DNA of 64,000 nucleotides from Agromyces protaetiae (GTDB lineage Bacteria; Actinomycetota; Actinomycetes; Actinomycetales; Microbacteriaceae), in contig NZ_CP133018.1 in the NCBI RefSeq assembly GCF_030866785.1, positions 3,410,001-3,474,000 of the forward strand, in the 5' to 3' direction. Under the pieces are notes generated by a model. That model was not told the DNA's origin, ran no database searches, and saw only the letters and a program-made list of their open reading frames with translations. Below, piece after piece: positions 1 to 64,000 of the stretch; within the stretch, counting starts at the first letter, position 1; each line of letters opens with the position of its first letter. Position numbers and translations under genes: made by a program.

Positions 1-120
1 GGGGATCTCGGGATCCGTCACCGCGGCCGCGACGCGCCACGCACGCTGCGACGCCTCGTCGCGAGTGCCGCTCCGCGCACTCGAGCGAACGGATGCCTCG
101 GCCGCCCCCGCGCTCACCAT
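1..120 (-). CDS. paaD: PaaD, phenylacetyl-CoA epoxidase assembly protein (5' end only)
   Basis: First 40 codons of a minus-strand gene that leaves the window on the left. The ATG at 120-118 overlaps the end of paaC. The translation runs MVSAGAAEAS and reaches WRVAAAVTDPEIP at the edge; the DPEIP motif is the hallmark of the MIP18/DUF59 family to which PaaD belongs. PaaD helps mature the phenylacetyl-CoA 1,2-epoxidase, probably through iron handling. Gene order paaA-B-C-D is the standard one, so paaE (reductase) is expected next, outside the window. The first ~25 residues before the DUF59 match are not conserved in the family as I know it. Confidence 0.85.
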   Translation of the reverse strand, partial: MVSAGAAEASVRSSARSGTRDEASQRAWRVAAAVTDPEIP

Positions 121-947
121 GACGCCCCCGGGTGTGACCGCGCGAGCACCTGCATCTCAGCCAGCAGCGGGCCGAGATGCTCGGTGTGCCGGCCGTGCCG
201 GCCGCCCCCGGCGGCGACGAACCCCCGCGGCGCCTCGAGCGCGGCCTCGGCGAGCACCTCGGCGATCACGACGTCGAAGCCCGGCCTGAGCGAGGACGGC
301 AGCACCGCGACGCGCTCGGACGCGAGTCGCTCGGCGAGCTCGTCGTCGTGGAACAGCTCGTCGACGTAGGGCCACACGTCGGCGAGACCCGCGATCATGC
401 GCCGGCGGGACTCGTCGGTGCCGCCCGCGAGCCGCAGCGTCCACTGCACGGCGTGGTCGCGGTGGTAGTCGACCTCCTTCGCCGCCTTCGCGGCGACGGC
501 CGCGAGCGTCGCATCGGCCGACGCCGCGAGCCGGGCGTACAGCTCGAACAGGTAGGCGGATGCCACGAGCTGACGTGCGATCGTCAGCGCGAAGTCGCCG
601 TTCGGCTGTTCGAAGATCCACGCATTGCGCCACTCGGGCTCGTCGCGCCAGTACGCGAGGTCGTCTTCGGAGCGGCCGGTCGCGGTGCCCGCGTAGTGCA
701 GCAGCGAGCGCGCGTGCCCGAGCAGATCGAGCGCGATGTTGCCGAGCGCGACATCCTCTTCGAGTTCGGGCGCCCGGGTGATCCACATGCCGAGCCGCTG
801 CGCGAGCACGAGCGCATCGTCGGCGAGCCGCAGCGCGTACTCGGCGGTGTCGGCCGACGCCACCGCGCCGACGGTCGCGCCCGTGAACTCCTCGGCGAGG
901 GCCAGCTCGTCGACCACGACCGAGGGCCGCTGAGCCCGCCCGGTCAC
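114..947 (-). CDS. paaC: PaaC, phenylacetyl-CoA epoxidase structural subunit
   Basis: 277 residues, within the usual 250-280 range. Ferritin-like four-helix protein that pairs with the catalytic subunit PaaA in the PaaABCE multicomponent oxygenase, which epoxidises phenylacetyl-CoA in the cytoplasm. Recognisable segments are LAQRLGMWITRAPELEEDVALGNIALDLLGHAR (start and end only matter: residues ~45-80) and the AKEVDYHRDHAVQW helix. The GTG start at 947 overlaps the paaB stop as GTGA, implying translational coupling. A GTG start fits better than the upstream open frame, which runs through paaB. Confidence 0.9.
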   Translation of the reverse strand: MTGRAQRPSVVVDELALAEEFTGATVGAVASADTAEYALRLADDALVLAQRLGMWITRAPELEEDVALGNIALDLLGHARSLLHYAGTATGRSEDDLAYWRDEPEWRNAWIFEQPNGDFALTIARQLVASAYLFELYARLAASADATLAAVAAKAAKEVDYHRDHAVQWTLRLAGGTDESRRRMIAGLADVWPYVDELFHDDELAERLASERVAVLPSSLRPGFDVVIAEVLAEAALEAPRGFVAAGGGRHGRHTEHLGPLLAEMQVLARSHPGASW

Positions 948-1258
948 AGGTGCTTCACCCCCTCGGACGCCGTGTAGTACACGGCGTGCCGGAAGTTCTT
1001 GCCGGCGGGGCTCTCGAAGAACGCGCCCTTCGCATCGGGGTCGCTCGCGGTGATCGTCTCGGCCGGCACGACCCAGATCGAGACCCCTTCGCCGCGGCGG
1101 GTGTAGACGTCGCGCGCGTTGCGCAGCGCCATGGCCGCATCGGGGGCGTGCAGCGACCCGACGTGCACGTGCGAGAGTCCGCGGCTGGCCCGCACGAACA
1201 CCTCCCACAGCGGCCACACCTCGGCGCCCGAGGCATCCGTCGCGGTCGTCTCCGCCAT
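944..1258 (-). CDS. paaB: PaaB, phenylacetyl-CoA epoxidase small subunit
   Basis: 104 residues, typical of PaaB. It bridges PaaA-PaaC heterodimers in the epoxidase complex. The sequence WPLWEVFVRASRGLSHVHVG followed by an HAPDAAMALRNARDVYTRRGEG segment is the classic PaaB signature. The ATG at 1258 overlaps the paaA stop (TGATG); a GTG one codon upstream is a possible alternative. It belongs to the same minus-strand operon as paaA, paaC and paaD. Confidence 0.92.
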   Translation of the reverse strand: MAETTATDASGAEVWPLWEVFVRASRGLSHVHVGSLHAPDAAMALRNARDVYTRRGEGVSIWVVPAETITASDPDAKGAFFESPAGKNFRHAVYYTASEGVKHL

Positions 1259-2328
1259 CACGCCGCCTCCTCCGCGCGGGTCGCCTGCTTGCGCGCGTAC
1301 ACGGCGGCGGCCTCGCGCACCCAGGCGCCCTCATCGTGCGCCTCGCGCCGGCGGCGCAGCCGCTCGGCGTTCGCCTGGCCGCGACCCGAGAGCACCTCGT
1401 GGAACTCGTCCCAGTCGATCTCGCTCATGTCCCACCGGCCGGTCTCGTCGTTCCAGCGCAGGGCGGGATCGGGCAGCGTCACGCCCAGCACCTCGGCCTG
1501 CGGCACGAGCATGCCGACGAACCGCTGGCGCAGCTCGTCGTTCGAGAAGCGCTTGATCTTCCACGCCATCGAGCGGGCCGAGTTCGGCGACTCGTCGTCG
1601 GGCGGCCCGAACATCATGAGGCTCGGCCAGTACCAGCGGTCGACCGCGTCCTGCGCCATCTCGCGCTGCGCGGGCGTGCCGCGCATGAGCTCGAGCAGGA
1701 TCTCGAACCCCTGCCGCTGATGGAAGGACTCCTCCTTGCAGATGCGCACCATCGCGCGGCCATACGGTCCGTATGAGGCGCGGCAGAGCGGCACCTGATT
1801 GCAGATCGCGGCGCCGTCGACGAGCCAGCCGATCGCGCCCATGTCAGCCCACGTCGGGGTCGTATAATTGAAGATCGACGAGTAGCGCGCCTCGCCCGCG
1901 ATGAGCTGACGCATCATCTCGTCGCGCGTGATGCCGAGCGTCTGCGCCGCGGAGTAGAGGTACAGGCCGTGGCCCGCCTCGTCTTGCACCTTGGCCATCA
2001 GGATGGCTTTGCGCTTGAGGCTCGGGGCACGCGTGATCCAGTTCGACTCGGGCTGCATGCCGATGATCTCGGAGTGCGCATGCTGACTGATCTGCCGGAT
2101 GAGGGTCTTGCGGTAGGCGTCGGGCATCCAGTCGCGCGGTTCGATGCGCTGTTCGTTGGCGATCAGCTCGTCGAAGCGCTGCTGTTCGGCCGGCGCGGAT
2201 TCGGGCGGCGCGGCTTCGCCCGGCGCGGCTTCGGCCGGCGCGGATTCGGCCGGCGCGGCTTCGGCCGGCGCGGATTCGGGCGGGCGCGGTGCTGATACGC
2301 GCGGTTCGGTCGAGCGCGGTTCGGTCAT
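1258..2328 (-). CDS. paaA: PaaA, catalytic oxygenase subunit of phenylacetyl-CoA epoxidase
   Basis: 356 residues. Catalytic diiron subunit that inserts one oxygen atom into the ring of phenylacetyl-CoA. The carboxylate-bridged iron ligands are visible in [16 protein letters not shown] (DExxH) and in [13 protein letters not shown] (ExxH). The first ~45 residues are unusual: an Ala/Pro/Glu-rich stretch encoded by at least six imperfect copies of a 15-bp unit (about 2190-2285), absent from typical PaaA, which starts near the QQRFDELI segment. ATG at 2328 is the first in-frame start. First gene of the operon, 56 bp downstream of a TetR-type operator. Confidence 0.95.
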
Positions 2329-2383
2329 CGTCGACTCCTGGCGGGCTTCGGTGCGGCGCGGCCGGTGATCCTGGGACTGTGAA

Positions 2384-2405
2384 TTACCGACCGATCGTTC
2401 AGTAA
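2384..2405. promoter_or_regulatory. Predicted PaaR operator upstream of paaA
   Basis: Dyad with arms TTACCGACCGA and TCGTTCAGTAA (9 of 11 positions symmetrical). The central 16 bp, CCGACCGATCGTTCAG, recur exactly in front of the thiolase gene at 13.4 kb. It lies between paaA and the divergent TetR gene, so it can control both. Binding is inferred, not shown. Confidence 0.75.
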
Positions 2406-2444
2406 GTATATCCACGGGGGCGTCGCAATGCCAGACTGGCCCGG

Positions 2445-3071
2445 ATGACCGAACCGACGACCCTCCGCCGCGGGCGGCCCGGCTACGATCAGCGCGGCAT
2501 CCTCGAGGTCGCCGTGGCCGCCTTCAACGAGTACGGATACGACGCGACCTCGATGGGCGTGCTGGCCGACCGGCTCGGGCTGTCGAAATCCGCGATCTAC
2601 CACCACTTCGCCTCGAAGGAGGAGCTGCTCGACCGCGCGCTCGACGAGGCGCTCAGCGGGCTCGAGGGTGTGCTGCGCGAGTCGGATGCCTCGCCGGAAC
2701 GGCCTGCGGCCGACCGTCTCGAGGCGGTGCTCCGCGGCGCGGTGCGCGTGCTCGTCGATGAGCTGCCGTACGTGACCCTGCTGTTGCGGGTCCGCGGCAA
2801 CACCGAGGTCGAACGGCGCGCGCTCACGCGCCGGCGGGCGTTCGACCGGGCCGTCACCTCGCTCGTCGTCGAGGCGCAGGCCGAGGGGTCGGTCCGCGCG
2901 GACATCGACGCCGCGGTCGTCGCGCGGCTGCTGTTCGGCATGATCAACTCGATCGTCGAGTGGTACCGGCCCGGCGGGCGCGAGGGCGCGAGCCGGCTGG
3001 CCGACGACGTGGTCGCGGTCGCGCTCGACGGCCTGCGCGTCGCGCCGCCTTCGGAGCCGGACGCACCATGA
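2445..3071 (+). CDS. paaR: TetR-family regulator, probable phenylacetate repressor PaaR
   Basis: 208 residues. The N-terminal TetR DNA-binding domain is clear: recognition helix region [19 protein letters not shown] at ~residues 33-51, followed by a [13 protein letters not shown] helix. The C-terminal domain is of the PaaR/TetR_C type. In actinobacteria and some proteobacteria such regulators repress paa genes and respond to phenylacetyl-CoA. Divergent position from paaA and the shared operator before both paa blocks support the assignment. Ligand specificity is inferred from context only. Confidence 0.85.
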
Positions 3072-3192
3072 GCGAGACCGCGAACAAGTCGTCGGGAGCA
3101 CTCGTCGACACGCCGGCGATGCCGGCCGGCGACCGGCGTGTCGCGGGATTCTCCCGTCGACTCGCACGCTGCCACTGCGGCATCCGGCGGAG

Positions 3193-3336
3193 ATGCTCGA
3201 GTACGGAGGTCAGGTGCCGCGTTCGGCGCTCTTCATGCCCGAGCTCGCGCTGCCACCGGTGATCGTCGTGGCCGCGATCGGCCTCGTCGCGAAGCGGCTC
3301 CTCATCCTGCGCACGCGCGGCGCCGACGCCGCGTGA
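3193..3336 (+). CDS. Possible small hydrophobic protein (47 aa)
   Basis: ATG at 3193, stop at 3334-3336. The product contains one hydrophobic run (LALPPVIVVAAIGLVAKRLLIL) and a basic tail, so it could be a single-pass membrane peptide or the 3' remnant of a larger gene: the frame stays open some 50 bp upstream with similar codon use but no obvious start. Its last 35 bases overlap the opposite-strand small gene. I do not recognise it. Confidence 0.25.
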   Translation: MLEYGGQVPRSALFMPELALPPVIVVAAIGLVAKRLLILRTRGADAA

Positions 3337-3481
3337 GCGGAGCGCGGGCGCTGGTGCGGGCCTCGTCGGTGCGGGCCTCGGCGATGCGTTCCGCGACCAT
3401 TCGGCGCTGCTCGAGCTCGCGCTCGATCCGCGCGTCGTGCTCGGCGAGCAGGTGCGGGAAGAGGTGCTCTGAGATCTGCAT
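3302..3481 (-). CDS. Hypothetical small helical protein (59 aa)
   Basis: ATG at 3481, stop at 3302. The translation begins MQISEHLFPHLLAEHDARIE and continues as a charged amphipathic helix rich in Glu, Arg and Ala, then a basic tail. Nearly every codon ends in G or C, as in neighbouring genes, which supports coding. A GGAG lies four bases upstream of the ATG, rather close for a ribosome-binding site. Function unknown; no domain recognised. Confidence 0.45.
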   Translation of the reverse strand: MQISEHLFPHLLAEHDARIERELEQRRMVAERIAEARTDEARTSARAPLTRRRRRACAG

Positions 3482-3591
3482 GTCTCCACGCTCGTCGCTG
3501 AGGCCCGGTCATCGGATCGGGTGGATGCCGTATCTTCCGATCGCGGCGGGTGAGGCGGAATAGGGCATCGCCTCAGTACGCTGAGTCCGAC

Positions 3592-4638
3592 GTGACGAAA
3601 CGCATCGGATTCCTGTCGTTCGGCCATTGGCACCCCTCGCCCATGTCGGGCACGAGGTCGGGGCGTGACGCGCTCGTGCAGTCGATCGAGCTCGCGGTCG
3701 CGGCCGAAGAGGCCGGCATCGACGGTGCGTACTTCCGGGTGCACCACTTCGCGCGCCAGCTCGCCTCCCCGTTCCCGCTGCTCGCGGCGATCGGGGCGCG
3801 CACGAGCCGCATCGAGATCGGCACGGGCGTCATCGACATGCGATATGAGAACCCGCTCTACATGGCCGAGGAGGCCGCGGCAGCCGACCTGATCAGTGCG
3901 CACGCCGGCGGTGAGGGCCGGCTGCAGCTCGGCGTGAGCCGCGGGTCGCCCGAGACCGCGCTCGACGGCGCGCACGCGTTCGGGTTCATTCCGGGCGACG
4001 GTCAGAGCGATGCCGACCTCGCCCGCGCGAAGACCGAGGTCTTCCGGGCGGCGATCGCCGGCGCGGGGGTCGCCCCCGCCAACCCGCAGATGACCGGTAC
4101 GAGCGGGATGCTGCCGATCCAACCGCAGTCGCCCGGCCTCGCCGACCGCATCTGGTGGGGGTCCGGCACCCGGGCGACCGCCGAATGGACGGCGCAGCAG
4201 GGCATGAACCTCATGAGCTCGACGCTGCTCACGGAGGACACTGGGGTGCCGTTCGACGAACTGCAGGCCGAGCAGATCGGGCTCTACCGGCAGGCGTGGG
4301 CCGCGGCAGGCTGGGAGCGCGAGCCTCGCGTCTCGGTCTCGCGGAGCATCCTGCCGATCCTCACCGACGAAGACCGCGGCCTGTTCGGCGAGCGTGCCGC
4401 GGCCGACTCCGAGGATCAGGTCGGCTTCCTCGACGGTGGCCTCGCCCGATTCGGCAAGAGCTACATCGGCGAGCCGGATCGCATCGCGGCCGAGCTCGCG
4501 AAGGACGCCGCCGTGCGCGAGGCCGACACCCTGCTCGTCACCGTGCCGAACCAGCTCGGCGTCGACTACAACGCGAAGCTGCTCGCGACGATCGCTGCGC
4601 ACATCGCGCCCGCGATCGGCTGGACGCCGACGCGCTGA
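3592..4638 (+). CDS. LLM-class flavin-dependent oxidoreductase
   Basis: 348 residues, a (beta/alpha)8 luciferase-like monooxygenase. N-terminal RIGFLSFGHWHP strand, then the RVHHFARQLASPFPLLAAIGARTSRIEIGTGVIDMRYENP region typical of bacterial luciferase relatives that use reduced FMN (or F420) as cosubstrate. The GTG at 3592 starts directly before the first beta strand; an upstream GTG at 3550 would add 14 poorly conserved residues. Substrate cannot be told. It stands alone, so a role in aromatic catabolism with the paa genes is only a possibility. Confidence 0.85.
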   Translation: MTKRIGFLSFGHWHPSPMSGTRSGRDALVQSIELAVAAEEAGIDGAYFRVHHFARQLASPFPLLAAIGARTSRIEIGTGVIDMRYENPLYMAEEAAAADLISAHAGGEGRLQLGVSRGSPETALDGAHAFGFIPGDGQSDADLARAKTEVFRAAIAGAGVAPANPQMTGTSGMLPIQPQSPGLADRIWWGSGTRATAEWTAQQGMNLMSSTLLTEDTGVPFDELQAEQIGLYRQAWAAAGWEREPRVSVSRSILPILTDEDRGLFGERAAADSEDQVGFLDGGLARFGKSYIGEPDRIAAELAKDAAVREADTLLVTVPNQLGVDYNAKLLATIAAHIAPAIGWTPTR

Positions 4639-4702
4639 GCTGCGCGGCGGCGTGCGCCGCTGCCTCCGCGGTGGCCGCTGCCGTGCTGAACCCGGCCGAT
4701 GG

Positions 4703-5050
4703 TCAGAGGAACGGGTCGACGGGTTCGTCGTTGTCGGCATCGGGATCCGGCCGCAACACCGGACCCGTCGACAGCAGCTCGGCCATCCGGCGAAGCCGTC
4801 GCTCGACATCGGGTTCCGCGAGCTCGCCGTCGAACGAGTACATGTCCTCGGGCACCGATTCGACCCCGATCGGGATACCGGCGCCGATCAGCAGCCAGGC
4901 GGAGCCGACATTCCCGTCGGGCCGGCCGATATGCACCCGCACGATGTCGACGTCGCGGCGTTCCGCGAGCACCCGGGCGTACCGGAGCACCGCTTCAGCC
5001 ATTCCGTCGTCCGCGAGGTAGGAACCTCCGGCGTACGTGATTCGTTGCAT
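4703..5050 (-). CDS. Hypothetical protein, 115 aa
   Basis: Small soluble protein beginning MQRITYAGGSYLADDGMAEA with a predicted alpha/beta pattern and an acidic C-terminus (PDPDADNDEPVDPFL). ATG at 5050 is the only start before the first strand; the open frame further upstream is shadow of recQ. No family recognised. Convergent with the oxidoreductase gene and divergent from recQ. Confidence 0.7.
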   Translation of the reverse strand: MQRITYAGGSYLADDGMAEAVLRYARVLAERRDVDIVRVHIGRPDGNVGSAWLLIGAGIPIGVESVPEDMYSFDGELAEPDVERRLRRMAELLSTGPVLRPDPDADNDEPVDPFL

Positions 5051-5249
5051 GATCCGATTCCCGGTCCGATGCCACGATGGGCGTGCGGACGCACTCAGAG
5101 GGCAATCGTAATGATCGACTCCGGATCGTGTACGGGGGTTGACGCCGCGGCCGCCGGTGGGGAGCATCGGTGCGGCACCGGTCACGGGCGGACACGTGTC
5201 GCTCCGCGGTGCAGAGGGGGCTGTCAGCGGCATCCGCTTGACTGAGCAG

Positions 5250-7355
5250 ATGAGCGCGACCGCCACCGACACCCGAGCCGCAGCCCTCGCGGCGCTCCGC
5301 GAACTCGTCGGGCGCGACGACGCCGACTTCCACGAGGGGCAGTACGAGGCGATCGAAGCACTCGTCGAAGGGCGACGGCGCGCGCTCGTGGTGCAGCGCA
5401 CCGGGTGGGGCAAGTCGGCCGTGTACTTCGTCGCGACGCTGTTGCTGCGGCGCGCGGGCGCCGGGCCGACCGTGCTCGTCTCGCCGCTGCTCGCGCTCAT
5501 GCGCGACCAGGTCGCGGCGGCCGAACGCGCGGGCGTGCGTGCGGTGTCGATCAACTCGACGAACGCCCACGAGTGGTCCGACGTGCTCGCGAAGCTCGAC
5601 GCCGACGAGGTCGACGTGCTGCTGGTCTCGCCTGAACGGCTGAACAACCCGTCGTTCCGCGAGCAGCAGTTGCCGGCGCTCGTGGGGCGCCTGGGCATGC
5701 TCGTCGTCGACGAGGCGCACTGCATCAGCGACTGGGGGCACGACTTCCGGCCCGACTACCGTCGGCTGCGCGACCTCATCGCGCAGATGCCCGCTGGCGT
5801 GCCCGTGCTCGCGACGACCGCCACGGCCAACAGCCGCGTGGTCGCCGACGTCGCCGAGCAGCTGGAGACGACCGAGGCGACCGACGTGCTGACGATCCGC
5901 GGCCCGCTCGCGCGCTCGTCGCTGCGGCTCGGCGTGCTGCAGCTGCCCAACTCGGCGAGCCGGCTCGGCTGGCTCATCAGCCATCTCGACGACCTGCCCG
6001 GCTCGGGCATCATCTACGCGCTGACCGTCTCGGCGGCGAACGACACGGCGCGGCTGCTGCGCGAGCGCGGGCATGACGTGCGGGCCTACACCGGGCAGAC
6101 CGACGCCGACGAGCGCGCCGAGTCCGAGGGCATGCTGAAACGCAACGAGGTCAAGGCGCTCGTCGCGACGAGCGCGCTCGGCATGGGCTTCGACAAGCCC
6201 GATCTCGGGTTCGTGGTGCATCTCGGGGCGCCGAGCTCACCCGTCGCGTACTACCAGCAGGTGGGGCGTGCCGGCCGCGCGACCGAGAACGCCGACGTGC
6301 TGCTGTTGCCCGGCGTCGAAGACCGCGACATCTGGCACTACTTCGCGACCGCGTCGATGCCCGACGAAGATCGCGCACAGCGAGTCATCGGGGCACTCGC
6401 ACCGGACCGGCCGACCTCGACGCCGGCGCTCGAAGCCATGGTCGACATCCGCCGCACGCCACTCGAGCTGCTGCTCAAGGTGCTCGACGTCGACGGTGCG
6501 GTGCGCCGCGTGCAGGGCGGCTGGGTCGCGACCGGCGAGCCATGGGTCTACGACGCCGAGCGCTACCGGCGCATCGCCGACGAGCGGGTCGCCGAGCAGC
6601 AGCACATGCTCGAGTACGAGACGACCGACGAGTGCTGCATGGCGTTCCTGCAGCGCTCGCTCGACGACGACACCGCGGCGCCCTGCGGGCGTTGCGACCG
6701 GTGCGCCGGCGTCTGGTACCCGCAGTCGCTCGCCGGGGACGCCGCAGACGCGGCCCGCAGCGCGCTCGACCGGGTCGGCGTGCCTATCGAGCCGCGAGGC
6801 ATGTGGCCGACCGGCGCCGACCGGCTCGGCGTGCCCGTCAAGGGCAAGATCCCGCCCGCGGAGCGCCCGGCCGAGGGCCGTGCGCTCGCGCGGCTCACCG
6901 ACCTCGGCTGGGGCGGCACGCTGCGCGAGCTCTTCGCGGCCGGGGCGGCCGACGCCCCGGTGCCGCCGCAGGTGCTCGCGGCGTGCGTGCGCGTGCTCGC
7001 CGACTGGGGCTGGGGCGAGCGGCCGGTCGCCGTCGTCGGCATGCCGTCGCGTTCGCGGCCGCAGCTCGTCGACTCGCTCGCGCGCGGCCTCGCCGAGGTC
7101 GGCCGCCTGCCGTACCTGGGCGCACTCGAACCACGCAACGACGGCCCCGAAGGCGGGCCCGGCGGCAACAGCGCCTTCCGGCTCGCCGGGCTCTGGGATC
7201 GCTTCTCGGCCGACCACCTCGGCCTGCCGGCCGGCCCGGTGCTGCTCGTCGACGACCTCGCCGACAGCCGCTGGACCCTCACGGTCGCGGCCCGCGAACT
7301 CCGCCGCGCCGGCGCCGCCGACGTCCTCCCGTTCGCGCTCGCGCTCCGCGGCTGA
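5250..7355 (+). CDS. recQ: RecQ-family DNA helicase with C-terminal phosphoribosyltransferase-like domain
   Basis: 701 residues. Superfamily 2 ATP-dependent 3'-5' DNA helicase for recombination and repair. Walker A TGWGKS at ~51-56, DEAH box in VVDEAHCISDWGHDFRPDY, motif VI in YYQQVGRAGRAT. The RecQ zinc site is present as DECC followed by CGRCDRC (~residues 450-485). In place of an HRDC domain the C-terminal ~190 residues end in VLLVDDLADSRWTLTVAARE, which matches the PRPP-binding loop of type I phosphoribosyltransferases. ATG 5250 is preferred; an upstream start at 5139 would add a non-conserved tail. Fusions of this type occur in actinobacteria, but the role of the PRTase-like part is unknown to me. 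Confidence 0.9.
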   Translation: MSATATDTRAAALAALRELVGRDDADFHEGQYEAIEALVEGRRRALVVQRTGWGKSAVYFVATLLLRRAGAGPTVLVSPLLALMRDQVAAAERAGVRAVSINSTNAHEWSDVLAKLDADEVDVLLVSPERLNNPSFREQQLPALVGRLGMLVVDEAHCISDWGHDFRPDYRRLRDLIAQMPAGVPVLATTATANSRVVADVAEQLETTEATDVLTIRGPLARSSLRLGVLQLPNSASRLGWLISHLDDLPGSGIIYALTVSAANDTARLLRERGHDVRAYTGQTDADERAESEGMLKRNEVKALVATSALGMGFDKPDLGFVVHLGAPSSPVAYYQQVGRAGRATENADVLLLPGVEDRDIWHYFATASMPDEDRAQRVIGALAPDRPTSTPALEAMVDIRRTPLELLLKVLDVDGAVRRVQGGWVATGEPWVYDAERYRRIADERVAEQQHMLEYETTDECCMAFLQRSLDDDTAAPCGRCDRCAGVWYPQSLAGDAADAARSALDRVGVPIEPRGMWPTGADRLGVPVKGKIPPAERPAEGRALARLTDLGWGGTLRELFAAGAADAPVPPQVLAACVRVLADWGWGERPVAVVGMPSRSRPQLVDSLARGLAEVGRLPYLGALEPRNDGPEGGPGGNSAFRLAGLWDRFSADHLGLPAGPVLLVDDLADSRWTLTVAARELRRAGAADVLPFALALRG

Positions 7356-7395
7356 GCTGCGGCCGGTGCTGCGGCCGATCCCGTCTGAACCGCGC

Positions 7396-7413
7396 TGTAT
7401 CACGCGTGATACA
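7396..7413. promoter_or_regulatory. Perfect 18-bp palindrome, probable toxin-antitoxin autoregulatory operator
   Basis: TGTATCACGCGTGATACA is a perfect dyad ending 8 bp before the antitoxin ATG. Phd/YefM antitoxins bind such palindromes over their own promoter, so this is the likely site of autorepression. There is little room for a leader, so transcription may start within or next to it. Confidence 0.75.
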
Positions 7414-7421
7414 CTGCGAGC

Positions 7422-7658
7422 ATGTCAGCGGTGAGCATTCGGGAACTCCGAAACCACGGTGGGGCCGTCTTGGCTCGCGTCTCTCGAGGCGAGGTACTGA
7501 CGGTGACCAATGACGGTGCGGAGGTCGCTGAGCTGCGGCCGCTTCCGCGTCGCGCGCTGTCGACGATGCAGCTCATCCAGCACCGCCACACGCTCCCCCA
7601 CGTCGATGTCGCGTCGCTGCGTGCCGATATCGACGAGGTGCTGGACCCGTCGCTGTGA
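7422..7658 (+). CDS. Phd/YefM-family antitoxin
   Basis: 78 residues. MSAVSIRELRNHGGAVLARV and VLTVTNDGAEVAELRPL form the standard Phd/YefM N-terminal DNA-binding fold; the C-terminal ~30 residues (HVDVASLRADIDEVLDPSL) should wrap the toxin. The stop overlaps the toxin GTG (GTGA), so the two are translationally coupled. A perfect palindrome just upstream is the probable self-binding site. Confidence 0.88.
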   Translation: MSAVSIRELRNHGGAVLARVSRGEVLTVTNDGAEVAELRPLPRRALSTMQLIQHRHTLPHVDVASLRADIDEVLDPSL

Positions 7659-8071
7659 CGCCACCACCACCACGCGGGCTGCTCGACACCTCCGCGCTGA
7701 TCACGCTCGGCCGCATCCAGGATCCCGGCTCGCTCCCCGACGAACTCCTGATCAGCGCGGTGACGCTCGCGGAACTCAGCGTCGGGCCGCTGGTCGCGAC
7801 GGACGACGAGACTCGAGCCGCGCGCCAGGCACACCTCCAGCAAGCGGAAGCGGATTTCGAACCTCTGCCGCTCGACGCGGCCTCCGCGCGCGCATTCGGC
7901 CAGGTGGCCGCAGCTCTCCGCGCGGCCGGCCGCAAACCCGCCGCGCGGACATACGACGCGCTGATCGCCGCGACCGCACTTGCGAACGACCTCCCGGTCG
8001 TCACGGCGAACCCGAAGCACTTCGAGGGCATCCCCGGGCTGGCGGTCATCGCCGTGAACCTCCCCTCCTGA
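7655..8071 (+). CDS. VapC-like PIN-domain toxin (ribonuclease)
   Basis: 138 residues. PIN-domain endoribonuclease: acidic metal ligands are visible in LLDTSALITLG (Asp), TLAELSVG (Glu), TYDALIAATAL (Asp) and LPVVTANPKHFEGI (usually D/N here, Asn in this protein). PIN toxins cleave tRNA or rRNA and are neutralised by the partner antitoxin. GTG start overlaps the antitoxin stop. The Phd-type antitoxin with a PIN toxin is a common actinobacterial combination. Not part of the paa system despite lying between paa blocks. Confidence 0.88.
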   Translation: MTPPPPRGLLDTSALITLGRIQDPGSLPDELLISAVTLAELSVGPLVATDDETRAARQAHLQQAEADFEPLPLDAASARAFGQVAAALRAAGRKPAARTYDALIAATALANDLPVVTANPKHFEGIPGLAVIAVNLPS

Positions 8072-8170
8072 ACTCATCTCAGCCGAACCCAGACCAGCGC
8101 TTCGCGTCGCCGCGAGCTCGATCGGATGGCGTGAGCGCGGCGGGATCGGAAGCGGGCGACCGACATCGGG

Positions 8171-10285
8171 TCAGGCAGGCACAGCCTGCTTCGCGACCAG
8201 CGTGAGCACGTCGTAGGTGGCGACGAGCTCGTCGCGCTGGTTCTTCAGGACCGCATCCCAGCGCACCTCGCCGTATTCATCGGTCTCGCGCGGCGTGATC
8301 TGCTTCGCGGTGAGCTCGACGCGGATCGCGTCGCCGGGTGCGACCGGGGTGAGGAACCGCAGATGCTCGAGCCCCGAGTTGGCGAGCACCGGGCCCGGCG
8401 CAGCGTCCACGAACAGACCGGCCGCCCACGACACCAGCAGGTACCCGTGCGCCACGCGCCCCGGGAAGAACGGGTTCGCGGCGGCGGCCGCCTCGTCCAT
8501 GTGCGCGTAGAACGTGTCCCCGGTGAACGTCGCGAACGTCTCGATGTCCTCGAGCGTGACCGTGCGCGGCGGCGATGCCACCTGGTCGCCGATGCGCAGC
8601 TCCGCGAGCGACTTCCGGAACGGGTGCGGCTCCCCCGAGGCCTCGTACGGCCGAGCCGCAGCACCCGCGTGCCATACCCCGGTCAGCGCCGTCAGCATCT
8701 CGGGCGATCCTTGCACCGCGGTCCGCTGCATGTGGTGCTGCACCGCGCGGATACCGCCCAGCTCCTCGCCGCCGCCTGCACGCCCGGGACCGCCGTGCAC
8801 GAGGTGCGGCACGGGCGAACCGTGCCCGGTCGAGCTGCGCGCGTCGTCGCGGTCGAGGAACAGCAGCCGCCCGTTCATGGGCGCGATCGCCGACGCGATC
8901 GCGACGGCGACGTCGGGATCGTGCGTCGCGACGCTGGTCACGAGCGACCCGCCGCCGCGGGCCACGAGGGCGGATGCCTCGTCGAGCGAGCCGTAGCCCG
9001 TGATCGAGGCGACCGGGCCGAACGCTTCGACCTCGTGCAACGCCTCGGCCGAGGCATCCGTGAACCGCACCAGCATGGGTGCGACGAACGCCCCCTCGGG
9101 CGCCGGACCCTCGGTGCCGTCGGCGAGGCGCACGGCCGGAGCATCCGTCGACCCGATGACGAGCTCGCCGCCGGCCCGCTCGAGGCGGCCGACCTGCCGC
9201 AGCACCTCGTCGCGCTGCGCGAGCGACGCGAGCGGTCCCATGGTCACGCCCTCGGCGCGCGGGTCGCCGAGGACCACCCGTTCGGCGACCCGCGCTCGAA
9301 CGGCGTCGATCACCGCGTCGACCGACGCAGCCGGCACGATCGCGCGACGGATCGCCGTGCACTTCTGCCCGGCCTTCGCGGTCATCTCGGTGACGAGTTG
9401 CTGCACGTACGCGTCGAACTCGGGCGTTCCGGCGACCGCGTCGGTGCCGAGCACCGAGGCGTTGATCGAGTCGGTCTCGCTCGTGAAGCGCACACCGCCG
9501 GTCTGCACCGACTCGTGTGCGCGCAGGCGCTCGGCCGTCGCCGACGAACCCGTGAACCCGACGAGATCGCCGAGCCGCAGATGCTCGAACAGGTCGGGCA
9601 CGGCGCCCGACACGAGCTGCAGCGAGCCGTCGGGCAGCAGCCCCGACTCGACGAGGATGCGCACGAACGCCTCGGCGAGGTACCCCGTCGGCGTGGCCGG
9701 CTTCACGAGTGTCGGCATGCCCGCGAGGAACGCCGGCGCGAACTTCTCGAGCGACCCCCAGACGGGGAAGTTGAAGGCGTTGATCTGCACCGCGACGCCG
9801 GGCAGCCGGGTGTAGATGTGGCGGCCGAGGAACGACCCGTCCTTCGAGAGCGGCTCGACCGGTCCGTCGACGAGGACTCGGGCGTTCGGCAGCTCGCGCC
9901 GGCCCTTCGACGAGTACGTGAACAGCACGCCGATGCCGCCGTCGATGTCGATCCACGAGTCCTTCCGGGTCGCGCCCGTGCGCGCCGAGAGCCCGTACAG
10001 CTCGTCTTTTCGCTCGGAGAGCGCGAGCGCGAACCGCTTGAGCAGCACCGCGCGCTGATGGAAGGTCAGCTCGCCGAGCGACGCCTGACCGACCGTTCGC
10101 GCGTACTCGAGCGCCGCCCCGAGGTCGAGCCCTTCGGTCGACACGCGCGTGACCGGCTCGCCGGTCGTCGCGTCACGGACGACGGCAGCGGATGCCTCGC
10201 CGGCCGCCGTCGCGTCGGGCGCCGTCGGCGCCCACCATTCGCCGCGCACGAAGCTCGGCAGGATCGGCAGCTCATGGTCATTCAT
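8171..10285 (-). CDS. paaZ: PaaZ, bifunctional oxepin-CoA hydrolase / 3-oxo-5,6-dehydrosuberyl-CoA semialdehyde dehydrogenase
   Basis: 704 residues. The N-terminal ~520 residues are an aldehyde dehydrogenase: cofactor region INAFNFPVWGSLEKFAPAFLAG, GFTGSSATAERLR, and catalytic Cys in AGQKCTAIRRAIVP. The C-terminal ~150 residues are a MaoC-type hydratase with the hot-dog motif DTFYAHMDEAAAAANPFFPGRVAHG (key Asp and His). PaaZ opens the oxepin ring and oxidises the aldehyde product in the paa pathway. ATG at 10285. It is separated from the upstream beta-oxidation genes by 102 bp and a strong hairpin, so it may have its own promoter or depend on read-through. Confidence 0.95.
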   Translation of the reverse strand: MNDHELPILPSFVRGEWWAPTAPDATAAGEASAAVVRDATTGEPVTRVSTEGLDLGAALEYARTVGQASLGELTFHQRAVLLKRFALALSERKDELYGLSARTGATRKDSWIDIDGGIGVLFTYSSKGRRELPNARVLVDGPVEPLSKDGSFLGRHIYTRLPGVAVQINAFNFPVWGSLEKFAPAFLAGMPTLVKPATPTGYLAEAFVRILVESGLLPDGSLQLVSGAVPDLFEHLRLGDLVGFTGSSATAERLRAHESVQTGGVRFTSETDSINASVLGTDAVAGTPEFDAYVQQLVTEMTAKAGQKCTAIRRAIVPAASVDAVIDAVRARVAERVVLGDPRAEGVTMGPLASLAQRDEVLRQVGRLERAGGELVIGSTDAPAVRLADGTEGPAPEGAFVAPMLVRFTDASAEALHEVEAFGPVASITGYGSLDEASALVARGGGSLVTSVATHDPDVAVAIASAIAPMNGRLLFLDRDDARSSTGHGSPVPHLVHGGPGRAGGGEELGGIRAVQHHMQRTAVQGSPEMLTALTGVWHAGAAARPYEASGEPHPFRKSLAELRIGDQVASPPRTVTLEDIETFATFTGDTFYAHMDEAAAAANPFFPGRVAHGYLLVSWAAGLFVDAAPGPVLANSGLEHLRFLTPVAPGDAIRVELTAKQITPRETDEYGEVRWDAVLKNQRDELVATYDVLTLVAKQAVPA

Positions 10286-10313
10286 TCGTATACTCCCTCG
10301 GTTGGCGCTGCGC

Positions 10314-10362
10314 CACTTCTGCGGCGCCGCGCCAGCACTGTTGGCGCGGCGCTGCAGAAGTG
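10314..10362 (-). terminator. Hairpin between the 3-hydroxyacyl-CoA dehydrogenase gene and paaZ
   Basis: 21-bp arms (10314-10334 and 10342-10362) with one mismatch and a 7-nt loop GCACTGT. No U-run. It may terminate or attenuate the thiolase-hydratase-dehydrogenase transcript ahead of paaZ, or act as an RNA-stability barrier. Confidence 0.7.
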
Positions 10363-10387
10363 ACGCGGAGGAGGAGGGGCTGCCGGC

Positions 10388-11422
10388 TCATTCCGCCTCC
10401 CAGAGGTAGAAGCCCTCGCCGGTCTTCCGGCCGAGGCGCCCCTCGGCGACCATGCGGCGCAGCAGGGGCGGCGGTTCGAAGCGCGGGCCGAGCTCGCGGG
10501 CGAGGTACTCGGCGATGCCGAGCCGCACGTCAAGACCCACGAGATCAGTCAGCCGCAGCGGGCCCACCGGATGCCGGTACCCCAGCGTCATCGCGGCATC
10601 GATGTCCTCCGCGCTCGCGACGCCGTCTTCGAGCATGCGGATCGCCTCGAGCCCGAGCGCGACGCCCAGACGGGACGACGCGAACCCCGGGGCATCCGCC
10701 ACGACCACCGGCGTCTTACCGAGCGCGCGGACCCAGCCGCGGGCCTGCTCGACGAGCGCGCCGTCGGTCGCCGCGCCGCGCACGAGCTCGACGAGCGCCG
10801 ACGCCGGGACCGGGTTAAAGAAATGCATGCCGAAGAACCGGCCGGGCCGCGTCAGCGCGGCGCCGAGCTCGTCGACCGAGATCGACGACGTGTTCGTGGC
10901 GAGCGCGGCGCCCGGCCGGAGCACGGCCTCGGCGCGGGTGAGCGCGTCGATCTTCAGCGCGGCGTCTTCGGGCACGGCCTCGATCACGAGCCCCGCATCG
11001 GCGAGGTCGCCGAGCTCGACGCCCGCGGCGATGCGCGCCGCGAGCGCGTCGGCGTGCTCGGTCGTCGCGCCACGGTCGACGGATGCCACGAGCGAACGCC
11101 GAACGCGAGCGAGCGCCGCGTCCGCGGACTCGTCATCACGTTCGACGACGGTGACATGCGCTCCGGCGAGCACGAACGCGTGCGCGATGCCCGCACCCAT
11201 GCGTCCGCCGCCGATGACGCCGATCTCGTGCGGAAGACCCGCCGCGACGGGATCGGGATCGCCGATCACGCCGCCGTCGGGCGCGAGGCCCGACCCGCTC
11301 TCAACGTCGGATCCGGCGACGCCCGTACGGCCGGCGCTGCTCAGCCCGGCGCCGCCCGGGCGGCCGCTGCCGCGACCCTCCACGCCGTCGACCCGGGGGT
11401 CGAACCGGTCTGCGTCGGTCAT
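10388..11422 (-). CDS. paaH: 3-hydroxyacyl-CoA dehydrogenase (PaaH type)
   Basis: 344 residues. NAD-dependent oxidation of the 3-hydroxyadipyl-CoA intermediate. Rossmann motif GVIGGGRMGAGIA at ~residues 67-79, TNTSSISVDELG and FFGMHFFNPVPASALVELV of the 3HCDH_N domain, then the 3HCDH C-terminal domain with GYRHPVGPLRLTDLVGLDV. The first ~62 residues form a Gly/Asp/Pro-rich extension not found in typical family members; a start nearer the Rossmann fold is possible but the ATG at 11422 overlaps the preceding stop (ATGA), which favours it. Confidence 0.9.
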   Translation of the reverse strand: MTDADRFDPRVDGVEGRGSGRPGGAGLSSAGRTGVAGSDVESGSGLAPDGGVIGDPDPVAAGLPHEIGVIGGGRMGAGIAHAFVLAGAHVTVVERDDESADAALARVRRSLVASVDRGATTEHADALAARIAAGVELGDLADAGLVIEAVPEDAALKIDALTRAEAVLRPGAALATNTSSISVDELGAALTRPGRFFGMHFFNPVPASALVELVRGAATDGALVEQARGWVRALGKTPVVVADAPGFASSRLGVALGLEAIRMLEDGVASAEDIDAAMTLGYRHPVGPLRLTDLVGLDVRLGIAEYLARELGPRFEPPPLLRRMVAEGRLGRKTGEGFYLWEAE

Positions 11423-12183
11423 GTCCGCCTCCGCCGCCGCCGCTCGAGGAACGCGGTCATCCGCCGGTGCTTCTCGGGCGACTCGAACAGCTGCGCCTGC
11501 AACTCCAGGTCGATCTCGGGGTGGGCCGCGCGCGGTGCGAGGAACGCGCGCTTCGTCGCGATCGTCGCCGCGCGGTCGTTCGCGGCGATGCGGTCGGCGA
11601 TCACGTGCGCGGCCGGCAGGAGCTCGTCGGCCGGATGAAGCTCGCTGACGAGGCCGGCGGCATAGGCCTCCTCACCGTCGATCACGCGGCCGGTGAGCAA
11701 CAGCTCGAGGGCGAGCGACTCGCCGACCAGCTCGCGGAGCCGCCAGCTTGCGCCGGCCGCGGCGATGATGCCCAGGCCGGTCTCGGGGTTGCCGAACCGG
11801 GCGCCCGGCGTGGCGATGCGGAGATCGGCGGCGTACGCGAGTTCCGCCCCGCCACCGAGCGCGTAGCCGTCGACCGCGGCGATGACCGGCATGGGCAGCG
11901 CTCGGATCCGCATGAACGCGCGCGTGTTGATGCCCTCGAGCGCGTCGGCCGCGCGGCGTTCGCGGAGCTCGGCGATGTCGGCGCCGGCGGCGAACGTGCC
12001 GCCCGCGCCGGTCAGGATCAGCGTGCGCGGATCGCGCTCCAGATCGGCGCAGAGGTCGTGCAGGGCCTCGATCGTCGCGCGATCGATCGCGTTGCGCCGC
12101 TCGGGGCGGTCGATGACGGCGATCACCCGGTCATCACGGTGCTCGACGAGGAGGGGCGTGCCCGAGGCATCCGTCGTGCTCAT
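11419..12183 (-). CDS. paaF: Enoyl-CoA hydratase/isomerase
   Basis: 254 residues, crotonase fold. RPERRNAIDRATIEAL, the oxyanion-hole segment GTFAAGADIAELRERR and VDGYALGGGAELAYAADLRIATPGARFGNPETGLGI (Glu in NPETGLG as the catalytic acid) are canonical. Hydrates 2,3-dehydroadipyl-CoA, or serves as PaaG-type isomerase; sequence alone does not separate paaF from paaG and only one such gene is present here. ATGA overlaps on both sides place it in the middle of a tightly coupled operon. Confidence 0.85.
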   Translation of the reverse strand: MSTTDASGTPLLVEHRDDRVIAVIDRPERRNAIDRATIEALHDLCADLERDPRTLILTGAGGTFAAGADIAELRERRAADALEGINTRAFMRIRALPMPVIAAVDGYALGGGAELAYAADLRIATPGARFGNPETGLGIIAAAGASWRLRELVGESLALELLLTGRVIDGEEAYAAGLVSELHPADELLPAAHVIADRIAANDRAATIATKRAFLAPRAAHPEIDLELQAQLFESPEKHRRMTAFLERRRRRRT

Positions 12184-13382
12184 CGCATCGCCTCGACGAT
12201 CAGCGCCGTGCCCTGCCCCACCCCGACGCACATCGTGGCGAGGCCGTACCGCGAGCCCTCACGCTCCATGCGGCCGAGCAGAGTGACCACGAGCCGGCAG
12301 CCCGACGAGCCGAGCGGATGCCCGAGCGCGATCGCCCCGCCGTCGGCGTTGACCAGGGTGGGATCGAGGCCGAGCCGCCGGATGCTCGCGAGCGCCTGCG
12401 TGGCGAACGCCTCATTGAGCTCGATCGAGCCGATCTCGCCGAGCTCGAGTCCGCTCCGCACGAGCGCCTTCCGCGTCGCCGGCACCGGGCCGAGCCCCAT
12501 CACCTCGGGCGCGACCCCGGCCGCGGCGCCGACGACCACGCGGGCCCGCGGGGTGAGGCCGTACCGCTCGACCGCGGCCTCGCTCGCGACGACGACCGCC
12601 GATGCGCCGTCGTTCAACGCACTCGAGTTGCCCGCCGTGACGACCGAGCCACCGGCCACGACCGGCTTCAGCGCCGCGAGCCGCTCGAGCGTCGTCTCGG
12701 GCCGCGGACCTTCGTCGGCACGCACGTCGCCCGCGGCGGTCGGCACCGGGATCAGTTCGGCGTCGAACCGGCCCGCGGCGATCGCGGCGGCCGCGCGCCG
12801 CTGACTGCCCAGCGCGAACTCATCGGCCTCCGCACGTGTGATGCCGTCTACCCGGGCGACCTCCTCGGCCGTCTCGGGCATGCTGAACGTCGCCTTGTCG
12901 CGCGCGAGGAGCCGCGGATTCGGGAATCGCCAGCCGATCGACGTGTCGAACGCGGCCCCGGGCCTGCCCCAGGCCTGCTCCGGCTTGGCCTGCACCCAGG
13001 GCGCACGGGTCATCGACTCGACGCCGCCCGCGACGATGAGGTCGGCGTCCCCTGCGCGCACCGCCTGCGCGGCCATCGTGATCGCCGACATGCCCGAGGC
13101 GCACAGCCGGTTCACGGTGATGCCTGGCACCTCGTCGGGCAGGCCGGCGAGCAGCACCGACATCCGGGCGACGTTGCGATTGTCTTCGCCGGCCTGGTTG
13201 GCCGCGCCGAGGATGACCTCGTCGACGGCCCCCGCCGCGAGCTCGACCGGCCCGATTCCGGCCCGGGCGAGCGCTTCGCCGACCACGAGCGCGGCGAGAT
13301 CGTCGGGGCGTACGCCGGCGAGCGCGCCGCCGTACCGGCCGACCGGCGTGCGCACGCCGCCGATGAGGTACGCCTCTGCCAT
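12180..13382 (-). CDS. paaJ: Acetyl-CoA acyltransferase (beta-ketoadipyl-CoA thiolase)
   Basis: 400 residues, normal thiolase length. MAEAYLIGGVRTPVGRYGG start, active-site Cys in VNRLCASGMSAI, GGVESMTRAPWV, and the C-terminal NADGGAIALGHPLGSSGCR and CVGVGQGTALIVEA blocks carrying the catalytic His and second Cys. It cleaves 3-oxoadipyl-CoA to acetyl-CoA and succinyl-CoA at the end of the pathway (paaE in some nomenclatures). First gene of the second paa block; its promoter region holds the same operator core as paaA. Confidence 0.92.
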   Translation of the reverse strand: MAEAYLIGGVRTPVGRYGGALAGVRPDDLAALVVGEALARAGIGPVELAAGAVDEVILGAANQAGEDNRNVARMSVLLAGLPDEVPGITVNRLCASGMSAITMAAQAVRAGDADLIVAGGVESMTRAPWVQAKPEQAWGRPGAAFDTSIGWRFPNPRLLARDKATFSMPETAEEVARVDGITRAEADEFALGSQRRAAAAIAAGRFDAELIPVPTAAGDVRADEGPRPETTLERLAALKPVVAGGSVVTAGNSSALNDGASAVVVASEAAVERYGLTPRARVVVGAAAGVAPEVMGLGPVPATRKALVRSGLELGEIGSIELNEAFATQALASIRRLGLDPTLVNADGGAIALGHPLGSSGCRLVVTLLGRMEREGSRYGLATMCVGVGQGTALIVEAMR

Positions 13383-13416
13383 GCCACTCCTGACCACGCC
13401 GTCTCGACCCCGCCGG

Positions 13417-13442
13417 AATTCCCGACCGATCGTTCAGGAATT
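13417..13442. promoter_or_regulatory. Predicted PaaR operator upstream of the thiolase operon
   Basis: Dyad with arms AATTCCCGACCGA and TCGTTCAGGAATT (11 of 13 symmetrical). The inner 16 bp are identical to those of the paaA operator, 11 kb away. It sits 35 bp upstream of the thiolase ATG. Confidence 0.78.
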
Positions 13443-13544
13443 CAGTATGTCAAACCTGGAGGCCGGGGTGAAGGGGCGCGGGGGGCGAGACGCGGACGGG
13501 CGGGGCAGGCGGGCTGGCGGGCTGGCTGGGTCGCCCCGCCCCCA

Positions 13545-13617
13545 GCTCAGGAAGAACGGATGCCCCGCCGGCGTGTCATCCGCCGCACGGCCGCGTGTCG
13601 CGCGGAAATTCCTGAGC
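13545..13617 (-). repeat. Palindrome-bounded intergenic element, copy A
   Basis: 73 bp bounded by a perfect inverted repeat, GCTCAGGAA / TTCCTGAGC. Read on the minus strand it contains GCGACACGC, then GACACGCCGG, and ends CATCCGTTCTTCCTGAGC, features shared with copies at 34.6 and 46.6-46.9 kb. Orientation is given as minus relative to those copies. Confidence 0.85.
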
Positions 13618-13765
13618 AACGAATATGGCGCGCGGCGCGATCGCCGGGACGCCGGAAGAGGCGGGCGCCGGTACACGGCGGGGTTGGCAGGATGCGCGGG
13701 CGGCGCGGGCCGGGCGGGCGGGCGGGCTGGCTGGCTGGCGGGCTGGCTGGGTCGCCCCCACCCCA

Positions 13766-13838
13766 GCTCAGGAAGAACGGATGCCCCGCCGGCGTGTCAT
13801 CCGCCGCGCGGCGGCGTGTCGCGCGGAAATTCCTGAGC
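13766..13838 (-). repeat. Palindrome-bounded intergenic element, copy B
   Basis: Second 73-bp copy inside the direct repeat, same GCTCAGGAA / TTCCTGAGC ends, differing from copy A at a few bases in the middle. Confidence 0.85.
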
Positions 13839-13903
13839 AACGAACATGGCGAGAGGACGCACAGGGCGAGACGCGGGGCGCGCGGGGCGAGACGCGGGAC
13901 GGC

Positions 13904-13937
13904 GAAGGGGCACCCGATCGAGATCGGGTGCCCCTTC
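13904..13937 (-). terminator. Terminator of the DEAD-box helicase gene
   Basis: Perfect 16-bp arms GAAGGGGCACCCGATC (13904-13919) and its complement (13922-13937) around GA. It lies 17 bp after the helicase stop codon on the minus strand. Confidence 0.85.
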
Positions 13938-13954
13938 GTGCGCGAGTCGGGAGA

Positions 13955-16228
13955 TCAGGCGGTGGCGGGCGCCGGCTCAGCCTCGGCCGCTTCGACCTCG
14001 GCCGCCGGCTCGATGTCCCGGTCGGCCTCGACCTCGACCTCAGCCGCAACGGCCTCAGCCTCGACGACCGCGAGCTCGACCGGCCCGAGGTTGCTGAGCA
14101 GCTCGTCGCCGAGTCGCACATCCTCGAAGTCCACGTCGATCTCGGCACGGTCGAGCAGGTCGTTCATGCGACGCTGCCGGTTGCGCGGGATCAGCGTGAC
14201 GACACGGCCGGCATTGCCGGCGCGGCCCGTACGACCCGAGCGATGCAGGTAGGTCTTGTACTCGTCGGGCGCGTCGGCCTGGATCACCAGGTCGATGTCG
14301 TCGACGTGGATGCCTCGGGCGGCGACGTCGGTCGCGACGAGCACGTCGACCCGGCCGCTCGTGAGCTGCTGCAGGTTGCGCGTGCGGCGCGACTGGTTGA
14401 GGTCACCGTGCAGGGCCACGGCACGGATGCCGTAGTCCTCGAGGTGGTCCGTCAGGTCCTCGGCGAACGCCCGGGTCCGCGAGAAGACCAGCGTCTTGCC
14501 GTCACGGCTCGCGAGCTGCGCGACCACGTCACGCTTGTCGCGGTTGTCGATCACGAACACGCGGTGCTCGATCGTGCCAGAGGACTGGTCTTCGCCGGCG
14601 ACCTCGTGCACGGCCGGGTCGACGAGGAACTCGTCGACGAGCGCCGCGACGCCCGTGTCCAGCGTGGCCGAGAACAGCAGCTTCTGGCCGCCCTCGCTGG
14701 TCTCGCGGAGGATGCGCTGCACGGGCTCGAGGAACCCGAGGTCGCACATGTGGTCGGCCTCGTCGAGCACGGTGATCTGGATGTCCGAGAGGTCGAGGTG
14801 CCCCTGGCGGAGCAGGTCCTCGATGCGGCCGGGGGTACCGATCACGATGTCGACGCCGCGGCGCAGGGCACCCACCTGGCGGGCCTGCGGCACGCCGCCG
14901 TACACCTGGGTGGTGAACAGGCCCACCGACTGCGCGATGGGCTGCACGGTGCGGTCGATCTGCAGTGCGAGCTCACGCGTCGGCGCGAGGATGAGGGCGC
15001 GGGGCTTCCGGCCCATCTGGCGCTTGCCGCCCGACTTGCCCTGCTCGGCCCACAGCTTCATGAGCCGCTCGACGGTCGGCGCACCGAACGCGATGGTCTT
15101 GCCCGAGCCGGTGCGGCCACGGCCGAGCACGTCACGACCCTCGAGCACGACGGGGATCGTCGCGGCCTGGATCGGGAACGGCGACTCGGCGCCGAGGTCC
15201 TTCAGCGCACGGACGATGTTCCCGCCGAGACCGAGGTCGGCGAAGCCGACGCCCTCGACCTCGTCGGCCTGGATGGCCTGGGCCTCGAGCCGCTCGAGCA
15301 CGACGTCGTCCTCGGGCGTGAACCGGGGGCGCTCGTCCTTCGAGGGGTAGAACTGCGAGGGGCTGCGCTCCTCGTCGCGGAAGCGGGGGCGCTCGTCGCG
15401 GTCGAAGCGACGCGGGGCACGCTCGCCGCGGTCCTCGAACCGCCGGGGGGCGCGGTCGTCGCGGTCGAAGCGACGCGGCGCACGGTCATCACGATCGAAC
15501 CGACGCGGAGCACGGTCATCACGGTTCTCGAACCGACGAGCCGGGCGCTCGTCGCCATCGCGACGCGGCGCACGGTCGTCACGGTCGAAGCGACGCGGGG
15601 CACGGTCATCGCGGTCGAAGCGACGCGGCGCACGGTCATCACGATCGAACCGACGCGGAGCACGGTCGTCACGGTTCTCGAACCGACGAGCCGGGCGCTC
15701 GTCGCCATCGCGACGCGGCGCACGGTCGTCACGGTCGAACCGACGCGGCGCACGGTCGTCGCGGTCGAACCGGCGGGGACCGCGGTCGTCACGGTCGGCG
15801 GGACGCGCCGGACGCTCGCCACGGTCCTCGAACCGACGCGGTGCACGGTCGTCGCGGTCGAACCGTCGCGGCGCACGGTCGTCACGATCGAACCGACGCG
15901 GCGCGCGGTCGTCGCGATCGAACCGACGCGGCGCACGGTCATCACGATCGAACCGACGCGGCGCACGGTCATCGCGACCCTCGGCGCCGCGAGGAGCGCG
16001 GTCGTCACGATCGCCGGAGCCGGCACGGTGCGGCGTGCGACCGCCGGCGACGCGCTCGTCGCGCGTCCAGCGCGCCTTGCGCTCGCCGCCGGCCTCCTCG
16101 GGGCGGAAACCGCGGTGGCCCGCGCTCCGGGAGCCGGGCTTCTGCGTGGTCCCGGTGCGCGAGTTCTTGGCGTACGGGTCGAAATTGCGGGCGGGTCGGC
16201 CGCCCGCGGGCTTCTTGTTCTTGGGCAT
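13955..16228 (-). CDS. DEAD-box ATP-dependent RNA helicase (RhlE-like) with Arg/Asp repeat N-terminus
   Basis: 757 residues. Helicase core: Q-motif PFPIQAATIPVVLEGRDVLG, Walker A GRTGSGKT, PTRELALQI, DEADHMCDLGF, SAT in LLFSATLD, and motif VI HRSGRTGRAG. The first ~300 residues are low complexity, dominated by about 25 copies of a DDRAPRRFDR-like decapeptide encoded by 30-bp repeats (about 15380-16020). In most RhlE/CsdA proteins the disordered RG-rich tail is C-terminal, here it is N-terminal and strongly repeated; the C-terminus is Ala/Glu-rich. Such tails bind RNA and can drive condensates. Likely role: ribosome assembly or cold adaptation. ATG at 16228 begins MPKNKKPAGGRPARNFDPYA. Confidence 0.92.
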   Translation of the reverse strand: MPKNKKPAGGRPARNFDPYAKNSRTGTTQKPGSRSAGHRGFRPEEAGGERKARWTRDERVAGGRTPHRAGSGDRDDRAPRGAEGRDDRAPRRFDRDDRAPRRFDRDDRAPRRFDRDDRAPRRFDRDDRAPRRFEDRGERPARPADRDDRGPRRFDRDDRAPRRFDRDDRAPRRDGDERPARRFENRDDRAPRRFDRDDRAPRRFDRDDRAPRRFDRDDRAPRRDGDERPARRFENRDDRAPRRFDRDDRAPRRFDRDDRAPRRFEDRGERAPRRFDRDERPRFRDEERSPSQFYPSKDERPRFTPEDDVVLERLEAQAIQADEVEGVGFADLGLGGNIVRALKDLGAESPFPIQAATIPVVLEGRDVLGRGRTGSGKTIAFGAPTVERLMKLWAEQGKSGGKRQMGRKPRALILAPTRELALQIDRTVQPIAQSVGLFTTQVYGGVPQARQVGALRRGVDIVIGTPGRIEDLLRQGHLDLSDIQITVLDEADHMCDLGFLEPVQRILRETSEGGQKLLFSATLDTGVAALVDEFLVDPAVHEVAGEDQSSGTIEHRVFVIDNRDKRDVVAQLASRDGKTLVFSRTRAFAEDLTDHLEDYGIRAVALHGDLNQSRRTRNLQQLTSGRVDVLVATDVAARGIHVDDIDLVIQADAPDEYKTYLHRSGRTGRAGNAGRVVTLIPRNRQRRMNDLLDRAEIDVDFEDVRLGDELLSNLGPVELAVVEAEAVAAEVEVEADRDIEPAAEVEAAEAEPAPATA
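15380..16020. repeat. 30-bp coding repeats in the helicase gene
   Basis: Imperfect tandem units of about 30 bp with the core CGGTCGAACCGACGCGG on the plus strand. Some larger blocks (for example around 15480-15560 and 15630-15720) are repeated almost exactly, pointing to recent recombination. No spacers, so not a CRISPR array. Confidence 0.85.
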
Positions 16229-16425
16229 GGTGGAACTTCCTGGGTTGTACTCGTGTACATGGCAGACCTGCACGCTTGCGCGCAGCACGCCTGAGAACCC
16301 GGGCAATCCTCGACCGGGGCCGTTCACATACGGTGACTATCCGCAGCCATATCGCTACGAAACCGGCCCTCAGGACTCACAAACCCATCCGCGGCACTCC
16401 GCGGTGTCCAAGACCGACTTGACCA

Positions 16426-16474
16426 CGTTACCCGACGTCGCCTGAGAATTCACCTCAGGAAATGACGACGTAAC
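16426..16474. promoter_or_regulatory. Imperfect inverted repeat between the helicase and acetyltransferase genes
   Basis: CCTGAG (16441-16446) and CTCAGG (16454-16459) flank AATTCAC; outer bases GTTAC and GTAAC extend the symmetry with mismatches. It lies in the 268-bp divergent region and could be an operator. The rest of that region (16229-16425) holds the helicase 5' leader with a TGTAC...GTACA dyad near 16246-16259 and nothing else I can name. Confidence 0.35.
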
Positions 16475-16496
16475 ACCGGCCACGTACGCTCGGTGC

Positions 16497-16991
16497 GTGA
16501 ACCACCCCGTGTCCGTCGCGGTCGAACCGCCCCGGCAACCCGACGTCGAGCTGCTCCTCCAGGGCAGCACGACCTACGCCCAGTCGCTCGGCTACCCGCC
16601 CGAGGCCAACTTCCTGCTCGACGTCGCGCAGCTCGAACGAGCCGAGGTGCGGGTCTACGTGGCGCGCACCGGCGACGGCACGGCGGTCGGCATCGCCGCG
16701 ATCGTCGACGGCCGCGGCGACGGCACGGGCGACCTCGGTGAGCTCAAGCGCATGTTCGTCGCCGACTCCGCGCGCGGTCTGGGCGTCGCGGGTCGGCTGC
16801 TGCACGCCATCGAGACGGATGCCTCGTCGCGCGGCCTGCGGCAGATCGTGCTCGAGACCGGCACGCTGCACCTGCCCGCGCAGGCGCTCTATGCGAAACA
16901 CGGCTACCGGCGCATCCCGGCCTTCGGCCAGTACGTCGGCGAGCCCTACAGCGTGTGCATGGCCAAAGACCTCGGTGCGCCGCGGCTCTGA
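16497..16991 (+). CDS. GNAT-family N-acetyltransferase
   Basis: 164 residues. The GNAT core is clear: GELKRMFVADSARGLGVAGRLLHAIE contains the R-G-L-G-V-A pyrophosphate-binding loop for acetyl-CoA, followed by LRQIVLETG and ALYAKHGYRRIPAFGQYVGEPYSVCMAKDL. GTG at 16497 is the first start after the upstream stop. The substrate is unknown (amino acid, peptide or small molecule). Confidence 0.88.
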   Translation: MNHPVSVAVEPPRQPDVELLLQGSTTYAQSLGYPPEANFLLDVAQLERAEVRVYVARTGDGTAVGIAAIVDGRGDGTGDLGELKRMFVADSARGLGVAGRLLHAIETDASSRGLRQIVLETGTLHLPAQALYAKHGYRRIPAFGQYVGEPYSVCMAKDLGAPRL

Positions 16992-17052
16992 CCGCGTCCA
17001 CGAACGGCCCGAACCTGAGGTAGCATCAAGCACCCTCGAATCCGGAGCCCCC

Positions 17053-18075
17053 GTGTCCCGTTCCCTTCCCTCCGGCGGCCGCGGGGCCTGGCGACGCCGT
17101 CGTGGGCTCCTCACCGCCGCGGCCGTCGCCGCCGCGCTGGCGATCACCGGCGCGCTCTCGGCGTTCCATCCTGCGCTCCGCGAGATCGACCCGGGCGGCG
17201 AGAAGGCGGCGAGCGAGGTGGTGCCGGGCGAGATCATCGGTATCCGCACGTTCACGCCGCCCGCGGGCCTCGTGGTCGACGCCGACCTCGAGTACGGCAC
17301 CCGCGAAGACGGCACGCTGCTGACGCTCGACGTCTGCCGGCCGGCGAGCTCGCCGGCGGTCGGCGGGCACGTCGGCGAGACCTTCCCGACGGTGGTCTCC
17401 GTGCACGGCGGCAGCTGGGCGCGCGGCGACAAGGCCAACGCCGACTGGCGGAACGTCTGTCTGTGGCTCGCGAGCGAGGGGTTCGTCGCGGCATCCGTGA
17501 ACTACCGGCTCGTCCCGAACGCGACGTTCCCGGCCCAGCTCGACGACGTGTCGCTCGCGGTCGAATGGTTGCGTGAGCCGGATCAGACCGAGCGGTTCGG
17601 GATCGACCCCGCCCGCATCGGCGTCTTCGGCGGCTCCGCCGGGGGCAACCTCGCGGCGCTCCTCGGCGCGGCCGGCGACGGCGCGACCGACGTCGGCGCG
17701 CGGGTCGCCGCGGTCGCACAGCTCTCGGGCCCGGTCGCGCTCGACGCGCTCGAGGGGTCGTCGACGTGGCTGCAGGCGATCAGTGCGGCCTACGTCGGTT
17801 GCGAGGCATCCGCCCTCATGTCGGGTGGCTGCGAGCTCGCGACGGATGCCTCGGCGGCGACGCATCTCGATGCGAGCGACCCGCCCGTCTTCATCGGCCA
17901 TGCCGAAGACGAGGTGATCCCACTCGCGCAGTCGCTCGGGTACGCGGCGGCGCTGCGCGCTGCCGGTGTGCCGGTGGACCTGGCCGTGGTGCCGGGCGGC
18001 GCCCACTCGATCGGGATCCTCGACGAGGCCATGCGCGCTCGCGTCGCGGGCTTCCTGCACACCTACCTCGGCTGA
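17053..18075 (+). CDS. Secreted/membrane-anchored alpha/beta hydrolase (esterase, HSL/BD-FAE type)
   Basis: 340 residues. Basic N-terminus then one hydrophobic segment (~residues 20-38, LLTAAAVAAALAITGALSAF), so exported or anchored. Oxyanion motif HGGSWARG, nucleophile GGSAGGN (GxSxG), acid in HAEDEVIPLAQ, catalytic His in GGAHSIG. This is the pattern of carboxylesterases related to kynurenine formamidase and feruloyl esterases. GTG at 17053 chosen because it starts just before the signal segment; GGAG lies a few bases upstream. Substrate unknown. Confidence 0.88.
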   Translation: MSRSLPSGGRGAWRRRRGLLTAAAVAAALAITGALSAFHPALREIDPGGEKAASEVVPGEIIGIRTFTPPAGLVVDADLEYGTREDGTLLTLDVCRPASSPAVGGHVGETFPTVVSVHGGSWARGDKANADWRNVCLWLASEGFVAASVNYRLVPNATFPAQLDDVSLAVEWLREPDQTERFGIDPARIGVFGGSAGGNLAALLGAAGDGATDVGARVAAVAQLSGPVALDALEGSSTWLQAISAAYVGCEASALMSGGCELATDASAATHLDASDPPVFIGHAEDEVIPLAQSLGYAAALRAAGVPVDLAVVPGGAHSIGILDEAMRARVAGFLHTYLG

Positions 18076-18128
18076 TCGCGCGTCCGCAAGCGCTCGACCC
18101 GGGCGGCGCGAACTGCGATCATCCTCGT

Positions 18129-19133
18129 GTGCCCGACGACGACACCCCCACTGCCATCACCCGCGCGGAGTGGCGACTGATCCTCGTGCGCACCTGGCAC
18201 GAGTTCCGCATCAACCAGGCGGTCGACATCGCCTCGGCGCTCACGTACTACGCGGTGCTCGCGGTGTTCCCGTCGACGCTGGCCGCGCTCGCGCTGCTCG
18301 GAGCGTTCGGCACCGCCGAGGAGGTCACGCGCGAGGTGCTGCGGGTCGTCGCCGACCTCGGCGGCGAGTCGGCCGTGCGGGCGCTCGACGACCCGGTCGA
18401 ACAGTTGCTGACCGCCTCGCACCACTGGTTCGCCCTGATCGTCGGGCTGGGTGCGGCGCTCTGGGCGATCTCGGGATACCTCGGGGTGTTCGGTCGTGGC
18501 ATGAACCGTGTGCTCGGCGTCGAAGAGGGCCGGCCGTTCTGGACGTCGCGGCCCGCGATGCTCCTGGTCGCCGCGATCGTCCTCGTGCTGGCGGCCGGCG
18601 TCGCGCTGCTGCTCATCCTCTCCGGCCCGATCGCCGATGCGGTCGCGCGAGGGCTCGGCCTCGATGAGGGCGTCGTGTTCTGGTGGGACCTCGCGAAGCT
18701 GCCCGTCGCGGCCATCCTGATGTCCGCGCTCATCGCGCTGCTCTACTGGGCGACGCCCAACGTCAAGCGGCGCCACTTCCGCTGGCTGAGTGTGGGGGCG
18801 ACCGCGGCGCTCGCGACCTGGTTGATCACCACGGCCCTGTTCGGGTGGTACGTCGTCGGCTTCCGGACCTACGAGCGCAACTACGGGGTGCTCGGCTTCG
18901 CCGTCGCATTCCTGCTGTGGGTCTGGCTGTCGAACGTCGCGATCATGCTCGGCGCCGTCTTGGACTCCGAGGTCGAGCGGGTGCGGCAGCTCCGCGCCGG
19001 AGTCGCCGCCGAGGAGCGATTGCAGCTCCCGCTCCGCGAGGACCGCATGCTCCTGAAGAACCGCGAGCAGCGCAACGCCGACATCCGGGCGTCGGCCGAG
19101 CTCAAGCCGCACACCGCCGTCGACGGCCTCTGA
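18129..19133 (+). CDS. YihY/BrkB-family integral membrane protein
   Basis: 334 residues with about six transmembrane helices. The family signature ALTYYAVLAVFPSTLAALALLG near the N-terminus and YGVLGFAVAFLLWVWLSNVAIMLGAVLDSE near the C-terminus are typical. Formerly mis-annotated as ribonuclease BN; actual function unclear, possibly transport or envelope integrity. GTG start at 18129. A basic/charged ~50-residue cytoplasmic tail follows the last helix. Confidence 0.9.
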   Translation: MPDDDTPTAITRAEWRLILVRTWHEFRINQAVDIASALTYYAVLAVFPSTLAALALLGAFGTAEEVTREVLRVVADLGGESAVRALDDPVEQLLTASHHWFALIVGLGAALWAISGYLGVFGRGMNRVLGVEEGRPFWTSRPAMLLVAAIVLVLAAGVALLLILSGPIADAVARGLGLDEGVVFWWDLAKLPVAAILMSALIALLYWATPNVKRRHFRWLSVGATAALATWLITTALFGWYVVGFRTYERNYGVLGFAVAFLLWVWLSNVAIMLGAVLDSEVERVRQLRAGVAAEERLQLPLREDRMLLKNREQRNADIRASAELKPHTAVDGL

Positions 19134-19148
19134 CCGTCACCGGGGGCG

Positions 19149-19682
19149 TCAGTGGCCGGTGTGGCCGCCGAGGTCGCCGTGCAGCTGGCCGTGCGGGACC
19201 GCCGAGTCGCCGGCTTCGGTCGCCGCGAGGGCGGGGGTCGCGAGCGCCGCGGTGAGCGCGGCACCCGCGAGCATGCCGACGACCGGCAGCCGCCGCTGCG
19301 GCGCGCGGGCCTCGCGACGGGCGACATCCGTGCCCCGGCGCCGCGCCCGCACTCCCGCGGCCGCGCCGAACGCGACCACGAGCACGAACAGGTCGGCCGC
19401 GAGCAGGGGCATCACCGCGATGCCCGACGTCGCGGCACTGCCGGTCACGACGAGGGCCGCCGAACCGGCGAGCACCCCGAGGCATCCGCCCAGGGTCGTC
19501 GCCGGCGCGACGATGCGACCGGCCCGTAGCGCGAGAACGCCCTGGCCGAGTGCGGCGACGCCGCACCCGACCAGGGCCGCACCGGCGTAGCCCCCTGCGC
19601 CGGCGGCCACCGCGGTGAGGACGAGCCCGGCGCCGAGGGCGGCGAGCATCGGCCAGCTCCGAAGGTGATCCGTGAGGGCCAT
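19149..19682 (-). CDS. Small multi-pass membrane protein, unknown
   Basis: 177 residues, four or five hydrophobic segments (for example MLAALGAGLVLTAVAAGAGG and AVMPLLAADLFVLVVAFGAA), then a short His/Gly-rich tail ending HGDLGGHTGH. The ATG at 19682 lies 10 bp after the DUF4383 gene with AGGAA upstream, so the two are probably co-transcribed under the SigK-like promoter. Function unknown; the His-rich tail might bind metal. Confidence 0.75.
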   Translation of the reverse strand: MALTDHLRSWPMLAALGAGLVLTAVAAGAGGYAGAALVGCGVAALGQGVLALRAGRIVAPATTLGGCLGVLAGSAALVVTGSAATSGIAVMPLLAADLFVLVVAFGAAAGVRARRRGTDVARREARAPQRRLPVVGMLAGAALTAALATPALAATEAGDSAVPHGQLHGDLGGHTGH

Positions 19683-19692
19683 GACGGGTTTC

Positions 19693-20106
19693 CTAGGCGG
19701 TCGCCGCGCGAACGCCGCGGCCGCGCTCGGCACCCAGGCCCACGCCGAGCAGCACGAGGGCGCTCGCGAGGTGGAGGAAGTGGTCCGCGGTGTTCAGGGC
19801 GAGGATGTTCGCACCCGTGTCCGCGATGAAGAACCCGACGATGCCGAGCAGCAGGTACGCCGCACCGATGACCGTGTTCGTCACCTTCGCCGCATGTGCG
19901 TTCGCGAGACCGGCGATCAGCAGCGCGCCACCGATCAGCAGGTGGGCGATGTTGTGCAGCGGGTTCACCTCGAAGATGCCGAGGAGCAGTCCGCCCTCGG
20001 TGGCGATGAAGCCTACGCCGCCGGTGACGGCGAAGCCGAGCAGGCCGACGAGGACGTAGACGGCGCCGAAGACGGTGGCGACGATCCGGTTGGGTGAGTT
20101 GCGCAT
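19693..20106 (-). CDS. DUF4383 membrane protein
   Basis: 137 residues, four transmembrane helices. NPLHNIAHLLIGGALLIAGL and NILALNTADHFLHLASALVLLGVGLG match the DUF4383 family. A strong ribosome-binding site (AAGGAGGAG) precedes the ATG at 20106. A SigK-like promoter motif lies at 20150-20180. Biochemical role not known; association with a SigK-type sigma factor suggests envelope or redox stress. Confidence 0.85.
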   Translation of the reverse strand: MRNSPNRIVATVFGAVYVLVGLLGFAVTGGVGFIATEGGLLLGIFEVNPLHNIAHLLIGGALLIAGLANAHAAKVTNTVIGAAYLLLGIVGFFIADTGANILALNTADHFLHLASALVLLGVGLGAERGRGVRAATA

Positions 20107-20149
20107 GATCTCCTCCTTGGTGGCACGACTGATGTCGTGTCCGGTCAGC

Positions 20150-20180
20150 GGTTCGGAGCGGATGCCCCGAACGGATTGGA
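20150..20180 (-). promoter_or_regulatory. SigK-like promoter of the DUF4383 operon
   Basis: Reading leftward: -35-like TCCAATCC (20173-20180) and -10-like TCCGAACC (20150-20157), 15 bp apart. The same two octamers occur before the fasciclin gene. They resemble the mycobacterial SigK consensus as I recall it (CCATCC, 17 bp, CCGAAT). Confidence 0.7.
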
Positions 20181-20186
20181 CTCGGG

Positions 20187-20855
20187 TCACATCGCGGGCA
20201 TCAGCACCGTGTCGATGAGGTAGACGGTCGCGTTGGCGGTCTTGACCCCGCCGCAGACGACCGTCGCGTCATTGACCATGAGGGTGTCGCCGGATCCGGT
20301 CACCTCGACCGTGCCGCCCTGGACCGTGGTCTGCGTCCCCACGACCTCATCGGGCGAGAGCTGACCGGGCACGACGTGGTAGGTGAGGACCGAGCTCAGC
20401 GTCGCGGTGTCGGTCTTCAACGACTCAATCACGGCCGGGTCGATCTTCGCGAACGCGTCGTCGACCGGGGCGAACACCGTGAACTCGTCGCCGTTGAGCG
20501 TGTCGACCAGGTCGACCTCGGGGTTCAGCTGGCCCGAGACCGCCGCGACGAGCGTCGTCAGCATCGGGTTGTTCGACGCGGCGACCGCGACGGGGTCCTG
20601 GGACATGCCGGCCACCGAGCCGGGCCCGTCCGGGACCTCCTCGGCGTACGCCGCACAGCCGGCGCCGACGAGGTCGGCTGCGGGGTCCATCTCCATGGCC
20701 TCTTCGCTGGGCGTGGCCTCCTCGCTCATCGCGGGCTCGTCGCTCTCGGTGGACGAGTCGCCCATGCTGCAGCCGGCGAGGCCGAGTGCGGCGATCGCGG
20801 TGATCGAGAATGCGGCGAGGGCGGTACGTGTGCTGCGGGTGCGGAACGATCGCAT
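20187..20855 (-). CDS. Fasciclin-domain lipoprotein (MPT70/MPT83-like)
   Basis: 222 residues. Lipoprotein signal with lipobox LAGC at ~residues 24-27, an acidic Ser/Glu linker, then one fasciclin (FAS1) domain: [26 protein letters not shown], the H1 motif [14 protein letters not shown], and H2 [15 protein letters not shown], ending [12 protein letters not shown]. In mycobacteria the homologues MPT70/MPT83 are the main SigK targets. RBS AAGGAGAAG precedes the ATG at 20855. The gene is divergent from the sigK-like gene and carries a SigK-type promoter. Confidence 0.92.
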
Positions 20856-20900
20856 GATCTTCTCCTTCGTTGGCCGACCCGGGAGCGGGCCGTTTCGAGG

Positions 20901-20930
20901 GGTTCGGAGACACACGGCCGACGGATTGGA
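20901..20930 (-). promoter_or_regulatory. SigK-like promoter of the fasciclin gene
   Basis: Leftward TCCAATCC (20923-20930) and TCCGAACC (20901-20908) with a 14-bp gap. Identical octamers to those before the DUF4383 gene. The start codon follows 46 bp downstream. Confidence 0.72.
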
Positions 20931-20962
20931 ACCCGACGACGAATGCGTCGATCTCAAGACGT

Positions 20963-20991
20963 GCAATCGGATCCGGGCTCCGCTCCGAATC
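20963..20991 (+). promoter_or_regulatory. Possible autoregulatory promoter of the ECF sigma gene
   Basis: GCAATCGG (20963-20970) and TCCGAATC (20984-20991), 13 bp apart, resemble the two flanking SigK-like promoters on the opposite strand but match less well. Confidence 0.35.
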
Positions 20992-21099
20992 ACCGATGAC
21001 TCACGAAAGGGGGATTCCCGTGCCGACCTCCCGTTACCACACCCCTTCGCCGCTCGCCAGGGGCTCCCGCGTCCCGTGGTCTCTGCCACGCTTGGCGAC

Positions 21100-21681
21100 G
21101 TGGTGGACCGCGGGAACCAAGACCCAGACTCCCGCCCTCGGACCCTCGAACAGCTGCTCGTGGCGACCGCGAGCGGCGACCGAGGCGCGTTCTCCCTGCT
21201 CTACGACCAGACCGCACCGCGCGTGTTCGGGCTCGTACGCCGGCTCCTCGTCGACGCCGCGCAGGCTGAGGAGGTGACGCAAGACGTGTTCCTCGAGATC
21301 TGGCAGACCGCCACACGATTCGACCCCGAGCGCGGCAACGCCGTCGCCTGGCTGCTCACGCTCGCGCACCGTCGCGCCGTCGACCGGGTGCGCTCGGCGC
21401 AGGCGTCCCGCGAACGTGATCTCAAGGCCGGCGCCCGCGACCTCGCCGTCCCCGTCGACGACGTCGCCGAGGCGGCCGAGGTGCGCATCGAGCACGAGCG
21501 CGTGAACGCCGCCTTCGGCGATCTCAGCGAAGCGCAGCGCGAGTGCATCGCCCTGGCGTACTACGGCGGCTGCACGCAGTCCGAGATCGCAGCGAAACTG
21601 CAGGTTCCGCTCGGTACGGTGAAGACGCGGCTGCGAGATGGCATGATTCGGCTGCGCGAGGTGCTGGGGGTGACGACATGA
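21100..21681 (+). CDS. sigK: ECF RNA polymerase sigma factor, SigK-like
   Basis: 193 residues. Region 2: [40 protein letters not shown]; region 4: [49 protein letters not shown]. The pair GTG-GTG at 21100/21103 is the best start, just before the conserved part. The stop overlaps the anti-sigma ATG (ATGA). Combination with an RskA-type partner and a divergent fasciclin gene is the hallmark of the SigK/RskA system. Confidence 0.92.
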
Positions 21682-22532
21682 GCCGGGCGGATGACTCGGA
21701 GCGGTCGTCACGCGTCGACCCCGACCTCCTCGCGCTCGCGCCGGGCTACGCCCTCGACGCCCTCGACGAGTTCGAGCGGGCGCGTTTCGAGCGGGCGCTC
21801 GCGACGTCGCCCGAGCTGCAGGCCGAGGTCGCGGCGTTCGGTGCCGCGGCGGCCGGCCTCGCCGAAGCGGTGCCCGCGGAGGAGCCTCCGCCGAGCGTGA
21901 AGGCCGGCCTGTTCGCCCGGCTCGACGACGTCGAGCAGGAACGACGGGCGACCGCGGCCGGCGCGGCGGCGGCCGGCGCGGCGGCGCACGCGGCGGCTGA
22001 CGGGGCGGCGCACGGTGGCGGCACGCTCGACGACGGCGCGGCCGACGGCGGCGTGGTCGACGAGCTCGCGGCGCGCCGTGCACGCCGACGGCTCGCGATC
22101 GCGATCTCGTCCGCAGCGGCCGTCGCCCTGGTGCTCGCGGGCGTCGTGTTCGGGGTGAACTGGCCCGGGCCCAACGGCTGGGGCGCGCAGCGCGAGCTCG
22201 CGCAGCTGGCCGAGGCATCCGACACCCAGACCGCGACGATCGAGACGGCCGACGGCGGCGAGGTGACCCTCGTCTGGTCGGAGGAGCAGGGGCGGAGCGC
22301 GATCCGCGCGGCGGGCCTGCCCGACGTGGGCGGCGACCGCACCTACGAGCTCTGGTACATCGACGACGCCGGCGCCGTGCCGGCCGGCACGTTCGACGTG
22401 CGCGGCGACGCGGACGCGTGGCGCATCCTCGAGGGCGACTTCGACCCCGGGGTCGTCGTGGGTATCACGGTCGAGCCGGCCGGCGGGTCCGAGCAGCCGA
22501 CCAGCGAGCCGATCGCGGTCCTGCAGACCTGA
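21678..22532 (+). CDS. rskA: Anti-sigma-K factor RskA
   Basis: 284 residues. Cytoplasmic N-terminal zinc-less anti-sigma domain (DPDLLALAPGYALDALDEFERARFERAL), an Ala/Gly/Asp-rich linker (~residues 85-135), one transmembrane helix (~136-160, ISSAAAVALVLAGVVFGV) and an extracytoplasmic RskA domain ending in GDRTYELWYIDDAGAVPAGTF and DPGVVVGITVEPAGGSEQPT. It should sequester the adjacent sigma factor until cleaved by regulated proteolysis. Confidence 0.92.
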   Translation: MSRADDSERSSRVDPDLLALAPGYALDALDEFERARFERALATSPELQAEVAAFGAAAAGLAEAVPAEEPPPSVKAGLFARLDDVEQERRATAAGAAAAGAAAHAAADGAAHGGGTLDDGAADGGVVDELAARRARRRLAIAISSAAAVALVLAGVVFGVNWPGPNGWGAQRELAQLAEASDTQTATIETADGGEVTLVWSEEQGRSAIRAAGLPDVGGDRTYELWYIDDAGAVPAGTFDVRGDADAWRILEGDFDPGVVVGITVEPAGGSEQPTSEPIAVLQT

Positions 22533-22585
22533 TCGCACGGGCCGACATCCGGGTGAAATGCGAGGACGGTTACACTCGCCAGGCG

Positions 22586-23176
22586 ATGTCCACCGAACCC
22601 ATCACCGTATCCATCCGCCGCGAGGTCGACCCGTCGCGCATCTCCGAGGCGACCGTCTGGGTGCAGACGGGCGTGAACCTCGCGAACAAGTACCCGGGGT
22701 TCCTCGGTTCCGGCTGGGTCCGCGCCGGGGAGGACTCCACGGTCTGGCACATGCTCTACCGGTTCGCGACCGAGGACACCCTCGAGGCCTGGGAGCGTTC
22801 GTCGGAACGCACCTGGTGGCTCTCGATGGGTGAGGGCTTCGTGCGCTCCGAGCGCAGCAGACGGCGCACGGGCATCGAGGGCTGGTTCGATGAGCCGCCC
22901 ACGGGTTCGACTCCCACGACGGATGCCTCGGCTGCGAGTGCGACGGCCGTTCCCGCGGCCCCGCCGCGGTGGAAGCAGGCGGTGACGATCTGGCTCGGGT
23001 TCTTCCCGGTGAACCTCGCGTTCACGTACCTGATGACGCCCGTGCCGGGCTGGGGCGAGCTGCCGCTGTGGCTGCGCGTGCTCCTGACGACCGCCGTGCT
23101 CACGCCGGTCATGGCGTACTGGGTGCTGCCCCTCGTGACCAGGGCGCTGCGCAGATGGCTGACGCCGGGGCGCTGA
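22586..23176 (+). CDS. ABM-domain protein with C-terminal membrane anchor
   Basis: 196 residues. N-terminal ~100 residues form an antibiotic-biosynthesis-monooxygenase-like ferredoxin fold (VSIRREVDPSRISEATVWVQTGVNLANKYPGFLGSGWVR). After a Thr/Ala-rich linker come two transmembrane helices (VTIWLGFFPVNLAFTYLM and LRVLLTTAVLTPVMAYWVLPL). This ABM plus two-helix arrangement is known in actinobacteria and cyanobacteria but its role is unclear. The next gene starts inside its last 22 bases. Confidence 0.8.
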   Translation: MSTEPITVSIRREVDPSRISEATVWVQTGVNLANKYPGFLGSGWVRAGEDSTVWHMLYRFATEDTLEAWERSSERTWWLSMGEGFVRSERSRRRTGIEGWFDEPPTGSTPTTDASAASATAVPAAPPRWKQAVTIWLGFFPVNLAFTYLMTPVPGWGELPLWLRVLLTTAVLTPVMAYWVLPLVTRALRRWLTPGR

Positions 23177-24891
23177 GCACGCCGGCGGGCAGCCGGCCGC
23201 CCGCCGGCGTGCCGCCGCTCGGGCCGCGGCGTCTGGCAATCACCTGGTCGATTCCGGACGGGTTCGGCGGGATGACCTCCGCGATGCTGCACCGCTCACG
23301 CGCGCTCGTGGCGGCCACCGGGGGCACGGTCGACCTGCTGACGTTCGATCCGCGCAGCGGGTACGACGAGATCCGGCAGCGCCTCACGGACCGGGGTGAG
23401 CTGACCGACGGTGTGCGGCTCAGAAATCTGTACGAGGAGCTGGCGGAACTCGGCGGGGGCGGGCCGTCGGTCGAGGTCCGCGAGATCCGCGACCGGTCCG
23501 GCGACCTCGCCCGCGTCGAGCATCGGCGCGCCGACGGCTCGCTCGCGGTGCTCGACGAGCGCACGGCGGTCGCGGGCGGGCGCAGGCGGCTGACCGCGTT
23601 CGACACGAGCGGGACCCGAGTCGGGCAGTGGCCCGGGGCGTGGGCCTGCTACACCGCGTGGATCGACCGGCTCGTCGGCGACACACCCGCCGTCGCCGTC
23701 GTCGACAGCAAGACCATGGCGCCGTTCGTCGCGGGCCTTCGCCGCCCGAACCTCGCGACGGTGCACGTCGTGCACGCCTCGCACCTCGAGGGCCGAGCGC
23801 GGCCGTACGCGCCGCTGCGCCGGTCGCGCGCGACCGCCCTCGCTCGCATGGAGCGGTTCGACGCCGTGGTGTTCCTCACGGAACGTCAGCGCGGGGACAC
23901 GGTGCAGCTGCTCGGCGACCCGGGCAATCTCGCGGTGATCCCGAACGGCCGCGCGCTGCCCGCGTACGCCGACGGCCACGGCGCGCGCGGCGGCGGGGTC
24001 GTGGTCGCGGGGCTGACCGCACGCAAGCGGGTGGGCGATGCGATCGAGATCGCCGCGATGGCCGGCGCGGGCGGCGCCGGTGGCTCGCCGGTCTCGCTGA
24101 CGATCGTCGGCGACGGGCCCGACCGTGAACGACTCGAACGACTCGCCGCGGACCAGCCGTGCGAGGTCGCGTTCACCGGGCATCGGCCCGACGGGGCCGA
24201 GGCGTTCGCCGAGGCATCCTGGATGCTCCTCACGAGCCGCAGCGAGGGATCGCCGCTCGTCCTCGCCGAGGCGATGGCGCGCGGCTGCGTGCCCATCGCC
24301 TACGACGTGCCCTACGGGCCCGCCGACCTGATCGAAGACGGCGTGAACGGATTCCTCGTGGCCGACGGCGACCGCGACGCGGCTGCCGCGGCGATCACCC
24401 GGCTGGTTCGCGCGACGCCCGCCGAGTGCGCCGCCATGCGCGAGGCCGCGCGGCGCACCGCGGAGCGGTTCGACGACGCGGTGGTGACCGGGGCCTGGCT
24501 CGCGATCGAGCGCGAGGCGCTCGACCGGGCCGGGGTGCCGGCGCGGGAGGTCGACGCCCACGTCGGACGTGTCAGGCTGCGGCTGCGGCGCGGCACGTTG
24601 CGGCTGAGCGCGCAGGTCTCGGGTGTCGCACGCGGCAGCGGCGTGACCGTGTCGTTCCGCGCGACTCGAACGACACGCGTGGTCCGGCGCCGGCTTCGGG
24701 TCGGGCGGGACGGCCGGCTGAGCGTGCGACTGGACCCGGCGGCGACGGCGCTCCTCGCAGCCCCTCGGCGCGCGCTCGACGTGAGCGTCCTCCTCGGCGA
24801 GGGTCGCGCGACCGTCGACCTTCCGCCGACGCGCCTGCACCCGGACCGCCGCAGCCTCCCGCGTCGCCTGCGCGACCGCCTCGCCCGCTGA
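23155..24891 (+). CDS. GT4-family glycosyltransferase (TagE/GtfA-like)
   Basis: 578 residues. GT-B fold: N-terminal Rossmann region WSIPDGFGGMTSAMLHRSRAL; donor-binding domain with VVVAGLTARKRVGDAIEIA, LTIVGDGPDRERLERLA and the E-x7-E motif in SRSEGSPLVLAEAMARGCVPIAYD. Similar to poly(glycerol/ribitol phosphate) glucosyltransferases that decorate teichoic acids. A C-terminal ~85-residue basic, beta-rich tail follows the catalytic domains. ATG at 23155 overlaps the preceding gene by 22 bp. Acceptor is not predictable. Confidence 0.87.
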   Translation: MADAGALSTPAGSRPPAGVPPLGPRRLAITWSIPDGFGGMTSAMLHRSRALVAATGGTVDLLTFDPRSGYDEIRQRLTDRGELTDGVRLRNLYEELAELGGGGPSVEVREIRDRSGDLARVEHRRADGSLAVLDERTAVAGGRRRLTAFDTSGTRVGQWPGAWACYTAWIDRLVGDTPAVAVVDSKTMAPFVAGLRRPNLATVHVVHASHLEGRARPYAPLRRSRATALARMERFDAVVFLTERQRGDTVQLLGDPGNLAVIPNGRALPAYADGHGARGGGVVVAGLTARKRVGDAIEIAAMAGAGGAGGSPVSLTIVGDGPDRERLERLAADQPCEVAFTGHRPDGAEAFAEASWMLLTSRSEGSPLVLAEAMARGCVPIAYDVPYGPADLIEDGVNGFLVADGDRDAAAAAITRLVRATPAECAAMREAARRTAERFDDAVVTGAWLAIEREALDRAGVPAREVDAHVGRVRLRLRRGTLRLSAQVSGVARGSGVTVSFRATRTTRVVRRRLRVGRDGRLSVRLDPAATALLAAPRRALDVSVLLGEGRATVDLPPTRLHPDRRSLPRRLRDRLAR

Positions 24892-25037
24892 TGCACGTCC
24901 CGTCTCCGACGGCGGGCGGGCCGACCATCGCCCAGATCGAGTCGGCGGTCATGTCGGCGCTCGAACGGTTCGAGGCGGCGAAGACCGAGGCGGCGAAGAC
25001 CGAGGCCACCACGGCCGCGGCCGGCCATCGCGACTGA
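24891..25037 (+). CDS. Small protein coupled to the glycosyltransferase (48 aa)
   Basis: ATG overlaps the glycosyltransferase stop (TGATG). The product starts MHVPSPTAGGPTIAQIESAV and continues as an Ala/Glu/Lys helix with a repeated EAAKT unit. A 21-bp terminator begins right after its stop, so transcription ends exactly with this gene, which argues for it being real. Function unknown. Confidence 0.5.
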   Translation: MHVPSPTAGGPTIAQIESAVMSALERFEAAKTEAAKTEATTAAAGHRD

Positions 25038-25082
25038 CCGCGAGCCGGCCCCGACCGCTGGGCGGTCGGGGCCGGCTCGCGG
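25038..25082. terminator. Strong bidirectional terminator
   Basis: Perfect 21-bp arms (25038-25058, 25062-25082) around TGG, placed between the end of the glycosyltransferase unit and the end of the convergent membrane-protein gene. Confidence 0.9.
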
Positions 25083-25089
25083 TGTGGCG

Positions 25090-25713
25090 TCAGCGGGCGG
25101 TGCGGTGCGCGCGTGACGCGATCCGGCCGGTGAGGAGGATCACGCCGAGCGCGAGCAGGTAGAGGCCAGCGACCGTGCCGCCGCCCAACTGCGAGAAGAA
25201 CAGCAGCGGAAGCTGCAGCAGCGGCAGCGGCAGCGCGACCCACACGCTGACCCGGCGCGCGCGGATCAGCGAGACGCACAGTGCGATGCCGCCGATGAGC
25301 CACAACCCGTTCGCGGCCATCGCGACCGCCGGGAAGAACTCGAGGTCGGCACCGTTGACCGCGCTGCTGATGGTGCCGACCGTGAGCAGCGTCGTGCCGA
25401 TCGCGGCGACCACGGCGCCCCAACTCGAGCGGGCGTGCCGGGCGAGCCCGAGATACATGACCGCGAGCGCCCACAGGCTGATGGTGAACCCGGCGAGGAT
25501 CACGCGGACGTGCGGGTCGATGGTGTCGCTCACGGTCTGCGGGACGAGCGCCTGCACGATGCCGGTCGCGAGCGACAGGACACCTGCGACGACGGCGGCC
25601 GAGCCGGCGAGCCGGTCGGTGACGAGGCTGATGACACGGCCCTCACGCGGGAAGGCCGCTCCCGGGACGACGGACGCGGTGCGCTGGGGTGCGGAGCTGG
25701 TGGACACGAGCAT
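25090..25713 (-). CDS. Integral membrane protein, unknown
   Basis: 207 residues, six predicted transmembrane helices (for example GSAAVVAGVLSLATGIVQALV, VILAGFTISLWALAVMYLGL, GLYLLALGVILLTG). ATG at 25713 with AAAGG a few bases upstream; longer frames read into the promoter region. Divergent from the two-component system with about 226 bp between, which contains both promoters; a regulatory link to that system is plausible but only positional. Confidence 0.75.
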   Translation of the reverse strand: MLVSTSSAPQRTASVVPGAAFPREGRVISLVTDRLAGSAAVVAGVLSLATGIVQALVPQTVSDTIDPHVRVILAGFTISLWALAVMYLGLARHARSSWGAVVAAIGTTLLTVGTISSAVNGADLEFFPAVAMAANGLWLIGGIALCVSLIRARRVSVWVALPLPLLQLPLLFFSQLGGGTVAGLYLLALGVILLTGRIASRAHRTAR

Positions 25714-25939
25714 GCCTTTCGGATCGCTGACGGTCTGGTGCGATCGGCCACGGCGGCCGAACGAGGACGACGCTATGGTTCGTCGACCACCGCAGACATC
25801 GACTGCGAGTCGCCGATTCCGGCGCCGTTCGGAGGCTTCCGGGCGGCCGGAGGGCGGCACGCCCCGCCGACGAACGTCGGCCGGGATCTTCGACCTTCGT
25901 CGCATTCCCCGGCGGCGTACCGCGCCCTAGCATCGAGAC

Positions 25940-27148
25940 GTGACGTCACGGTCCGCTTCAGCTGTCGGAGGCCGATCCCCGGCCGGAGACCGGCCCGCCG
26001 GTCGGCGCGCGTGGACCAATCCGCTCGACCTCGCCATCGCGGGCGTGGTCGCCGCGTGGGCCACGATCGAGGCCCTCCTCATCCCGTCGACCGCGCCGGC
26101 CACGCAGCTCGCGTTCGCCCTGACGATCTCGCTGCCCCTCGCGGTGCGGCGGCGGTTGCCGATCACGGTGATGCTGATCGTCGCAGCCGCGCTCATCGTG
26201 CACGCGAGCTTCGCCGGCCCGGATGCGACATTCAATCCGTTCCCGAGCCTGCTGATCGCGACCTTCACCGTCGGTGAGCGCGTCGCCCCGTGGTGGCTCG
26301 CGGCGCTGGTCGGCGTGGTGCCGATCGCGGCCATGCTCACCGCGAACGCACTCGGCTACTTCGGTGCGGGTGTCGACGCCGCCGGAACCGTGCTGCTCGT
26401 CTTCTTCGTCGGCGCGACATGGGCCGGAGGGCGCATCGTCAGACACCGCGCCCAGGCGGTGGACGAGGCCCGGCGAAGCTCGGCGCAGCTCGCACAGGAC
26501 GCCGTCGCGACCGAACGCGAACGCATCGCACGGGAGCTGCACGACATCGTGGCGCACGCGCTCTCGATCATCGCACTGCAGGCCGCCGCGGCACAGCGGT
26601 TCCTGCCGAAGGATCTCGAACGGGCCGGCGAGCACCTCGAGCTCACCCGGCGTACCGCACAACAGGCCCTGGGCGAGATGCGGAACCTGCTCGGCGTGCT
26701 CCGCGAGGAACCCGCGCTCTACCACCCCCAGCCCGGGATCGCGCAGCTGCCCGAGCTCGTCGCCGAGACCGAGGCGTTCGGCCACCCATGCTCCCTGGAG
26801 GTCGACGCCTCGCTCGAGGGCGACCCCTCGCGCGACGGGCTCAGCGACGGCCACGCACTCGCGGTCTACCGGGTCGTGCAGGAGTCGCTCACGAACGTGC
26901 GCAGACACGCGCCCGGCGCCGATGTCGCGGTCACGGTCCGTCGCCGCGGCAGCACCGTCGAAGCCGTCGTCGAGAACGGTCGGCCTCGCCCCGAGGCATC
27001 CGCTCATGAACCACTCGCCGGAAGCGGCCAGGGCCTGCCCGGCATGGCCGAGCGCGCGCGCGTCTACGGCGGCACGCTCGACGCGGGGCCGCGACCCGAA
27101 GGAGGCTGGCTCGTGCGACTCTCGATGCCGCTGGAGGCCGGCGCATGA
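25940..27148 (+). CDS. Two-component sensor histidine kinase (HisKA_3 / NarL-type)
   Basis: 402 residues. Four or five N-terminal transmembrane helices to ~residue 160, then the dimerisation motif ERERIARELHDIVAHALSIIALQ with the phosphoacceptor His, and an HATPase domain (VQESLTNVRRHAPGADVAV, GQGLPGMAERARVYGG). GTG at 25940; TGACGTCA overlaps it. The cognate regulator overlaps its stop as ATGA. This class senses envelope or membrane stress in many Gram-positives; the signal is not evident here. Confidence 0.92.
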   Translation: MTSRSASAVGGRSPAGDRPAGRRAWTNPLDLAIAGVVAAWATIEALLIPSTAPATQLAFALTISLPLAVRRRLPITVMLIVAAALIVHASFAGPDATFNPFPSLLIATFTVGERVAPWWLAALVGVVPIAAMLTANALGYFGAGVDAAGTVLLVFFVGATWAGGRIVRHRAQAVDEARRSSAQLAQDAVATERERIARELHDIVAHALSIIALQAAAAQRFLPKDLERAGEHLELTRRTAQQALGEMRNLLGVLREEPALYHPQPGIAQLPELVAETEAFGHPCSLEVDASLEGDPSRDGLSDGHALAVYRVVQESLTNVRRHAPGADVAVTVRRRGSTVEAVVENGRPRPEASAHEPLAGSGQGLPGMAERARVYGGTLDAGPRPEGGWLVRLSMPLEAGA

Positions 27149-27816
27149 CCGCCGGCGCCGACCCATCCGTGCTCGTCGTCGACGATCACGCCCTGGTGCG
27201 GTCGGGCATCGTCGGACTCCTCCAGGCGGCCGACTGCCGGGTGGTCGGCGAGGCCGGCGACGGCCACGCGGCGATCGATGCCGCGGTCGCGCTCCGGCCC
27301 GACGTGGTGCTCATGGACATCCGCATGCCCGGACTCGACGGCATCGCGGCGACCGAGGCCCTCGTCAGCCGTCCCGATCCGCCGAAGGTGCTCATCCTCA
27401 CGACGTTCGATCTCGACGAGTACGTGTACCGCGCCCTCCGGGCGGGTGCGTCCGGGTTCCTGCTCAAGGATGCGCCGCCGGAGCGACTGATCGACGCGGT
27501 CCGCATCGTCGCGCAGGGCGAGACCCTGCTCGCACCCGCGCTCACACGGCGGCTCATCGAGCGCTACATCCAGGCCCCGCCGCCGAACGCGGCGGACCCC
27601 GGCCCCGCCGACCTCACCCCGCGCGAACGCGAGGTGTGGCTGTGCCTCGCGAAGGGCCGATCGAACCTCGAGATCGCACAGCAGCTGTTCCTGAGCGAGG
27701 CGACCGTCAAGGCGCACGTCACGCGACTGCTCGCCAAGCTCGGCCTCAGGGACCGGGTGCAGGCGGTGGTCGCCGCGTACGAATCAGGGTTGATCCGCCC
27801 GGGTGAGCCGACCTGA
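27145..27816 (+). CDS. NarL/LuxR-type response regulator
   Basis: 223 residues. Receiver domain with acidic pocket VVDDHALVRSG, phosphoacceptor Asp in PDVVLMDIRMPGLDGI, Thr in LILTTFD and Lys in FLLKDAPPERL. C-terminal LuxR helix-turn-helix: LTPREREVWLCLAKGRSNLEIAQQLFLSEATVKAHVTRLLAKLGLRDR. Partner of the overlapping sensor kinase. Convergent with the DedA gene, only 4 bp between stops. Confidence 0.93.
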   Translation: MTAGADPSVLVVDDHALVRSGIVGLLQAADCRVVGEAGDGHAAIDAAVALRPDVVLMDIRMPGLDGIAATEALVSRPDPPKVLILTTFDLDEYVYRALRAGASGFLLKDAPPERLIDAVRIVAQGETLLAPALTRRLIERYIQAPPPNAADPGPADLTPREREVWLCLAKGRSNLEIAQQLFLSEATVKAHVTRLLAKLGLRDRVQAVVAAYESGLIRPGEPT

Positions 27817-27820
27817 CGAG

Positions 27821-28498
27821 TCAGTCGGCGTCGTCGGACGCCGCGGTGCGCCGCGTGAGGGCACGGTGTTCGCGGTAGCGCCGGATGATGAGCACGGCGA
27901 GCGCGATCAGGATGGCGCTGTAGACGACGTAGTCGAGGTACTTCAGGTACTCGTCGAGCAGTTCGTGCTGCGTTCCCAGGGCGGCGCCCACGCCGATCAG
28001 CAGCCCGTTCCACAGGCCCGAGCCGATCGCGGTGAAGAGGCAGAAGATGAGGAGGGGCATGCGGTCGGCGCCCGCCGGAAGCGAGATCAGGCTCCGCACC
28101 CCCGGCACCACGCGCCCAACCAGAACCGACCACTGGCCGTGCTTGTGGAACCAGCGCGCCCCGGCCTCGAGGTCGGAGAGGCTCACCAGCCTGGTCCAGG
28201 CGATCCAGCGGATGGCTCGCTCGAGGCCGATCCACGCCCCGAGCGCGTAGAAGACGAGCGCGCCGAGCAGCGAGGCCAGCGTGCTCCAGACGATGAGCCA
28301 CACGAGGTTCAGCTCCCCGGCCTGGCTGAGGTAGCCCGCGAACGGCAGGATCACCTCGCTCGGGATCGGTGGGATCAGCACTTCGACGAACACGAGCACG
28401 CCGACGCCGATGTCACCGAGTGCGGTGAGCACGTCGGCGGCGAAGCCGGTGAGACCGGTGAATCCGTGATCGGTGGTGGCGGTGACGAGGGCGGTCAT
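27821..28498 (-). CDS. DedA-family membrane protein
   Basis: 225 residues. The SNARE-associated/DedA pattern is present: VEVLIPPIPSEVILPFAGYL with re-entrant loop and the later GRVVPGVRSLISLPAGADRM motif containing the functionally important Arg. DedA proteins are half-transporters implicated in undecaprenyl-phosphate or phospholipid flipping. Five transmembrane segments. ATG at 28498. Confidence 0.92.
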   Translation of the reverse strand: MTALVTATTDHGFTGLTGFAADVLTALGDIGVGVLVFVEVLIPPIPSEVILPFAGYLSQAGELNLVWLIVWSTLASLLGALVFYALGAWIGLERAIRWIAWTRLVSLSDLEAGARWFHKHGQWSVLVGRVVPGVRSLISLPAGADRMPLLIFCLFTAIGSGLWNGLLIGVGAALGTQHELLDEYLKYLDYVVYSAILIALAVLIIRRYREHRALTRRTAASDDAD

Positions 28499-28632
28499 GT
28501 CGGCTCCGGGGGTCGGGGTCGGCGGTCCAGGCGGTCGGCGCGCGCGGCGGTGACACCGGCGGGCATCGTCGGGTGCTCTCCGTCGATGCTACGGATTGGT
28601 TCGCCCCCGAGGCATCCGACACCCGAGCGACC

Positions 28633-28657
28633 CGCGGTCATCCGCGAGGATGACGCG
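28633..28657 (-). terminator. Possible terminator of the IclR gene
   Basis: CGCGGTCATCC and GGATGACGCG around GCGA in the 228-bp gap between the IclR and DedA genes. Moderately stable. The gap otherwise contains one GAGGCATCC word (28609-28617) and no gene. Confidence 0.5.
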
Positions 28658-28726
28658 CGGCACGCCGGGATCTCGCGCCGCTCAGCACGCTAGCGCGGTC
28701 GGGTGTGCAGAACCTGGCAGCCGCCG

Positions 28727-29509
28727 TCAGGCGTGCGCACCGATCCGCCGACTGAGCGTCGCAGCGGCCTCGCGCACCTCATCGGCGATGGTGTCGACTG
28801 CGCCGCGCGCGGTGTCCTCGGGAAAGGTGACGGCGATCGCCGCGGCCGGCCAGCCGACATGGTCGAGCACGGCCGCGCCGATCGACGCGAGCCCGGGGGT
28901 GACCTCGCCGTGCTCGCTCGCGCGCCCATCGGCCCGCACCTGCTGGAGCAGGCGCTTCAGCCGACCGTACGACCACGGTTCACCCCCATCATCGCCGCCG
29001 GTCCGCTCGGGAAACGCGGGCGTGTCCGGGTACAGCGCGCGCAGCTGCGCCGGTGGCAGCGCGGCGAGCATGGCCCGGCCGGTCGCGGTCAGATGCGCCG
29101 GCAGACGCACGCCGACGTCGGTGACCAGCGAGGGCCTGCGCGGGGCGCGCTCCTCCACGAGGTACAGCACGTCCCGGCCGTGCAGCACCGCGAGATGCCC
29201 GCTCTCACCGACACGGTCGACCAGCGCGGCCACCAGCGGCCGGCCGAGCCGGGTCAGCGGTTGCTGACGGCTGAAGCCGCTCGAGAGCTCGAACGCCGCG
29301 ACGCCGAGTCCGTACCGGCGTTCCTCGGGGAGGTGCACGACGAAACCGCGTTCCTGCAGCACGGCGAGGAGGTGGTAGACCGACGACCTCGGCAGGCCGA
29401 GCGCCGTGGCGATGGTGGCCGCCGGCACGGGACCGCGCTGCGCCGCGAGGTGCGCGAGGATCTGCAGCGTCTGGTCGGCCGCAGGCACCTTCGATCGTTC
29501 GCCGGGCAT
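28727..29509 (-). CDS. IclR-family regulator, probable hut regulator
   Basis: 260 residues. N-terminal winged helix (QTLQILAHLAAQRGPVPAATIATALGLPRSSVYHLLAVLQERGFVV) and a C-terminal IclR effector domain (TATGRAMLAALPPAQLRALYP). Divergent from hutH with an 89-bp gap, so likely to regulate histidine catabolism, possibly with urocanate or a derivative as ligand (inference from context). ATG at 29509; an upstream ATG at 29524 is possible. Confidence 0.82.
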   Translation of the reverse strand: MPGERSKVPAADQTLQILAHLAAQRGPVPAATIATALGLPRSSVYHLLAVLQERGFVVHLPEERRYGLGVAAFELSSGFSRQQPLTRLGRPLVAALVDRVGESGHLAVLHGRDVLYLVEERAPRRPSLVTDVGVRLPAHLTATGRAMLAALPPAQLRALYPDTPAFPERTGGDDGGEPWSYGRLKRLLQQVRADGRASEHGEVTPGLASIGAAVLDHVGWPAAAIAVTFPEDTARGAVDTIADEVREAAATLSRRIGAHA

Positions 29510-29598
29510 GACGCCCCTCTCCATCGCCGTCCGGGATACCGGACGGAAGCCTACCCGCACGCGTTCCCGCCGAGACCCTCGCGCGATGAGATCGATGC

Positions 29599-31149
29599 AT
29601 GCGAACGCTTCAGTCTCAGGTTCCGGCGCCCGTCGCCGTCGGCGTGGGCCCGCTCACGATCGACGAAGTCGTCGCAGTCGCCCGCCACGGAGCATCCGTC
29701 GTCCTCGACACGACCGCACTCGACGCGGTCGCCGCGGCTCGCGCGACCATCGAGGCGCTCGCCGAAGATCCCGAGCCGCACTACGGCATCTCGACCGGGT
29801 TCGGCGCGCTCGCCACGACCTTCATCGGCGCAGACCGCCGCGGCCAGCTGCAGGCGAGCCTCATCCGCTCGCACGCCGCCGGCGCCGGAGCCGAGGTCGA
29901 ACGTGAGGTCGTGCGCGCCCTCATGCTCCTGCGGCTCTCGACCCTCATGACCGGCCGCACCGGGGTGCGGCGCGAGACCGCCGAGACCTACGCGGCGATC
30001 CTCAACGCCGGCATCGTGCCCGTCGTCCGCGAGTACGGCTCGCTCGGCTGCTCAGGCGACCTCGCCCCGCTCGCGCACTGCGCGCTCGCCGCCATGGGCG
30101 AGGGCGAGGTGCGGGACGCCTCCGGCGCGCTGACCGACGCGGCGACCGCCCTCGACCACGCGGGCATCGCGCCGTTGCGCCTCGCCGAGAAGGAGGGGCT
30201 CGCGCTCATCAACGGCACCGACGGCATGCTCGGCATGCTCGCCCTCGCGATCCACGACCTCCGGGCGTTGCTGAACACGGCGGACCTGGCCGCCGCGATG
30301 AGCGTCGAAGGCCTCATGGGCACCGACGCGGTGTTCGCGGCCGACCTGCACGAGCTCCGGCCGCAGCGCGGCCAGGCGGTCTCGGCGGCGAACATGCGGC
30401 GTCTGCTCGCCGGCTCGCCGATCGTCGCGAGCCACAAGGGCCCCGAATGCACGCGCGTGCAGGACGCCTACTCGCTGCGCTGCGCGCCGCAGGTGCACGG
30501 TGCGGCGCGCGACACGGTCGAGCACGCCGCATCCGTCGCCGGCGCCGAGCTCGCGAGCGCGATCGACAACCCGGTGCTCACGCGCGACGGCCGCGTCGAG
30601 TCCAACGGGAACTTCCACGGCGCGCCGGTCGCGTATGTGCTCGACTTCCTGGCGATCGCGGTCGCGGATGTCGCCTCGATGAGCGAGCGACGCACGGACC
30701 GGTTCCTCGACCCGGCGCGCAACCAGGGGTTGCCGCCTTTCCTCGCGCACGAGGTCGGCGTCGACTCGGGCCTCATGATCGCGCAGTACACGGCGGCTGG
30801 GCTCGTCTCCGAGCTGAAGCGCCTGGCCGTGCCGGCTTCGGTCGACTCGATCCCGTCGTCGGCGATGCAGGAGGACCATGTGTCGATGGGGTGGGCCGCT
30901 GCCCGGAAGCTCAGGCGCGCGATCGACGGGCTCACGCGGGTGCTCGCGATCGAGCTGATGACGGCCGCGCGCGGGCTCGCGCTCCGTACGCCGCTCAGCG
31001 CGGGCCCGGCGACCGGGGTGGTCGCGTCGATGGTGACGGATGCCTCGGGCGGCGGCCCCGGTCCCGACCGCTTCCTCGCGCCCGAGATCGAGGCCGTGGT
31101 CGAGCTGGTGCGTTCGGATGCCGTGCTCGCGGCATCCGCGACCGTCTGA
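29599..31149 (+). CDS. hutH: Histidine ammonia-lyase
   Basis: 516 residues, normal size. Converts L-histidine to urocanate plus ammonia. The tripeptide that forms the MIO electrophile lies in EYGSLGCSGDLAPLAHCALA, here Cys-Ser-Gly rather than the Ala-Ser-Gly of pseudomonads; Streptomyces histidases have the same variant as I recall. Other conserved blocks: YGISTGFGALATTFI, LINGTDGMLGMLALA, DAYSLRCAPQVHGAARDT, SNGNFHGAPVAYVLDFL. Followed by an unrelated peptidase gene rather than directly by hutU. Confidence 0.95.
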   Translation: MRTLQSQVPAPVAVGVGPLTIDEVVAVARHGASVVLDTTALDAVAAARATIEALAEDPEPHYGISTGFGALATTFIGADRRGQLQASLIRSHAAGAGAEVEREVVRALMLLRLSTLMTGRTGVRRETAETYAAILNAGIVPVVREYGSLGCSGDLAPLAHCALAAMGEGEVRDASGALTDAATALDHAGIAPLRLAEKEGLALINGTDGMLGMLALAIHDLRALLNTADLAAAMSVEGLMGTDAVFAADLHELRPQRGQAVSAANMRRLLAGSPIVASHKGPECTRVQDAYSLRCAPQVHGAARDTVEHAASVAGAELASAIDNPVLTRDGRVESNGNFHGAPVAYVLDFLAIAVADVASMSERRTDRFLDPARNQGLPPFLAHEVGVDSGLMIAQYTAAGLVSELKRLAVPASVDSIPSSAMQEDHVSMGWAAARKLRRAIDGLTRVLAIELMTAARGLALRTPLSAGPATGVVASMVTDASGGGPGPDRFLAPEIEAVVELVRSDAVLAASATV

Positions 31150-31306
31150 TATACTCACATACCATTATCGATCGCCGTATCGACCACATGCTTCGCGCAG
31201 AGCTGTTGTGCACGCCTGGGGTCGATGCCAAACTAGGGCCTGCCGGAGCAAAGTGCGCTGACAGCGATGTCGGCTGACTCCCTCTCCGGCAACGGACGGA
31301 TACCCG

Positions 31307-32770
31307 ATGTCGTCGAACGAACGAACGCACAGGACTCCGCGCCGGGCGAACTCCGTCCGGCGGAAGTGCACGGTGCTCTCGGCCGGGTTCGCCGCACTCG
31401 TGCTCGCTTTCGGCGCAGCGGCACCCGCGCAGGCCGCCGAGGTGCCGCCCACGACGCCGCCCGCGACGGCCGCCCCCACCTCGGAGCCGACGCCCACCAC
31501 GCCGGCGCCGTCGTCCGAGCCGACCGATCCGCCCACGCCGAGCGACCCGCCGCCAACTCCGACGGACCCACCGCCGACCGATCCGCCACCCACGGACCCG
31601 CCCCCGACCGACCCTCCGCCGACCGATCCGCCGCCGACGGATCCACCACCGACGACCCCGCCACCGACCACGCCGCCGCCGACGACCCCGCCGACCGGCA
31701 CCCCGTCGCCCGCGCCGGCGCCAGCGGCGCCCGCGCCGGCTCCCGTCCGAGCGCCGGTGCTCATCGGCAACGGCCCCGTCCTGCGCATCGCGTCGAGCCC
31801 CGACCCGGGACTGGCCGGTCTCTTGACCGCTCGGACCGCCCTCGACCAGTCCTCGCTCGCGCTCCGGAGCGCCGAGGCCGCCCTCGCCTCGGCGAAGGCC
31901 GATCGCGCCGCGGCCCGCACCACGGCGCTCCAGCTCGATGGCGTGGCCGCCGACGCTCGCGAGAAGGCCGACGAGGCCGGGCGGGCGTACCTGACGGCGG
32001 ACCGCAGCGGTGATGCCGCGAATGCGTCGATGGCCGCGGCCTACGGCGCCGGGCAAGACCTGCTCGCCGGGCTCAGCGGCATGGCGCGCATGGCCGAGCT
32101 CGAGGGTGAGGCCGACGAGCTGCTCGACCTCGCCGAGCGACTCGACGCGAAGGCCGAGGCCGCCGAGGAGCGCGCGCTCTCCGCCTGGGCCGACGTCGAC
32201 GCCGTCCCGGTCGAAGAGCGTCAACAGGACGTCCGGGCCACCGAGGCGACCGTCACGCAGGCGCGCGCCGAGTTGTCGGGACTGCAGACCCGCGTCGCCG
32301 CGTCGAGCGTGGAGCTCATCGACTCGCTGCCATCCGATTCGGGGCAGCTGAGCGAGCAGGGCTGGTCGCTGCCGGTCAGCGGGCGCACGAGCGATGAGTT
32401 CGGCCCGCGGCCCGAGAAGCCGGTTCCCGGTGTGAACGAGTTCCACCGCGGCACCGACATCGCCGCGAGCTGCGGTGCGCCGGTGTTCGCCGCGACCGGC
32501 GGCATCGTGCTGGAGGCGCGCGTCAACGGCAGCTACGGCAACTGGATTCTGCTCGACCACGGCCTCGGCGTGTCGACCGGGTACGCCCATCTGAAAGACG
32601 GTGGCGTGCTCGTCTCACCGGGCCAGCGCGTCGAGGCCGGGCAGCTGATCGGCGCCGTCGGCTCGACGGGTGCGTCGACCGGGTGCCACCTGCACTTCGA
32701 GGTGCGGCTCGGCGGCGTCGCGGTCGATGCCAAACCGTTCCTCGCCGCTCGTGGTATCGCCCTCGGCTGA
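31307..32770 (+). CDS. Secreted M23 peptidase with proline-rich wall spacer
   Basis: 487 residues. Signal peptide ending AQA/AE (~residue 45), then ~90 residues of (PTDPPP)-type repeats suited to crossing the wall, a coiled-coil Ala/Glu helical region (~180-340, as in EnvC/RipA-like proteins), and a C-terminal LytM/peptidase_M23 domain. Zinc ligands are visible in EFHRGTDIAA (H, D) and GCHLHFEVRLGG (HxH). Likely D,D-endopeptidase acting on peptidoglycan cross-links, or its regulator. It splits hutH from hutU but is functionally unrelated; 157 bp upstream region should contain its own promoter. Confidence 0.9.
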   Translation: MSSNERTHRTPRRANSVRRKCTVLSAGFAALVLAFGAAAPAQAAEVPPTTPPATAAPTSEPTPTTPAPSSEPTDPPTPSDPPPTPTDPPPTDPPPTDPPPTDPPPTDPPPTDPPPTTPPPTTPPPTTPPTGTPSPAPAPAAPAPAPVRAPVLIGNGPVLRIASSPDPGLAGLLTARTALDQSSLALRSAEAALASAKADRAAARTTALQLDGVAADAREKADEAGRAYLTADRSGDAANASMAAAYGAGQDLLAGLSGMARMAELEGEADELLDLAERLDAKAEAAEERALSAWADVDAVPVEERQQDVRATEATVTQARAELSGLQTRVAASSVELIDSLPSDSGQLSEQGWSLPVSGRTSDEFGPRPEKPVPGVNEFHRGTDIAASCGAPVFAATGGIVLEARVNGSYGNWILLDHGLGVSTGYAHLKDGGVLVSPGQRVEAGQLIGAVGSTGASTGCHLHFEVRLGGVAVDAKPFLAARGIALG

Positions 32771-32857
32771 CCACCGAGCAGGCAGGCGTCCGGGATCCCA
32801 GACGCCGCGACCGAGGCATCCATTGCCGGCCCACGCCGCCTGCGCGAGCATCGTCGC

Positions 32858-34558
<1,701 letters not shown>

Positions 34559-34628
34559 GCCGGCCCGTCGCATGCACGCGTCCGCCGTCCCCCCACGTCC
34601 TCGATTCCTTGCGCAGCACGAGCCCCGA

Positions 34629-34712
34629 TTCCTTGCTCAGGAAGAACGGGCCGACACGCCGACGGGGATGCCGCTCGGCCGGCGTGCCGCGTCGTTCCTC
34701 CTGAGCAAGGAA
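34629..34712 (+). repeat. Palindrome-bounded intergenic element, copy C
   Basis: 84 bp between hutU and hutI. The ends are a perfect 14-bp inverted repeat, TTCCTTGCTCAGGA / TCCTGAGCAAGGAA, the longest in the family. Internal CCGACACGCCGACGGGG matches the other plus-oriented copies. It could also act as a terminator or processing site in the hut transcript. Confidence 0.85.
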
Positions 34713-34752
34713 CCGCGGGGACGCGGGTGGGCACGGTCGGGAGGAGCGGCGC

Positions 34753-36102
34753 GTGAGCGATGACGGCGGCGTGAAGCGGATGCTCCTGACGGGCATCGGT
34801 GAGCTCGTCACGAACGACCCGACGCCGGGGCGCGAAGGCGGTGCCCTCGGGATCGTCCGCGACGCGGCGGTCCTCGTCGAGGACGGACTCGTCTCGTGGG
34901 TCGGCCCGGTCGGTCGCGCGGCGGAGGCCGCCGAACACGCAGGTCGACACCGGCGCGGACCCGGCGACGCTGGAGCCGGCGGCCACCGAGCGCGCGGCCC
35001 GCACGCCGACTTCGGGCCCGGCCGAGCGCGCGACGATGCCCGCGACGGCGACGAGCACCGGGCACTCTGGGATGCGGCCGTCGACGTGGTCGACCTCGGC
35101 GGCGATGCGGTGATCCCGGGCTTCGTCGACAGTCACACGCACCTCGTGTTCGGCGGCGACCGCGCCGACGAGTTCGCAGCCCGCATGGCGGGGCAGGCGT
35201 ATGAGGCGGGAGGCATCCGGTCGACCGTCGCGGCGACGCGCGCCGCGACCGACGACGAGTTGCGCGACCGGCTCGCGACCTTCGTGGCCGAGATGCACGC
35301 GCAGGGCACGACCACGTTCGAGATCAAGTCGGGGTACGGGTTGCGTGTGCACGACGAGGAGCGCCTCGTCCGACTGGCCCGCGAGGTGACCGATGAGGTG
35401 ACGTTCCTCGGCGCGCACGTGGTGCCGGCGGAGTTCGCCGAGGCGGGCGGCGCCGACGCCTACGTCGACCTCGTCGTCGGCGACATGCTCGCCGCGTGCG
35501 CGCCCCACGCGCGCTGGATCGACGCCTTCTGCGAACGCGGCGCGTTCACCGAGGCACAGTCGCGCCGCGTCCTCGAAGCCGGACGCGCGGCCGGCCTCGG
35601 CGTGCGCGTGCACGGCAATCAGCTGGGTCCTGGCGCGGGCGTCGCGCTCGCGGTCGAGCTCGGCGCGGCGTCGGTCGACCACTGCACCTATCTGAGCGAC
35701 ACGGATGTCTCGCTGCTGGCCTCGTCCGACACGGTCGCGACCCTGCTTCCCGGGGTCGAGTTCTCGACGAAGCATCCGTACCCCGACGCGCGCCGCCTGC
35801 TCGACGCGGGGGCGACCGTCGCGCTCGCGAGCGACTGCAATCCGGGCTCGAGCTTCACGAGCTCGATGCCGTTCTGCATCGCGGTCGCCGTGCGGGACAT
35901 GGGGATGACCCCGTCCGAGGCGCTCTGGGCGGCGACCGCGGGCGGCGCCCGGGCACTTCGCCGCGACGACGTCGGCGTGCTTCGCGCCGGAGCCCGAGCC
36001 GACTTCGTGCAGCTCGCCGCGCCACGCCACATCCACCTCGCGTACCGGCCCGGTGTTCCCCTCGTCCGCAGCGTCTGGCAGGCCGGCACCCGGCTCCCGT
36101 GA
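34753..36102 (+). CDS. hutI: Imidazolonepropionase
   Basis: 449 residues, about 40 longer than usual. Amidohydrolase: metal site [59 protein letters not shown] and [14 protein letters not shown] (catalytic Asp). Hydrolyses 4-imidazolone-5-propionate to N-formimino-L-glutamate. Residues ~58-105 are a His/Arg/Gly/Asp-rich insertion between the N-terminal beta strands and the metal site, without counterpart in typical HutI. GTG at 34753; alternative ATG (M10) possible. Confidence 0.92.
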
Positions 36103-36181
36103 CGTCGCCCGCGCTCCACGTGCCACCCGCGTGCCACCCGCCTGGCCCACCCACCTGCCCGGGTGCCCCCCGTCAGGCCAC

Positions 36182-36296
36182 GGTGTCGCGCAGGTGGTCG
36201 TCACCGCTCCCGCGGACGAACCGTTCGCGCGAGCTCTGGCGGCGGTGTCGCGCATGCGGTCGTGGTCGTGTCGCCGATACGGCATTTTGCGCGACA
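36182..36296. promoter_or_regulatory. Direct repeats in the upstream region of the ECF sigma gene
   Basis: GGTGTCGCGCANGYGGTCGT occurs at 36182-36201 and 36244-36263 (62 bp apart), and an inverted TGCGCGACA at 36288-36296. They sit in the 269-bp gap between hutI and the sigma gene and may be regulator-binding sites. Nothing else is evident in this gap apart from short GTGCCACCC-type repeats near 36119-36140. Confidence 0.4.
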
Positions 36297-36371
36297 TCGC
36301 TCGACCGTGTGGCAGCGAATCGGACGGGTGTGTGACCTTTCTCCGTCTCGCGACACTTCTAGGGTGAGGAG

Positions 36372-36941
36372 GTGCACGTGGACGAGGGTGATGGCACCGA
36401 TGCCGACCTGCTGGACCGGGTCGCGCGCGGGGATCAGCGGGCACTGTCGGTCGTGTTCGACCGGCATGCCGCCGCGGTGACCCGGTACGCATGGGCGATG
36501 GCCGCCAGCCGGCCCGACGTCGAGGAGATCGTGCAGGACACTTTCGTCACCATGTGGCGCAAGGCCGACGAGATCGCACTCGCCGAGGCATCCCTGCTGC
36601 CCTGGCTGCTCGTGACCTGCAGGTACCTCGCGCTCAACGCCGCCCGCAAGGCAGCGAAACACGACGCCGACGAACTCGACGAACTGCGCGCCGCAGGCGC
36701 CGCCGGCGCCGTCCGCGACCACCACGACGCCGAAACGGCGCGCGACGACCTGCGCTGGGTGCTCGCCGAGATCGAAACCCTCGACCCGATCGATCGCCGC
36801 GTGTGCGAGCTGTGCCTGATCGACGGCCTCCCCTACGCCGACGCCGCCCGCGAGCTCGGGCTCAGCGTCGGCGCCGTGAAACAACGTGTATCCCGAAGCC
36901 GGAACCGGCTGAGGAAGGCGGTGACCCTCGATGAGGTCTGA
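36372..36941 (+). CDS. ECF RNA polymerase sigma factor
   Basis: 189 residues. Region 2: ALSVVFDRHAAAVTRYAWAMAASRPDVEEIVQDTFVTMWRKAD; region 4: LDPIDRRVCELCLIDGLPYADAARELGLSVGAVKQRVSRSRNRLRKAV. GTG at 36372 with GAGGA upstream; a second GTG two codons later is possible. It overlaps the next gene by 11 bp, which by context encodes its membrane-bound partner. Distinct from the SigK-like factor at 21 kb. Confidence 0.9.
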   Translation: MHVDEGDGTDADLLDRVARGDQRALSVVFDRHAAAVTRYAWAMAASRPDVEEIVQDTFVTMWRKADEIALAEASLLPWLLVTCRYLALNAARKAAKHDADELDELRAAGAAGAVRDHHDAETARDDLRWVLAEIETLDPIDRRVCELCLIDGLPYADAARELGLSVGAVKQRVSRSRNRLRKAVTLDEV

Positions 36942-38190
36942 ACCCCCCACCGGAGACGAGCTGAACCGCATGCTCGTCTCGATGAAGCAGCAGGTGCTCG
37001 AACAGGCCGCGAAGGAACCTGCACCGGCCGCGCGCGGCCGCTCGATCCACCGCGGTCTCGCGCTCGGACTCGGCGTCACGCTCTTCCTCGGCGTCGGCGC
37101 CACCGCGGCGTACGCCATCACCGTCGCCGCATCCCAGGACCCGGTCGCGGCACCACCCTCCCAGACGTTCACGCCACCCGCGTCACCCACACCCGAACCG
37201 ACCCCGAGCGCCACGCCGGCGCCGCCCGAGTTCGAAGTCGAGCCGGGGCAACCCGCGTCACGCTACGGGCTCGACTGCGACACCCTCGTCGACCCCGCGC
37301 TCATCAACGCGCTGTTCCCGGTGTCGGTCGCACCCGCCGACCCGATCGTCACCGCGTCCGGGGTCGGCATCTCGATTCCGCGCCGCACGTCGATCATGTC
37401 GATCGGGGGAACGGTGTGCGAGTGGTCGAACGGCGTTGCGAGCAACGACCAGTACGGCGTCTCACCTGAGCATGTGGGGGTCACCATCTCGGTGACGCCG
37501 CGCCCGGCCGTCGGCTGGTCCCCGCGCACGGATGGCATGCTCGATCTCGACCGATGGTCGCCCGACTGCGGCGTCGATACGGGCTCCTGCTTCGCAAGTG
37601 CCGGCGTGAATGATGCCTGGGTGACCATCGAGACGGTGGGAGCGACCACGGCGGCGATGGACCTTGCTCGATGGCACCTCTTGCGCGACTCGGTGATCGA
37701 TACCGTCGCGGCCGCCGGCCCGGCCGCTCCCCCATCCTTCGTCGAGCGTTCAGAGGCCTCGCACGTCGGCGTGTGCGAATCACTCCTCCCGCTCGAGTCG
37801 GTTCGATCCACGACGGCACGTCCCGACGTCCTCCCCGGAAGCCCGAGCGGCGGCGGCTGGAGCGACTGGGCCGAAGCCGCGTCGATCGCCGGCAACCTCT
37901 GGTGTGCATGGTCCGGCGAGGAAGACATGAACTCGGCCGCGACGCTCTCGTGGATCCGAGACGGGCGGTGGGCGTTCACTCGAATGCTCGAAGCACAGGT
38001 CGGCATGCCGGTCGAGATCGCAGGCCTCCCTTCCGCCGAGCCAGCCATCGCCCGATGCTATGAGTTCGGAGACGGCTCGATCTGCGCGGTGGACCTCATG
38101 ATCGGTGACGACTGGTTCAACGTGTCTGCGCGCACCGAGGCGACCGCGGTCGCGCTCGCCGAGGACATACTTCAGCGCTCCGCGGAGTAG
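36931..38190 (+). CDS. Membrane-anchored partner of the ECF sigma factor (possible anti-sigma)
   Basis: 419 residues. Cytoplasmic N-terminus of ~40 residues (too short for a classical zinc anti-sigma domain and without HxxxCxxC), one transmembrane helix (GLALGLGVTLFLGVGATAAYAI, ~45-66), a Pro/Thr linker, and a ~330-residue extracellular region with eight or so cysteines that could form disulfides. The outer region looks like two copies of a DUF3558-like fold, each with a CxW/CEW motif (GTVCEWSNG, NLWCAWSGEE). Overlap with the sigma gene supports a regulatory role; the mechanism is not predictable. Codon use is slightly less GC-rich toward the 3' end. Confidence 0.72.
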   Translation: MRSEPPTGDELNRMLVSMKQQVLEQAAKEPAPAARGRSIHRGLALGLGVTLFLGVGATAAYAITVAASQDPVAAPPSQTFTPPASPTPEPTPSATPAPPEFEVEPGQPASRYGLDCDTLVDPALINALFPVSVAPADPIVTASGVGISIPRRTSIMSIGGTVCEWSNGVASNDQYGVSPEHVGVTISVTPRPAVGWSPRTDGMLDLDRWSPDCGVDTGSCFASAGVNDAWVTIETVGATTAAMDLARWHLLRDSVIDTVAAAGPAAPPSFVERSEASHVGVCESLLPLESVRSTTARPDVLPGSPSGGGWSDWAEAASIAGNLWCAWSGEEDMNSAATLSWIRDGRWAFTRMLEAQVGMPVEIAGLPSAEPAIARCYEFGDGSICAVDLMIGDDWFNVSARTEATAVALAEDILQRSAE

Positions 38191-38215
38191 CCACCAGCAG
38201 GTCGGGCCACCGTGC

Positions 38216-38512
38216 TCACTCGTCGTCCCCGCGCAGCATGCGGCGCCTGGCCGACAGCAACGTGACCTCGGGCCGCTCGGCGACGAGCCGCTCGGCACGA
38301 TCGAGCACGTCGGTGACCCAGCCGGCGGAGCCGGCCACCACGGCCACGCCGATCGCGGCACGGCGGTGCAGATCCTGATCGCCGACCTCCGCGACGCTCG
38401 CGTCGGTCTCACGGCGGAGCTCGGCGACGATCGGCCGCACGACGGCACGCTTCTGCTTCAACGAGTGCACGTCGCCGAGCAACAGGTCGAACTCCGTCCA
38501 GCCGATCCACAC
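38216..38512 (-). CDS. DUF503 family protein (YlxP-like)
   Basis: 98 residues. Starts MWIGWTEFDLLLGDVHSLKQ, with the KQKRAVVRPIVAELRRETDASVAEVGDQDL motif that defines DUF503. Homologues lie near infB/rbfA in many genomes and are suspected ribosome-associated proteins; here it is isolated. ATG at 38512. Confidence 0.88.
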   Translation of the reverse strand: MWIGWTEFDLLLGDVHSLKQKRAVVRPIVAELRRETDASVAEVGDQDLHRRAAIGVAVVAGSAGWVTDVLDRAERLVAERPEVTLLSARRRMLRGDDE

Positions 38513-38565
38513 GCCTCGAGTGTTCCATCGGTACGGACGTGCGTCGAGCCGATCCCGTCAACATG

Positions 38566-38592
38566 CGCGGGTGTCAGCGCCGACACACCCGC
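38566..38592 (-). terminator. Possible terminator of the sixA-like gene
   Basis: GCGGGTGTC and GACACACCCGC, with a 2-nt asymmetry, around AGCGCC, downstream of the minus-strand phosphatase gene. Confidence 0.45.
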
Positions 38593-38618
38593 AGATCGTG
38601 ACGGAGATCCCGCCGCCG

Positions 38619-39104
38619 TCAGTCCTTGGGCGAGTCGACACGGACGAGTTCGCCGGCGGCGTCCGCGGCATCCGTCCAGCGCTCGACCGGCAGCCGCACC
38701 TCCGCGATCGTGCAGGTCGGCAACTCGACGTCCGCACCGGTCAGTCGGCCAACGAGCGCACTGAACTCGGGGTTGTGACCGACGAGTATGGCCGTCGCCG
38801 CCGTGTCGTCGAGCTCCACGACGACCTCGAGCAGGTGCGCGACGCTCGTCGCGTACATCGACTCGTCGAGCTGCACGGATGCCTCGTCGAGACCAAGCTC
38901 GTCGGCGAGCGCCGCGGCCGTCGTGCGGGCGCGGAGCGCCGTGCTCGACCGGATGAGGCCCGGACGCACCCCGCGCTCGGCGAGGCGACGCCCCATGCGC
39001 GGTGCGTCACCGCGCCCGCGATCGTTGAGCGGCCGGTCATGGTCGGCGAGGCCGGGGTGTCCCCAGTCGGACTTCGCGTGGCGCACGATGAACAGCGTCT
39101 TCAC
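38619..39104 (-). CDS. SixA-like histidine phosphatase
   Basis: 161 residues. Phosphoglycerate-mutase-like fold with the catalytic RHG-type motif as IVRHAKSDW at the N-terminus, then RSSTALRARTTAAAL and the second catalytic His in ILVGHNPEFSALVG. SixA proteins dephosphorylate phosphohistidine on proteins. GTG at 39104 precedes KTLFIVRHAK directly. Confidence 0.88.
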   Translation of the reverse strand: MKTLFIVRHAKSDWGHPGLADHDRPLNDRGRGDAPRMGRRLAERGVRPGLIRSSTALRARTTAAALADELGLDEASVQLDESMYATSVAHLLEVVVELDDTAATAILVGHNPEFSALVGRLTGADVELPTCTIAEVRLPVERWTDAADAAGELVRVDSPKD

Positions 39105-39142
39105 CCGCCCAGCCTTCCACCGTCGCGCGCGAGGCGCGACCC

Positions 39143-39688
39143 CTACGGCCGGTCGTCGAGTCGCCAGGCGATGGTCACCCGGCCCGGCCCGGCATGAATG
39201 CCCTCCTCGATCACCGCACCGACCGGCCCCCAGCTCGGAGCCCGGCGATGCCCTCCGGCGGCGAACACCCACCGGTCGGCCCAATTCGACGTGAACGTCA
39301 CCTCGGACCCGCCGTCGGCCGAGACGATGCCGCTGGTCCGTACGCTGAGACGCTCGCCGGCCCGGGCGGGCACCCTCGCGCGAACCCGGGTGCCGAACGC
39401 CGGGCGCTCGACCGGGCCCAGCACCTCGCCGCCGCCGACCGCATCGATCTCGATGGCGGCGACGCCGTCGGGCACGGTCAGCTCGAACCACAGCGTCGGC
39501 ACGAACGAATCGGCCGGGGCCTCGCAGACGCAGGACCCACCCGTGTCATCGAGGATCCAGGCGAGCGGTCGATCGCTCGAAGCGGCCAGGGCGACGGCCG
39601 AGCCGCCCCAGCCGGGAAGGCTCCGGCCGTGCAGGTTGGCGCCGTGCAGGTCGGCGCGCGTGCGCATTCGTCGGGTTTCGCGCTGCAT
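39143..39688 (-). CDS. Hypothetical beta-rich protein
   Basis: 181 residues. The first ~25 residues (RTRADLHGANLHGRSL) resemble one or two turns of a pentapeptide repeat; the rest is predicted beta sandwich (LWFELTVPDGVAAIEIDAVGG and EVTFTSNWADRWVFAAGG). No catalytic motif found. ATG at 39688; the bases just upstream are AT-rich (TATTAAT) and lack a Shine-Dalgarno, so a leaderless transcript is possible. Stands between sixA-like and hutG-like genes on the same strand. Confidence 0.6.
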   Translation of the reverse strand: MQRETRRMRTRADLHGANLHGRSLPGWGGSAVALAASSDRPLAWILDDTGGSCVCEAPADSFVPTLWFELTVPDGVAAIEIDAVGGGEVLGPVERPAFGTRVRARVPARAGERLSVRTSGIVSADGGSEVTFTSNWADRWVFAAGGHRRAPSWGPVGAVIEEGIHAGPGRVTIAWRLDDRP

Positions 39689-39763
39689 ATTAATACTGTA
39701 GGCCGACGACATCATCATTCGCAACGGCCCCGGCAGAGCGCCCGCGGCACACCGACCGCCCCG

Positions 39764-40693
39764 TCAGCGCAGCGAGATCCCCGCGAGCATCTCGAGCACG
39801 CAGAGCGCGGCGAGGCGGACCGTGCGCCCGTCCGGAGCATCCGTCGTCGCGTCGATCTCCACGAGATCGGCCGAGCGCACGCGCGGATCGCGCGCCGCCT
39901 CGCGCACGAGCGCGCGCAGCTCCCACGCGGCCAGGCCACCCGGCACCGACGCGGGGCACGCCGGCGCGACCGACCGATCGCAGACGTCGACATCGATGTC
40001 GAGGTGCACCGGGCCGCCGGCCGCCCCGGCGATCGCGACCGCCTCCCGCATGACCTCCTCGGGCGTGCGCCGATGCAGCTCGTCGCGGTGCACGACGGTG
40101 ATGCCGAGCCCGGCGGCCCGCCGCGCATAAGCCCCCGAGTTGGCGAAGTCGGCGATGCCGATCTGCACGATGCGCGTCGGGTCGAGACCGGCCTCGACGA
40201 GCCGGCGCACGGGCGAGCCGTTCGAGACCCCGTCGCGCAGGTCGAGGTGCGCGTCGAGCGTGACCAGCCCGGCGGTGGCGAGCTCGGCGCCCCACGCGCC
40301 GAGTGCGACCGGCACGGTCACCGAGTTGTCGCCCCCGAGCGCGAGCAGCACCGATCCACGCTCGAGCGCCGAGGCCACGGCCGCCGCCGTGCGCCGCTCC
40401 CCCGCGGGCCCGTCGGGCTCGTCGACGTCGCCCGCGTCCGCCGCCTGAAGACCCGCAAGGTCGCGCCCTTCGTCGGGCCCGCCGCGGCCGGGCGCGAGCG
40501 CGGGCGAGTACCGCCGCAGCGCGGCACGGATCGCCGCCGGGGTCGTGTGGGCGTTCGTCGGCGACAGCGAGGTGCGCCAGGCGGGCACCCCCAGGAGCAC
40601 CAGGTCGGCGCGTGCGCCGGGTTCCAGGTCGCTCGGCTCCGGCCACGCGCCCGCGCGCGGCCAGAGCGGATCGTGCGGGAGGGCGTCGGCCAT
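39764..40693 (-). CDS. hutG: Ureohydrolase-family enzyme, probable formimidoylglutamase
   Basis: 309 residues. Arginase/agmatinase fold with binuclear manganese site: LALGGDNSVTVPVAL (usually GGDH, here Asn), VTLDAHLDLRDGVSNGSPVRRL, HLDIDVDVCDRSVAPACPAS and a C-terminal LVEIDATTDAPDGRTVRLAA. Presence of hutH, hutU and hutI nearby favours hydrolysis of N-formiminoglutamate to glutamate and formamide; agmatinase remains possible. It is on the opposite strand and 3.7 kb from hutI, so separately transcribed. Confidence 0.82.
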   Translation of the reverse strand: MADALPHDPLWPRAGAWPEPSDLEPGARADLVLLGVPAWRTSLSPTNAHTTPAAIRAALRRYSPALAPGRGGPDEGRDLAGLQAADAGDVDEPDGPAGERRTAAAVASALERGSVLLALGGDNSVTVPVALGAWGAELATAGLVTLDAHLDLRDGVSNGSPVRRLVEAGLDPTRIVQIGIADFANSGAYARRAAGLGITVVHRDELHRRTPEEVMREAVAIAGAAGGPVHLDIDVDVCDRSVAPACPASVPGGLAAWELRALVREAARDPRVRSADLVEIDATTDAPDGRTVRLAALCVLEMLAGISLR

Positions 40694-40705
40694 GCGGCCA
40701 GGCTA

Positions 40706-40745
40706 ACGACGGCCGGATGCCTCGGACGAGACATCCGGCCGTCGT
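40706..40745 (-). terminator. Terminator of the GDSL lipase gene
   Basis: Perfect 14-bp arms ACGACGGCCGGATG (40706-40719) and complement (40732-40745), 12-nt loop, downstream of the minus-strand lipase gene. A GGATGCCTC word (40715-40723) spans arm and loop. Confidence 0.8.
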
Positions 40746-40812
40746 AGCGTCTGTCATGCCAGACGCGGAGCGACCGGACGAGCCGGCCACCCACGCGTTA
40801 CCCCACGCGCGA

Positions 40813-41907
40813 TCACCTGCCCGCGACGGCGGTCGCGACCTCCTCGGTGAGGAACGCCACGCCGGCCTCGTTGGGGTGCAACCCGCCATCGCGGACCGCG
40901 ACCGGGCTCGTGAACGTGAGTCCATTCACCCACGCGTCGGTCCCACACGGCTCGTGACCCGCACTCCTGGCCATAGCCGGCACGAACGTCGCACCGTGCT
41001 CGGCGGCGACCTGGCCGAGGCCCGCCTCGAGCGCCGCCTGGGTCCGGTGGAAATAGGCGGTGTCGACGTCGGTGAACGGGAAGGAGTTCTCGGGGAACGG
41101 CGGCGTGCCGTCGCCGAAGGCCGGCACGAAGCAGCCACCCTCGGGCGTGTCCGCGGGCGACGGGAAGATCGACGGGTACCCCACGACGACGACGATCGCG
41201 AAGGGGGCCTTCTCGGCGATCACCTCGAGCGCACCCGAGACCGCCGGCAGCACCTCGTCGCGCAGCCGCAGCGCGAGCGTGTCGAGCCCACCCGGCGCGA
41301 GCACGCTCTCGCAGTTCGGCACGCTCGGGTCGCCGAGCAGCGGCCCCGCCGCGCTCGCGGCGAGGCACTGCGGCAGCACGGTCGAGAAGCCGAGGTCGTT
41401 GCCGCCGATGGTGAGCGTGACCACCTCGGTGCGGGTGCTCAGCGCATCGGACTGGGGTGGCGCGAGCAGCCCGGATGCGGTCCGCTGCGGTGTGTCGATC
41501 ACGTTCGCCGTCGAGGCGCCGGCGCACGTGACATCCGTCACCCGCAGTTCGAGTGCGTCGGCGACGCGGTGCGGATAGTCGACCTCGGACTGGAGGCAGC
41601 CCGCCACCGGCAGCGACGAGTACGGCTCGAGGCCGAAGCCGGAGGCGTAGGAGTCGCCGAGGGCGACATAGCGCCCGCGGTGCTCGGCCGAGGGATCGTC
41701 GGCGACGGGCGCGCCTGCGACGGGCGCGTCGGTGACGGGGACGTCGCTGACGGGCACGTCGGTGACGGGCACGTCGGTGACGGGCGCAGACACCGACGCA
41801 TGCGCGGGCGCGACGGCCAGGCCGCCGAGCACGGCGACGGGGATCGCCGCGAGCGCGAGGCGTACGAACGGACGGAGACGAGATGACGGCATCGGCGTGG
41901 TCCTCAC
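40813..41907 (-). CDS. Secreted SGNH/GDSL-family esterase
   Basis: 364 residues. Signal peptide ending APAHA/S (~residue 37), then VTDVP-type tandem tetrapeptides (about 41700-41785, 12-bp repeats). SGNH motifs: block I GDSYASGFG (Ser nucleophile), block II CAGAS, block III GGNDLGF, block V HPNEAG. Six or more cysteines suggest disulfides, as in Streptomyces secreted lipases (SCO1725 type). Probably releases fatty acids from extracellular esters. Confidence 0.9.
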   Translation of the reverse strand: MRTTPMPSSRLRPFVRLALAAIPVAVLGGLAVAPAHASVSAPVTDVPVTDVPVSDVPVTDAPVAGAPVADDPSAEHRGRYVALGDSYASGFGLEPYSSLPVAGCLQSEVDYPHRVADALELRVTDVTCAGASTANVIDTPQRTASGLLAPPQSDALSTRTEVVTLTIGGNDLGFSTVLPQCLAASAAGPLLGDPSVPNCESVLAPGGLDTLALRLRDEVLPAVSGALEVIAEKAPFAIVVVVGYPSIFPSPADTPEGGCFVPAFGDGTPPFPENSFPFTDVDTAYFHRTQAALEAGLGQVAAEHGATFVPAMARSAGHEPCGTDAWVNGLTFTSPVAVRDGGLHPNEAGVAFLTEEVATAVAGR

Positions 41908-42029
41908 GGTCGAGAGGTGCGCCGTGGGATCTCCACCTGATCGTGGATCCGGCGCGCATCTGCAATGCTAATATTCTCGTCGCACGCTGTACAGTGCACG
42001 AGGAGCATGCGTGATGCACGTTCGGCGGC

Positions 42030-43022
42030 TCAGTGCATGTTCGGATACACCGCCACGAGCTCTCGCTCGCGAGCCGCGGTCAGCCCCGCTCCGCGCGGGC
42101 GGTCGAGGCCTTCGGCGCGCTCCCACGCAAGGAGGTCGGTCAGCGTCTCGTCGAGGGGCCGCATACGCAATCCCGCCCTGACCGCGGCGGCGTTGGAGCG
42201 ATCCTGGAAGGCCGCCCAGGTCGGGTCCGCGATCCACAGCGGCAGCGACTCCGGCCCCGACCACTCGGCGACGCCCTGCTCGGCGAGCCACGCACCCGGC
42301 ACCTCCACGAGTTCACCGCGGTGCCCGCCGGCCTCGCGCGAGGCCGCGAGGTACGCGCCGACCGTCGACCGGTCACCGACCGCGTTGAACGCCCCGGTCA
42401 GGCCGCGTTCGATCGAGTCCAGCATCCAGTTCACGAGGTCGCGCACGTCGATGAGCTGCGTGGCCGCCTCCGCGATCGCGGGAACGAGCATGGGGTCGTC
42501 GTCGCGCGCGGCGCGCGCGAGGTAGTACCCCGATCGCCCCGAGGCATCCCCGGGCCCGCCGATCAGACCCGGCCGGATCACCAGCAGTCGCCCGCCGAGC
42601 GCCTCGCGGTACGCCTGCTCGATCGCCGACTTGGCTTCGCCGTACGTGTCGGGGGTCGACTCGTCGTCCGAGAGCGGCGGCAGCAGCTCGGCCGATTCAT
42701 CCGCGCCGGGCTCGTCCTGCCGGGCGTAGACGTTGCCCGACGAGACGAACGTCCAATGCGCGACCCGGTCCGCGAGCGCCGCGGCCGCGCGGCGCGCGAA
42801 GCCCGGCTGGCGGGTGACGTCGATCACGGCATCCCAGTCGCGATCGGCGACGGCGTCGTAGGCACCGGCCTGCGAGCGGTCGGCGGTCACGAGCTCGGCA
42901 CCGTCGGCGCTGTCGCCGGCCTCGCCGCGCGCGAGGCAGGTCACACGATGGCCGCGGCGCACGGCGTCCGCGGCGAGCGCCCGGCCGAGCCAGGCGGTTC
43001 CTCCAAGGATGAGCAGCTTCAT
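42030..43022 (-). CDS. NAD-dependent epimerase/dehydratase family protein
   Basis: 330 residues. Rossmann start LLILGGTAWLGRALAADAVRRGH, VTADRSQ, WTFVSSGNVYA and the YGEAK motif (Tyr-x-x-x-Lys). Extended SDR fold, related to the nucleoside-diphosphate-sugar epimerase/CSP41 group. Substrate unknown. ATG at 43022; the longer open frame upstream only reads through the 19-bp minisatellite. Confidence 0.87.
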   Translation of the reverse strand: MKLLILGGTAWLGRALAADAVRRGHRVTCLARGEAGDSADGAELVTADRSQAGAYDAVADRDWDAVIDVTRQPGFARRAAAALADRVAHWTFVSSGNVYARQDEPGADESAELLPPLSDDESTPDTYGEAKSAIEQAYREALGGRLLVIRPGLIGGPGDASGRSGYYLARAARDDDPMLVPAIAEAATQLIDVRDLVNWMLDSIERGLTGAFNAVGDRSTVGAYLAASREAGGHRGELVEVPGAWLAEQGVAEWSGPESLPLWIADPTWAAFQDRSNAAAVRAGLRMRPLDETLTDLLAWERAEGLDRPRGAGLTAARERELVAVYPNMH

Positions 43023-43112
43023 GCGGCCATCACAGCAGACCGGATGCCTCGGGCGCGCGCGCGTTCGCTCTCCGCACACATCCGTGGCACTCGTTCCGTC
43101 GCGTTGGAGGTC

Positions 43113-43240
43113 GTTCTTCGCATGGGAGGGCGCACTTCGCATGGGAGGGCGCTCTTCGCATGGGAGGGCGCTCTTCGCATGGGAGGGCGCTCTTCGCATG
43201 GGAGGGCGCACTTCGCATGGGAGGGCGCTCTTCGCACGGG
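43113..43240. repeat. 19-bp tandem repeat (minisatellite)
   Basis: Six near-perfect copies of CATGGGAGGGCGCWCTTCG plus degenerate edge copies, starting at 43121, 43140, 43159, 43178, 43197 and 43216. The 19-bp period is not a multiple of three, so it is not coding. It fills much of the 362-bp gap 43023-43384 between the epimerase gene and the copper ATPase. Confidence 0.92.
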
Positions 43241-43334
43241 AGGTCGAACCATTCGGCACTCCGACGCGAGAAACGACCTCCATCGCGAGCCGCTCTCTGC
43301 GCCAGCCGGGAATACCACTGACGGTCGATCGTTA

Positions 43335-43351
43335 ATACCCCCGGGGGGTAT
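43335..43351. promoter_or_regulatory. CsoR-like copper operator
   Basis: ATACCCCCGGGGGGTAT, a G/C-tract dyad of the kind bound by CsoR-family copper repressors, 34 bp upstream of the CopB-type ATPase ATG and overlapping a TATATC -10-like box. No csoR gene is present in the window, so the repressor must be encoded elsewhere. Confidence 0.75.
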
Positions 43352-43384
43352 ATCCTCGCCCCTCAACCGAGAGAGGATGCGGAC

Positions 43385-45931
43385 ATGACACACGACCATG
43401 CGGACCACGCCGCGGGTCCCGGAGGCCACGCTGCCGCGGACGACGTCGCACGAACGGCTGCGGCCAGCGCCGCAAGAAGTGGGTCCGGGGACCGTGAGTG
43501 GGGTGGAGGCGCTGCAGGTGCGACCTCGGACCCACCCGCGGGTCACGAACCCACTTCCCGCGGCGCTGAGCACGGCGAGCGCGCCGACCACTCCGACCAC
43601 ACCGGCCACGAGCACACCGACCACGAGCACGCGGGGCACGGGCACGCCGACCACGCGGAGCACACCGGCCACGCGCCTGGCGGGCACGGGCATGCCGGCC
43701 ACGCCGGCCACGCCGGCCACGCCAACCACGCCGGGCACGGCCACGCCGAGCACTCCGGCCACGACCACGCCGGCCACGTCGCCCAGTTCCGCCGCCTGTT
43801 CTGGATCAACCTCGCGCTGGCGATCCCGACGGTCGCCTTCTCCCAGATGTTCGCGTCGATCCTCGGCTACTCGCTGCCCGATCTCGCCGTCACACCGTGG
43901 ATCTCGCCGGTCCTCGGCACGATCATGTTCGTCTGGGGCGGCCGCCCGTTCCTCACCGGCGCCTGGTCGGAACTCCGCGCGCGCACGCCCGGCATGATGC
44001 TGCTCATCGGCCTCGCGATCACGGTCGCCTACGGGGCCTCGCTCGGCGCGAGCCTCGGCCTGCTCGATCACCATCTCGACTTCTGGTGGGAGCTCGCGCT
44101 GCTGATCGTCATCATGCTGCTCGGCCACTGGATCGAGATGCGGTCCGTCGCGCAGGCCGGCAGCGCGCTCGACGCGCTCGCGGCGCTGCTGCCCGACGAG
44201 GCCGAGCGGGTGACGGATGCCTCGGACGGCACCTCGACGACCGAGACCGTCGCCCCGTCGGAGCTTCGCGTCGGCGACGTGGTCGTCGTCCGCCCGGGCG
44301 GCCGCGTCCCGGCCGACGGCGAGGTCGTGGACGGCACGGCCGCCGTCGACGAGTCGATGATCACCGGCGAGTCGACGACCGTGACCCGCGGCCCCGGCGC
44401 ACCGGTCGTCGCGGGCACCGTCGCCACCGATACCGCGATCCGGGTCCGCGTGACCGCGGTCGGTGCCGACACCGCACTCGCGGGGATCCAGCGGCTCGTC
44501 GCCCAGGCGCAGGCCTCCACCTCGCGTGCGCAGCGGCTCGCCGACCGGGCCGCGGCGTGGCTGTTCTGGTTCGCGCTCGGCGCGGCCGTGCTCACCGCGA
44601 TCGCCTGGACGCTGCTCGGCGATCCCGACGACGCCGTCATGCGCACGATCACGGTGCTCGTGATCGCCTGCCCGCACGCGCTCGGCCTCGCGATCCCGCT
44701 GGTCGTGCAGATCGCGACCGAGCGCGCCGCCCGCGGCGGCGTGCTCGTCACCGACCGCCTCGCACTCGAGACCATGCGCACGGTCGACGCGGTGCTGTTC
44801 GACAAGACGGGGACGCTCACCAAGGGCGAGCCGGCGATGACGGATGCCTCGGCGGCACCCGGCCGCGATCTCGACGAGGTGCTCGCCCTCGCCGCGGCCG
44901 CAGAGGCCGACTCCGAGCACCCGCTCGCGAGAGCGATCGTGCAGGCCGCCGCCGCGCGCGGCCTTCCGCGACTCACCGCGACCGACTTCACCGCATCGGC
45001 CGCGGTCGGCGTCCGCGCCCTCGTGGACACGACCTCCGTCGGTCGAGTCGCGAGCGCCGGCGAGCGCATCGAGACGCCGCACGCCGAAGGACAACGGCAA
45101 CGATCGGAACTCGATACGCGTCCTCCTTCGTCGTTCACTACTCGACCAACGGATGACTCGGGCACTCCTCGACCGACGGAGACGTCGGGCGTCGTTCGAC
45201 CGACGGCGGTCGTGGAGGTGGGCGGCCCGGCCCTGCTGCAACGGCACGGACTCGTCCCGCTCGAGGCATCCGTCGCCTGGGGCGGTGCGACCGTGCTGCA
45301 CGTCCTCGTCGACGGCGAGGTCGCGGGCGCCCTGGCGCTCGCCGACGAGATCCGGCCCGAGTCGCGCGAGGCGGTCGACGCGCTGCACGCGCTCGGCGTG
45401 CAGGTCGTCATGATCACGGGCGACGCCGAGCCCGTCGCGCGCACCGTCGCCGCCGAGCTCGGCATCGACCGCGTGTTCGCCGGAGTGCGCCCGGAGGACA
45501 AGGCCGCGAAGGTCCGCGAGCTGCAGCGTGAGCGCCGTTCGGTGGCGATGGTCGGCGACGGCGTGAACGATGCGCCCGCGCTCGCGCAGGCCGACGTCGG
45601 CATCGCGATCGGCGCCGGCACCGACGTGGCGATCGCCTCCGCCGGTGTCATCCTCGCATCGAGCGACCCGCGGTCGGTGCTCTCCGTCATCGAGCTGTCG
45701 CGCGCGAGTTACCGCAAGATGCGGCAGAACCTCTGGTGGGCCGCCGGCTACAACCTGCTGTCGGTGCCGCTCGCGGCGGGCGTGCTCGCGCCGATCGGGT
45801 TCGTGCTGCCGATGTCGGTCGGCGCCGTGCTCATGAGCCTCTCGACCGTGATCGTCGCCCTGAACGCGCAGCTGCTGCGCCGCCTCGATCTCAGCCCCGA
45901 GGCATCCGCTCGCGCCGCGCTGAGCGACTGA
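43385..45931 (+). CDS. copB: CopB-type (P1B-3) copper-translocating P-type ATPase
   Basis: 848 residues. The N-terminal ~135 residues are extremely His/Gly/Asp-rich (HADHAEHTGHA-like repeats) in place of CxxC domains, typical of CopB. Core motifs: transmembrane CPH in VIACPHALGLAIP, TGES, phosphorylation site DKTGTLTKG (~residue 472), HP motif SEHPLARAI, and GDGVNDAPALAQ (~724). About residues 558-608 of the ATP-binding domain are an odd insertion with 9-residue repeats (RPTDDSGTP, RPTETSGVV). Exports copper or silver across the membrane. Regulated by the CsoR-like operator upstream. Confidence 0.95.
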   Translation: MTHDHADHAAGPGGHAAADDVARTAAASAARSGSGDREWGGGAAGATSDPPAGHEPTSRGAEHGERADHSDHTGHEHTDHEHAGHGHADHAEHTGHAPGGHGHAGHAGHAGHANHAGHGHAEHSGHDHAGHVAQFRRLFWINLALAIPTVAFSQMFASILGYSLPDLAVTPWISPVLGTIMFVWGGRPFLTGAWSELRARTPGMMLLIGLAITVAYGASLGASLGLLDHHLDFWWELALLIVIMLLGHWIEMRSVAQAGSALDALAALLPDEAERVTDASDGTSTTETVAPSELRVGDVVVVRPGGRVPADGEVVDGTAAVDESMITGESTTVTRGPGAPVVAGTVATDTAIRVRVTAVGADTALAGIQRLVAQAQASTSRAQRLADRAAAWLFWFALGAAVLTAIAWTLLGDPDDAVMRTITVLVIACPHALGLAIPLVVQIATERAARGGVLVTDRLALETMRTVDAVLFDKTGTLTKGEPAMTDASAAPGRDLDEVLALAAAAEADSEHPLARAIVQAAAARGLPRLTATDFTASAAVGVRALVDTTSVGRVASAGERIETPHAEGQRQRSELDTRPPSSFTTRPTDDSGTPRPTETSGVVRPTAVVEVGGPALLQRHGLVPLEASVAWGGATVLHVLVDGEVAGALALADEIRPESREAVDALHALGVQVVMITGDAEPVARTVAAELGIDRVFAGVRPEDKAAKVRELQRERRSVAMVGDGVNDAPALAQADVGIAIGAGTDVAIASAGVILASSDPRSVLSVIELSRASYRKMRQNLWWAAGYNLLSVPLAAGVLAPIGFVLPMSVGAVLMSLSTVIVALNAQLLRRLDLSPEASARAALSD

Positions 45932-45966
45932 TCTCCGCGGGAAAGGTCGCCGAGCGAGGCAGGAGC

Positions 45967-46569
45967 TCAGCGCGAGGCGGTGACGCGGAGCGGCCAGGGG
46001 GCCCAGTCGTGCCGGAAGGGTGAGATCGTCGGCGGGTCGTCGCTGGGGGTGAATGAGGAGTTCGTGCCCCACGCGCCGACTGCGAACCGGTGGCCGGCAC
46101 CCTTGGCGTCGTGCCACTCCGCGAAGCCGCCGGTCACGAGCGCCTCGACGTGGAACCGCAGATCCTCGACGAGGTGCTGCACGAGGTCGTCGCAGGCGTC
46201 GCAGCCGCAGAACGGCAGCACGACGTCGGTGGCCTCGCCGAATCGGACGAGCACGCCCGGGAAGGACGTGAACGCCACGGTGAGCGGCGCCGCCTTCGCA
46301 TCGGCCGGGACGAGCCGCACCGGATCGGACCACCGCACGTGCTCGGCCGCACCGCCCGAGAAAGTGCCGGCCGGCTCGCGCCGCACGTTGAACTCCGCCT
46401 CGAGGTCGGCGAGCACCGCGAGGACGAACGGCTGCAGCACGCGGAACCGCTCGGGGTCGGTGACCCGGCTGTAGGCGTCGGCATCCGGCGAGTCCGTCCA
46501 CCGCGGTGCCCACTCGAGCGCGTCGATCCCGGATGCCTCGCCGCGCCGGCGCGCGAGCTCGATCGTCAT
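45967..46569 (-). CDS. Uncharacterised protein (DUF6226-like)
   Basis: 200 residues. Contains a CGCDACDD motif (three Cys/Asp near residue 124) and a C-terminal GTNSSFTPSDDPPTISPFRHDWAPWP segment seen in actinobacterial proteins annotated DUF6226, as I recall. No known activity. ATG at 46569. Convergent with the copper ATPase gene. Confidence 0.75.
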   Translation of the reverse strand: MTIELARRRGEASGIDALEWAPRWTDSPDADAYSRVTDPERFRVLQPFVLAVLADLEAEFNVRREPAGTFSGGAAEHVRWSDPVRLVPADAKAAPLTVAFTSFPGVLVRFGEATDVVLPFCGCDACDDLVQHLVEDLRFHVEALVTGGFAEWHDAKGAGHRFAVGAWGTNSSFTPSDDPPTISPFRHDWAPWPLRVTASR

Positions 46570-46612
46570 GCGCCCCAGGCTAGGCCCGCACCGCCCGATC
46601 GAGAAGGCCTCC

Positions 46613-46690
46613 CTGCTCAGGAAGCACTGAGCGACACGCCGACGGCGAGCGCCCGACACACCGCACTCGGGACGGTTCTTCCTGAATTGG
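46613..46690 (+). repeat. Palindrome-bounded intergenic element, copy D
   Basis: Begins CTGCTCAGGAAG, contains GAGCGACACGCCGACGGCG and ends TTCTTCCTGAA; the right end has drifted (TTCCTGAATTG instead of TTCCTGAGC). With copy E it occupies most of the 333-bp gap 46570-46902 between two minus-strand genes. Confidence 0.8.
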
Positions 46691-46786
46691 GAAATGGGCG
46701 CTGGAGCGCACGGACCGGCGGCTGGGCGCGTGCCACCCACGCGAGCACACTGACCAGATGGGATGAGCGGATGCCTCTCCACCTCC

Positions 46787-46863
46787 CTGCTCAGGAAGCA
46801 CCGAGCGACACGCCGACGGCGCACGCCCGACACACCGGAGGCGATCCGGTTCTTCCTGAGCAG
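46787..46863 (+). repeat. Palindrome-bounded intergenic element, copy E
   Basis: 77 bp with perfect 12-bp inverted ends CTGCTCAGGAAG / CTTCCTGAGCAG. The internal part GAGCGACACGCCGACGGCG is identical to copy D, 174 bp away, in the same orientation. Confidence 0.87.
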
Positions 46864-46902
46864 CGGGCGGGCGAGCGGGGCGCAGGCGCGGACGGGCGAA
46901 CG

Positions 46903-47658
46903 TCAGACGCCCGAGCGCACCTCGATCGGGCCCGCGTCGTCCTTCGCACGGTTGTCGATGCGGAACGTCGCGAACTCCGAACGGTACCGCGCTTCCGCGT
47001 GCTCGACGGGGCGGCCGGAGGCATCCTTCGACAGCCGGCGCTCGCGCAGCAGCGGCGCACCCGCCGCGATGCCGAGCGCCTCGGCGTCCAGGCGGTTCGC
47101 GGCGACCGCGTCGATCGTGTGACTCGCGCTCATGAGCGGCGCGCCGTGCCGCGCGAGCTCGGCCGACACCGAGCCGTGGTCGACGTCGAACCCGAACAGA
47201 TGCCGGCCGACCTCCGGGACGAACGACGCCCGCTCGATCATGATCGGCACGTCGTCGAGCAGTCGCACGCGGACGAGGTCGACCACGACCGCGCCCTCGT
47301 CGAGCTCGAGCAGGCCCGCGATCGTCGTCGTCGACGCGCGGCGTTCGAGCGTGAGGGTGCGCGTTCCGGGCGACTTGCCCTCGTCGGTCGCCCACTCGGT
47401 GAAGGAGCGGAACGTCGCCAGCGACTGTGCCGGGACGACCTTGCCCACGATCGGCGCGCGCCCGCGCCCGCCGACCACGAAGCCCTCGGCGCGCAGGGCC
47501 GAGAGCGCCCGCCTGACGGGTCCGCGGGAGGTGCCGAACTCGCGGCACAGGGCCGCCTCGCTCGGCAGCGGCATGCCCGCCGCCCACTCGCCACGTTCGA
47601 TGCGTTCGCGGAGCGCGGCGCGCACGCGCTGCGACACGGGTGCGAGGGTCACTGACAT
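46903..47658 (-). CDS. GntR-family regulator (HutC/UTRA type)
   Basis: 251 residues. N-terminal winged helix (VRAALRERIERGEWAAGMPLPSEAALCREFGTSRGPVRRALSALRAEGFV) and C-terminal UTRA ligand domain (VPIMIERASFVPEVGRHLFGFDV). HutC-type regulators often bind urocanate or sugar phosphates, but the hut cluster is 6 kb away and has its own IclR gene, so the target is unclear. ATG at 47658. Confidence 0.87.
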   Translation of the reverse strand: MSVTLAPVSQRVRAALRERIERGEWAAGMPLPSEAALCREFGTSRGPVRRALSALRAEGFVVGGRGRAPIVGKVVPAQSLATFRSFTEWATDEGKSPGTRTLTLERRASTTTIAGLLELDEGAVVVDLVRVRLLDDVPIMIERASFVPEVGRHLFGFDVDHGSVSAELARHGAPLMSASHTIDAVAANRLDAEALGIAAGAPLLRERRLSKDASGRPVEHAEARYRSEFATFRIDNRAKDDAGPIEVRSGV

Positions 47659-47750
47659 GCCCCCGACCCTATGAAGCCCGGGCATGCGGTCCGGTTGAAG
47701 CCGAGGAACCTCCGGGTGAACTCTCCGTGAACGGGACGGGCACCATCAGT

Positions 47751-47802
47751 GAGGACGACATTCGTCCAGTTTCAGCGTCGAAACAGAACGAATGCCGTCC
47801 TC
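47751..47802 (-). terminator. Terminator of the RND exporter gene
   Basis: 23-bp arms (47751-47773 and 47780-47802) with three mismatches and a 6-nt loop, 12 bp after the exporter stop. Confidence 0.8.
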
Positions 47803-47813
47803 TCAGGGGTGAG

Positions 47814-50800
47814 TCAGGCGTCGACGAGCGTCGGGGGCTCCGCACTCGCCGCGCGCCGCTCGCGGCGACGCTCGCGCGCCCCCTCGACCAGGTCGTACAG
47901 CACGGGCAGCACGACGAGAGTGAGGGCGGTCGACGATACGAGCCCGCCGATCACGACGAGCGCGAGCGGCTGCGAGATGAAGCCGCCGTGCCCCGTGATG
48001 CCGAGCGCCATCGGCAGCAGCGCGAAGATCGTCGCGAGCGCGGTCATCAGGATGGGCCGCAGACGACGGGATGCCCCGTGCAGCAGCGCCTCGCGCACGT
48101 TCATACCCCGATCGCGGTACTGGTTCACGAGGTCGACGAGCACGATGGCGTTCGTCACCACGATGCCGACGAGCATGAGCACGCCGACGAGCGACGCGAC
48201 GCCGAGCGGGATGCCCGTGATGATCTGCAGCGCGATCGCCCCGGTCGCGGCGAACGGCACCGAGACGAGGAGCAGCAGCGGCTGCAGCAGCGAGCGGAAC
48301 GTCGCGACCATCACGATGTAGACGATGAGGATCGCGGCGAGCAGGGCCAACCCGAGCTGGGCGAAGGACTCGGTCTGGTCGGCTGTGACGCCGCCGAGCG
48401 AGGCCGACGTGCCCGCCGGCAGGTCGACCGACTCGACCGCGGCCGAGACCGCGGCGCTCGCCGTGCCGAGGTCATCGCCCGACGGCGTCGCCGACACGGT
48501 CGCGCTGCGGAGCCCCTGCACGGTGGTCACGGTCGCGGGTCCGTCGACCTGTGCGACGGTCGCGAGGCTGTCGAGCCGGACGAGCCCGGTCGTGGTCGGC
48601 ACCTCGAGCGCGCTCAGCGCCTCGACCGTCGTCGGCGGGTTCTCCGTCGCGAGGTAGATCGTGAGCGTCTTCTCGTCGATCACGACGGAGCCGGCGGACT
48701 GCGGCTGCATGGCGGCCGAGACGAAACCGCCGAGCGCGACCTCGGAGTAGCCCGCGTCGGCCGCGGCCGTGCGGTCCACCTCGACGGCGATGTAGGGCCG
48801 CCCCTCCTCGAGGTTCGAGGTCACCTGCGCCAGCGAGTCGAGGCCGTCGAGCTCGGCGACCACCGCGTCGGTCGCGGCACGCAGGTCTTCGTCGTTCGAT
48901 GCGGTGATGTCGACCTCGATGTCGTTCGAGGCGCCGAACCCGCTCGAGGCGGCGAGCGTGATCTCGCCCGCGCCGTCGATGCCGTCGAGTTCACCGCGCA
49001 CCTCGGCCTGGAGGTCGTCCTGGTTCGCGCTCTCGTCGGTCGTGACCGAGTAGGTCACGGTCGCGCCGCCGCCGCCGAAGGCCGCCGTGAGGCCGCTGCC
49101 GGACCCGATCGAGGTCTGCATGGTCTCGATGCCCTCGGTGCCGAGCAGCACCTCCTCGACAGGCTGTGACGCTGCCTCGAGCGCGTCGAGGCTTGTGCCG
49201 ACCGGCAGCTCCTGCGTGACCTGGAAGGTGTTCTGGCCCGACGAGCCGAGGAAGTTCGTCTTCATGAGCGGCGTCAGTGCGATCGTGCCGCCGAGCACGA
49301 GCACCGCGGCGACGAGCGTGGCGACGCCGTGCTTGAGCGTCCAGCCGATGATCGGCAGGTACCCGCGCTGGAGGCGCGAGGGGTGCTCGAGCTCGTCGGG
49401 CCCGGAGGCCGACACGCCCGCCGGCCCGCTCTCCTCGACGAACGCCGCGGCCGAGGCATCCGATTCGCTGTGCTTGTGCCGCTTCGCCGGCTCCAGGAAC
49501 CAGTATGCGAGCACCGGCACGATCGTGAGCGAGACCAGCAGCGACGCGAGCAGCGCGATCGTGACCGTGAGCGAGAACGGACGGAACAGCTCGCCCGTGA
49601 CCCCCTCGACGAGGGCGATCGGCAGGAACACCGCGACCGATGTGATCGTCGATGCCGTGATCGCCCCGGCGACCTCCCGCACGGCGCGCACGATGGTCGC
49701 GGCCTTGTCGGTGCCCGCGACGAGGTGCCGCTTGATGTTCTCGATCACGACGATCGAGTCGTCGACGACGCGCCCGATCGAGATCGTCAGCGCGCCGAGC
49801 GTGAGGATGTTGAGGGTGTAGTCCGACACCTGCAGGCCGATGAACGTGACCAGCACCGACGTCGGGATCGAGATCGCGGTGACGAGCGTCGCGCGCACCG
49901 ACAGCAGGAACACGAGGATCACGAGGACCGCGAACACGAGCCCGAGCACGCCCTCGACGGCGAGCGCCTCGATGGACTGCTCGATGTAGGGCGCCTGGTC
50001 GAACACGACCGTGAACGTCGCGCCCGGGTTCGTCGTGTCGAGCGCGGCCGTGAGATCCGGCAGCAGCGCGGTCACCGCGTTCGACACCTCGACGGTGTTC
50101 GCCGCCGGCAGCTTCGTCACCGAGATGGTGAGTGCTGGCTCACCGTCGACGCGCGAGATGCTGGTCACCGGGTTGTCGGTCAGCTCGACGGATGCCACGT
50201 CGGCGATGGTGGCCGCACCGGCGCCGCCGATCAGGGGCAGCGCGGAGATCTCGTCGACGCTGCCGATGCGCGTGCCGGTCTGCACGGAGAAGGTCGAGTC
50301 GCCCTCGGTGATCGTGCCGGCCGGCACGAGCAGGCCGTTCTGCTGCAGGGCATCGCGGATCGCGGCCTGGGTGAGGCCGCGGAGGGCGAGCTCGGTCTGG
50401 TCCGGGGTGATCGTCACGCGCTGGCCGACGTCGCCGACGAGCGTCGCCTCGCGCACGCCGTCGAGGTCGTTGATCTCACTGAGGGTCGTGCGCGTGATCT
50501 CGTCGGAGAGGGCGCTGATGTCGTCGGTGCCGGTGACGGCCACCGAGATGACCGGGAAGTCGTCGATGCTGAACGCGACGACCTGCGGGTCGACGTCGTC
50601 GGGCAGCTGGCTCGAGATCCGGTTGACCGACGACAGCAGCTTCTGCTCGGCGAACGCGAGATCGGTGCCGTAGGTGAAGCTCGCGGTCACCCGCGAGAGG
50701 CCGGTCGAGCTCGTCGTCGAGGTCGACTCGAGCCCGGTGATGCCCTGGATGGAGGTCTCGATCGGCGTCGAGACGTCGGCGTTCACGACGTCGGGTGACG

Positions 50801-50975
50801 CACCGGGGTAGCTCGTGACGATCGCGAGCTGGGGGAACTCGATCGAGGGGGCGAGCTCCTGCTTGAGGCTGGTGAGCGAGATCCCGCCGAAGATGGCGAC
50901 GACGACCGTGATGAGGGCGATCAGCGCGCGGTTCTTCATGCTGAGTTTCGCAAGCAGGTGCATGACACGATTCAT
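47814..50975 (-). CDS. RND-superfamily efflux transporter (AcrB/HAE1-like)
   Basis: 1053 residues, twelve predicted helices in two homologous halves with large extracytoplasmic loops. N-terminal MKNRALIALITVVVAIFGGISLTSLKQELAPSIEFPQLAIVTSYPGAS is typical. The paired Asp of the proton relay is present in GRVVDDSIVVIEN. Between the halves is a cytoplasmic linker with His/Ser/Asp. No membrane-fusion or outer-membrane partner is adjacent, as usual for Gram-positive RND proteins (YerP/SwrC type, surfactin or lipid export). ATG at 50975. Confidence 0.93.
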   Translation of the reverse strand: MNRVMHLLAKLSMKNRALIALITVVVAIFGGISLTSLKQELAPSIEFPQLAIVTSYPGASPDVVNADVSTPIETSIQGITGLESTSTTSSTGLSRVTASFTYGTDLAFAEQKLLSSVNRISSQLPDDVDPQVVAFSIDDFPVISVAVTGTDDISALSDEITRTTLSEINDLDGVREATLVGDVGQRVTITPDQTELALRGLTQAAIRDALQQNGLLVPAGTITEGDSTFSVQTGTRIGSVDEISALPLIGGAGAATIADVASVELTDNPVTSISRVDGEPALTISVTKLPAANTVEVSNAVTALLPDLTAALDTTNPGATFTVVFDQAPYIEQSIEALAVEGVLGLVFAVLVILVFLLSVRATLVTAISIPTSVLVTFIGLQVSDYTLNILTLGALTISIGRVVDDSIVVIENIKRHLVAGTDKAATIVRAVREVAGAITASTITSVAVFLPIALVEGVTGELFRPFSLTVTIALLASLLVSLTIVPVLAYWFLEPAKRHKHSESDASAAAFVEESGPAGVSASGPDELEHPSRLQRGYLPIIGWTLKHGVATLVAAVLVLGGTIALTPLMKTNFLGSSGQNTFQVTQELPVGTSLDALEAASQPVEEVLLGTEGIETMQTSIGSGSGLTAAFGGGGATVTYSVTTDESANQDDLQAEVRGELDGIDGAGEITLAASSGFGASNDIEVDITASNDEDLRAATDAVVAELDGLDSLAQVTSNLEEGRPYIAVEVDRTAAADAGYSEVALGGFVSAAMQPQSAGSVVIDEKTLTIYLATENPPTTVEALSALEVPTTTGLVRLDSLATVAQVDGPATVTTVQGLRSATVSATPSGDDLGTASAAVSAAVESVDLPAGTSASLGGVTADQTESFAQLGLALLAAILIVYIVMVATFRSLLQPLLLLVSVPFAATGAIALQIITGIPLGVASLVGVLMLVGIVVTNAIVLVDLVNQYRDRGMNVREALLHGASRRLRPILMTALATIFALLPMALGITGHGGFISQPLALVVIGGLVSSTALTLVVLPVLYDLVEGARERRRERRAASAEPPTLVDA

Positions 50976-51104
50976 ACCAGCCGGATGTCACGCGGAGCTG
51001 AATACCCGCTTTGCCCTAGCACTTTTGCCACGAAAACCGCAAGGGGGGTTTCGGGAAGCTAACTCTCCGGTTTATCATTCTGCGCAACCATGGGGGTGGT
51101 GGAG

Positions 51105-52322
51105 ATGTCCTCAACGACGCAGACACGTCGTCGACCCTTCCTCCGCTATGCCCTCCTCGGAGCCGCCGTCTCGGCAGGCTGGCTCACCATCAGCCTCATC
51201 TCCGGCGCGCAAGGCGCCTCGGCCGACGACCGTGACGGATCCGGTCTGCTCGGCGCCGTCGGATCGGTGCTCGGCGGGGTCTCGGAGACCACCGGCGCCG
51301 TCGGCGACGCGGTCGGCGACCTCGTCGACACCGCAGTCGCGCCGGTGAACGCCGTGGTCGAGCCCGTGCTCCAGGCGGTGTCACCGCCGCCCGCCGCGGT
51401 GCCTCCGGCCCCTGCCCCTGCGCCCGCGCCGGCTCCTGCACCCGCGCCGGCCGAACCGGCTCCGGCGACGCCCGCTCCCCCGGCCACGCCGGCCGCGCCG
51501 TCGGTCGGCACGATCGTGGCCGGCGTTCCCGGCGTCGTCGACGGCACGACCGGGCTCGTCAACGGGGTGCTCGACGGCGTCGACCGCGCAGCGATCGGCC
51601 TCGTCGGCGACGTCTCAGAAGCGGTGACGGATGCCACATCGGGCGGTCTCGTCGGTGGTGTCGCAGGGCCCGTGGTGGGCGCGCTCGACGGCGTCGTCGG
51701 CGGGCTTCCGCTGGTGGGCGATCTGGTCGGTGACCGCCTGCTCGGCAGCATCGTGACGCCCGTGACCGACCTCGTCGACGGCACGCTCGACACGGTCGTC
51801 GGCGGCGTCGGCGAACTGCCCGGGAGCGGCGTCCTGCCGACGATCCCGGACGTGCCGCTGCTGCCGGGGATCATCGGCGAGCCGGGCGTGCCCGGCCTGC
51901 CCGCGTTGCCGACGCCCGCCATTCCCGCACCCGGGAGCGCTCCGGTGGGCAGCGCAGGTGACGCTGCGCGCGCCACGGAGGCATCCGGCTCGTCAGCGGC
52001 TGCCGCCGCCTCGTGGACGCGCGGCCTGTCCGGCGGCGCGCCGAACGCGACGCCCGAGGCATCCGCGCCGTCCACCGCGATCCTGGGCGGTTCCGGCGAC
52101 GACCAGCGCACGCCTACGCCGGCTCCCGTCGCGCCGATCAATGCGCCCGGGGCGACCGGCTCGGCCGGCGCGAACGGTGCCGCGGCCGGCGGCGCCGCCG
52201 GGGCATCCGACGCCGTCTTCGATGCGGACACGCTGGGCGCGACCGCATCGCTGATCCTCAACTCGGTCGACGACGCGCTGCCGTCGTCGCCGGTCTTCGG
52301 CACCGACACCACCCCTGACTGA
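51105..52322 (+). CDS. Secreted low-complexity protein with hydrophobic Gly/Val/Leu repeats
   Basis: 405 residues from the ATG at 51105 (GGTGGAG directly upstream; an ATG at 51090 adds five residues). Tat-like or Sec signal (RRRPFLRYALLGAAVSAGWLTISLISGAQGASA). Then a region of GLLGAVGSVLGGVSETTGAVG-type heptad-like repeats, a (PA)n spacer around residues 95-130, and more hydrophobic repeats (GLVGGVAGPVVGALDGVVGGLPLVGDLVG). C-terminal half is Ala/Ser/Gly/Pro-rich. No catalytic motif. It directly precedes the chaplin-like gene, and its amphipathic Gly/Val repeats suggest a surface or assembly role (inference). Confidence 0.75.
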   Translation: MSSTTQTRRRPFLRYALLGAAVSAGWLTISLISGAQGASADDRDGSGLLGAVGSVLGGVSETTGAVGDAVGDLVDTAVAPVNAVVEPVLQAVSPPPAAVPPAPAPAPAPAPAPAPAEPAPATPAPPATPAAPSVGTIVAGVPGVVDGTTGLVNGVLDGVDRAAIGLVGDVSEAVTDATSGGLVGGVAGPVVGALDGVVGGLPLVGDLVGDRLLGSIVTPVTDLVDGTLDTVVGGVGELPGSGVLPTIPDVPLLPGIIGEPGVPGLPALPTPAIPAPGSAPVGSAGDAARATEASGSSAAAAASWTRGLSGGAPNATPEASAPSTAILGGSGDDQRTPTPAPVAPINAPGATGSAGANGAAAGGAAGASDAVFDADTLGATASLILNSVDDALPSSPVFGTDTTPD

Positions 52323-52328
52323 CGGGGG

Positions 52329-52354
52329 CCGTTCCGCCGCGCAGGCGGACACGG
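52329..52354 (+). terminator. Weak hairpin after the secreted protein gene
   Basis: CCGTTCCGCC and GGCGGACACGG around GCGCA, with a bulged base, in the 98-bp gap before the chaplin-like gene. Could be a partial terminator. Confidence 0.4.
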
Positions 52355-52420
52355 TCATGGCTCGGGCGCACTCGCGTCTCCGGGCTCCATTCACCCATTC
52401 AGTCAGGAGGACTGATCATC

Positions 52421-54028
52421 ATGGACCTCAAGCGGTTCGCAACGAGGGCGCTGTACGCGACCCTCATGACCGGGGGCATCACGCTCCTCGGGGCCGGCGT
52501 GGCACACGCCGCAGAGACCGGCGGCGAGGACGGAGTGCTCTCGGGCACCCAGGCCGGCGTCGCCATCGACCTGCCCATCAACCTGTCCGGCAACGCCATC
52601 TCGGTGCTCGGCGACGCATCGTCGTCGGGGGCTGAGACGGTCACGTCGACGCCGGCCGCGGCGCCGGCCGAGGCGCCGGTCACCTCGGGTGACGACGGCA
52701 TCGGGTCGGGCAGCCAGGCGATCGTGGACGTCTCCATCCCGGTGACGATCGGCGGGAACGCGATCAGCGTGCTCGGCGACGCGTCGTCGACGGAGGCGTC
52801 GACCGAGCAGGCGCCGGCTCCCGCGGCACCTGCCGAGGAAGCCGCACCGGCACCGGCACCGGCGCCTGCGCCTTCGACGAGCGGCGACGACTCGCTCCTC
52901 GGCGGCACGCAGGGCCTCATCGACATCGCGGTGCCGATCACGATCGGCGGCAACGCGATCTCGGTCGTGGGCGACAGCAGCTCGGAGGGCGCCTCGACCG
53001 AGACGACCACCGGCAGCGGCACGGCGGGCTCGACGGGCGAGGGCAGCGCCTCGACCTCGGGTGAGGACGGCATCCTCGGCGGCAGCCAGATCATCGGCGG
53101 CGTCGAGGCGCCAGTGACCGTCGGCGGCAACGCCATCTCGGTCGTCGGCGACAGCTGGACCGAGGGCGCCACGACCGGCGTCTCGACGGACACCGGTGCG
53201 GCCGGCGGCGAGGCCGAAGGCCCCAGCACCTCGGGTGAGGATGGCGTGCTCGGCGGCACCCAGGCCATCATCGACGCGGTCGCCCCGGTGACCGTCGGCG
53301 GCAACGCCATCTCGGTGGTCGGCGACAGCTCGAGCGAAGGCGCCACGACCGGCGTGATCGGCGGCACCGGATCGGGCTCGACCGCCACGACCGGTGGCGA
53401 CGACTCGATCCTCGGCGGCACGCAGGTGCTGCCCGAGCTCGGTCTGCCCGTAACGGTCGGCGGCAACGCGATCTCGGTGGTCGGCGACACCTCGTCGACC
53501 GACGCCGAGACCGTGGTGGTGCCCGGCACCGGCGGTTCCGGTGGGGCGACGACGGACGGGTCCGACAGCCTGCTCGGCGGCTCGCAGATCATCCCCGGCA
53601 TCTCGCTGCCGATCACGATCGGCGGCAACGCCATCAGCGTGATCGGCGACAGCGAGACGGAAGGCCCGACGACCATCGTGGTCCCCGGTGAGCCGACCGA
53701 CCCTGGCACGCCGGTGGACCCGACGGATCCCACGGACCCGACGGACCCCACCGACCCGACGGACCCGACGGACCCCGGCACGCCGGTGGACCCGACGGAC
53801 CCCACCGACCCGACCACTCCGGGTACTCCCGGTGATGACGGATCGATGACGCCGGGCTCCTCGGTCGCCGGCATCGGTGGCGCCACGGTGATCACGGCCG
53901 GCGCGTCCTCGACGGGCGTGCTCGCCTCGACCGGTGCGGATGTCGCGGGGCTGGCGATCGCCGGCGGCCTCGTGCTGCTCGCGGGGCTGCTGCTCTTCGG
54001 GTTCCGCCGCTTCGCCGCCCGCAACTGA
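52421..54028 (+). CDS. Cell-wall-anchored protein with seven chaplin-like repeats
   Basis: 535 residues. Signal peptide ending AHA/AE (~residue 30). Seven repeats of ~37 residues follow, each with G(D/E)D(G/S)xLGG(T/S)Q, a short hydrophobic strand, P(V/I)T(I/V)GGNAISVxGDSSS; the decapeptide GGNAISVVGD is nearly invariant. Repeat 1 (GVLSGTQAGVAIDLPINLSGN) is closest to Streptomyces chaplins, but no repeat has the chaplin cysteines. Linkers are Ser/Thr/Gly/Glu-rich. Then a (DPT)n wall spacer, sorting motif LASTG, a hydrophobic helix and an RRFAARN tail: a class E sortase (LAxTG) substrate. RBS AGGAGG lies 10 bp before the ATG. Probably a surface-active or amyloid-forming coat protein. Confidence 0.85.
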   Translation: MDLKRFATRALYATLMTGGITLLGAGVAHAAETGGEDGVLSGTQAGVAIDLPINLSGNAISVLGDASSSGAETVTSTPAAAPAEAPVTSGDDGIGSGSQAIVDVSIPVTIGGNAISVLGDASSTEASTEQAPAPAAPAEEAAPAPAPAPAPSTSGDDSLLGGTQGLIDIAVPITIGGNAISVVGDSSSEGASTETTTGSGTAGSTGEGSASTSGEDGILGGSQIIGGVEAPVTVGGNAISVVGDSWTEGATTGVSTDTGAAGGEAEGPSTSGEDGVLGGTQAIIDAVAPVTVGGNAISVVGDSSSEGATTGVIGGTGSGSTATTGGDDSILGGTQVLPELGLPVTVGGNAISVVGDTSSTDAETVVVPGTGGSGGATTDGSDSLLGGSQIIPGISLPITIGGNAISVIGDSETEGPTTIVVPGEPTDPGTPVDPTDPTDPTDPTDPTDPTDPGTPVDPTDPTDPTTPGTPGDDGSMTPGSSVAGIGGATVITAGASSTGVLASTGADVAGLAIAGGLVLLAGLLLFGFRRFAARN

Positions 54029-54050
54029 GCGGACGGGTCATCCACTCGCG

Positions 54051-54085
54051 GGCGGCGACCCGGGCCTTACGCCCGGGCCGCCGCC
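54051..54085 (+). terminator. Terminator of the chaplin-like gene
   Basis: GGCGGCGACCCGGGC / GCCCGGGCCGCCGCC around CTTAC, 23 bp after the stop, with a two-base internal mismatch. Confidence 0.8.
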
Positions 54086-54238
54086 TCGCCATGCCTTCGT
54101 CAGCGATCTGGGATCCGCCGTCGTGACGCAGCGATGGCAGTCGGATCAGATCCACCCAACACCGCGAGATGATTCCCGGACGCGAGTCGCCGCTCGACGC
54201 ACCAGCTGTTCGAACCCACCAGAGAGGAGCACGCCAGA

Positions 54239-54361
54239 ATGATATACGTGAATACCACGAAGGCCCGCATGAAAGCGGGCCTTCGGAGTCGGCGCCTGGT
54301 CCGCTACGGAACTGCTACCACTCATGAGGATAGATCAGGTCGTTCTCGAATTCCAGCCTGA
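54239..54361 (+). CDS. Possible 40-aa basic peptide
   Basis: ATG preceded by GAGAGGAG at good spacing, product MIYVNTTKARMKAGLRSRRL and so on, ending at TGA 54359-54361. Its early codons form a perfect hairpin (54258-54285), and composition is more AT-rich than neighbours. Could instead be a leader or an untranslated terminator. The 400-bp gap 54029-54429 otherwise holds only three hairpins. Confidence 0.2.
   Translation: MIYVNTTKARMKAGLRSRRLVRYGTATTHEDRSGRSRIPA
54258..54285. terminator. Perfect hairpin in the intergenic region
   Basis: CGAAGGCCCGC (54258-54268), loop ATGAAA, complement at 54275-54285. It looks like an intrinsic terminator stem without a U-run. Confidence 0.6.
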
Positions 54362-54393
54362 TGCCTCTGGCTGGCTTGGACACGTGTGGGGTT

Positions 54394-54425
54394 GAGGCGG
54401 TCCGCCCGTTCGGGCGGGCCGCCTC
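54394..54425 (-). terminator. Terminator of the large phosphoesterase gene
   Basis: 15-bp arms GAGGCGGTCCGCCCG and CGGGCGGGCCGCCTC with one G.T wobble, five bases after the minus-strand stop codon. Confidence 0.8.
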
Positions 54426-54429
54426 GAGC

Positions 54430-57400
54430 CTACGGCTGCGTGCGACCCGCCGCCCGGCGACGGCGGATCACCATGAAGGCGCCGGCCGCGGCGAGGAGCG
54501 CCGCGAGCACGAGGCCCGGGAGCACGTCGGCACCGGTCGAGGCGAGGCCGGAGCCCGCCCCGCCACCAGCACCGCCGGCGCCGCCAGCGGCGGTGACCGT
54601 GACGGCATTCGCGATCGGCTCGAAGCCGGCCGACTCGACGATCAGCGTGTGCGCGCCGACCGCGAAGTCGGCGGGCACGCGCACCGTGAACGACACCGCG
54701 CCGTCGGCGTTCGCCGCCGGGATGCCATCGATCACGAGCGGTGCGCTGAACAGCGTCGCCGAGATCTGCTGCCCGGGCGCGAGGCCCGTGACCGCGACGT
54801 CGAACGAGCCGCCCTGCTGCACGGTCGGGCTGCTGAGCGAGACATCCGCCCAATCAGTACCGGCCACGACCGAGCGACCCAGCGGCGCGGGGTCGACCGT
54901 GACGAACTCCTCGAAGTACGACACCGCGGCGACGAGGTCGATCTGACCGCTGTCGGCCCGGTTCGTACCGTCGGCGAAGGCACCGAAGTTGTCGCCGCCC
55001 GGCGCGAGGAACGAGTTCACCGTGACGCGGAAGACGTCGTCCTCCGCGATCTGCTCACCCTGGAACGACATGGACACGATGTGCTCGCCGCGCGCGGCCT
55101 CGGGCTCGTACACGTAGCTGAAGCCCTCCGAGACGCCCAGGTGCAGCTTCGGACGGCTCGAGCCGTCGTGCTGCCACTGCTGCTCGAGGGCCTCCTTGAT
55201 CTGCGCGCCCGTCAGGTCCATCTGGAACAGCGTGTTGCCGAACGGCTGCGTGCTCGCGACGTCCTTGTAGGTGACCGTGCCGTGCTCGCCGTGCAGCAGG
55301 TCGGCGCGGAGTCCGCCCGGGTTCATGAACGCGATCTCCGACGGCGTGCCCGCGAACGCCGCGTTCGCGGCCGACGTCGCCCAGAGCTGCTGGTCGGCGA
55401 CCAGGTTGCCGAGCGAGGACTCGACCCCGCGGTCGGCGCCGGCTGGGGCCCCGCCGCGGAGGATGTCACCGGAGATCGAGCCGATCTCGACCGCACCGAC
55501 GATGTCGGCCTCGGCCTCCGCGGCATCGACGATCGCCTGCACGTCGGCGTCGGCCGGGTACTGGGCGGCGCCGTCCACGAGCAGCGGCAGCGTGTCCACG
55601 GTCGCCCCGGTCGCGCGCTTCGTCACGGGGTCGATCGTCAGCTGGATGCGGCCGAGGTGCTTGGCGTACTCGCCGGCCGAGACGACCGGGCGGTCGAACG
55701 CAGCACCCTCGACGGGGAACTCGCACGCGACGTTCTTGTGGGTGTGTCCCGAGAAGATGGCGTCGATGTCGGCGGATGCCTCGCGCACGAGCTCCCCGTA
55801 GACGGAGTCCTCGTTCGCGACGACGTCGCACGACGTCTCCTCCGAGCCGTCGTGCGCGAGCAGGACGATGACGTCCGCCTCACCGTTCGAGGCGTCGCCG
55901 TCGCGCAGCTGCGCGGCCACGCGGTTCGCGGCCTCGAGCTGGGATCCGAACTCGATCTCGTCGATGCGGTCGGGCGCGACGAGCGAGTCCGTCTGCTCGG
56001 TCACGGTGCCGATGTAGCCGACCTTCACGCCGCCGGTCTCGACGATCTTGTACTCGTCGAGCGCCGGGGTCTGCGTGCCCTTCAGGTACACGTTCGCGCC
56101 GAGCGCGAGGCCCGCGTCGCCGTAGGCCGGGATCACCCGGTCGACGAGGTCGCGGTAGCCCGCGTCGAACTCGTGGTTGCCGACCGAGCTGACCTCGAGA
56201 TCCATCGCGACGAGCGCGTCGATCGTCGGCTGGTCCTGCTGCGAGAACGACGTGAACGTGGAGGCGCCGATGTTGTCGCCGGCCGACGCGAACACCGTGT
56301 TCGGGTGCTCGGAGCGGAGCTGCTCCACCGCGCCCGCGAGCACCGCGGCACCCGGCAGGCCCGAGCCGAGGTCCTGCTCGAGGCGGCCGTGGAAGTCGTT
56401 AATCGAGAGCAGCTGCAGCGACGAGGCATCCGTGTCGCCCGCACCCTCGATCGCGAACAGCGTCGTGGTGCCCGAGACCTCGTTGCCGACCGCGAGCATC
56501 GGCTCACCGGTCGGGCTGGTCTCGGCCGGGATGAACGCGAGGCCCTCGGGGCCGAGGTCGCCGGCCGCGGCGAGGTGCTCCACGCCGTCGTCCTCGACCG
56601 ACACGCTGAAGTCGCGGTTGTTCAGGTAGGTGACGAACGTCGAGTCGGCGGGCGTCGTGATGTCGAACACCGCGATACCACCGACGCGCTCGAAGCCGAT
56701 GAACGCGTAGCTGCGGCCGTCGACCTCGCCGATGGCGACGTTCTCGGGCTCGGGCCCCTTGTCGTCGCTGCGGCCCTCGAAGTTCGACTCGGAGTGGTTC
56801 GAGTTGAAGAACTCGGGCGCGGCCGCGTGGGTGATGCGCTCGAAGGCCTCACCCGAGTCGAATACCTGGTTGCCCGCGGTGTCCCAGATCGAGAACGAGC
56901 GCGAGCCGAAGGCGTACAGCTCCTCGTAGCACGTGCCGTCCTGGGAGAGGCCCATGGCGGTCGAGACGTTGAGGCGGCCGAGGTTCGCGTCGCCGAGTAG
57001 GCCTGCGGCCGGGCTCGTCGTGCACACCGGCGCGCGGCCGCCCTTGCCGAGGTCCTTCACCCGGGACGGTTCGACGTAGTCGCCCCACTCGCGCGCGTCA
57101 CCCTCGTTGGCGGTCACGAGGTACGTCTCACCTGCTGCCTGGTACGACTGCATGCCGTCCGGCAGGTACATGCCCTTGAGCCCGGCGAACGTGCGGACAT
57201 CGAACCCGCCGTCCCGGTCGGAGGCGTCGATGCCGTGGCCGGCGACCGAGTGGTCGACGAAGCCGAGCGGGAGGATGTCGGTGACGCTCGCGTGCACGAG
57301 GTCGACGACCGCGATCGCGTTCGCCTCCTGCAGCGCCGCGTACGCCACGTCGCCGTCGATCGCGACGTACTCGGGCTCGAGGTTGCGCGAGACCGGGAGG

Positions 57401-58134
57401 TCGGCCTCGGGCGTCGGGCCGAACACGCGGACGTCCGGGTGCAGGGTCTTCGAGCCGCCGGCCTCGAACTCGTGGAAGTTCGCGATGCGCACGTCGTTCT
57501 GCGTCGGCGCGGCGACCGTCGCCGGAAGAGCCACGATGCCGATCGAGCCCTCGGGGTCGCTCGAGAAGTCGTCGGCGGGCTCGCCCTCGTTGGCGACGAC
57601 GGCGCGCGTGCCGTCGGCCGAGATCGCGACCATGTCGGGCAGCGAGCCGACGACGACGGTGCCGAGCGGCGCGGGCTGGGCGGCCGTGGCGTCGAAGAAC
57701 ATGAGCCGGCCGGGCGCCGTCTTGTCGTCGCGGTCCTCGAGGGCGACGACGCCGAGCCCGTCGGCGCGCACGGCGAGGGAGTTCGCGACGCCGTCGCCCG
57801 CGAGCTCGCCGACCTTCACCGGGAGCTCGGGGTCGCTGACGTCGAGCACGTCGATGAGCCCGGCCTGCGCGTTGACGACGTAGAGCCGCTCGCCGTGGTA
57901 CGCGACGATCTCGGCGGCGGACTCGTCGAAGATGCCGCTCTCGTAAGTGCCGAGCGTGCGGAGTGACAGCGCAGCACCGTCGGCCGAGACCTCAGGGGCG
58001 TCGACGATCGGGGTGGGCGCGGCGCGGAGGGGCGAGGCGGCGGCGGGCGTAGTGGCGAGACATCCGGTCACGAGGGCCGCGCTCACGATGAGCGGGACCG
58101 CAGCGCGCCGGATCAGGGGCCGGGAGGGCAGCAT
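54430..58134 (-). CDS. Wall-anchored bifunctional choice-of-anchor-I / 5'-nucleotidase
   Basis: 1234 residues. Signal peptide to ~residue 33 (cleavage near AAA/SP). Residues ~50-590 are a beta-propeller of the choice-of-anchor-I (alkaline-phosphatase-like) family: LVTANEGDAREWGDYVEPSR, GPEPENVAIGEVDGRSYAF. Residues ~600-1120 are a UshA-type 5'-nucleotidase: metal site LLSINDFHGRLE, SAGDNIGAS, VGNHEFDAG, LAHDG, FSGHTHKN, and the nucleotide-binding domain (FMNPGGLRADLL, VNSFLAPGGDNFGAF). An Ig-like domain and a LASTG sorting signal follow (GSGLASTGADVLPGLVLAA, then RRRRAAG). Likely recovers phosphate or nucleosides outside the cell. The sequence is complete and unbroken. Confidence 0.93.
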   Translation of the reverse strand: MLPSRPLIRRAAVPLIVSAALVTGCLATTPAAASPLRAAPTPIVDAPEVSADGAALSLRTLGTYESGIFDESAAEIVAYHGERLYVVNAQAGLIDVLDVSDPELPVKVGELAGDGVANSLAVRADGLGVVALEDRDDKTAPGRLMFFDATAAQPAPLGTVVVGSLPDMVAISADGTRAVVANEGEPADDFSSDPEGSIGIVALPATVAAPTQNDVRIANFHEFEAGGSKTLHPDVRVFGPTPEADLPVSRNLEPEYVAIDGDVAYAALQEANAIAVVDLVHASVTDILPLGFVDHSVAGHGIDASDRDGGFDVRTFAGLKGMYLPDGMQSYQAAGETYLVTANEGDAREWGDYVEPSRVKDLGKGGRAPVCTTSPAAGLLGDANLGRLNVSTAMGLSQDGTCYEELYAFGSRSFSIWDTAGNQVFDSGEAFERITHAAAPEFFNSNHSESNFEGRSDDKGPEPENVAIGEVDGRSYAFIGFERVGGIAVFDITTPADSTFVTYLNNRDFSVSVEDDGVEHLAAAGDLGPEGLAFIPAETSPTGEPMLAVGNEVSGTTTLFAIEGAGDTDASSLQLLSINDFHGRLEQDLGSGLPGAAVLAGAVEQLRSEHPNTVFASAGDNIGASTFTSFSQQDQPTIDALVAMDLEVSSVGNHEFDAGYRDLVDRVIPAYGDAGLALGANVYLKGTQTPALDEYKIVETGGVKVGYIGTVTEQTDSLVAPDRIDEIEFGSQLEAANRVAAQLRDGDASNGEADVIVLLAHDGSEETSCDVVANEDSVYGELVREASADIDAIFSGHTHKNVACEFPVEGAAFDRPVVSAGEYAKHLGRIQLTIDPVTKRATGATVDTLPLLVDGAAQYPADADVQAIVDAAEAEADIVGAVEIGSISGDILRGGAPAGADRGVESSLGNLVADQQLWATSAANAAFAGTPSEIAFMNPGGLRADLLHGEHGTVTYKDVASTQPFGNTLFQMDLTGAQIKEALEQQWQHDGSSRPKLHLGVSEGFSYVYEPEAARGEHIVSMSFQGEQIAEDDVFRVTVNSFLAPGGDNFGAFADGTNRADSGQIDLVAAVSYFEEFVTVDPAPLGRSVVAGTDWADVSLSSPTVQQGGSFDVAVTGLAPGQQISATLFSAPLVIDGIPAANADGAVSFTVRVPADFAVGAHTLIVESAGFEPIANAVTVTAAGGAGGAGGGAGSGLASTGADVLPGLVLAALLAAAGAFMVIRRRRAAGRTQP

Positions 58135-58280
58135 GGATCACCTTCGGTCGAAACGGGGCAAGAACGCCCTCAGCGTGCCCGTACGGGGCAGACGCCACGT
58201 GACCGTCAGGTGAACGACCGGCAGCGCCTCCGGGACGCCTCGACACCCCACCGAACGCCGCGTGCCCGCGCCGTCGACCG

Positions 58281-59732
58281 TCAGACGACGGCGGCGAGCG
58301 AGAGTGCCGGGTCGGGGGCCGGCGCAGCGGGCAGGCCGCGCCACGCGCGGGCGAGCGCCGAGACCGCGGCATCCGTCGTTGCGGCGTCGTAGCAGAACGG
58401 CAGCCGCAGGAATCGCTCGAACGCCCCATCGATGCCGAACCTGGGTCCGGCGGCGACGATCAGGCCCTGTCCGCGGGCGGCGAGCGCGAGCTGGGAGCTG
58501 ACCGGTGTGCCGAGGTTGACCCAGGTCACGATGCCGCCGTCGACGTGCGGCACGTCCCATTCGGGGAACGCCTCGGCGAGCAGCGACTCGAGATGGGCCC
58601 GCCCCTCGCGCAGCTGCTCACGACGCAGCTCGACGATCTCATCCATGCGGCCAAGCAGGCGGGTGACCAGGAGCTGCTCGAGGATCGGCGTCCCGAGGTC
58701 CCCGGGTGTGCGCACTGCGAGCAGGCGCCGGATGAGCGGCCGGTCGGCCCGGATCCAGCCGACGCGGATGCCACCCCAGACGGTTTTTCCGACCGAGCCG
58801 ATCATGACGGCCGGCCCGTAGGCGGCGAGCGGCAGGTATCGCACCCGACGGTCGATGTCGAGCTCGCCGATCGTCTCGTCGGCGATGACGACCGTGCCCT
58901 GCCGCGCCGCCGCGTCGAGCGCGCGCTCACGCGCCGGCTCGTCGAGCGACCGGCCCGTCGGGTTGTGGAAATCGGGCATGAGATAGGCCGCGACGGGGTT
59001 GGCGTGCCGGAACGCCGTGGCCAGCGCCTCGCCGTCGTCGGCCGAACCCGGCTCACCCTGGGGAACGGTGGGCACGGTCACCAGACGAGCGCCCGCGACC
59101 CGCAACGCGTCGTACGCGTGCGGGTAGGTCGGCGCCTCGATCACCGCACGGTCACCGCGCCCCACGACCGCGCGCGTGAGCAGGGCGATAGCGTGCTGCG
59201 CGCCGATCGTGACCATGATCTGGTCGGGTTCGGTCGGCAGCCCGCGAGCGGTGTACCGGTCGGCGATCGCGGCCCGCAGCGCGGGCGTGCCGACCGGGTC
59301 GAATCCCGAGTCGCCGAGGTGCCGCGGGAGCTCCTCGGCCGCTTCGCGCGCGACCTCGCCGAGCCACGGCAACGCGGGCGGCGCCGCCTTGGAGAGGTCG
59401 ACGTAGTCGGGTGCGGGCGGAGCGGGCAGCCGGGTCGGCACGCCAGGCAGCCGCGCGACCGATCCCGACCCGCGCACACTGTGCAGCAGATGCTGCTCGC
59501 GCAGCGAACGGTAGGCAGCGGTCACCGTCGTTCGGCTGAGCCCCAGCCGGTCGGCGAGGTCGCGCTCGGCCGGCAGGCGGGTGCCGACGGGGACGCGCCC
59601 GTCGAGCACGAGCAGACGGACCCGCTCGGCGAGCGCGCGGTACGCCGCGTCCCGGGCGCCGCCGAGGCCGCCGGTGCGCCAATCGCCGAGCAGGCCTTCG
59701 AGCGCACGGGCGCTGAGCGAGGCATCCGTCAT
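58281..59732 (-). CDS. MocR-family regulator (GntR winged helix + aminotransferase fold), YczR-like
   Basis: 483 residues. N-terminal GntR domain ([50 protein letters not shown]) and a C-terminal class I aminotransferase-like domain. PLP lysine in IGSVGKTVWGGIRVGW (SxxK region) and the NPTGR motif in DFHNPTGRS are present, so PLP binding is likely. Divergent from a yczE-like gene with a dyad between: the YczR-YczE pairing described for MocR regulators. ATG at 59732; the longer frame upstream is antisense to yczE. Confidence 0.9.
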   Translation of the reverse strand: MTDASLSARALEGLLGDWRTGGLGGARDAAYRALAERVRLLVLDGRVPVGTRLPAERDLADRLGLSRTTVTAAYRSLREQHLLHSVRGSGSVARLPGVPTRLPAPPAPDYVDLSKAAPPALPWLGEVAREAAEELPRHLGDSGFDPVGTPALRAAIADRYTARGLPTEPDQIMVTIGAQHAIALLTRAVVGRGDRAVIEAPTYPHAYDALRVAGARLVTVPTVPQGEPGSADDGEALATAFRHANPVAAYLMPDFHNPTGRSLDEPARERALDAAARQGTVVIADETIGELDIDRRVRYLPLAAYGPAVMIGSVGKTVWGGIRVGWIRADRPLIRRLLAVRTPGDLGTPILEQLLVTRLLGRMDEIVELRREQLREGRAHLESLLAEAFPEWDVPHVDGGIVTWVNLGTPVSSQLALAARGQGLIVAAGPRFGIDGAFERFLRLPFCYDAATTDAAVSALARAWRGLPAAPAPDPALSLAAVV

Positions 59733-59750
59733 ACAAGCCACTTTAGGAAG

Positions 59751-59775
59751 ATTGGCTACTTGATGAAAGGCCAAT
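59751..59775. promoter_or_regulatory. Operator-like repeat between mocR and yczE
   Basis: ATTGGC (59751-59756) and GCCAAT (59770-59775), inverted, 13 bp apart, with further ATTGG at 59782-59786 and AGCCA at 59736-59740. Such CCAAT/ATTGG half-sites with flexible spacing suit a MocR-type regulator. Confidence 0.65.
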
Positions 59776-59795
59776 CGAGGAATTGGATAGATCTC

Positions 59796-60512
59796 ATGCT
59801 TCGCCTTCCGCCCTCGTTCCGCGACTCCGGTCGCGTGCTCACCCGCCGTCTCGTCCAGCTCTACGTCGGACTGTTCCTCTACGGCATGGGCATCGCGATG
59901 ATCGTGCGCGGCGAGCTCGGCGTCGCGCCGTGGGACGTGCTCACCCAGGGCATCGCGAAGCAGACCGGCATGAACTTCGGCCTCATCACGATCCTCACGA
60001 GCGGCGTCGTGCTGCTGTTCTGGATCCCGATCCGGCAGAAGCCCGGCTTCGGCACGCTCATGAACGCCCTGCTCGTCGGCCCGGCGGCCGATGTCGGCCT
60101 CTGGCTCATCCCCGAGGGCCTCGACCTGTGGGCGCGGATCCTGCTGCTGCCAGGCGGCATCGTGGTCCTCGCCATCGCGACCGGCCTCTACATCGGCGCG
60201 CACTTCGGCCCCGGCCCGCGCGACGGGCTCATGACGGGACTGCACCGCGCGACCGGCTGGCGCATCTGGATCGTGCGCACCGGCATCGAGGCGATCGTGC
60301 TCGCGATCGGCTGGCTGCTCGGCGGCAACGTCGGCCTCGGCACAGTGCTGTTCGCGCTCACGATCGGCCCGCTCTGCGGGTGGGCGATCCCGCTCTTCGC
60401 GATCAGGCGAGCGGATGCCTCGGCCGCGGCCGGGCCTCACCTCGACCCTGCCGTGCCGGAACCCAGCCGCCCCGAGCCCCCGCTGATCCCCGACGACTCC
60501 CCAGCCAACTAG
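59796..60512 (+). CDS. YczE/YyaS/YitT-family integral membrane protein
   Basis: 238 residues, five or six transmembrane helices (LVQLYVGLFLYGMGIAMIVRGELGVAPWDVLTQGIA at the N-terminus; ILLLPGGIVVLAIATGLYIGAHFGPGPRDGLMTGL; GTVLFALTIGPLCGWAIPLF). The GLGPRD-like GPGPRDGLM motif is typical. In Bacillus, YczE influences surfactin production; general function unknown. ATG 59796 is chosen over 59763 because the latter falls inside the operator; neither has a clear Shine-Dalgarno. C-terminal tail Pro/Glu-rich. Confidence 0.88.
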   Translation: MLRLPPSFRDSGRVLTRRLVQLYVGLFLYGMGIAMIVRGELGVAPWDVLTQGIAKQTGMNFGLITILTSGVVLLFWIPIRQKPGFGTLMNALLVGPAADVGLWLIPEGLDLWARILLLPGGIVVLAIATGLYIGAHFGPGPRDGLMTGLHRATGWRIWIVRTGIEAIVLAIGWLLGGNVGLGTVLFALTIGPLCGWAIPLFAIRRADASAAAGPHLDPAVPEPSRPEPPLIPDDSPAN

Positions 60513-60526
60513 CCCGCTCACCGAGC

Positions 60527-60576
60527 GGGGACGCGAATGGTCGCCCGAGCTCGTCGGAGCGACCATTCGCGTCCCC
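60527..60576. terminator. Bidirectional terminator
   Basis: Perfect 18-bp arms GGGGACGCGAATGGTCGC (60527-60544) and complement (60559-60576), 14-nt loop, between the ends of the convergent yczE and MerR genes. Confidence 0.9.
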
Positions 60577-60600
60577 GCGTCGGGGCTCGGGGTGGGGTCG

Positions 60601-61353
60601 CTAGAGGTGTGCGTTCGCGTACACGCGGAGCGCGTCGCGCACGAACTCGGCGCCCTGCTGGCCGCCGTAATTCGCGCCGAAGCGCGGATCCGCGACGTAC
60701 ATCTCGCCGAGGCCGATGACGTACCCCTTCGCATCGCCGCCGTGCGCGGGTGTGCCGGGCACGCCGGTGAGCCACTCGACGTGCCGCTTCGCGAGCGCCT
60801 GCGCCTCGTCGCCGTCGGGCGCGACGCCCGAGGTCGCCGCCGCGGTCCAGTCGCGTCCGAGCTCCTCGGTACGTGCCTTCCAGGCCGCGCGCTCCTCGTC
60901 GCTCATGCCGCGCCACCAGCGGTCGCCGCGCTCGTACGCGTCAGCGCCCCAGCGTTCGGTGACCTCCTCGCGATACTGCGTGTGATCGAATCCGTCGAAC
61001 ATGTCGTGTGCCATGATCTGTTCACCTCCTTCCACGGCATGCATGGTCTTCTCGACCGACGCGATCTGACGCGCCAGCCGATCCTGTTCCTGCCTGAGCC
61101 ACGCGAGATGTCCGGCGAGGGCGTGCGCCTGCGACGCCTCGCCCTCGAGCACCTCGCCGATGACCGGCAGCCCGAGACCGAGCTCGCGCAGCAGCAGGAT
61201 GCGCTGCAGGCGCACGAGCGCGGCCTGGTCGTAGTACCGGTAGCCGTTCGAGCCGACACGGGAGGGCGTGAGGAGCCCGAGGTCGTCGTAGTGCCGGAGC
61301 GTGCGGCTCGTCGTTCCCGCGAGCTTCGCGATCTCCTGGATCGACCAGTCCAT
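60601..61353 (-). CDS. MerR-family regulator with TipAS antibiotic-recognition domain (TipA-like)
   Basis: 250 residues. MerR winged helix at the N-terminus (SIQEIAKLAGTTSRTLRHYDDLGLLTPSRVGSNGYRYYDQAALVRLQRILLLRELG), a coiled-coil dimerisation helix (~75-110), then an all-helical TipAS domain: FDHTQYREEVTERWGADAYERGDRWWRGMSDEE and HVEWLTGVPGTPAHGG. TipAL-type proteins bind thiopeptides and other drugs and activate their own promoter. ATG at 61353, with a MerR-style promoter upstream. Confidence 0.92.
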   Translation of the reverse strand: MDWSIQEIAKLAGTTSRTLRHYDDLGLLTPSRVGSNGYRYYDQAALVRLQRILLLRELGLGLPVIGEVLEGEASQAHALAGHLAWLRQEQDRLARQIASVEKTMHAVEGGEQIMAHDMFDGFDHTQYREEVTERWGADAYERGDRWWRGMSDEERAAWKARTEELGRDWTAAATSGVAPDGDEAQALAKRHVEWLTGVPGTPAHGGDAKGYVIGLGEMYVADPRFGANYGGQQGAEFVRDALRVYANAHL

Positions 61354-61397
61354 GGTGCCCTCCGATGTGTCGGCGTCGGTGCTCGGTACGAGATGCC

Positions 61398-61428
61398 ACG
61401 TTAGAGGTTGACGTTACGTCAAGGTCAA
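61398..61428 (-). promoter_or_regulatory. MerR-type promoter with 19-bp spacer
   Basis: Leftward -35 TTGACC (61423-61428) and -10 TAACGT (61398-61403) are separated by exactly 19 bp, and the spacer carries the 15-bp dyad TTGACGTTACGTCAA (61408-61422). Over-long spacers with a central dyad are the hallmark of MerR-activated promoters; here it implies autoregulation. Confidence 0.85.
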
Positions 61429-61489
61429 CCCCGAGGCGGCCCTGGGATCGGCGCGGACCCGCGGTCCGGCCTTGCCGTCCTGTAGATCG

Positions 61490-61524
61490 CGTTATATCGT
61501 GAGTTTAATAGACGCGATATAGCG
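61490..61524. promoter_or_regulatory. PadR-like operator upstream of the DUF4097 gene
   Basis: CGTTATATCG (61490-61499) and CGATATAGCG (61515-61524) form an inverted repeat 15 bp apart in an AT-rich stretch, overlapping the likely promoter. PadR-family proteins bind ATAT-type dyads, and a padR gene is second in this operon. Confidence 0.65.
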
Positions 61525-61560
61525 TGACTCGCATCGCGCGAATCGAAGGAGCGCACGACC

Positions 61561-62433
61561 ATGACCATCGAGCAGTGGAGCATCGCACCGGGCGAGAGCC
61601 GGGTCATCGACCTCGAACTCGTCCGCACCCTCAAGGTGAGCCTCGTCGGAGGCAAGGTCGACCTCATCGCCCACGACGAGCCCGGCGCGCGTGTCGAGAT
61701 CTCGAACGTGAGCGGCAAGGACCTCGCCGTGTCCATCGACGGCGACCGCCTCGAGATCGACCACCCGCAGCTGCGTTGGGACAACTTCCTCGAGGTGTTC
61801 GCGAACTTCCGCGGGCACGCGAAGGCGGATGTCTCGATCCTCGCGCCGCGCACGGTCGCGCTGAAGCTCGGCGTGGTCACCGGCGAGGCGCTCGTCTCAG
61901 GGTTCGACGGTGACGCCCGGTTCAGCACCGTGTCCGGCGACGTGGTCGTCGACAACCACCGCGGCGACGTCGAGCTGTCCAGCGTCTCGGGTGAGCTCTC
62001 CGCGGGCAACCATGTCGGCCGGGTCAAGGCGAACTCCGTGTCGGGCGATGTGATCGCCTCGGGCGAGATCTCGGCGTTCACCGCCAAGACAGTGTCGGGA
62101 AGCATGATCCTCGACGCCAAGGGCACGCCGGCCAAGGTCGACACGAACACGGTGTCGGGCGATCTCACGGTGCGCTGCGACCTCGGCTCGGGCGCCCGCT
62201 ATCGCGTGAATTCGGTGAGCGGCACGCTGCTGATCGACGACTCGCAGTTCCGCGGCGTGCTCGGCAAGGGGTTCGAGCGCACCGTCGGCGAACTCGCGGG
62301 CGACTGGCTCGACCTCAGCGCCAACAGCGTCACGGGCAACATCTCGGTCATGCACCGCGCGGGTGCCGGTCGCGCGGACGCATCGGGCAGCGCCGAAGCG
62401 TCGGACGGCGTCGGCGAAGGAGCATCCGAATGA
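61561..62433 (+). CDS. DUF4097 beta-helical protein
   Basis: 290 residues. Repeated ~20-residue units with a conserved VSG turn (FSTVSGDVVV, LSSVSGELSA, ANSVSGDVIA, AKTVSGSMIL, TNTVSGDLTV, VNSVSGTLLI, ANSVTGNISV) form the DUF4097 single-stranded beta-helix. No signal peptide or membrane segment, so probably cytoplasmic. AAGGAG lies upstream of the ATG. Its stop overlaps padR (ATGA). DUF4097 genes are often paired with PadR or sigma/anti-sigma genes; function unknown. Confidence 0.88.
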   Translation: MTIEQWSIAPGESRVIDLELVRTLKVSLVGGKVDLIAHDEPGARVEISNVSGKDLAVSIDGDRLEIDHPQLRWDNFLEVFANFRGHAKADVSILAPRTVALKLGVVTGEALVSGFDGDARFSTVSGDVVVDNHRGDVELSSVSGELSAGNHVGRVKANSVSGDVIASGEISAFTAKTVSGSMILDAKGTPAKVDTNTVSGDLTVRCDLGSGARYRVNSVSGTLLIDDSQFRGVLGKGFERTVGELAGDWLDLSANSVTGNISVMHRAGAGRADASGSAEASDGVGEGASE

Positions 62434-63071
62434 CCCCGCCCGTCTTCTCCCACGGCAGCCTGCGCCTCTACCTGCTCGCCCTCCTCGACGAGCGGCCTCG
62501 GCACGGCTACGAGTTGATCCAGGCGCTCTCCGAGCGGTTCGGCGGCACCTATTCACCGAGCGCGGGCACGATCTATCCGCGCCTCGCGAAGCTCGAAGAG
62601 GAAGGCCTCGTCACCAAGGAGGCCGACGGGCGCAAGACCGTCTACGCCATCACCGACGCCGGCCGAGCCGAGCTCGAGGCCCGGCGCCCCGAGCTCGACG
62701 CGATCGAAGACGAGGTGACCGACTCGATCCGGCGGCTCGCCGACGGCGTACGCGCGTCGGTGAACGACGCCATGCGGAGCCTTCGCGCCGACCTCGCGAG
62801 CGCGGCCAGCGAGGCCAAGCGTGCCGCGAAGTCGGGCAGCGGCTCGGGCGGCTCGGGCGGCTCGGGCGGCACGACCAACCTGCACGTCGACTCGAACCGC
62901 GCCGTGCATGAGGCCGAGCTCGTGATCAACGAGTTCCGGCAGCAGCTGCGCACCGACCTGCGGACCCAGGCGCATCGGGGGCGCGTGTCGGCCGGCGCCG
63001 TCGATCGGCTGCGCTCGCAGCTCGCGCAAGTGCGCGCGGATCTGCTCGCGGAACTCCAGCGAGGCGCCTGA
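62430..63071 (+). CDS. PadR-family transcriptional regulator
   Basis: 213 residues. N-terminal PadR winged helix: LRLYLLALLDERPRHGYELIQAL, YSPSAGTIYPRLAKLEEEGLV, GRKTVYAITDAGRAEL. The C-terminal half is helical and split by a Ser/Gly linker (SGSGSGGSGGSGG at ~residues 131-143), which is an unusual natural flexible linker. ATGA overlap with the DUF4097 gene suggests coupled expression; it probably controls its own operon through the dyad at 61490-61524. Confidence 0.9.
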   Translation: MTPPVFSHGSLRLYLLALLDERPRHGYELIQALSERFGGTYSPSAGTIYPRLAKLEEEGLVTKEADGRKTVYAITDAGRAELEARRPELDAIEDEVTDSIRRLADGVRASVNDAMRSLRADLASAASEAKRAAKSGSGSGGSGGSGGTTNLHVDSNRAVHEAELVINEFRQQLRTDLRTQAHRGRVSAGAVDRLRSQLAQVRADLLAELQRGA

Positions 63072-63104
63072 CCCTCCGTTTCCTACCCCCGCATCGACCC
63101 CCAG

Positions 63105-63164
63105 CACGACGAGACCCCTGGTCGGAACGGCACGAAGGCCGAACCGATCAGGGGTCTCGTCGTG
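63105..63164. terminator. Bidirectional terminator
   Basis: Perfect 16-bp arms CACGACGAGACCCCTG (63105-63120) and complement (63149-63164) with a 28-nt loop containing GGC/GCC pairing, between padR and the convergent surface-protein gene. Confidence 0.85.
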
Positions 63165-63182
63165 TTCGGGGCGGTCGGCGCC

Positions 63183-64000
63183 CTACTCGGCGACGTCCGC
63201 GGAACGTCGGCGGCGGATGACGAGCATCGTGCCGAGCCCGAGCAGCAGCGCCACGAGGGCGAGTGCGGGCGCGAGCGTCACGCCGGTCACCGGGATCGTC
63301 GTGCCGGGATATACGAAGGCCGTGACCTCGAGGTCGAACGCGAGCACGGTGCCCGACTGGACCCCGGTGAGGACCAGCTGGTGCGCGCCGGCGGCGGTCG
63401 TCTTCGGAATCGTGACCGTCGCGTCGACGCGGCCTTCGGCGTCGGCGGTCACCGTCGCCAGCAGCACGGGGTCGGAGCGCAGCTCGATCCGCACCTGCTC
63501 GCCCGGCGCGAAGCCGGTCGCGCTCACGTGCACCTCGCCACCCGCACCGATCAGCGACGGCGTGATCCGACCGCCCGGCAGATCGAGCACCGTGACCGCG
63601 CTGGTGTTGCCCGCGGCGTCGACCGCGCGCACCGACACGGACACCGCGTCGGTCGCGATCTTGACCGCGCCGGTGTAGGCGGCCCAGTCGGCGTCGCCGA
63701 CCGCGTACTCGAGTGCGGCGACACCCGAACCCTCGTCGGCACCCGCGGCCCGCAGCATCCGGTCGTTCCCGACCTCGGCGGTCACGGTCGGCGCGATGCC
63801 GTCCACCGCGACCTCGTCGAGCGCGATCTCCTCGACGTTGCCCGCGTGGTCGGTCGCGCGGGCCTCGACGACCCAGACACCCTCGGGCAGGCCGACCGGC
63901 CCGTCGTAGGCGACCCAGTCGCCGCCGACGCGGACCTCGATCGAGGCGACGCCGGATCCCGTGTCCTCAGCCTGGACCTCGGCCTCCGCGGAGATCCACC
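63183..64000 (-). CDS. Wall- or membrane-anchored surface protein, C-terminal part
   Basis: The open frame continues past the right edge, so the start is missing; 272 codons are visible. At least two Ig-like modules of the OmpL47 type are present, each with a VASIEVRVGGDWVAYDGPV or VAALEYAVGDADWAAYTGAV core, followed by an Ig-like module and TTIPVTG, a hydrophobic helix (LAPALALVALLLGLGTMLVI) and RRRRSADVAE. The IPVTG motif is a sortase-like signal but differs from LAxTG/LPxTG. Modules of this type usually decorate large secreted hydrolases or adhesins; the N-terminal activity lies outside the window. Confidence 0.8.
   Translation of the reverse strand, partial: WISAEAEVQAEDTGSGVASIEVRVGGDWVAYDGPVGLPEGVWVVEARATDHAGNVEEIALDEVAVDGIAPTVTAEVGNDRMLRAAGADEGSGVAALEYAVGDADWAAYTGAVKIATDAVSVSVRAVDAAGNTSAVTVLDLPGGRITPSLIGAGGEVHVSATGFAPGEQVRIELRSDPVLLATVTADAEGRVDATVTIPKTTAAGAHQLVLTGVQSGTVLAFDLEVTAFVYPGTTIPVTGVTLAPALALVALLLGLGTMLVIRRRRSADVAE

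Follow-up and report, generated by a model that had tools for sequence, protein, structure and literature searches.

A seven-repeat, cysteine-free chaplin-family protein and its conserved upstream partner gene in Agromyces protaetiae

The window, a 64,000-nucleotide stretch of the Agromyces protaetiae genome, contains two adjacent same-strand genes with the following features (coordinates are those of the window).

51090..52322, + strand: partner gene, encoding a secreted, Ala/Gly/Pro/Val-rich protein of 410 residues with no Pfam family
52278..52319, + strand: conserved C-terminal tail of the partner, LPSSPVFGTDTTPD-COOH
52405..52410, + strand: AGGAGG, which we take to be ribosome-binding-site-like, 5' of the array start codon
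52421..54028, + strand: array gene, encoding a seven-repeat, cysteine-free protein of 535 residues assigned to the chaplin family and predicted to be wall-anchored
52421..52513, + strand: signal peptide of the array protein, with an R-x-L-x5-8-GG motif
52502..52627, + strand: repeat 1 (residues 28-69), overlapping the end of the signal peptide
52667..52792, + strand: repeat 2 (residues 83-124)
52862..52987, + strand: repeat 3 (residues 148-189)
53042..53161, + strand: repeat 4 (residues 208-247)
53213..53338, + strand: repeat 5 (residues 265-306)
53375..53500, + strand: repeat 6 (residues 319-360)
53537..53662, + strand: repeat 7 (residues 373-414)
53663..53920, + strand: Pro/Thr/Asp stalk, rich in Thr-Asp-Pro and without basic residues
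53921..54025, + strand: LASTG sorting signal (residues 501-505), hydrophobic segment and basic tail

The array open reading frame occupies exactly the interval given, and the partner lies directly upstream of it across a gap of 98 bases. A consensus scan revealed neither promoter-like nor terminator-like sites. A repeat profile confirms the seven repeats of the preliminary description, each of approximately 40 residues with the GN motifs spaced 54-65 residues apart, and the motif P[VI][NT][LIV][SG]GNAISV[VLI]GD occurs in seven copies compared with none in 2000 shuffles of the mature protein, which rules out a chance or low-complexity origin of the motif. The sequence GGNAISVVGD, described previously as nearly invariant, is exact in only four of the seven repeats (the others reading SGNAISVLGD in repeat 1, GGNAISVLGD in repeat 2 and GGNAISVIGD in repeat 7), whereas NAISV is common to all seven. 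The absence of the disulfide cysteines holds: Cys, Lys, Arg, His, Phe and Tyr are all missing from the mature protein, which contains 60 Asp or Glu residues. The linkers, which had been characterized as acidic Ser/Thr segments, are indeed acidic overall but are rich in Ala, Pro, Gly, Ser and Thr, and with 18 acidic residues among 145 they are not acid-dense. Mean hydropathy is +0.50 for the repeat cores, −0.31 for the linkers and +0.64 for canonical chaplin domains.

Charged, hydrophobic and AxA segments at the N-terminus are recognizable by inspection as a secretion signal. The LASTG anchor and its stalk, likewise proposed in the preliminary description, are present by inspection; since the NCBIfam LPXTG_anchor model scores 14.9 bits, just under its cut-off of 15.9, the anchor assignment rests on the motif and the layout. 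An AlphaFold2 model places strands in the units with low confidence (mean pLDDT 54.9); pLDDT reaches 73-78 in one or two blocks of ten residues within each of repeats 3-6 and is lower elsewhere. A structure search of this model against the PDB returned 37 matches at E ≤ 10 and none at 0.001 (best E 0.11), so that no known fold could be assigned, and a PDB sequence search with the array protein gave chance-level matches only (best E 0.069).

Chaplins are known mainly for helping the aerial growth of filamentous Streptomyces. Comparison with the chaplin profile PF03777 (ChpA-C) gives 38.1 bits for the array protein against a cut-off of 21, with six stretches at a loose limit, of which the best covers profile positions 11-45 of 57; no other domain was found in the Pfam search of the protein. 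The chaplin likeness noted earlier is thus borne out, and by profile and alignment the protein is shown to belong to the chaplin family. In the complete genome search (one contig, 4.18 Mb) the best single stretch scores 29.5 bits and marks the only PF03777 locus. The setting is non-Streptomyces, as had been supposed, with the nearest named relatives mainly in Agromyces and Microbacterium. The suggestion that the protein was not yet described fails at the level of the family, as homologues already carry the names 'chaplin family protein' or 'DUF320 domain-containing protein', the nearest named records being approximately 60% identical (among the best 120 of 342 matches).

Alignment with canonical domains matches through LSG-(N/T), the hydrophobic strand, P-V/I, GN and V-I/V/L-G. 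The array units lack the region in which canonical members carry the third GN and the second cysteine. One GN is found in each of the seven array units, compared with three in all 25 canonical domains, every one of which has two cysteines; these 25 domains come from one genus of the same class, which appears Streptomyces-like, after exclusion from 28 loci of the three belonging to the window's own order (L210, L211 and L223). As aligned, the array repeat is a shortened chaplin domain that has a single GN rather than three and no cysteine. Because the third GN and the second cysteine are missing, the array might assemble differently from canonical chaplins.

Cysteine-free repeats predominate among close homologues, accounting for 745 of 750 repeats in the array protein and the best 120 of 342 matches. 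Four of the five exceptions carry an NAVCxVGDC pair; such close-pair repeats, unlike the canonical chaplin cysteine pair, are seen in P0063, P0065, P0084 and P0098 and also in L070. Across 78 array loci, 36 of 535 repeats contain cysteine, more commonly in the more distant arrays and mainly in Aquihabitans L137 (13 of 13), Nakamurella L162 (10 of 17), L252 (six of nine) and L255 (three of six). In the Nakamurella silvestris array (L162:4001-6502; PF03777 score 13.6 bits, under the cut-off) cysteine-free units come first and the last units have one cysteine before the GN and another after it. This mixed array is a plausible intermediate.

Of the 299 family genomes, 93 match an array profile, compared with 66 for PF03777 itself. 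In the window's own genus 42 of 60 genomes have a match in the repeat region (a hand count; the raw figure of 48 also takes in genomes in which the stalk alone is matched), two of these matches (G335 and G339) containing a stop codon. Since 18 of the 60 genomes lack the array, it is not essential. Within the order array matches occur in 15 of 179 genomes, including three families beyond the window's own, and PF03777 matches occur in 15 of 396 genomes across the phylum. Compared with four distinct relatives of the same genus, the repeat cores are 74-77% identical and the linkers 54-63%; fourfold sites show the same excess of similarity in cores over linkers for most of these pairs, so that selection on the protein cannot be read cleanly from the contrast. 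Two same-genus loci, L036 and L039, give comparisons with the array protein identical to those of A. salentinus L103 and A. fucosus L105. Repeats 1, 2, 3 and 7, the last, find their best match at the same position in other Agromyces arrays, while the matching of repeats 4-6 is less strict, suggesting that arrays may grow or shrink in the middle.

A class E sortase, which the preliminary description proposed to look for, is encoded in the genome (NF033747, 241.4 bits against a cut-off of 160); its gene adjoins that of the glutamine amidotransferase of anthranilate or aminodeoxychorismate synthase. A second sortase in the same genome is closest to class F and falls under the cut-off of that model. 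Directly before this class F-like sortase lies a gene for a secreted-looking protein of 277 residues (L032:419-1252), with no NCBIfam match at 0.001. The class E cut-off is passed in 53 of 60 genomes of the genus, with 41 of 42 array-bearing genomes positive compared with 12 of 18 array-free genomes (Fisher p=0.002, a value that ignores kinship); the array-bearing genome in which no class E sortase was found is G349. We infer that the array protein is anchored by the class E sortase of its own genome.

The partner is the new element of the locus and is more unusual than the chaplin array; it lies outside the gene to which the preliminary description was confined. Its best Pfam score is 7.4 bits against a cut-off of 27 and its best NCBIfam score is 21.2 bits (MXAN_5187; cut-off 200). 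Its AlphaFold2 model has helices at residues 53-97, 149-183, 192-205, 215-239 and 378-393, with low confidence (mean pLDDT 57.2). When 20 regions from relatives were taken, all 19 with a complete array open reading frame had a same-strand upstream frame ending in Pro-Asp, with position-wise conservation of the tail and a loose consensus of LPxSPxFxxDxSPD before the stop codon; in four of the 19 a longer frame in another reading frame is also present upstream of the array. As the frames were picked by their end, the rule itself partly dictates the final two residues of the tail profile, and the other positions are independent of it.

In a first wider set 65 of 70 array open reading frames have an upstream frame ending in Pro-Asp, or in Pro-Gly in L117, the five exceptions being three at contig edges (L104, L134 and L157), a second fragment (L130) and Oerskovia L141, where the end is SPA. 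Eight of nine added loci have a partner end (Pro-Gly in L255), the ninth, L253, being at a contig edge. Altogether, 73 of 78 array loci are preceded by a partner-type frame (71 ending in Pro-Asp and two in Pro-Gly), or 72 of 77 distinct arrays, as L060 and L124 hold the same array. The rule accepted any upstream frame ending in P[DG]; applied to random positions in the same loci it was satisfied at 117 of 1927 (6%), some of these lying behind real partners. Around 25 canonical chaplin loci, for which approximately 1.5 kb of flank was covered, one of 96 upstream frames ends in Pro-Asp. The partner-like frames of L141 and L255 end in STFFE(V/I)PVSP(A/G) and not in the Pro-Asp tail; the partner of Nakamurella silvestris (L162:2257-3861) ends in FSPD.

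Among the 299 family genomes a partner profile matches 84, of which 76 also have the array. Of the 17 array-bearing family genomes in which the profile detects no partner, nine were inspected and all nine have a diverged partner with a Pro-Asp end. Across the phylum the partner profile matches 13 of 396 genomes, several of them weakly, and distant partners are for this reason recognized by position and tail only. Several families of the order keep the pair, as do records from Nakamurella and Aquihabitans, and these comparisons show it, as read from the genomes, to be a tight gene pair with a Pro-Asp end. Other neighbours were rejected as members of the module: once the array and its antisense frame are set aside, the largest neighbour cluster covers 12 of 52 loci, in a clustering that lacks sensitivity for low-complexity proteins and missed even the partner.

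In eight family genomes the partner profile matches without the array profile. In six of these (L083, L084, L085, L088, L089 and L090) the place of the array downstream of the partner is taken by a different secreted protein with an LPXTG or LAXTG anchor; of the other two, L087 is at a contig edge and L086 (G056) is likely to be a false match, lacking a frame with the tail and with no anchored neighbour seen. A Pfam search of four of the six replacement proteins gave two matches to Collagen above the cut-off, one below it and one protein with no match. The replacement proteins (L083:3424-5022, L084:2688-4004, L085:1755-3602, L088:2231-3943, L089:2750-4408 and L090:2439-4478) are built of units resembling VDxVVDLxGD or GDGxLVEGG, and some are collagen-like.

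The R-x-L-x5-8-GG signal-peptide motif is shared by 59 of 75 arrays and all six replacement proteins, against a background of 62 in 1576 open reading frames, arrays counted in. Most of the 16 arrays without the strict motif have, by eye, Lys for Arg or AG for GG, and four of the 16 are truncated or were read from the wrong place. The motif occurs at one of 12 canonical chaplin loci, where it precedes the start codon. The presence of the partner beside non-chaplin proteins implies that its tail need not contact chaplin units, and the partner seems to be tied to a class of wall proteins rather than to the chaplin unit itself.

The annotated chaplin-family and DUF320 proteins of Agromyces, Microbacterium and their relatives are homologues of the array protein that are known by name only. 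The array protein has in common with the long Streptomyces chaplins ChpA-C secretion, chaplin domains with hydrophobic units, a sortase signal and a class E sortase. It differs in having seven units rather than two, in the absence of cysteine and of part of the domain, with one GN instead of three, and in its additional acidic linkers, TDP stalk and upstream partner. Streptomyces genomes have several short and long chaplins each, whereas the single PF03777 match here means that no short chaplin was detected. ChpE of Streptomyces is a short, single-domain protein, works among other chaplins and is not known to form a wall-anchored multi-repeat array. Excerpts of PMC3079736 describe ChpE as a chaplin without the two cysteines that forms fibrils in vitro, as do all five short chaplins of S. 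coelicolor, and PMC13251363 describes the C-terminal domain of ChpB as cysteine-free, so that the lack of cysteine is not new within the chaplin family. According to the same excerpts of PMC3079736 the cysteines are dispensable for fibrils in vitro, a strain dependent on cysteine-less ChpH is severely impaired in aerial growth, and both long and short chaplins are required for robust aerial hyphae. CwpA and CwpB of Actinoplanes missouriensis are class E sortase substrates that make the surface hydrophobic outside Streptomyces; unlike the array they have no chaplin domains by their authors' conclusion, and the available part of that paper mentions no partner gene (PMC13251363).

The array and its partner may together form a two-gene surface-coat module, a reading to which we give somewhat better than even weight and in which the module belongs to Microbacteriaceae and some related actinobacteria. 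The downstream gene would supply a long multi-domain chaplin with seven shortened β-units on flexible acidic linkers, which the Pro/Thr/Asp stalk would hold outward, with the class E sortase linking the protein to peptidoglycan. Through β-rich contacts between units of adjacent molecules, a continuous coat, fairly hydrophobic and adhesive, would cover what is presumably a non-mycelial cell, and one many-unit protein would replace the Streptomyces mix of long and short chaplins. Against this reading, no short chaplin with which the array could co-assemble was detected in this genome, and in Streptomyces both kinds are required for robust aerial hyphae. The upstream gene would encode a secreted, partly helical companion that aids export, display or assembly of the wall protein, with its fixed Pro-Asp tail most likely serving as a docking or recognition end. 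More tentatively, and with a probability that we put short of even, the pair may represent a general actinobacterial two-gene surface-layer system, in which a Pro-Asp-tailed, secreted helical helper would act with an exchangeable wall-anchored repeat protein that has the R-x-L-x5-8-GG signal peptide and is fixed by class E sortase. The chaplin array would be the commonest cargo, and chaplin coats outside Streptomyces would use the helper instead of long/short mixing.

The strongest competitor to a coat module, though in our estimate rather unlikely, is that the array acts as an adhesin or spacer resembling beads on a string, in which small β-units fold singly and bind surfaces or partner cells with no amyloid or surfactant assembly, the partner being a co-secreted chaperone or ligand. 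The linkers and stalk would suit separate beads, and the replacement of the array in six relatives by other wall-anchored proteins, some of them matching Collagen, is in keeping with this. Excerpts of PMC4255298 report chaplin-like genes in a few non-streptomycete actinomycetes, among them the rod-coccus Arthrobacter chlorophenolicus, and suggest attachment as a possibly older role of chaplins, which would fit a host without aerial hyphae. The units are nevertheless chaplin domains, a type for which fibrillation in vitro extends to all five short S. coelicolor chaplins, cysteine-free ChpE included (PMC3079736, in excerpt), and Pfam gave no other domain in the array protein.

It is less probable still that the partner is simply a neighbour on the transcript, such as a secreted matrix protein with a target of its own, with the Pro-Asp end as a tag for a protease or exporter and the two proteins never meeting. 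Its occurrence beside proteins without chaplin repeats could be explained in this way, but the pair persists across families and in Nakamurella and Aquihabitans while other neighbours vary, and the six non-array neighbours carry the signal-peptide motif of the arrays. That the chaplin likeness is itself convergent, a low-complexity repeat rich in Gly, Val and Asn scoring on PF03777 by composition, is very improbable. The Pfam score is marginal for many arrays, as the lower count of genomes passing PF03777 than the array profile indicates; against this stand the score of the present protein (38.1 bits versus a cut-off of 21), the residue-by-residue alignment with canonical domains, the lack of any PF03777 match in 14 control genomes and the mixture of cysteine-free and cysteine-bearing units in the sub-cut-off Nakamurella protein.

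Full-text searches of mainly open literature, judged by title and opening of the abstract, found no paper on Microbacteriaceae chaplin arrays or on the partner, which speaks weakly for their absence from the literature. The protein family is already known and annotated, and the new element is the partner. The widespread, reduced and mostly cysteine-free chaplins of Microbacteriaceae show a possible minimal working unit and raise the question of a role for chaplins beyond aerial hyphae, and the conserved partner with its fixed C-terminal end offers a concrete handle on possible coat assembly.

Three further features of the window were observed. The convergent neighbour of the array (54430-58134, − strand) encodes a protein of 1234 residues with choice-of-anchor I, metallophosphatase and 5'-nucleotidase C-terminal domains, which ends in LASTGADV, a membrane segment and a basic tail and so has the same sorting motif as the array protein. 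A 548-residue open reading frame (52399-54045, − strand) runs antisense over the whole array in this high-GC sequence and recurs opposite the arrays of relatives; it looks like a shadow frame. At 43385-45931 (+ strand) lies an open reading frame with a long His/Gly-rich N-terminus, which we take to be P-type ATPase-like.
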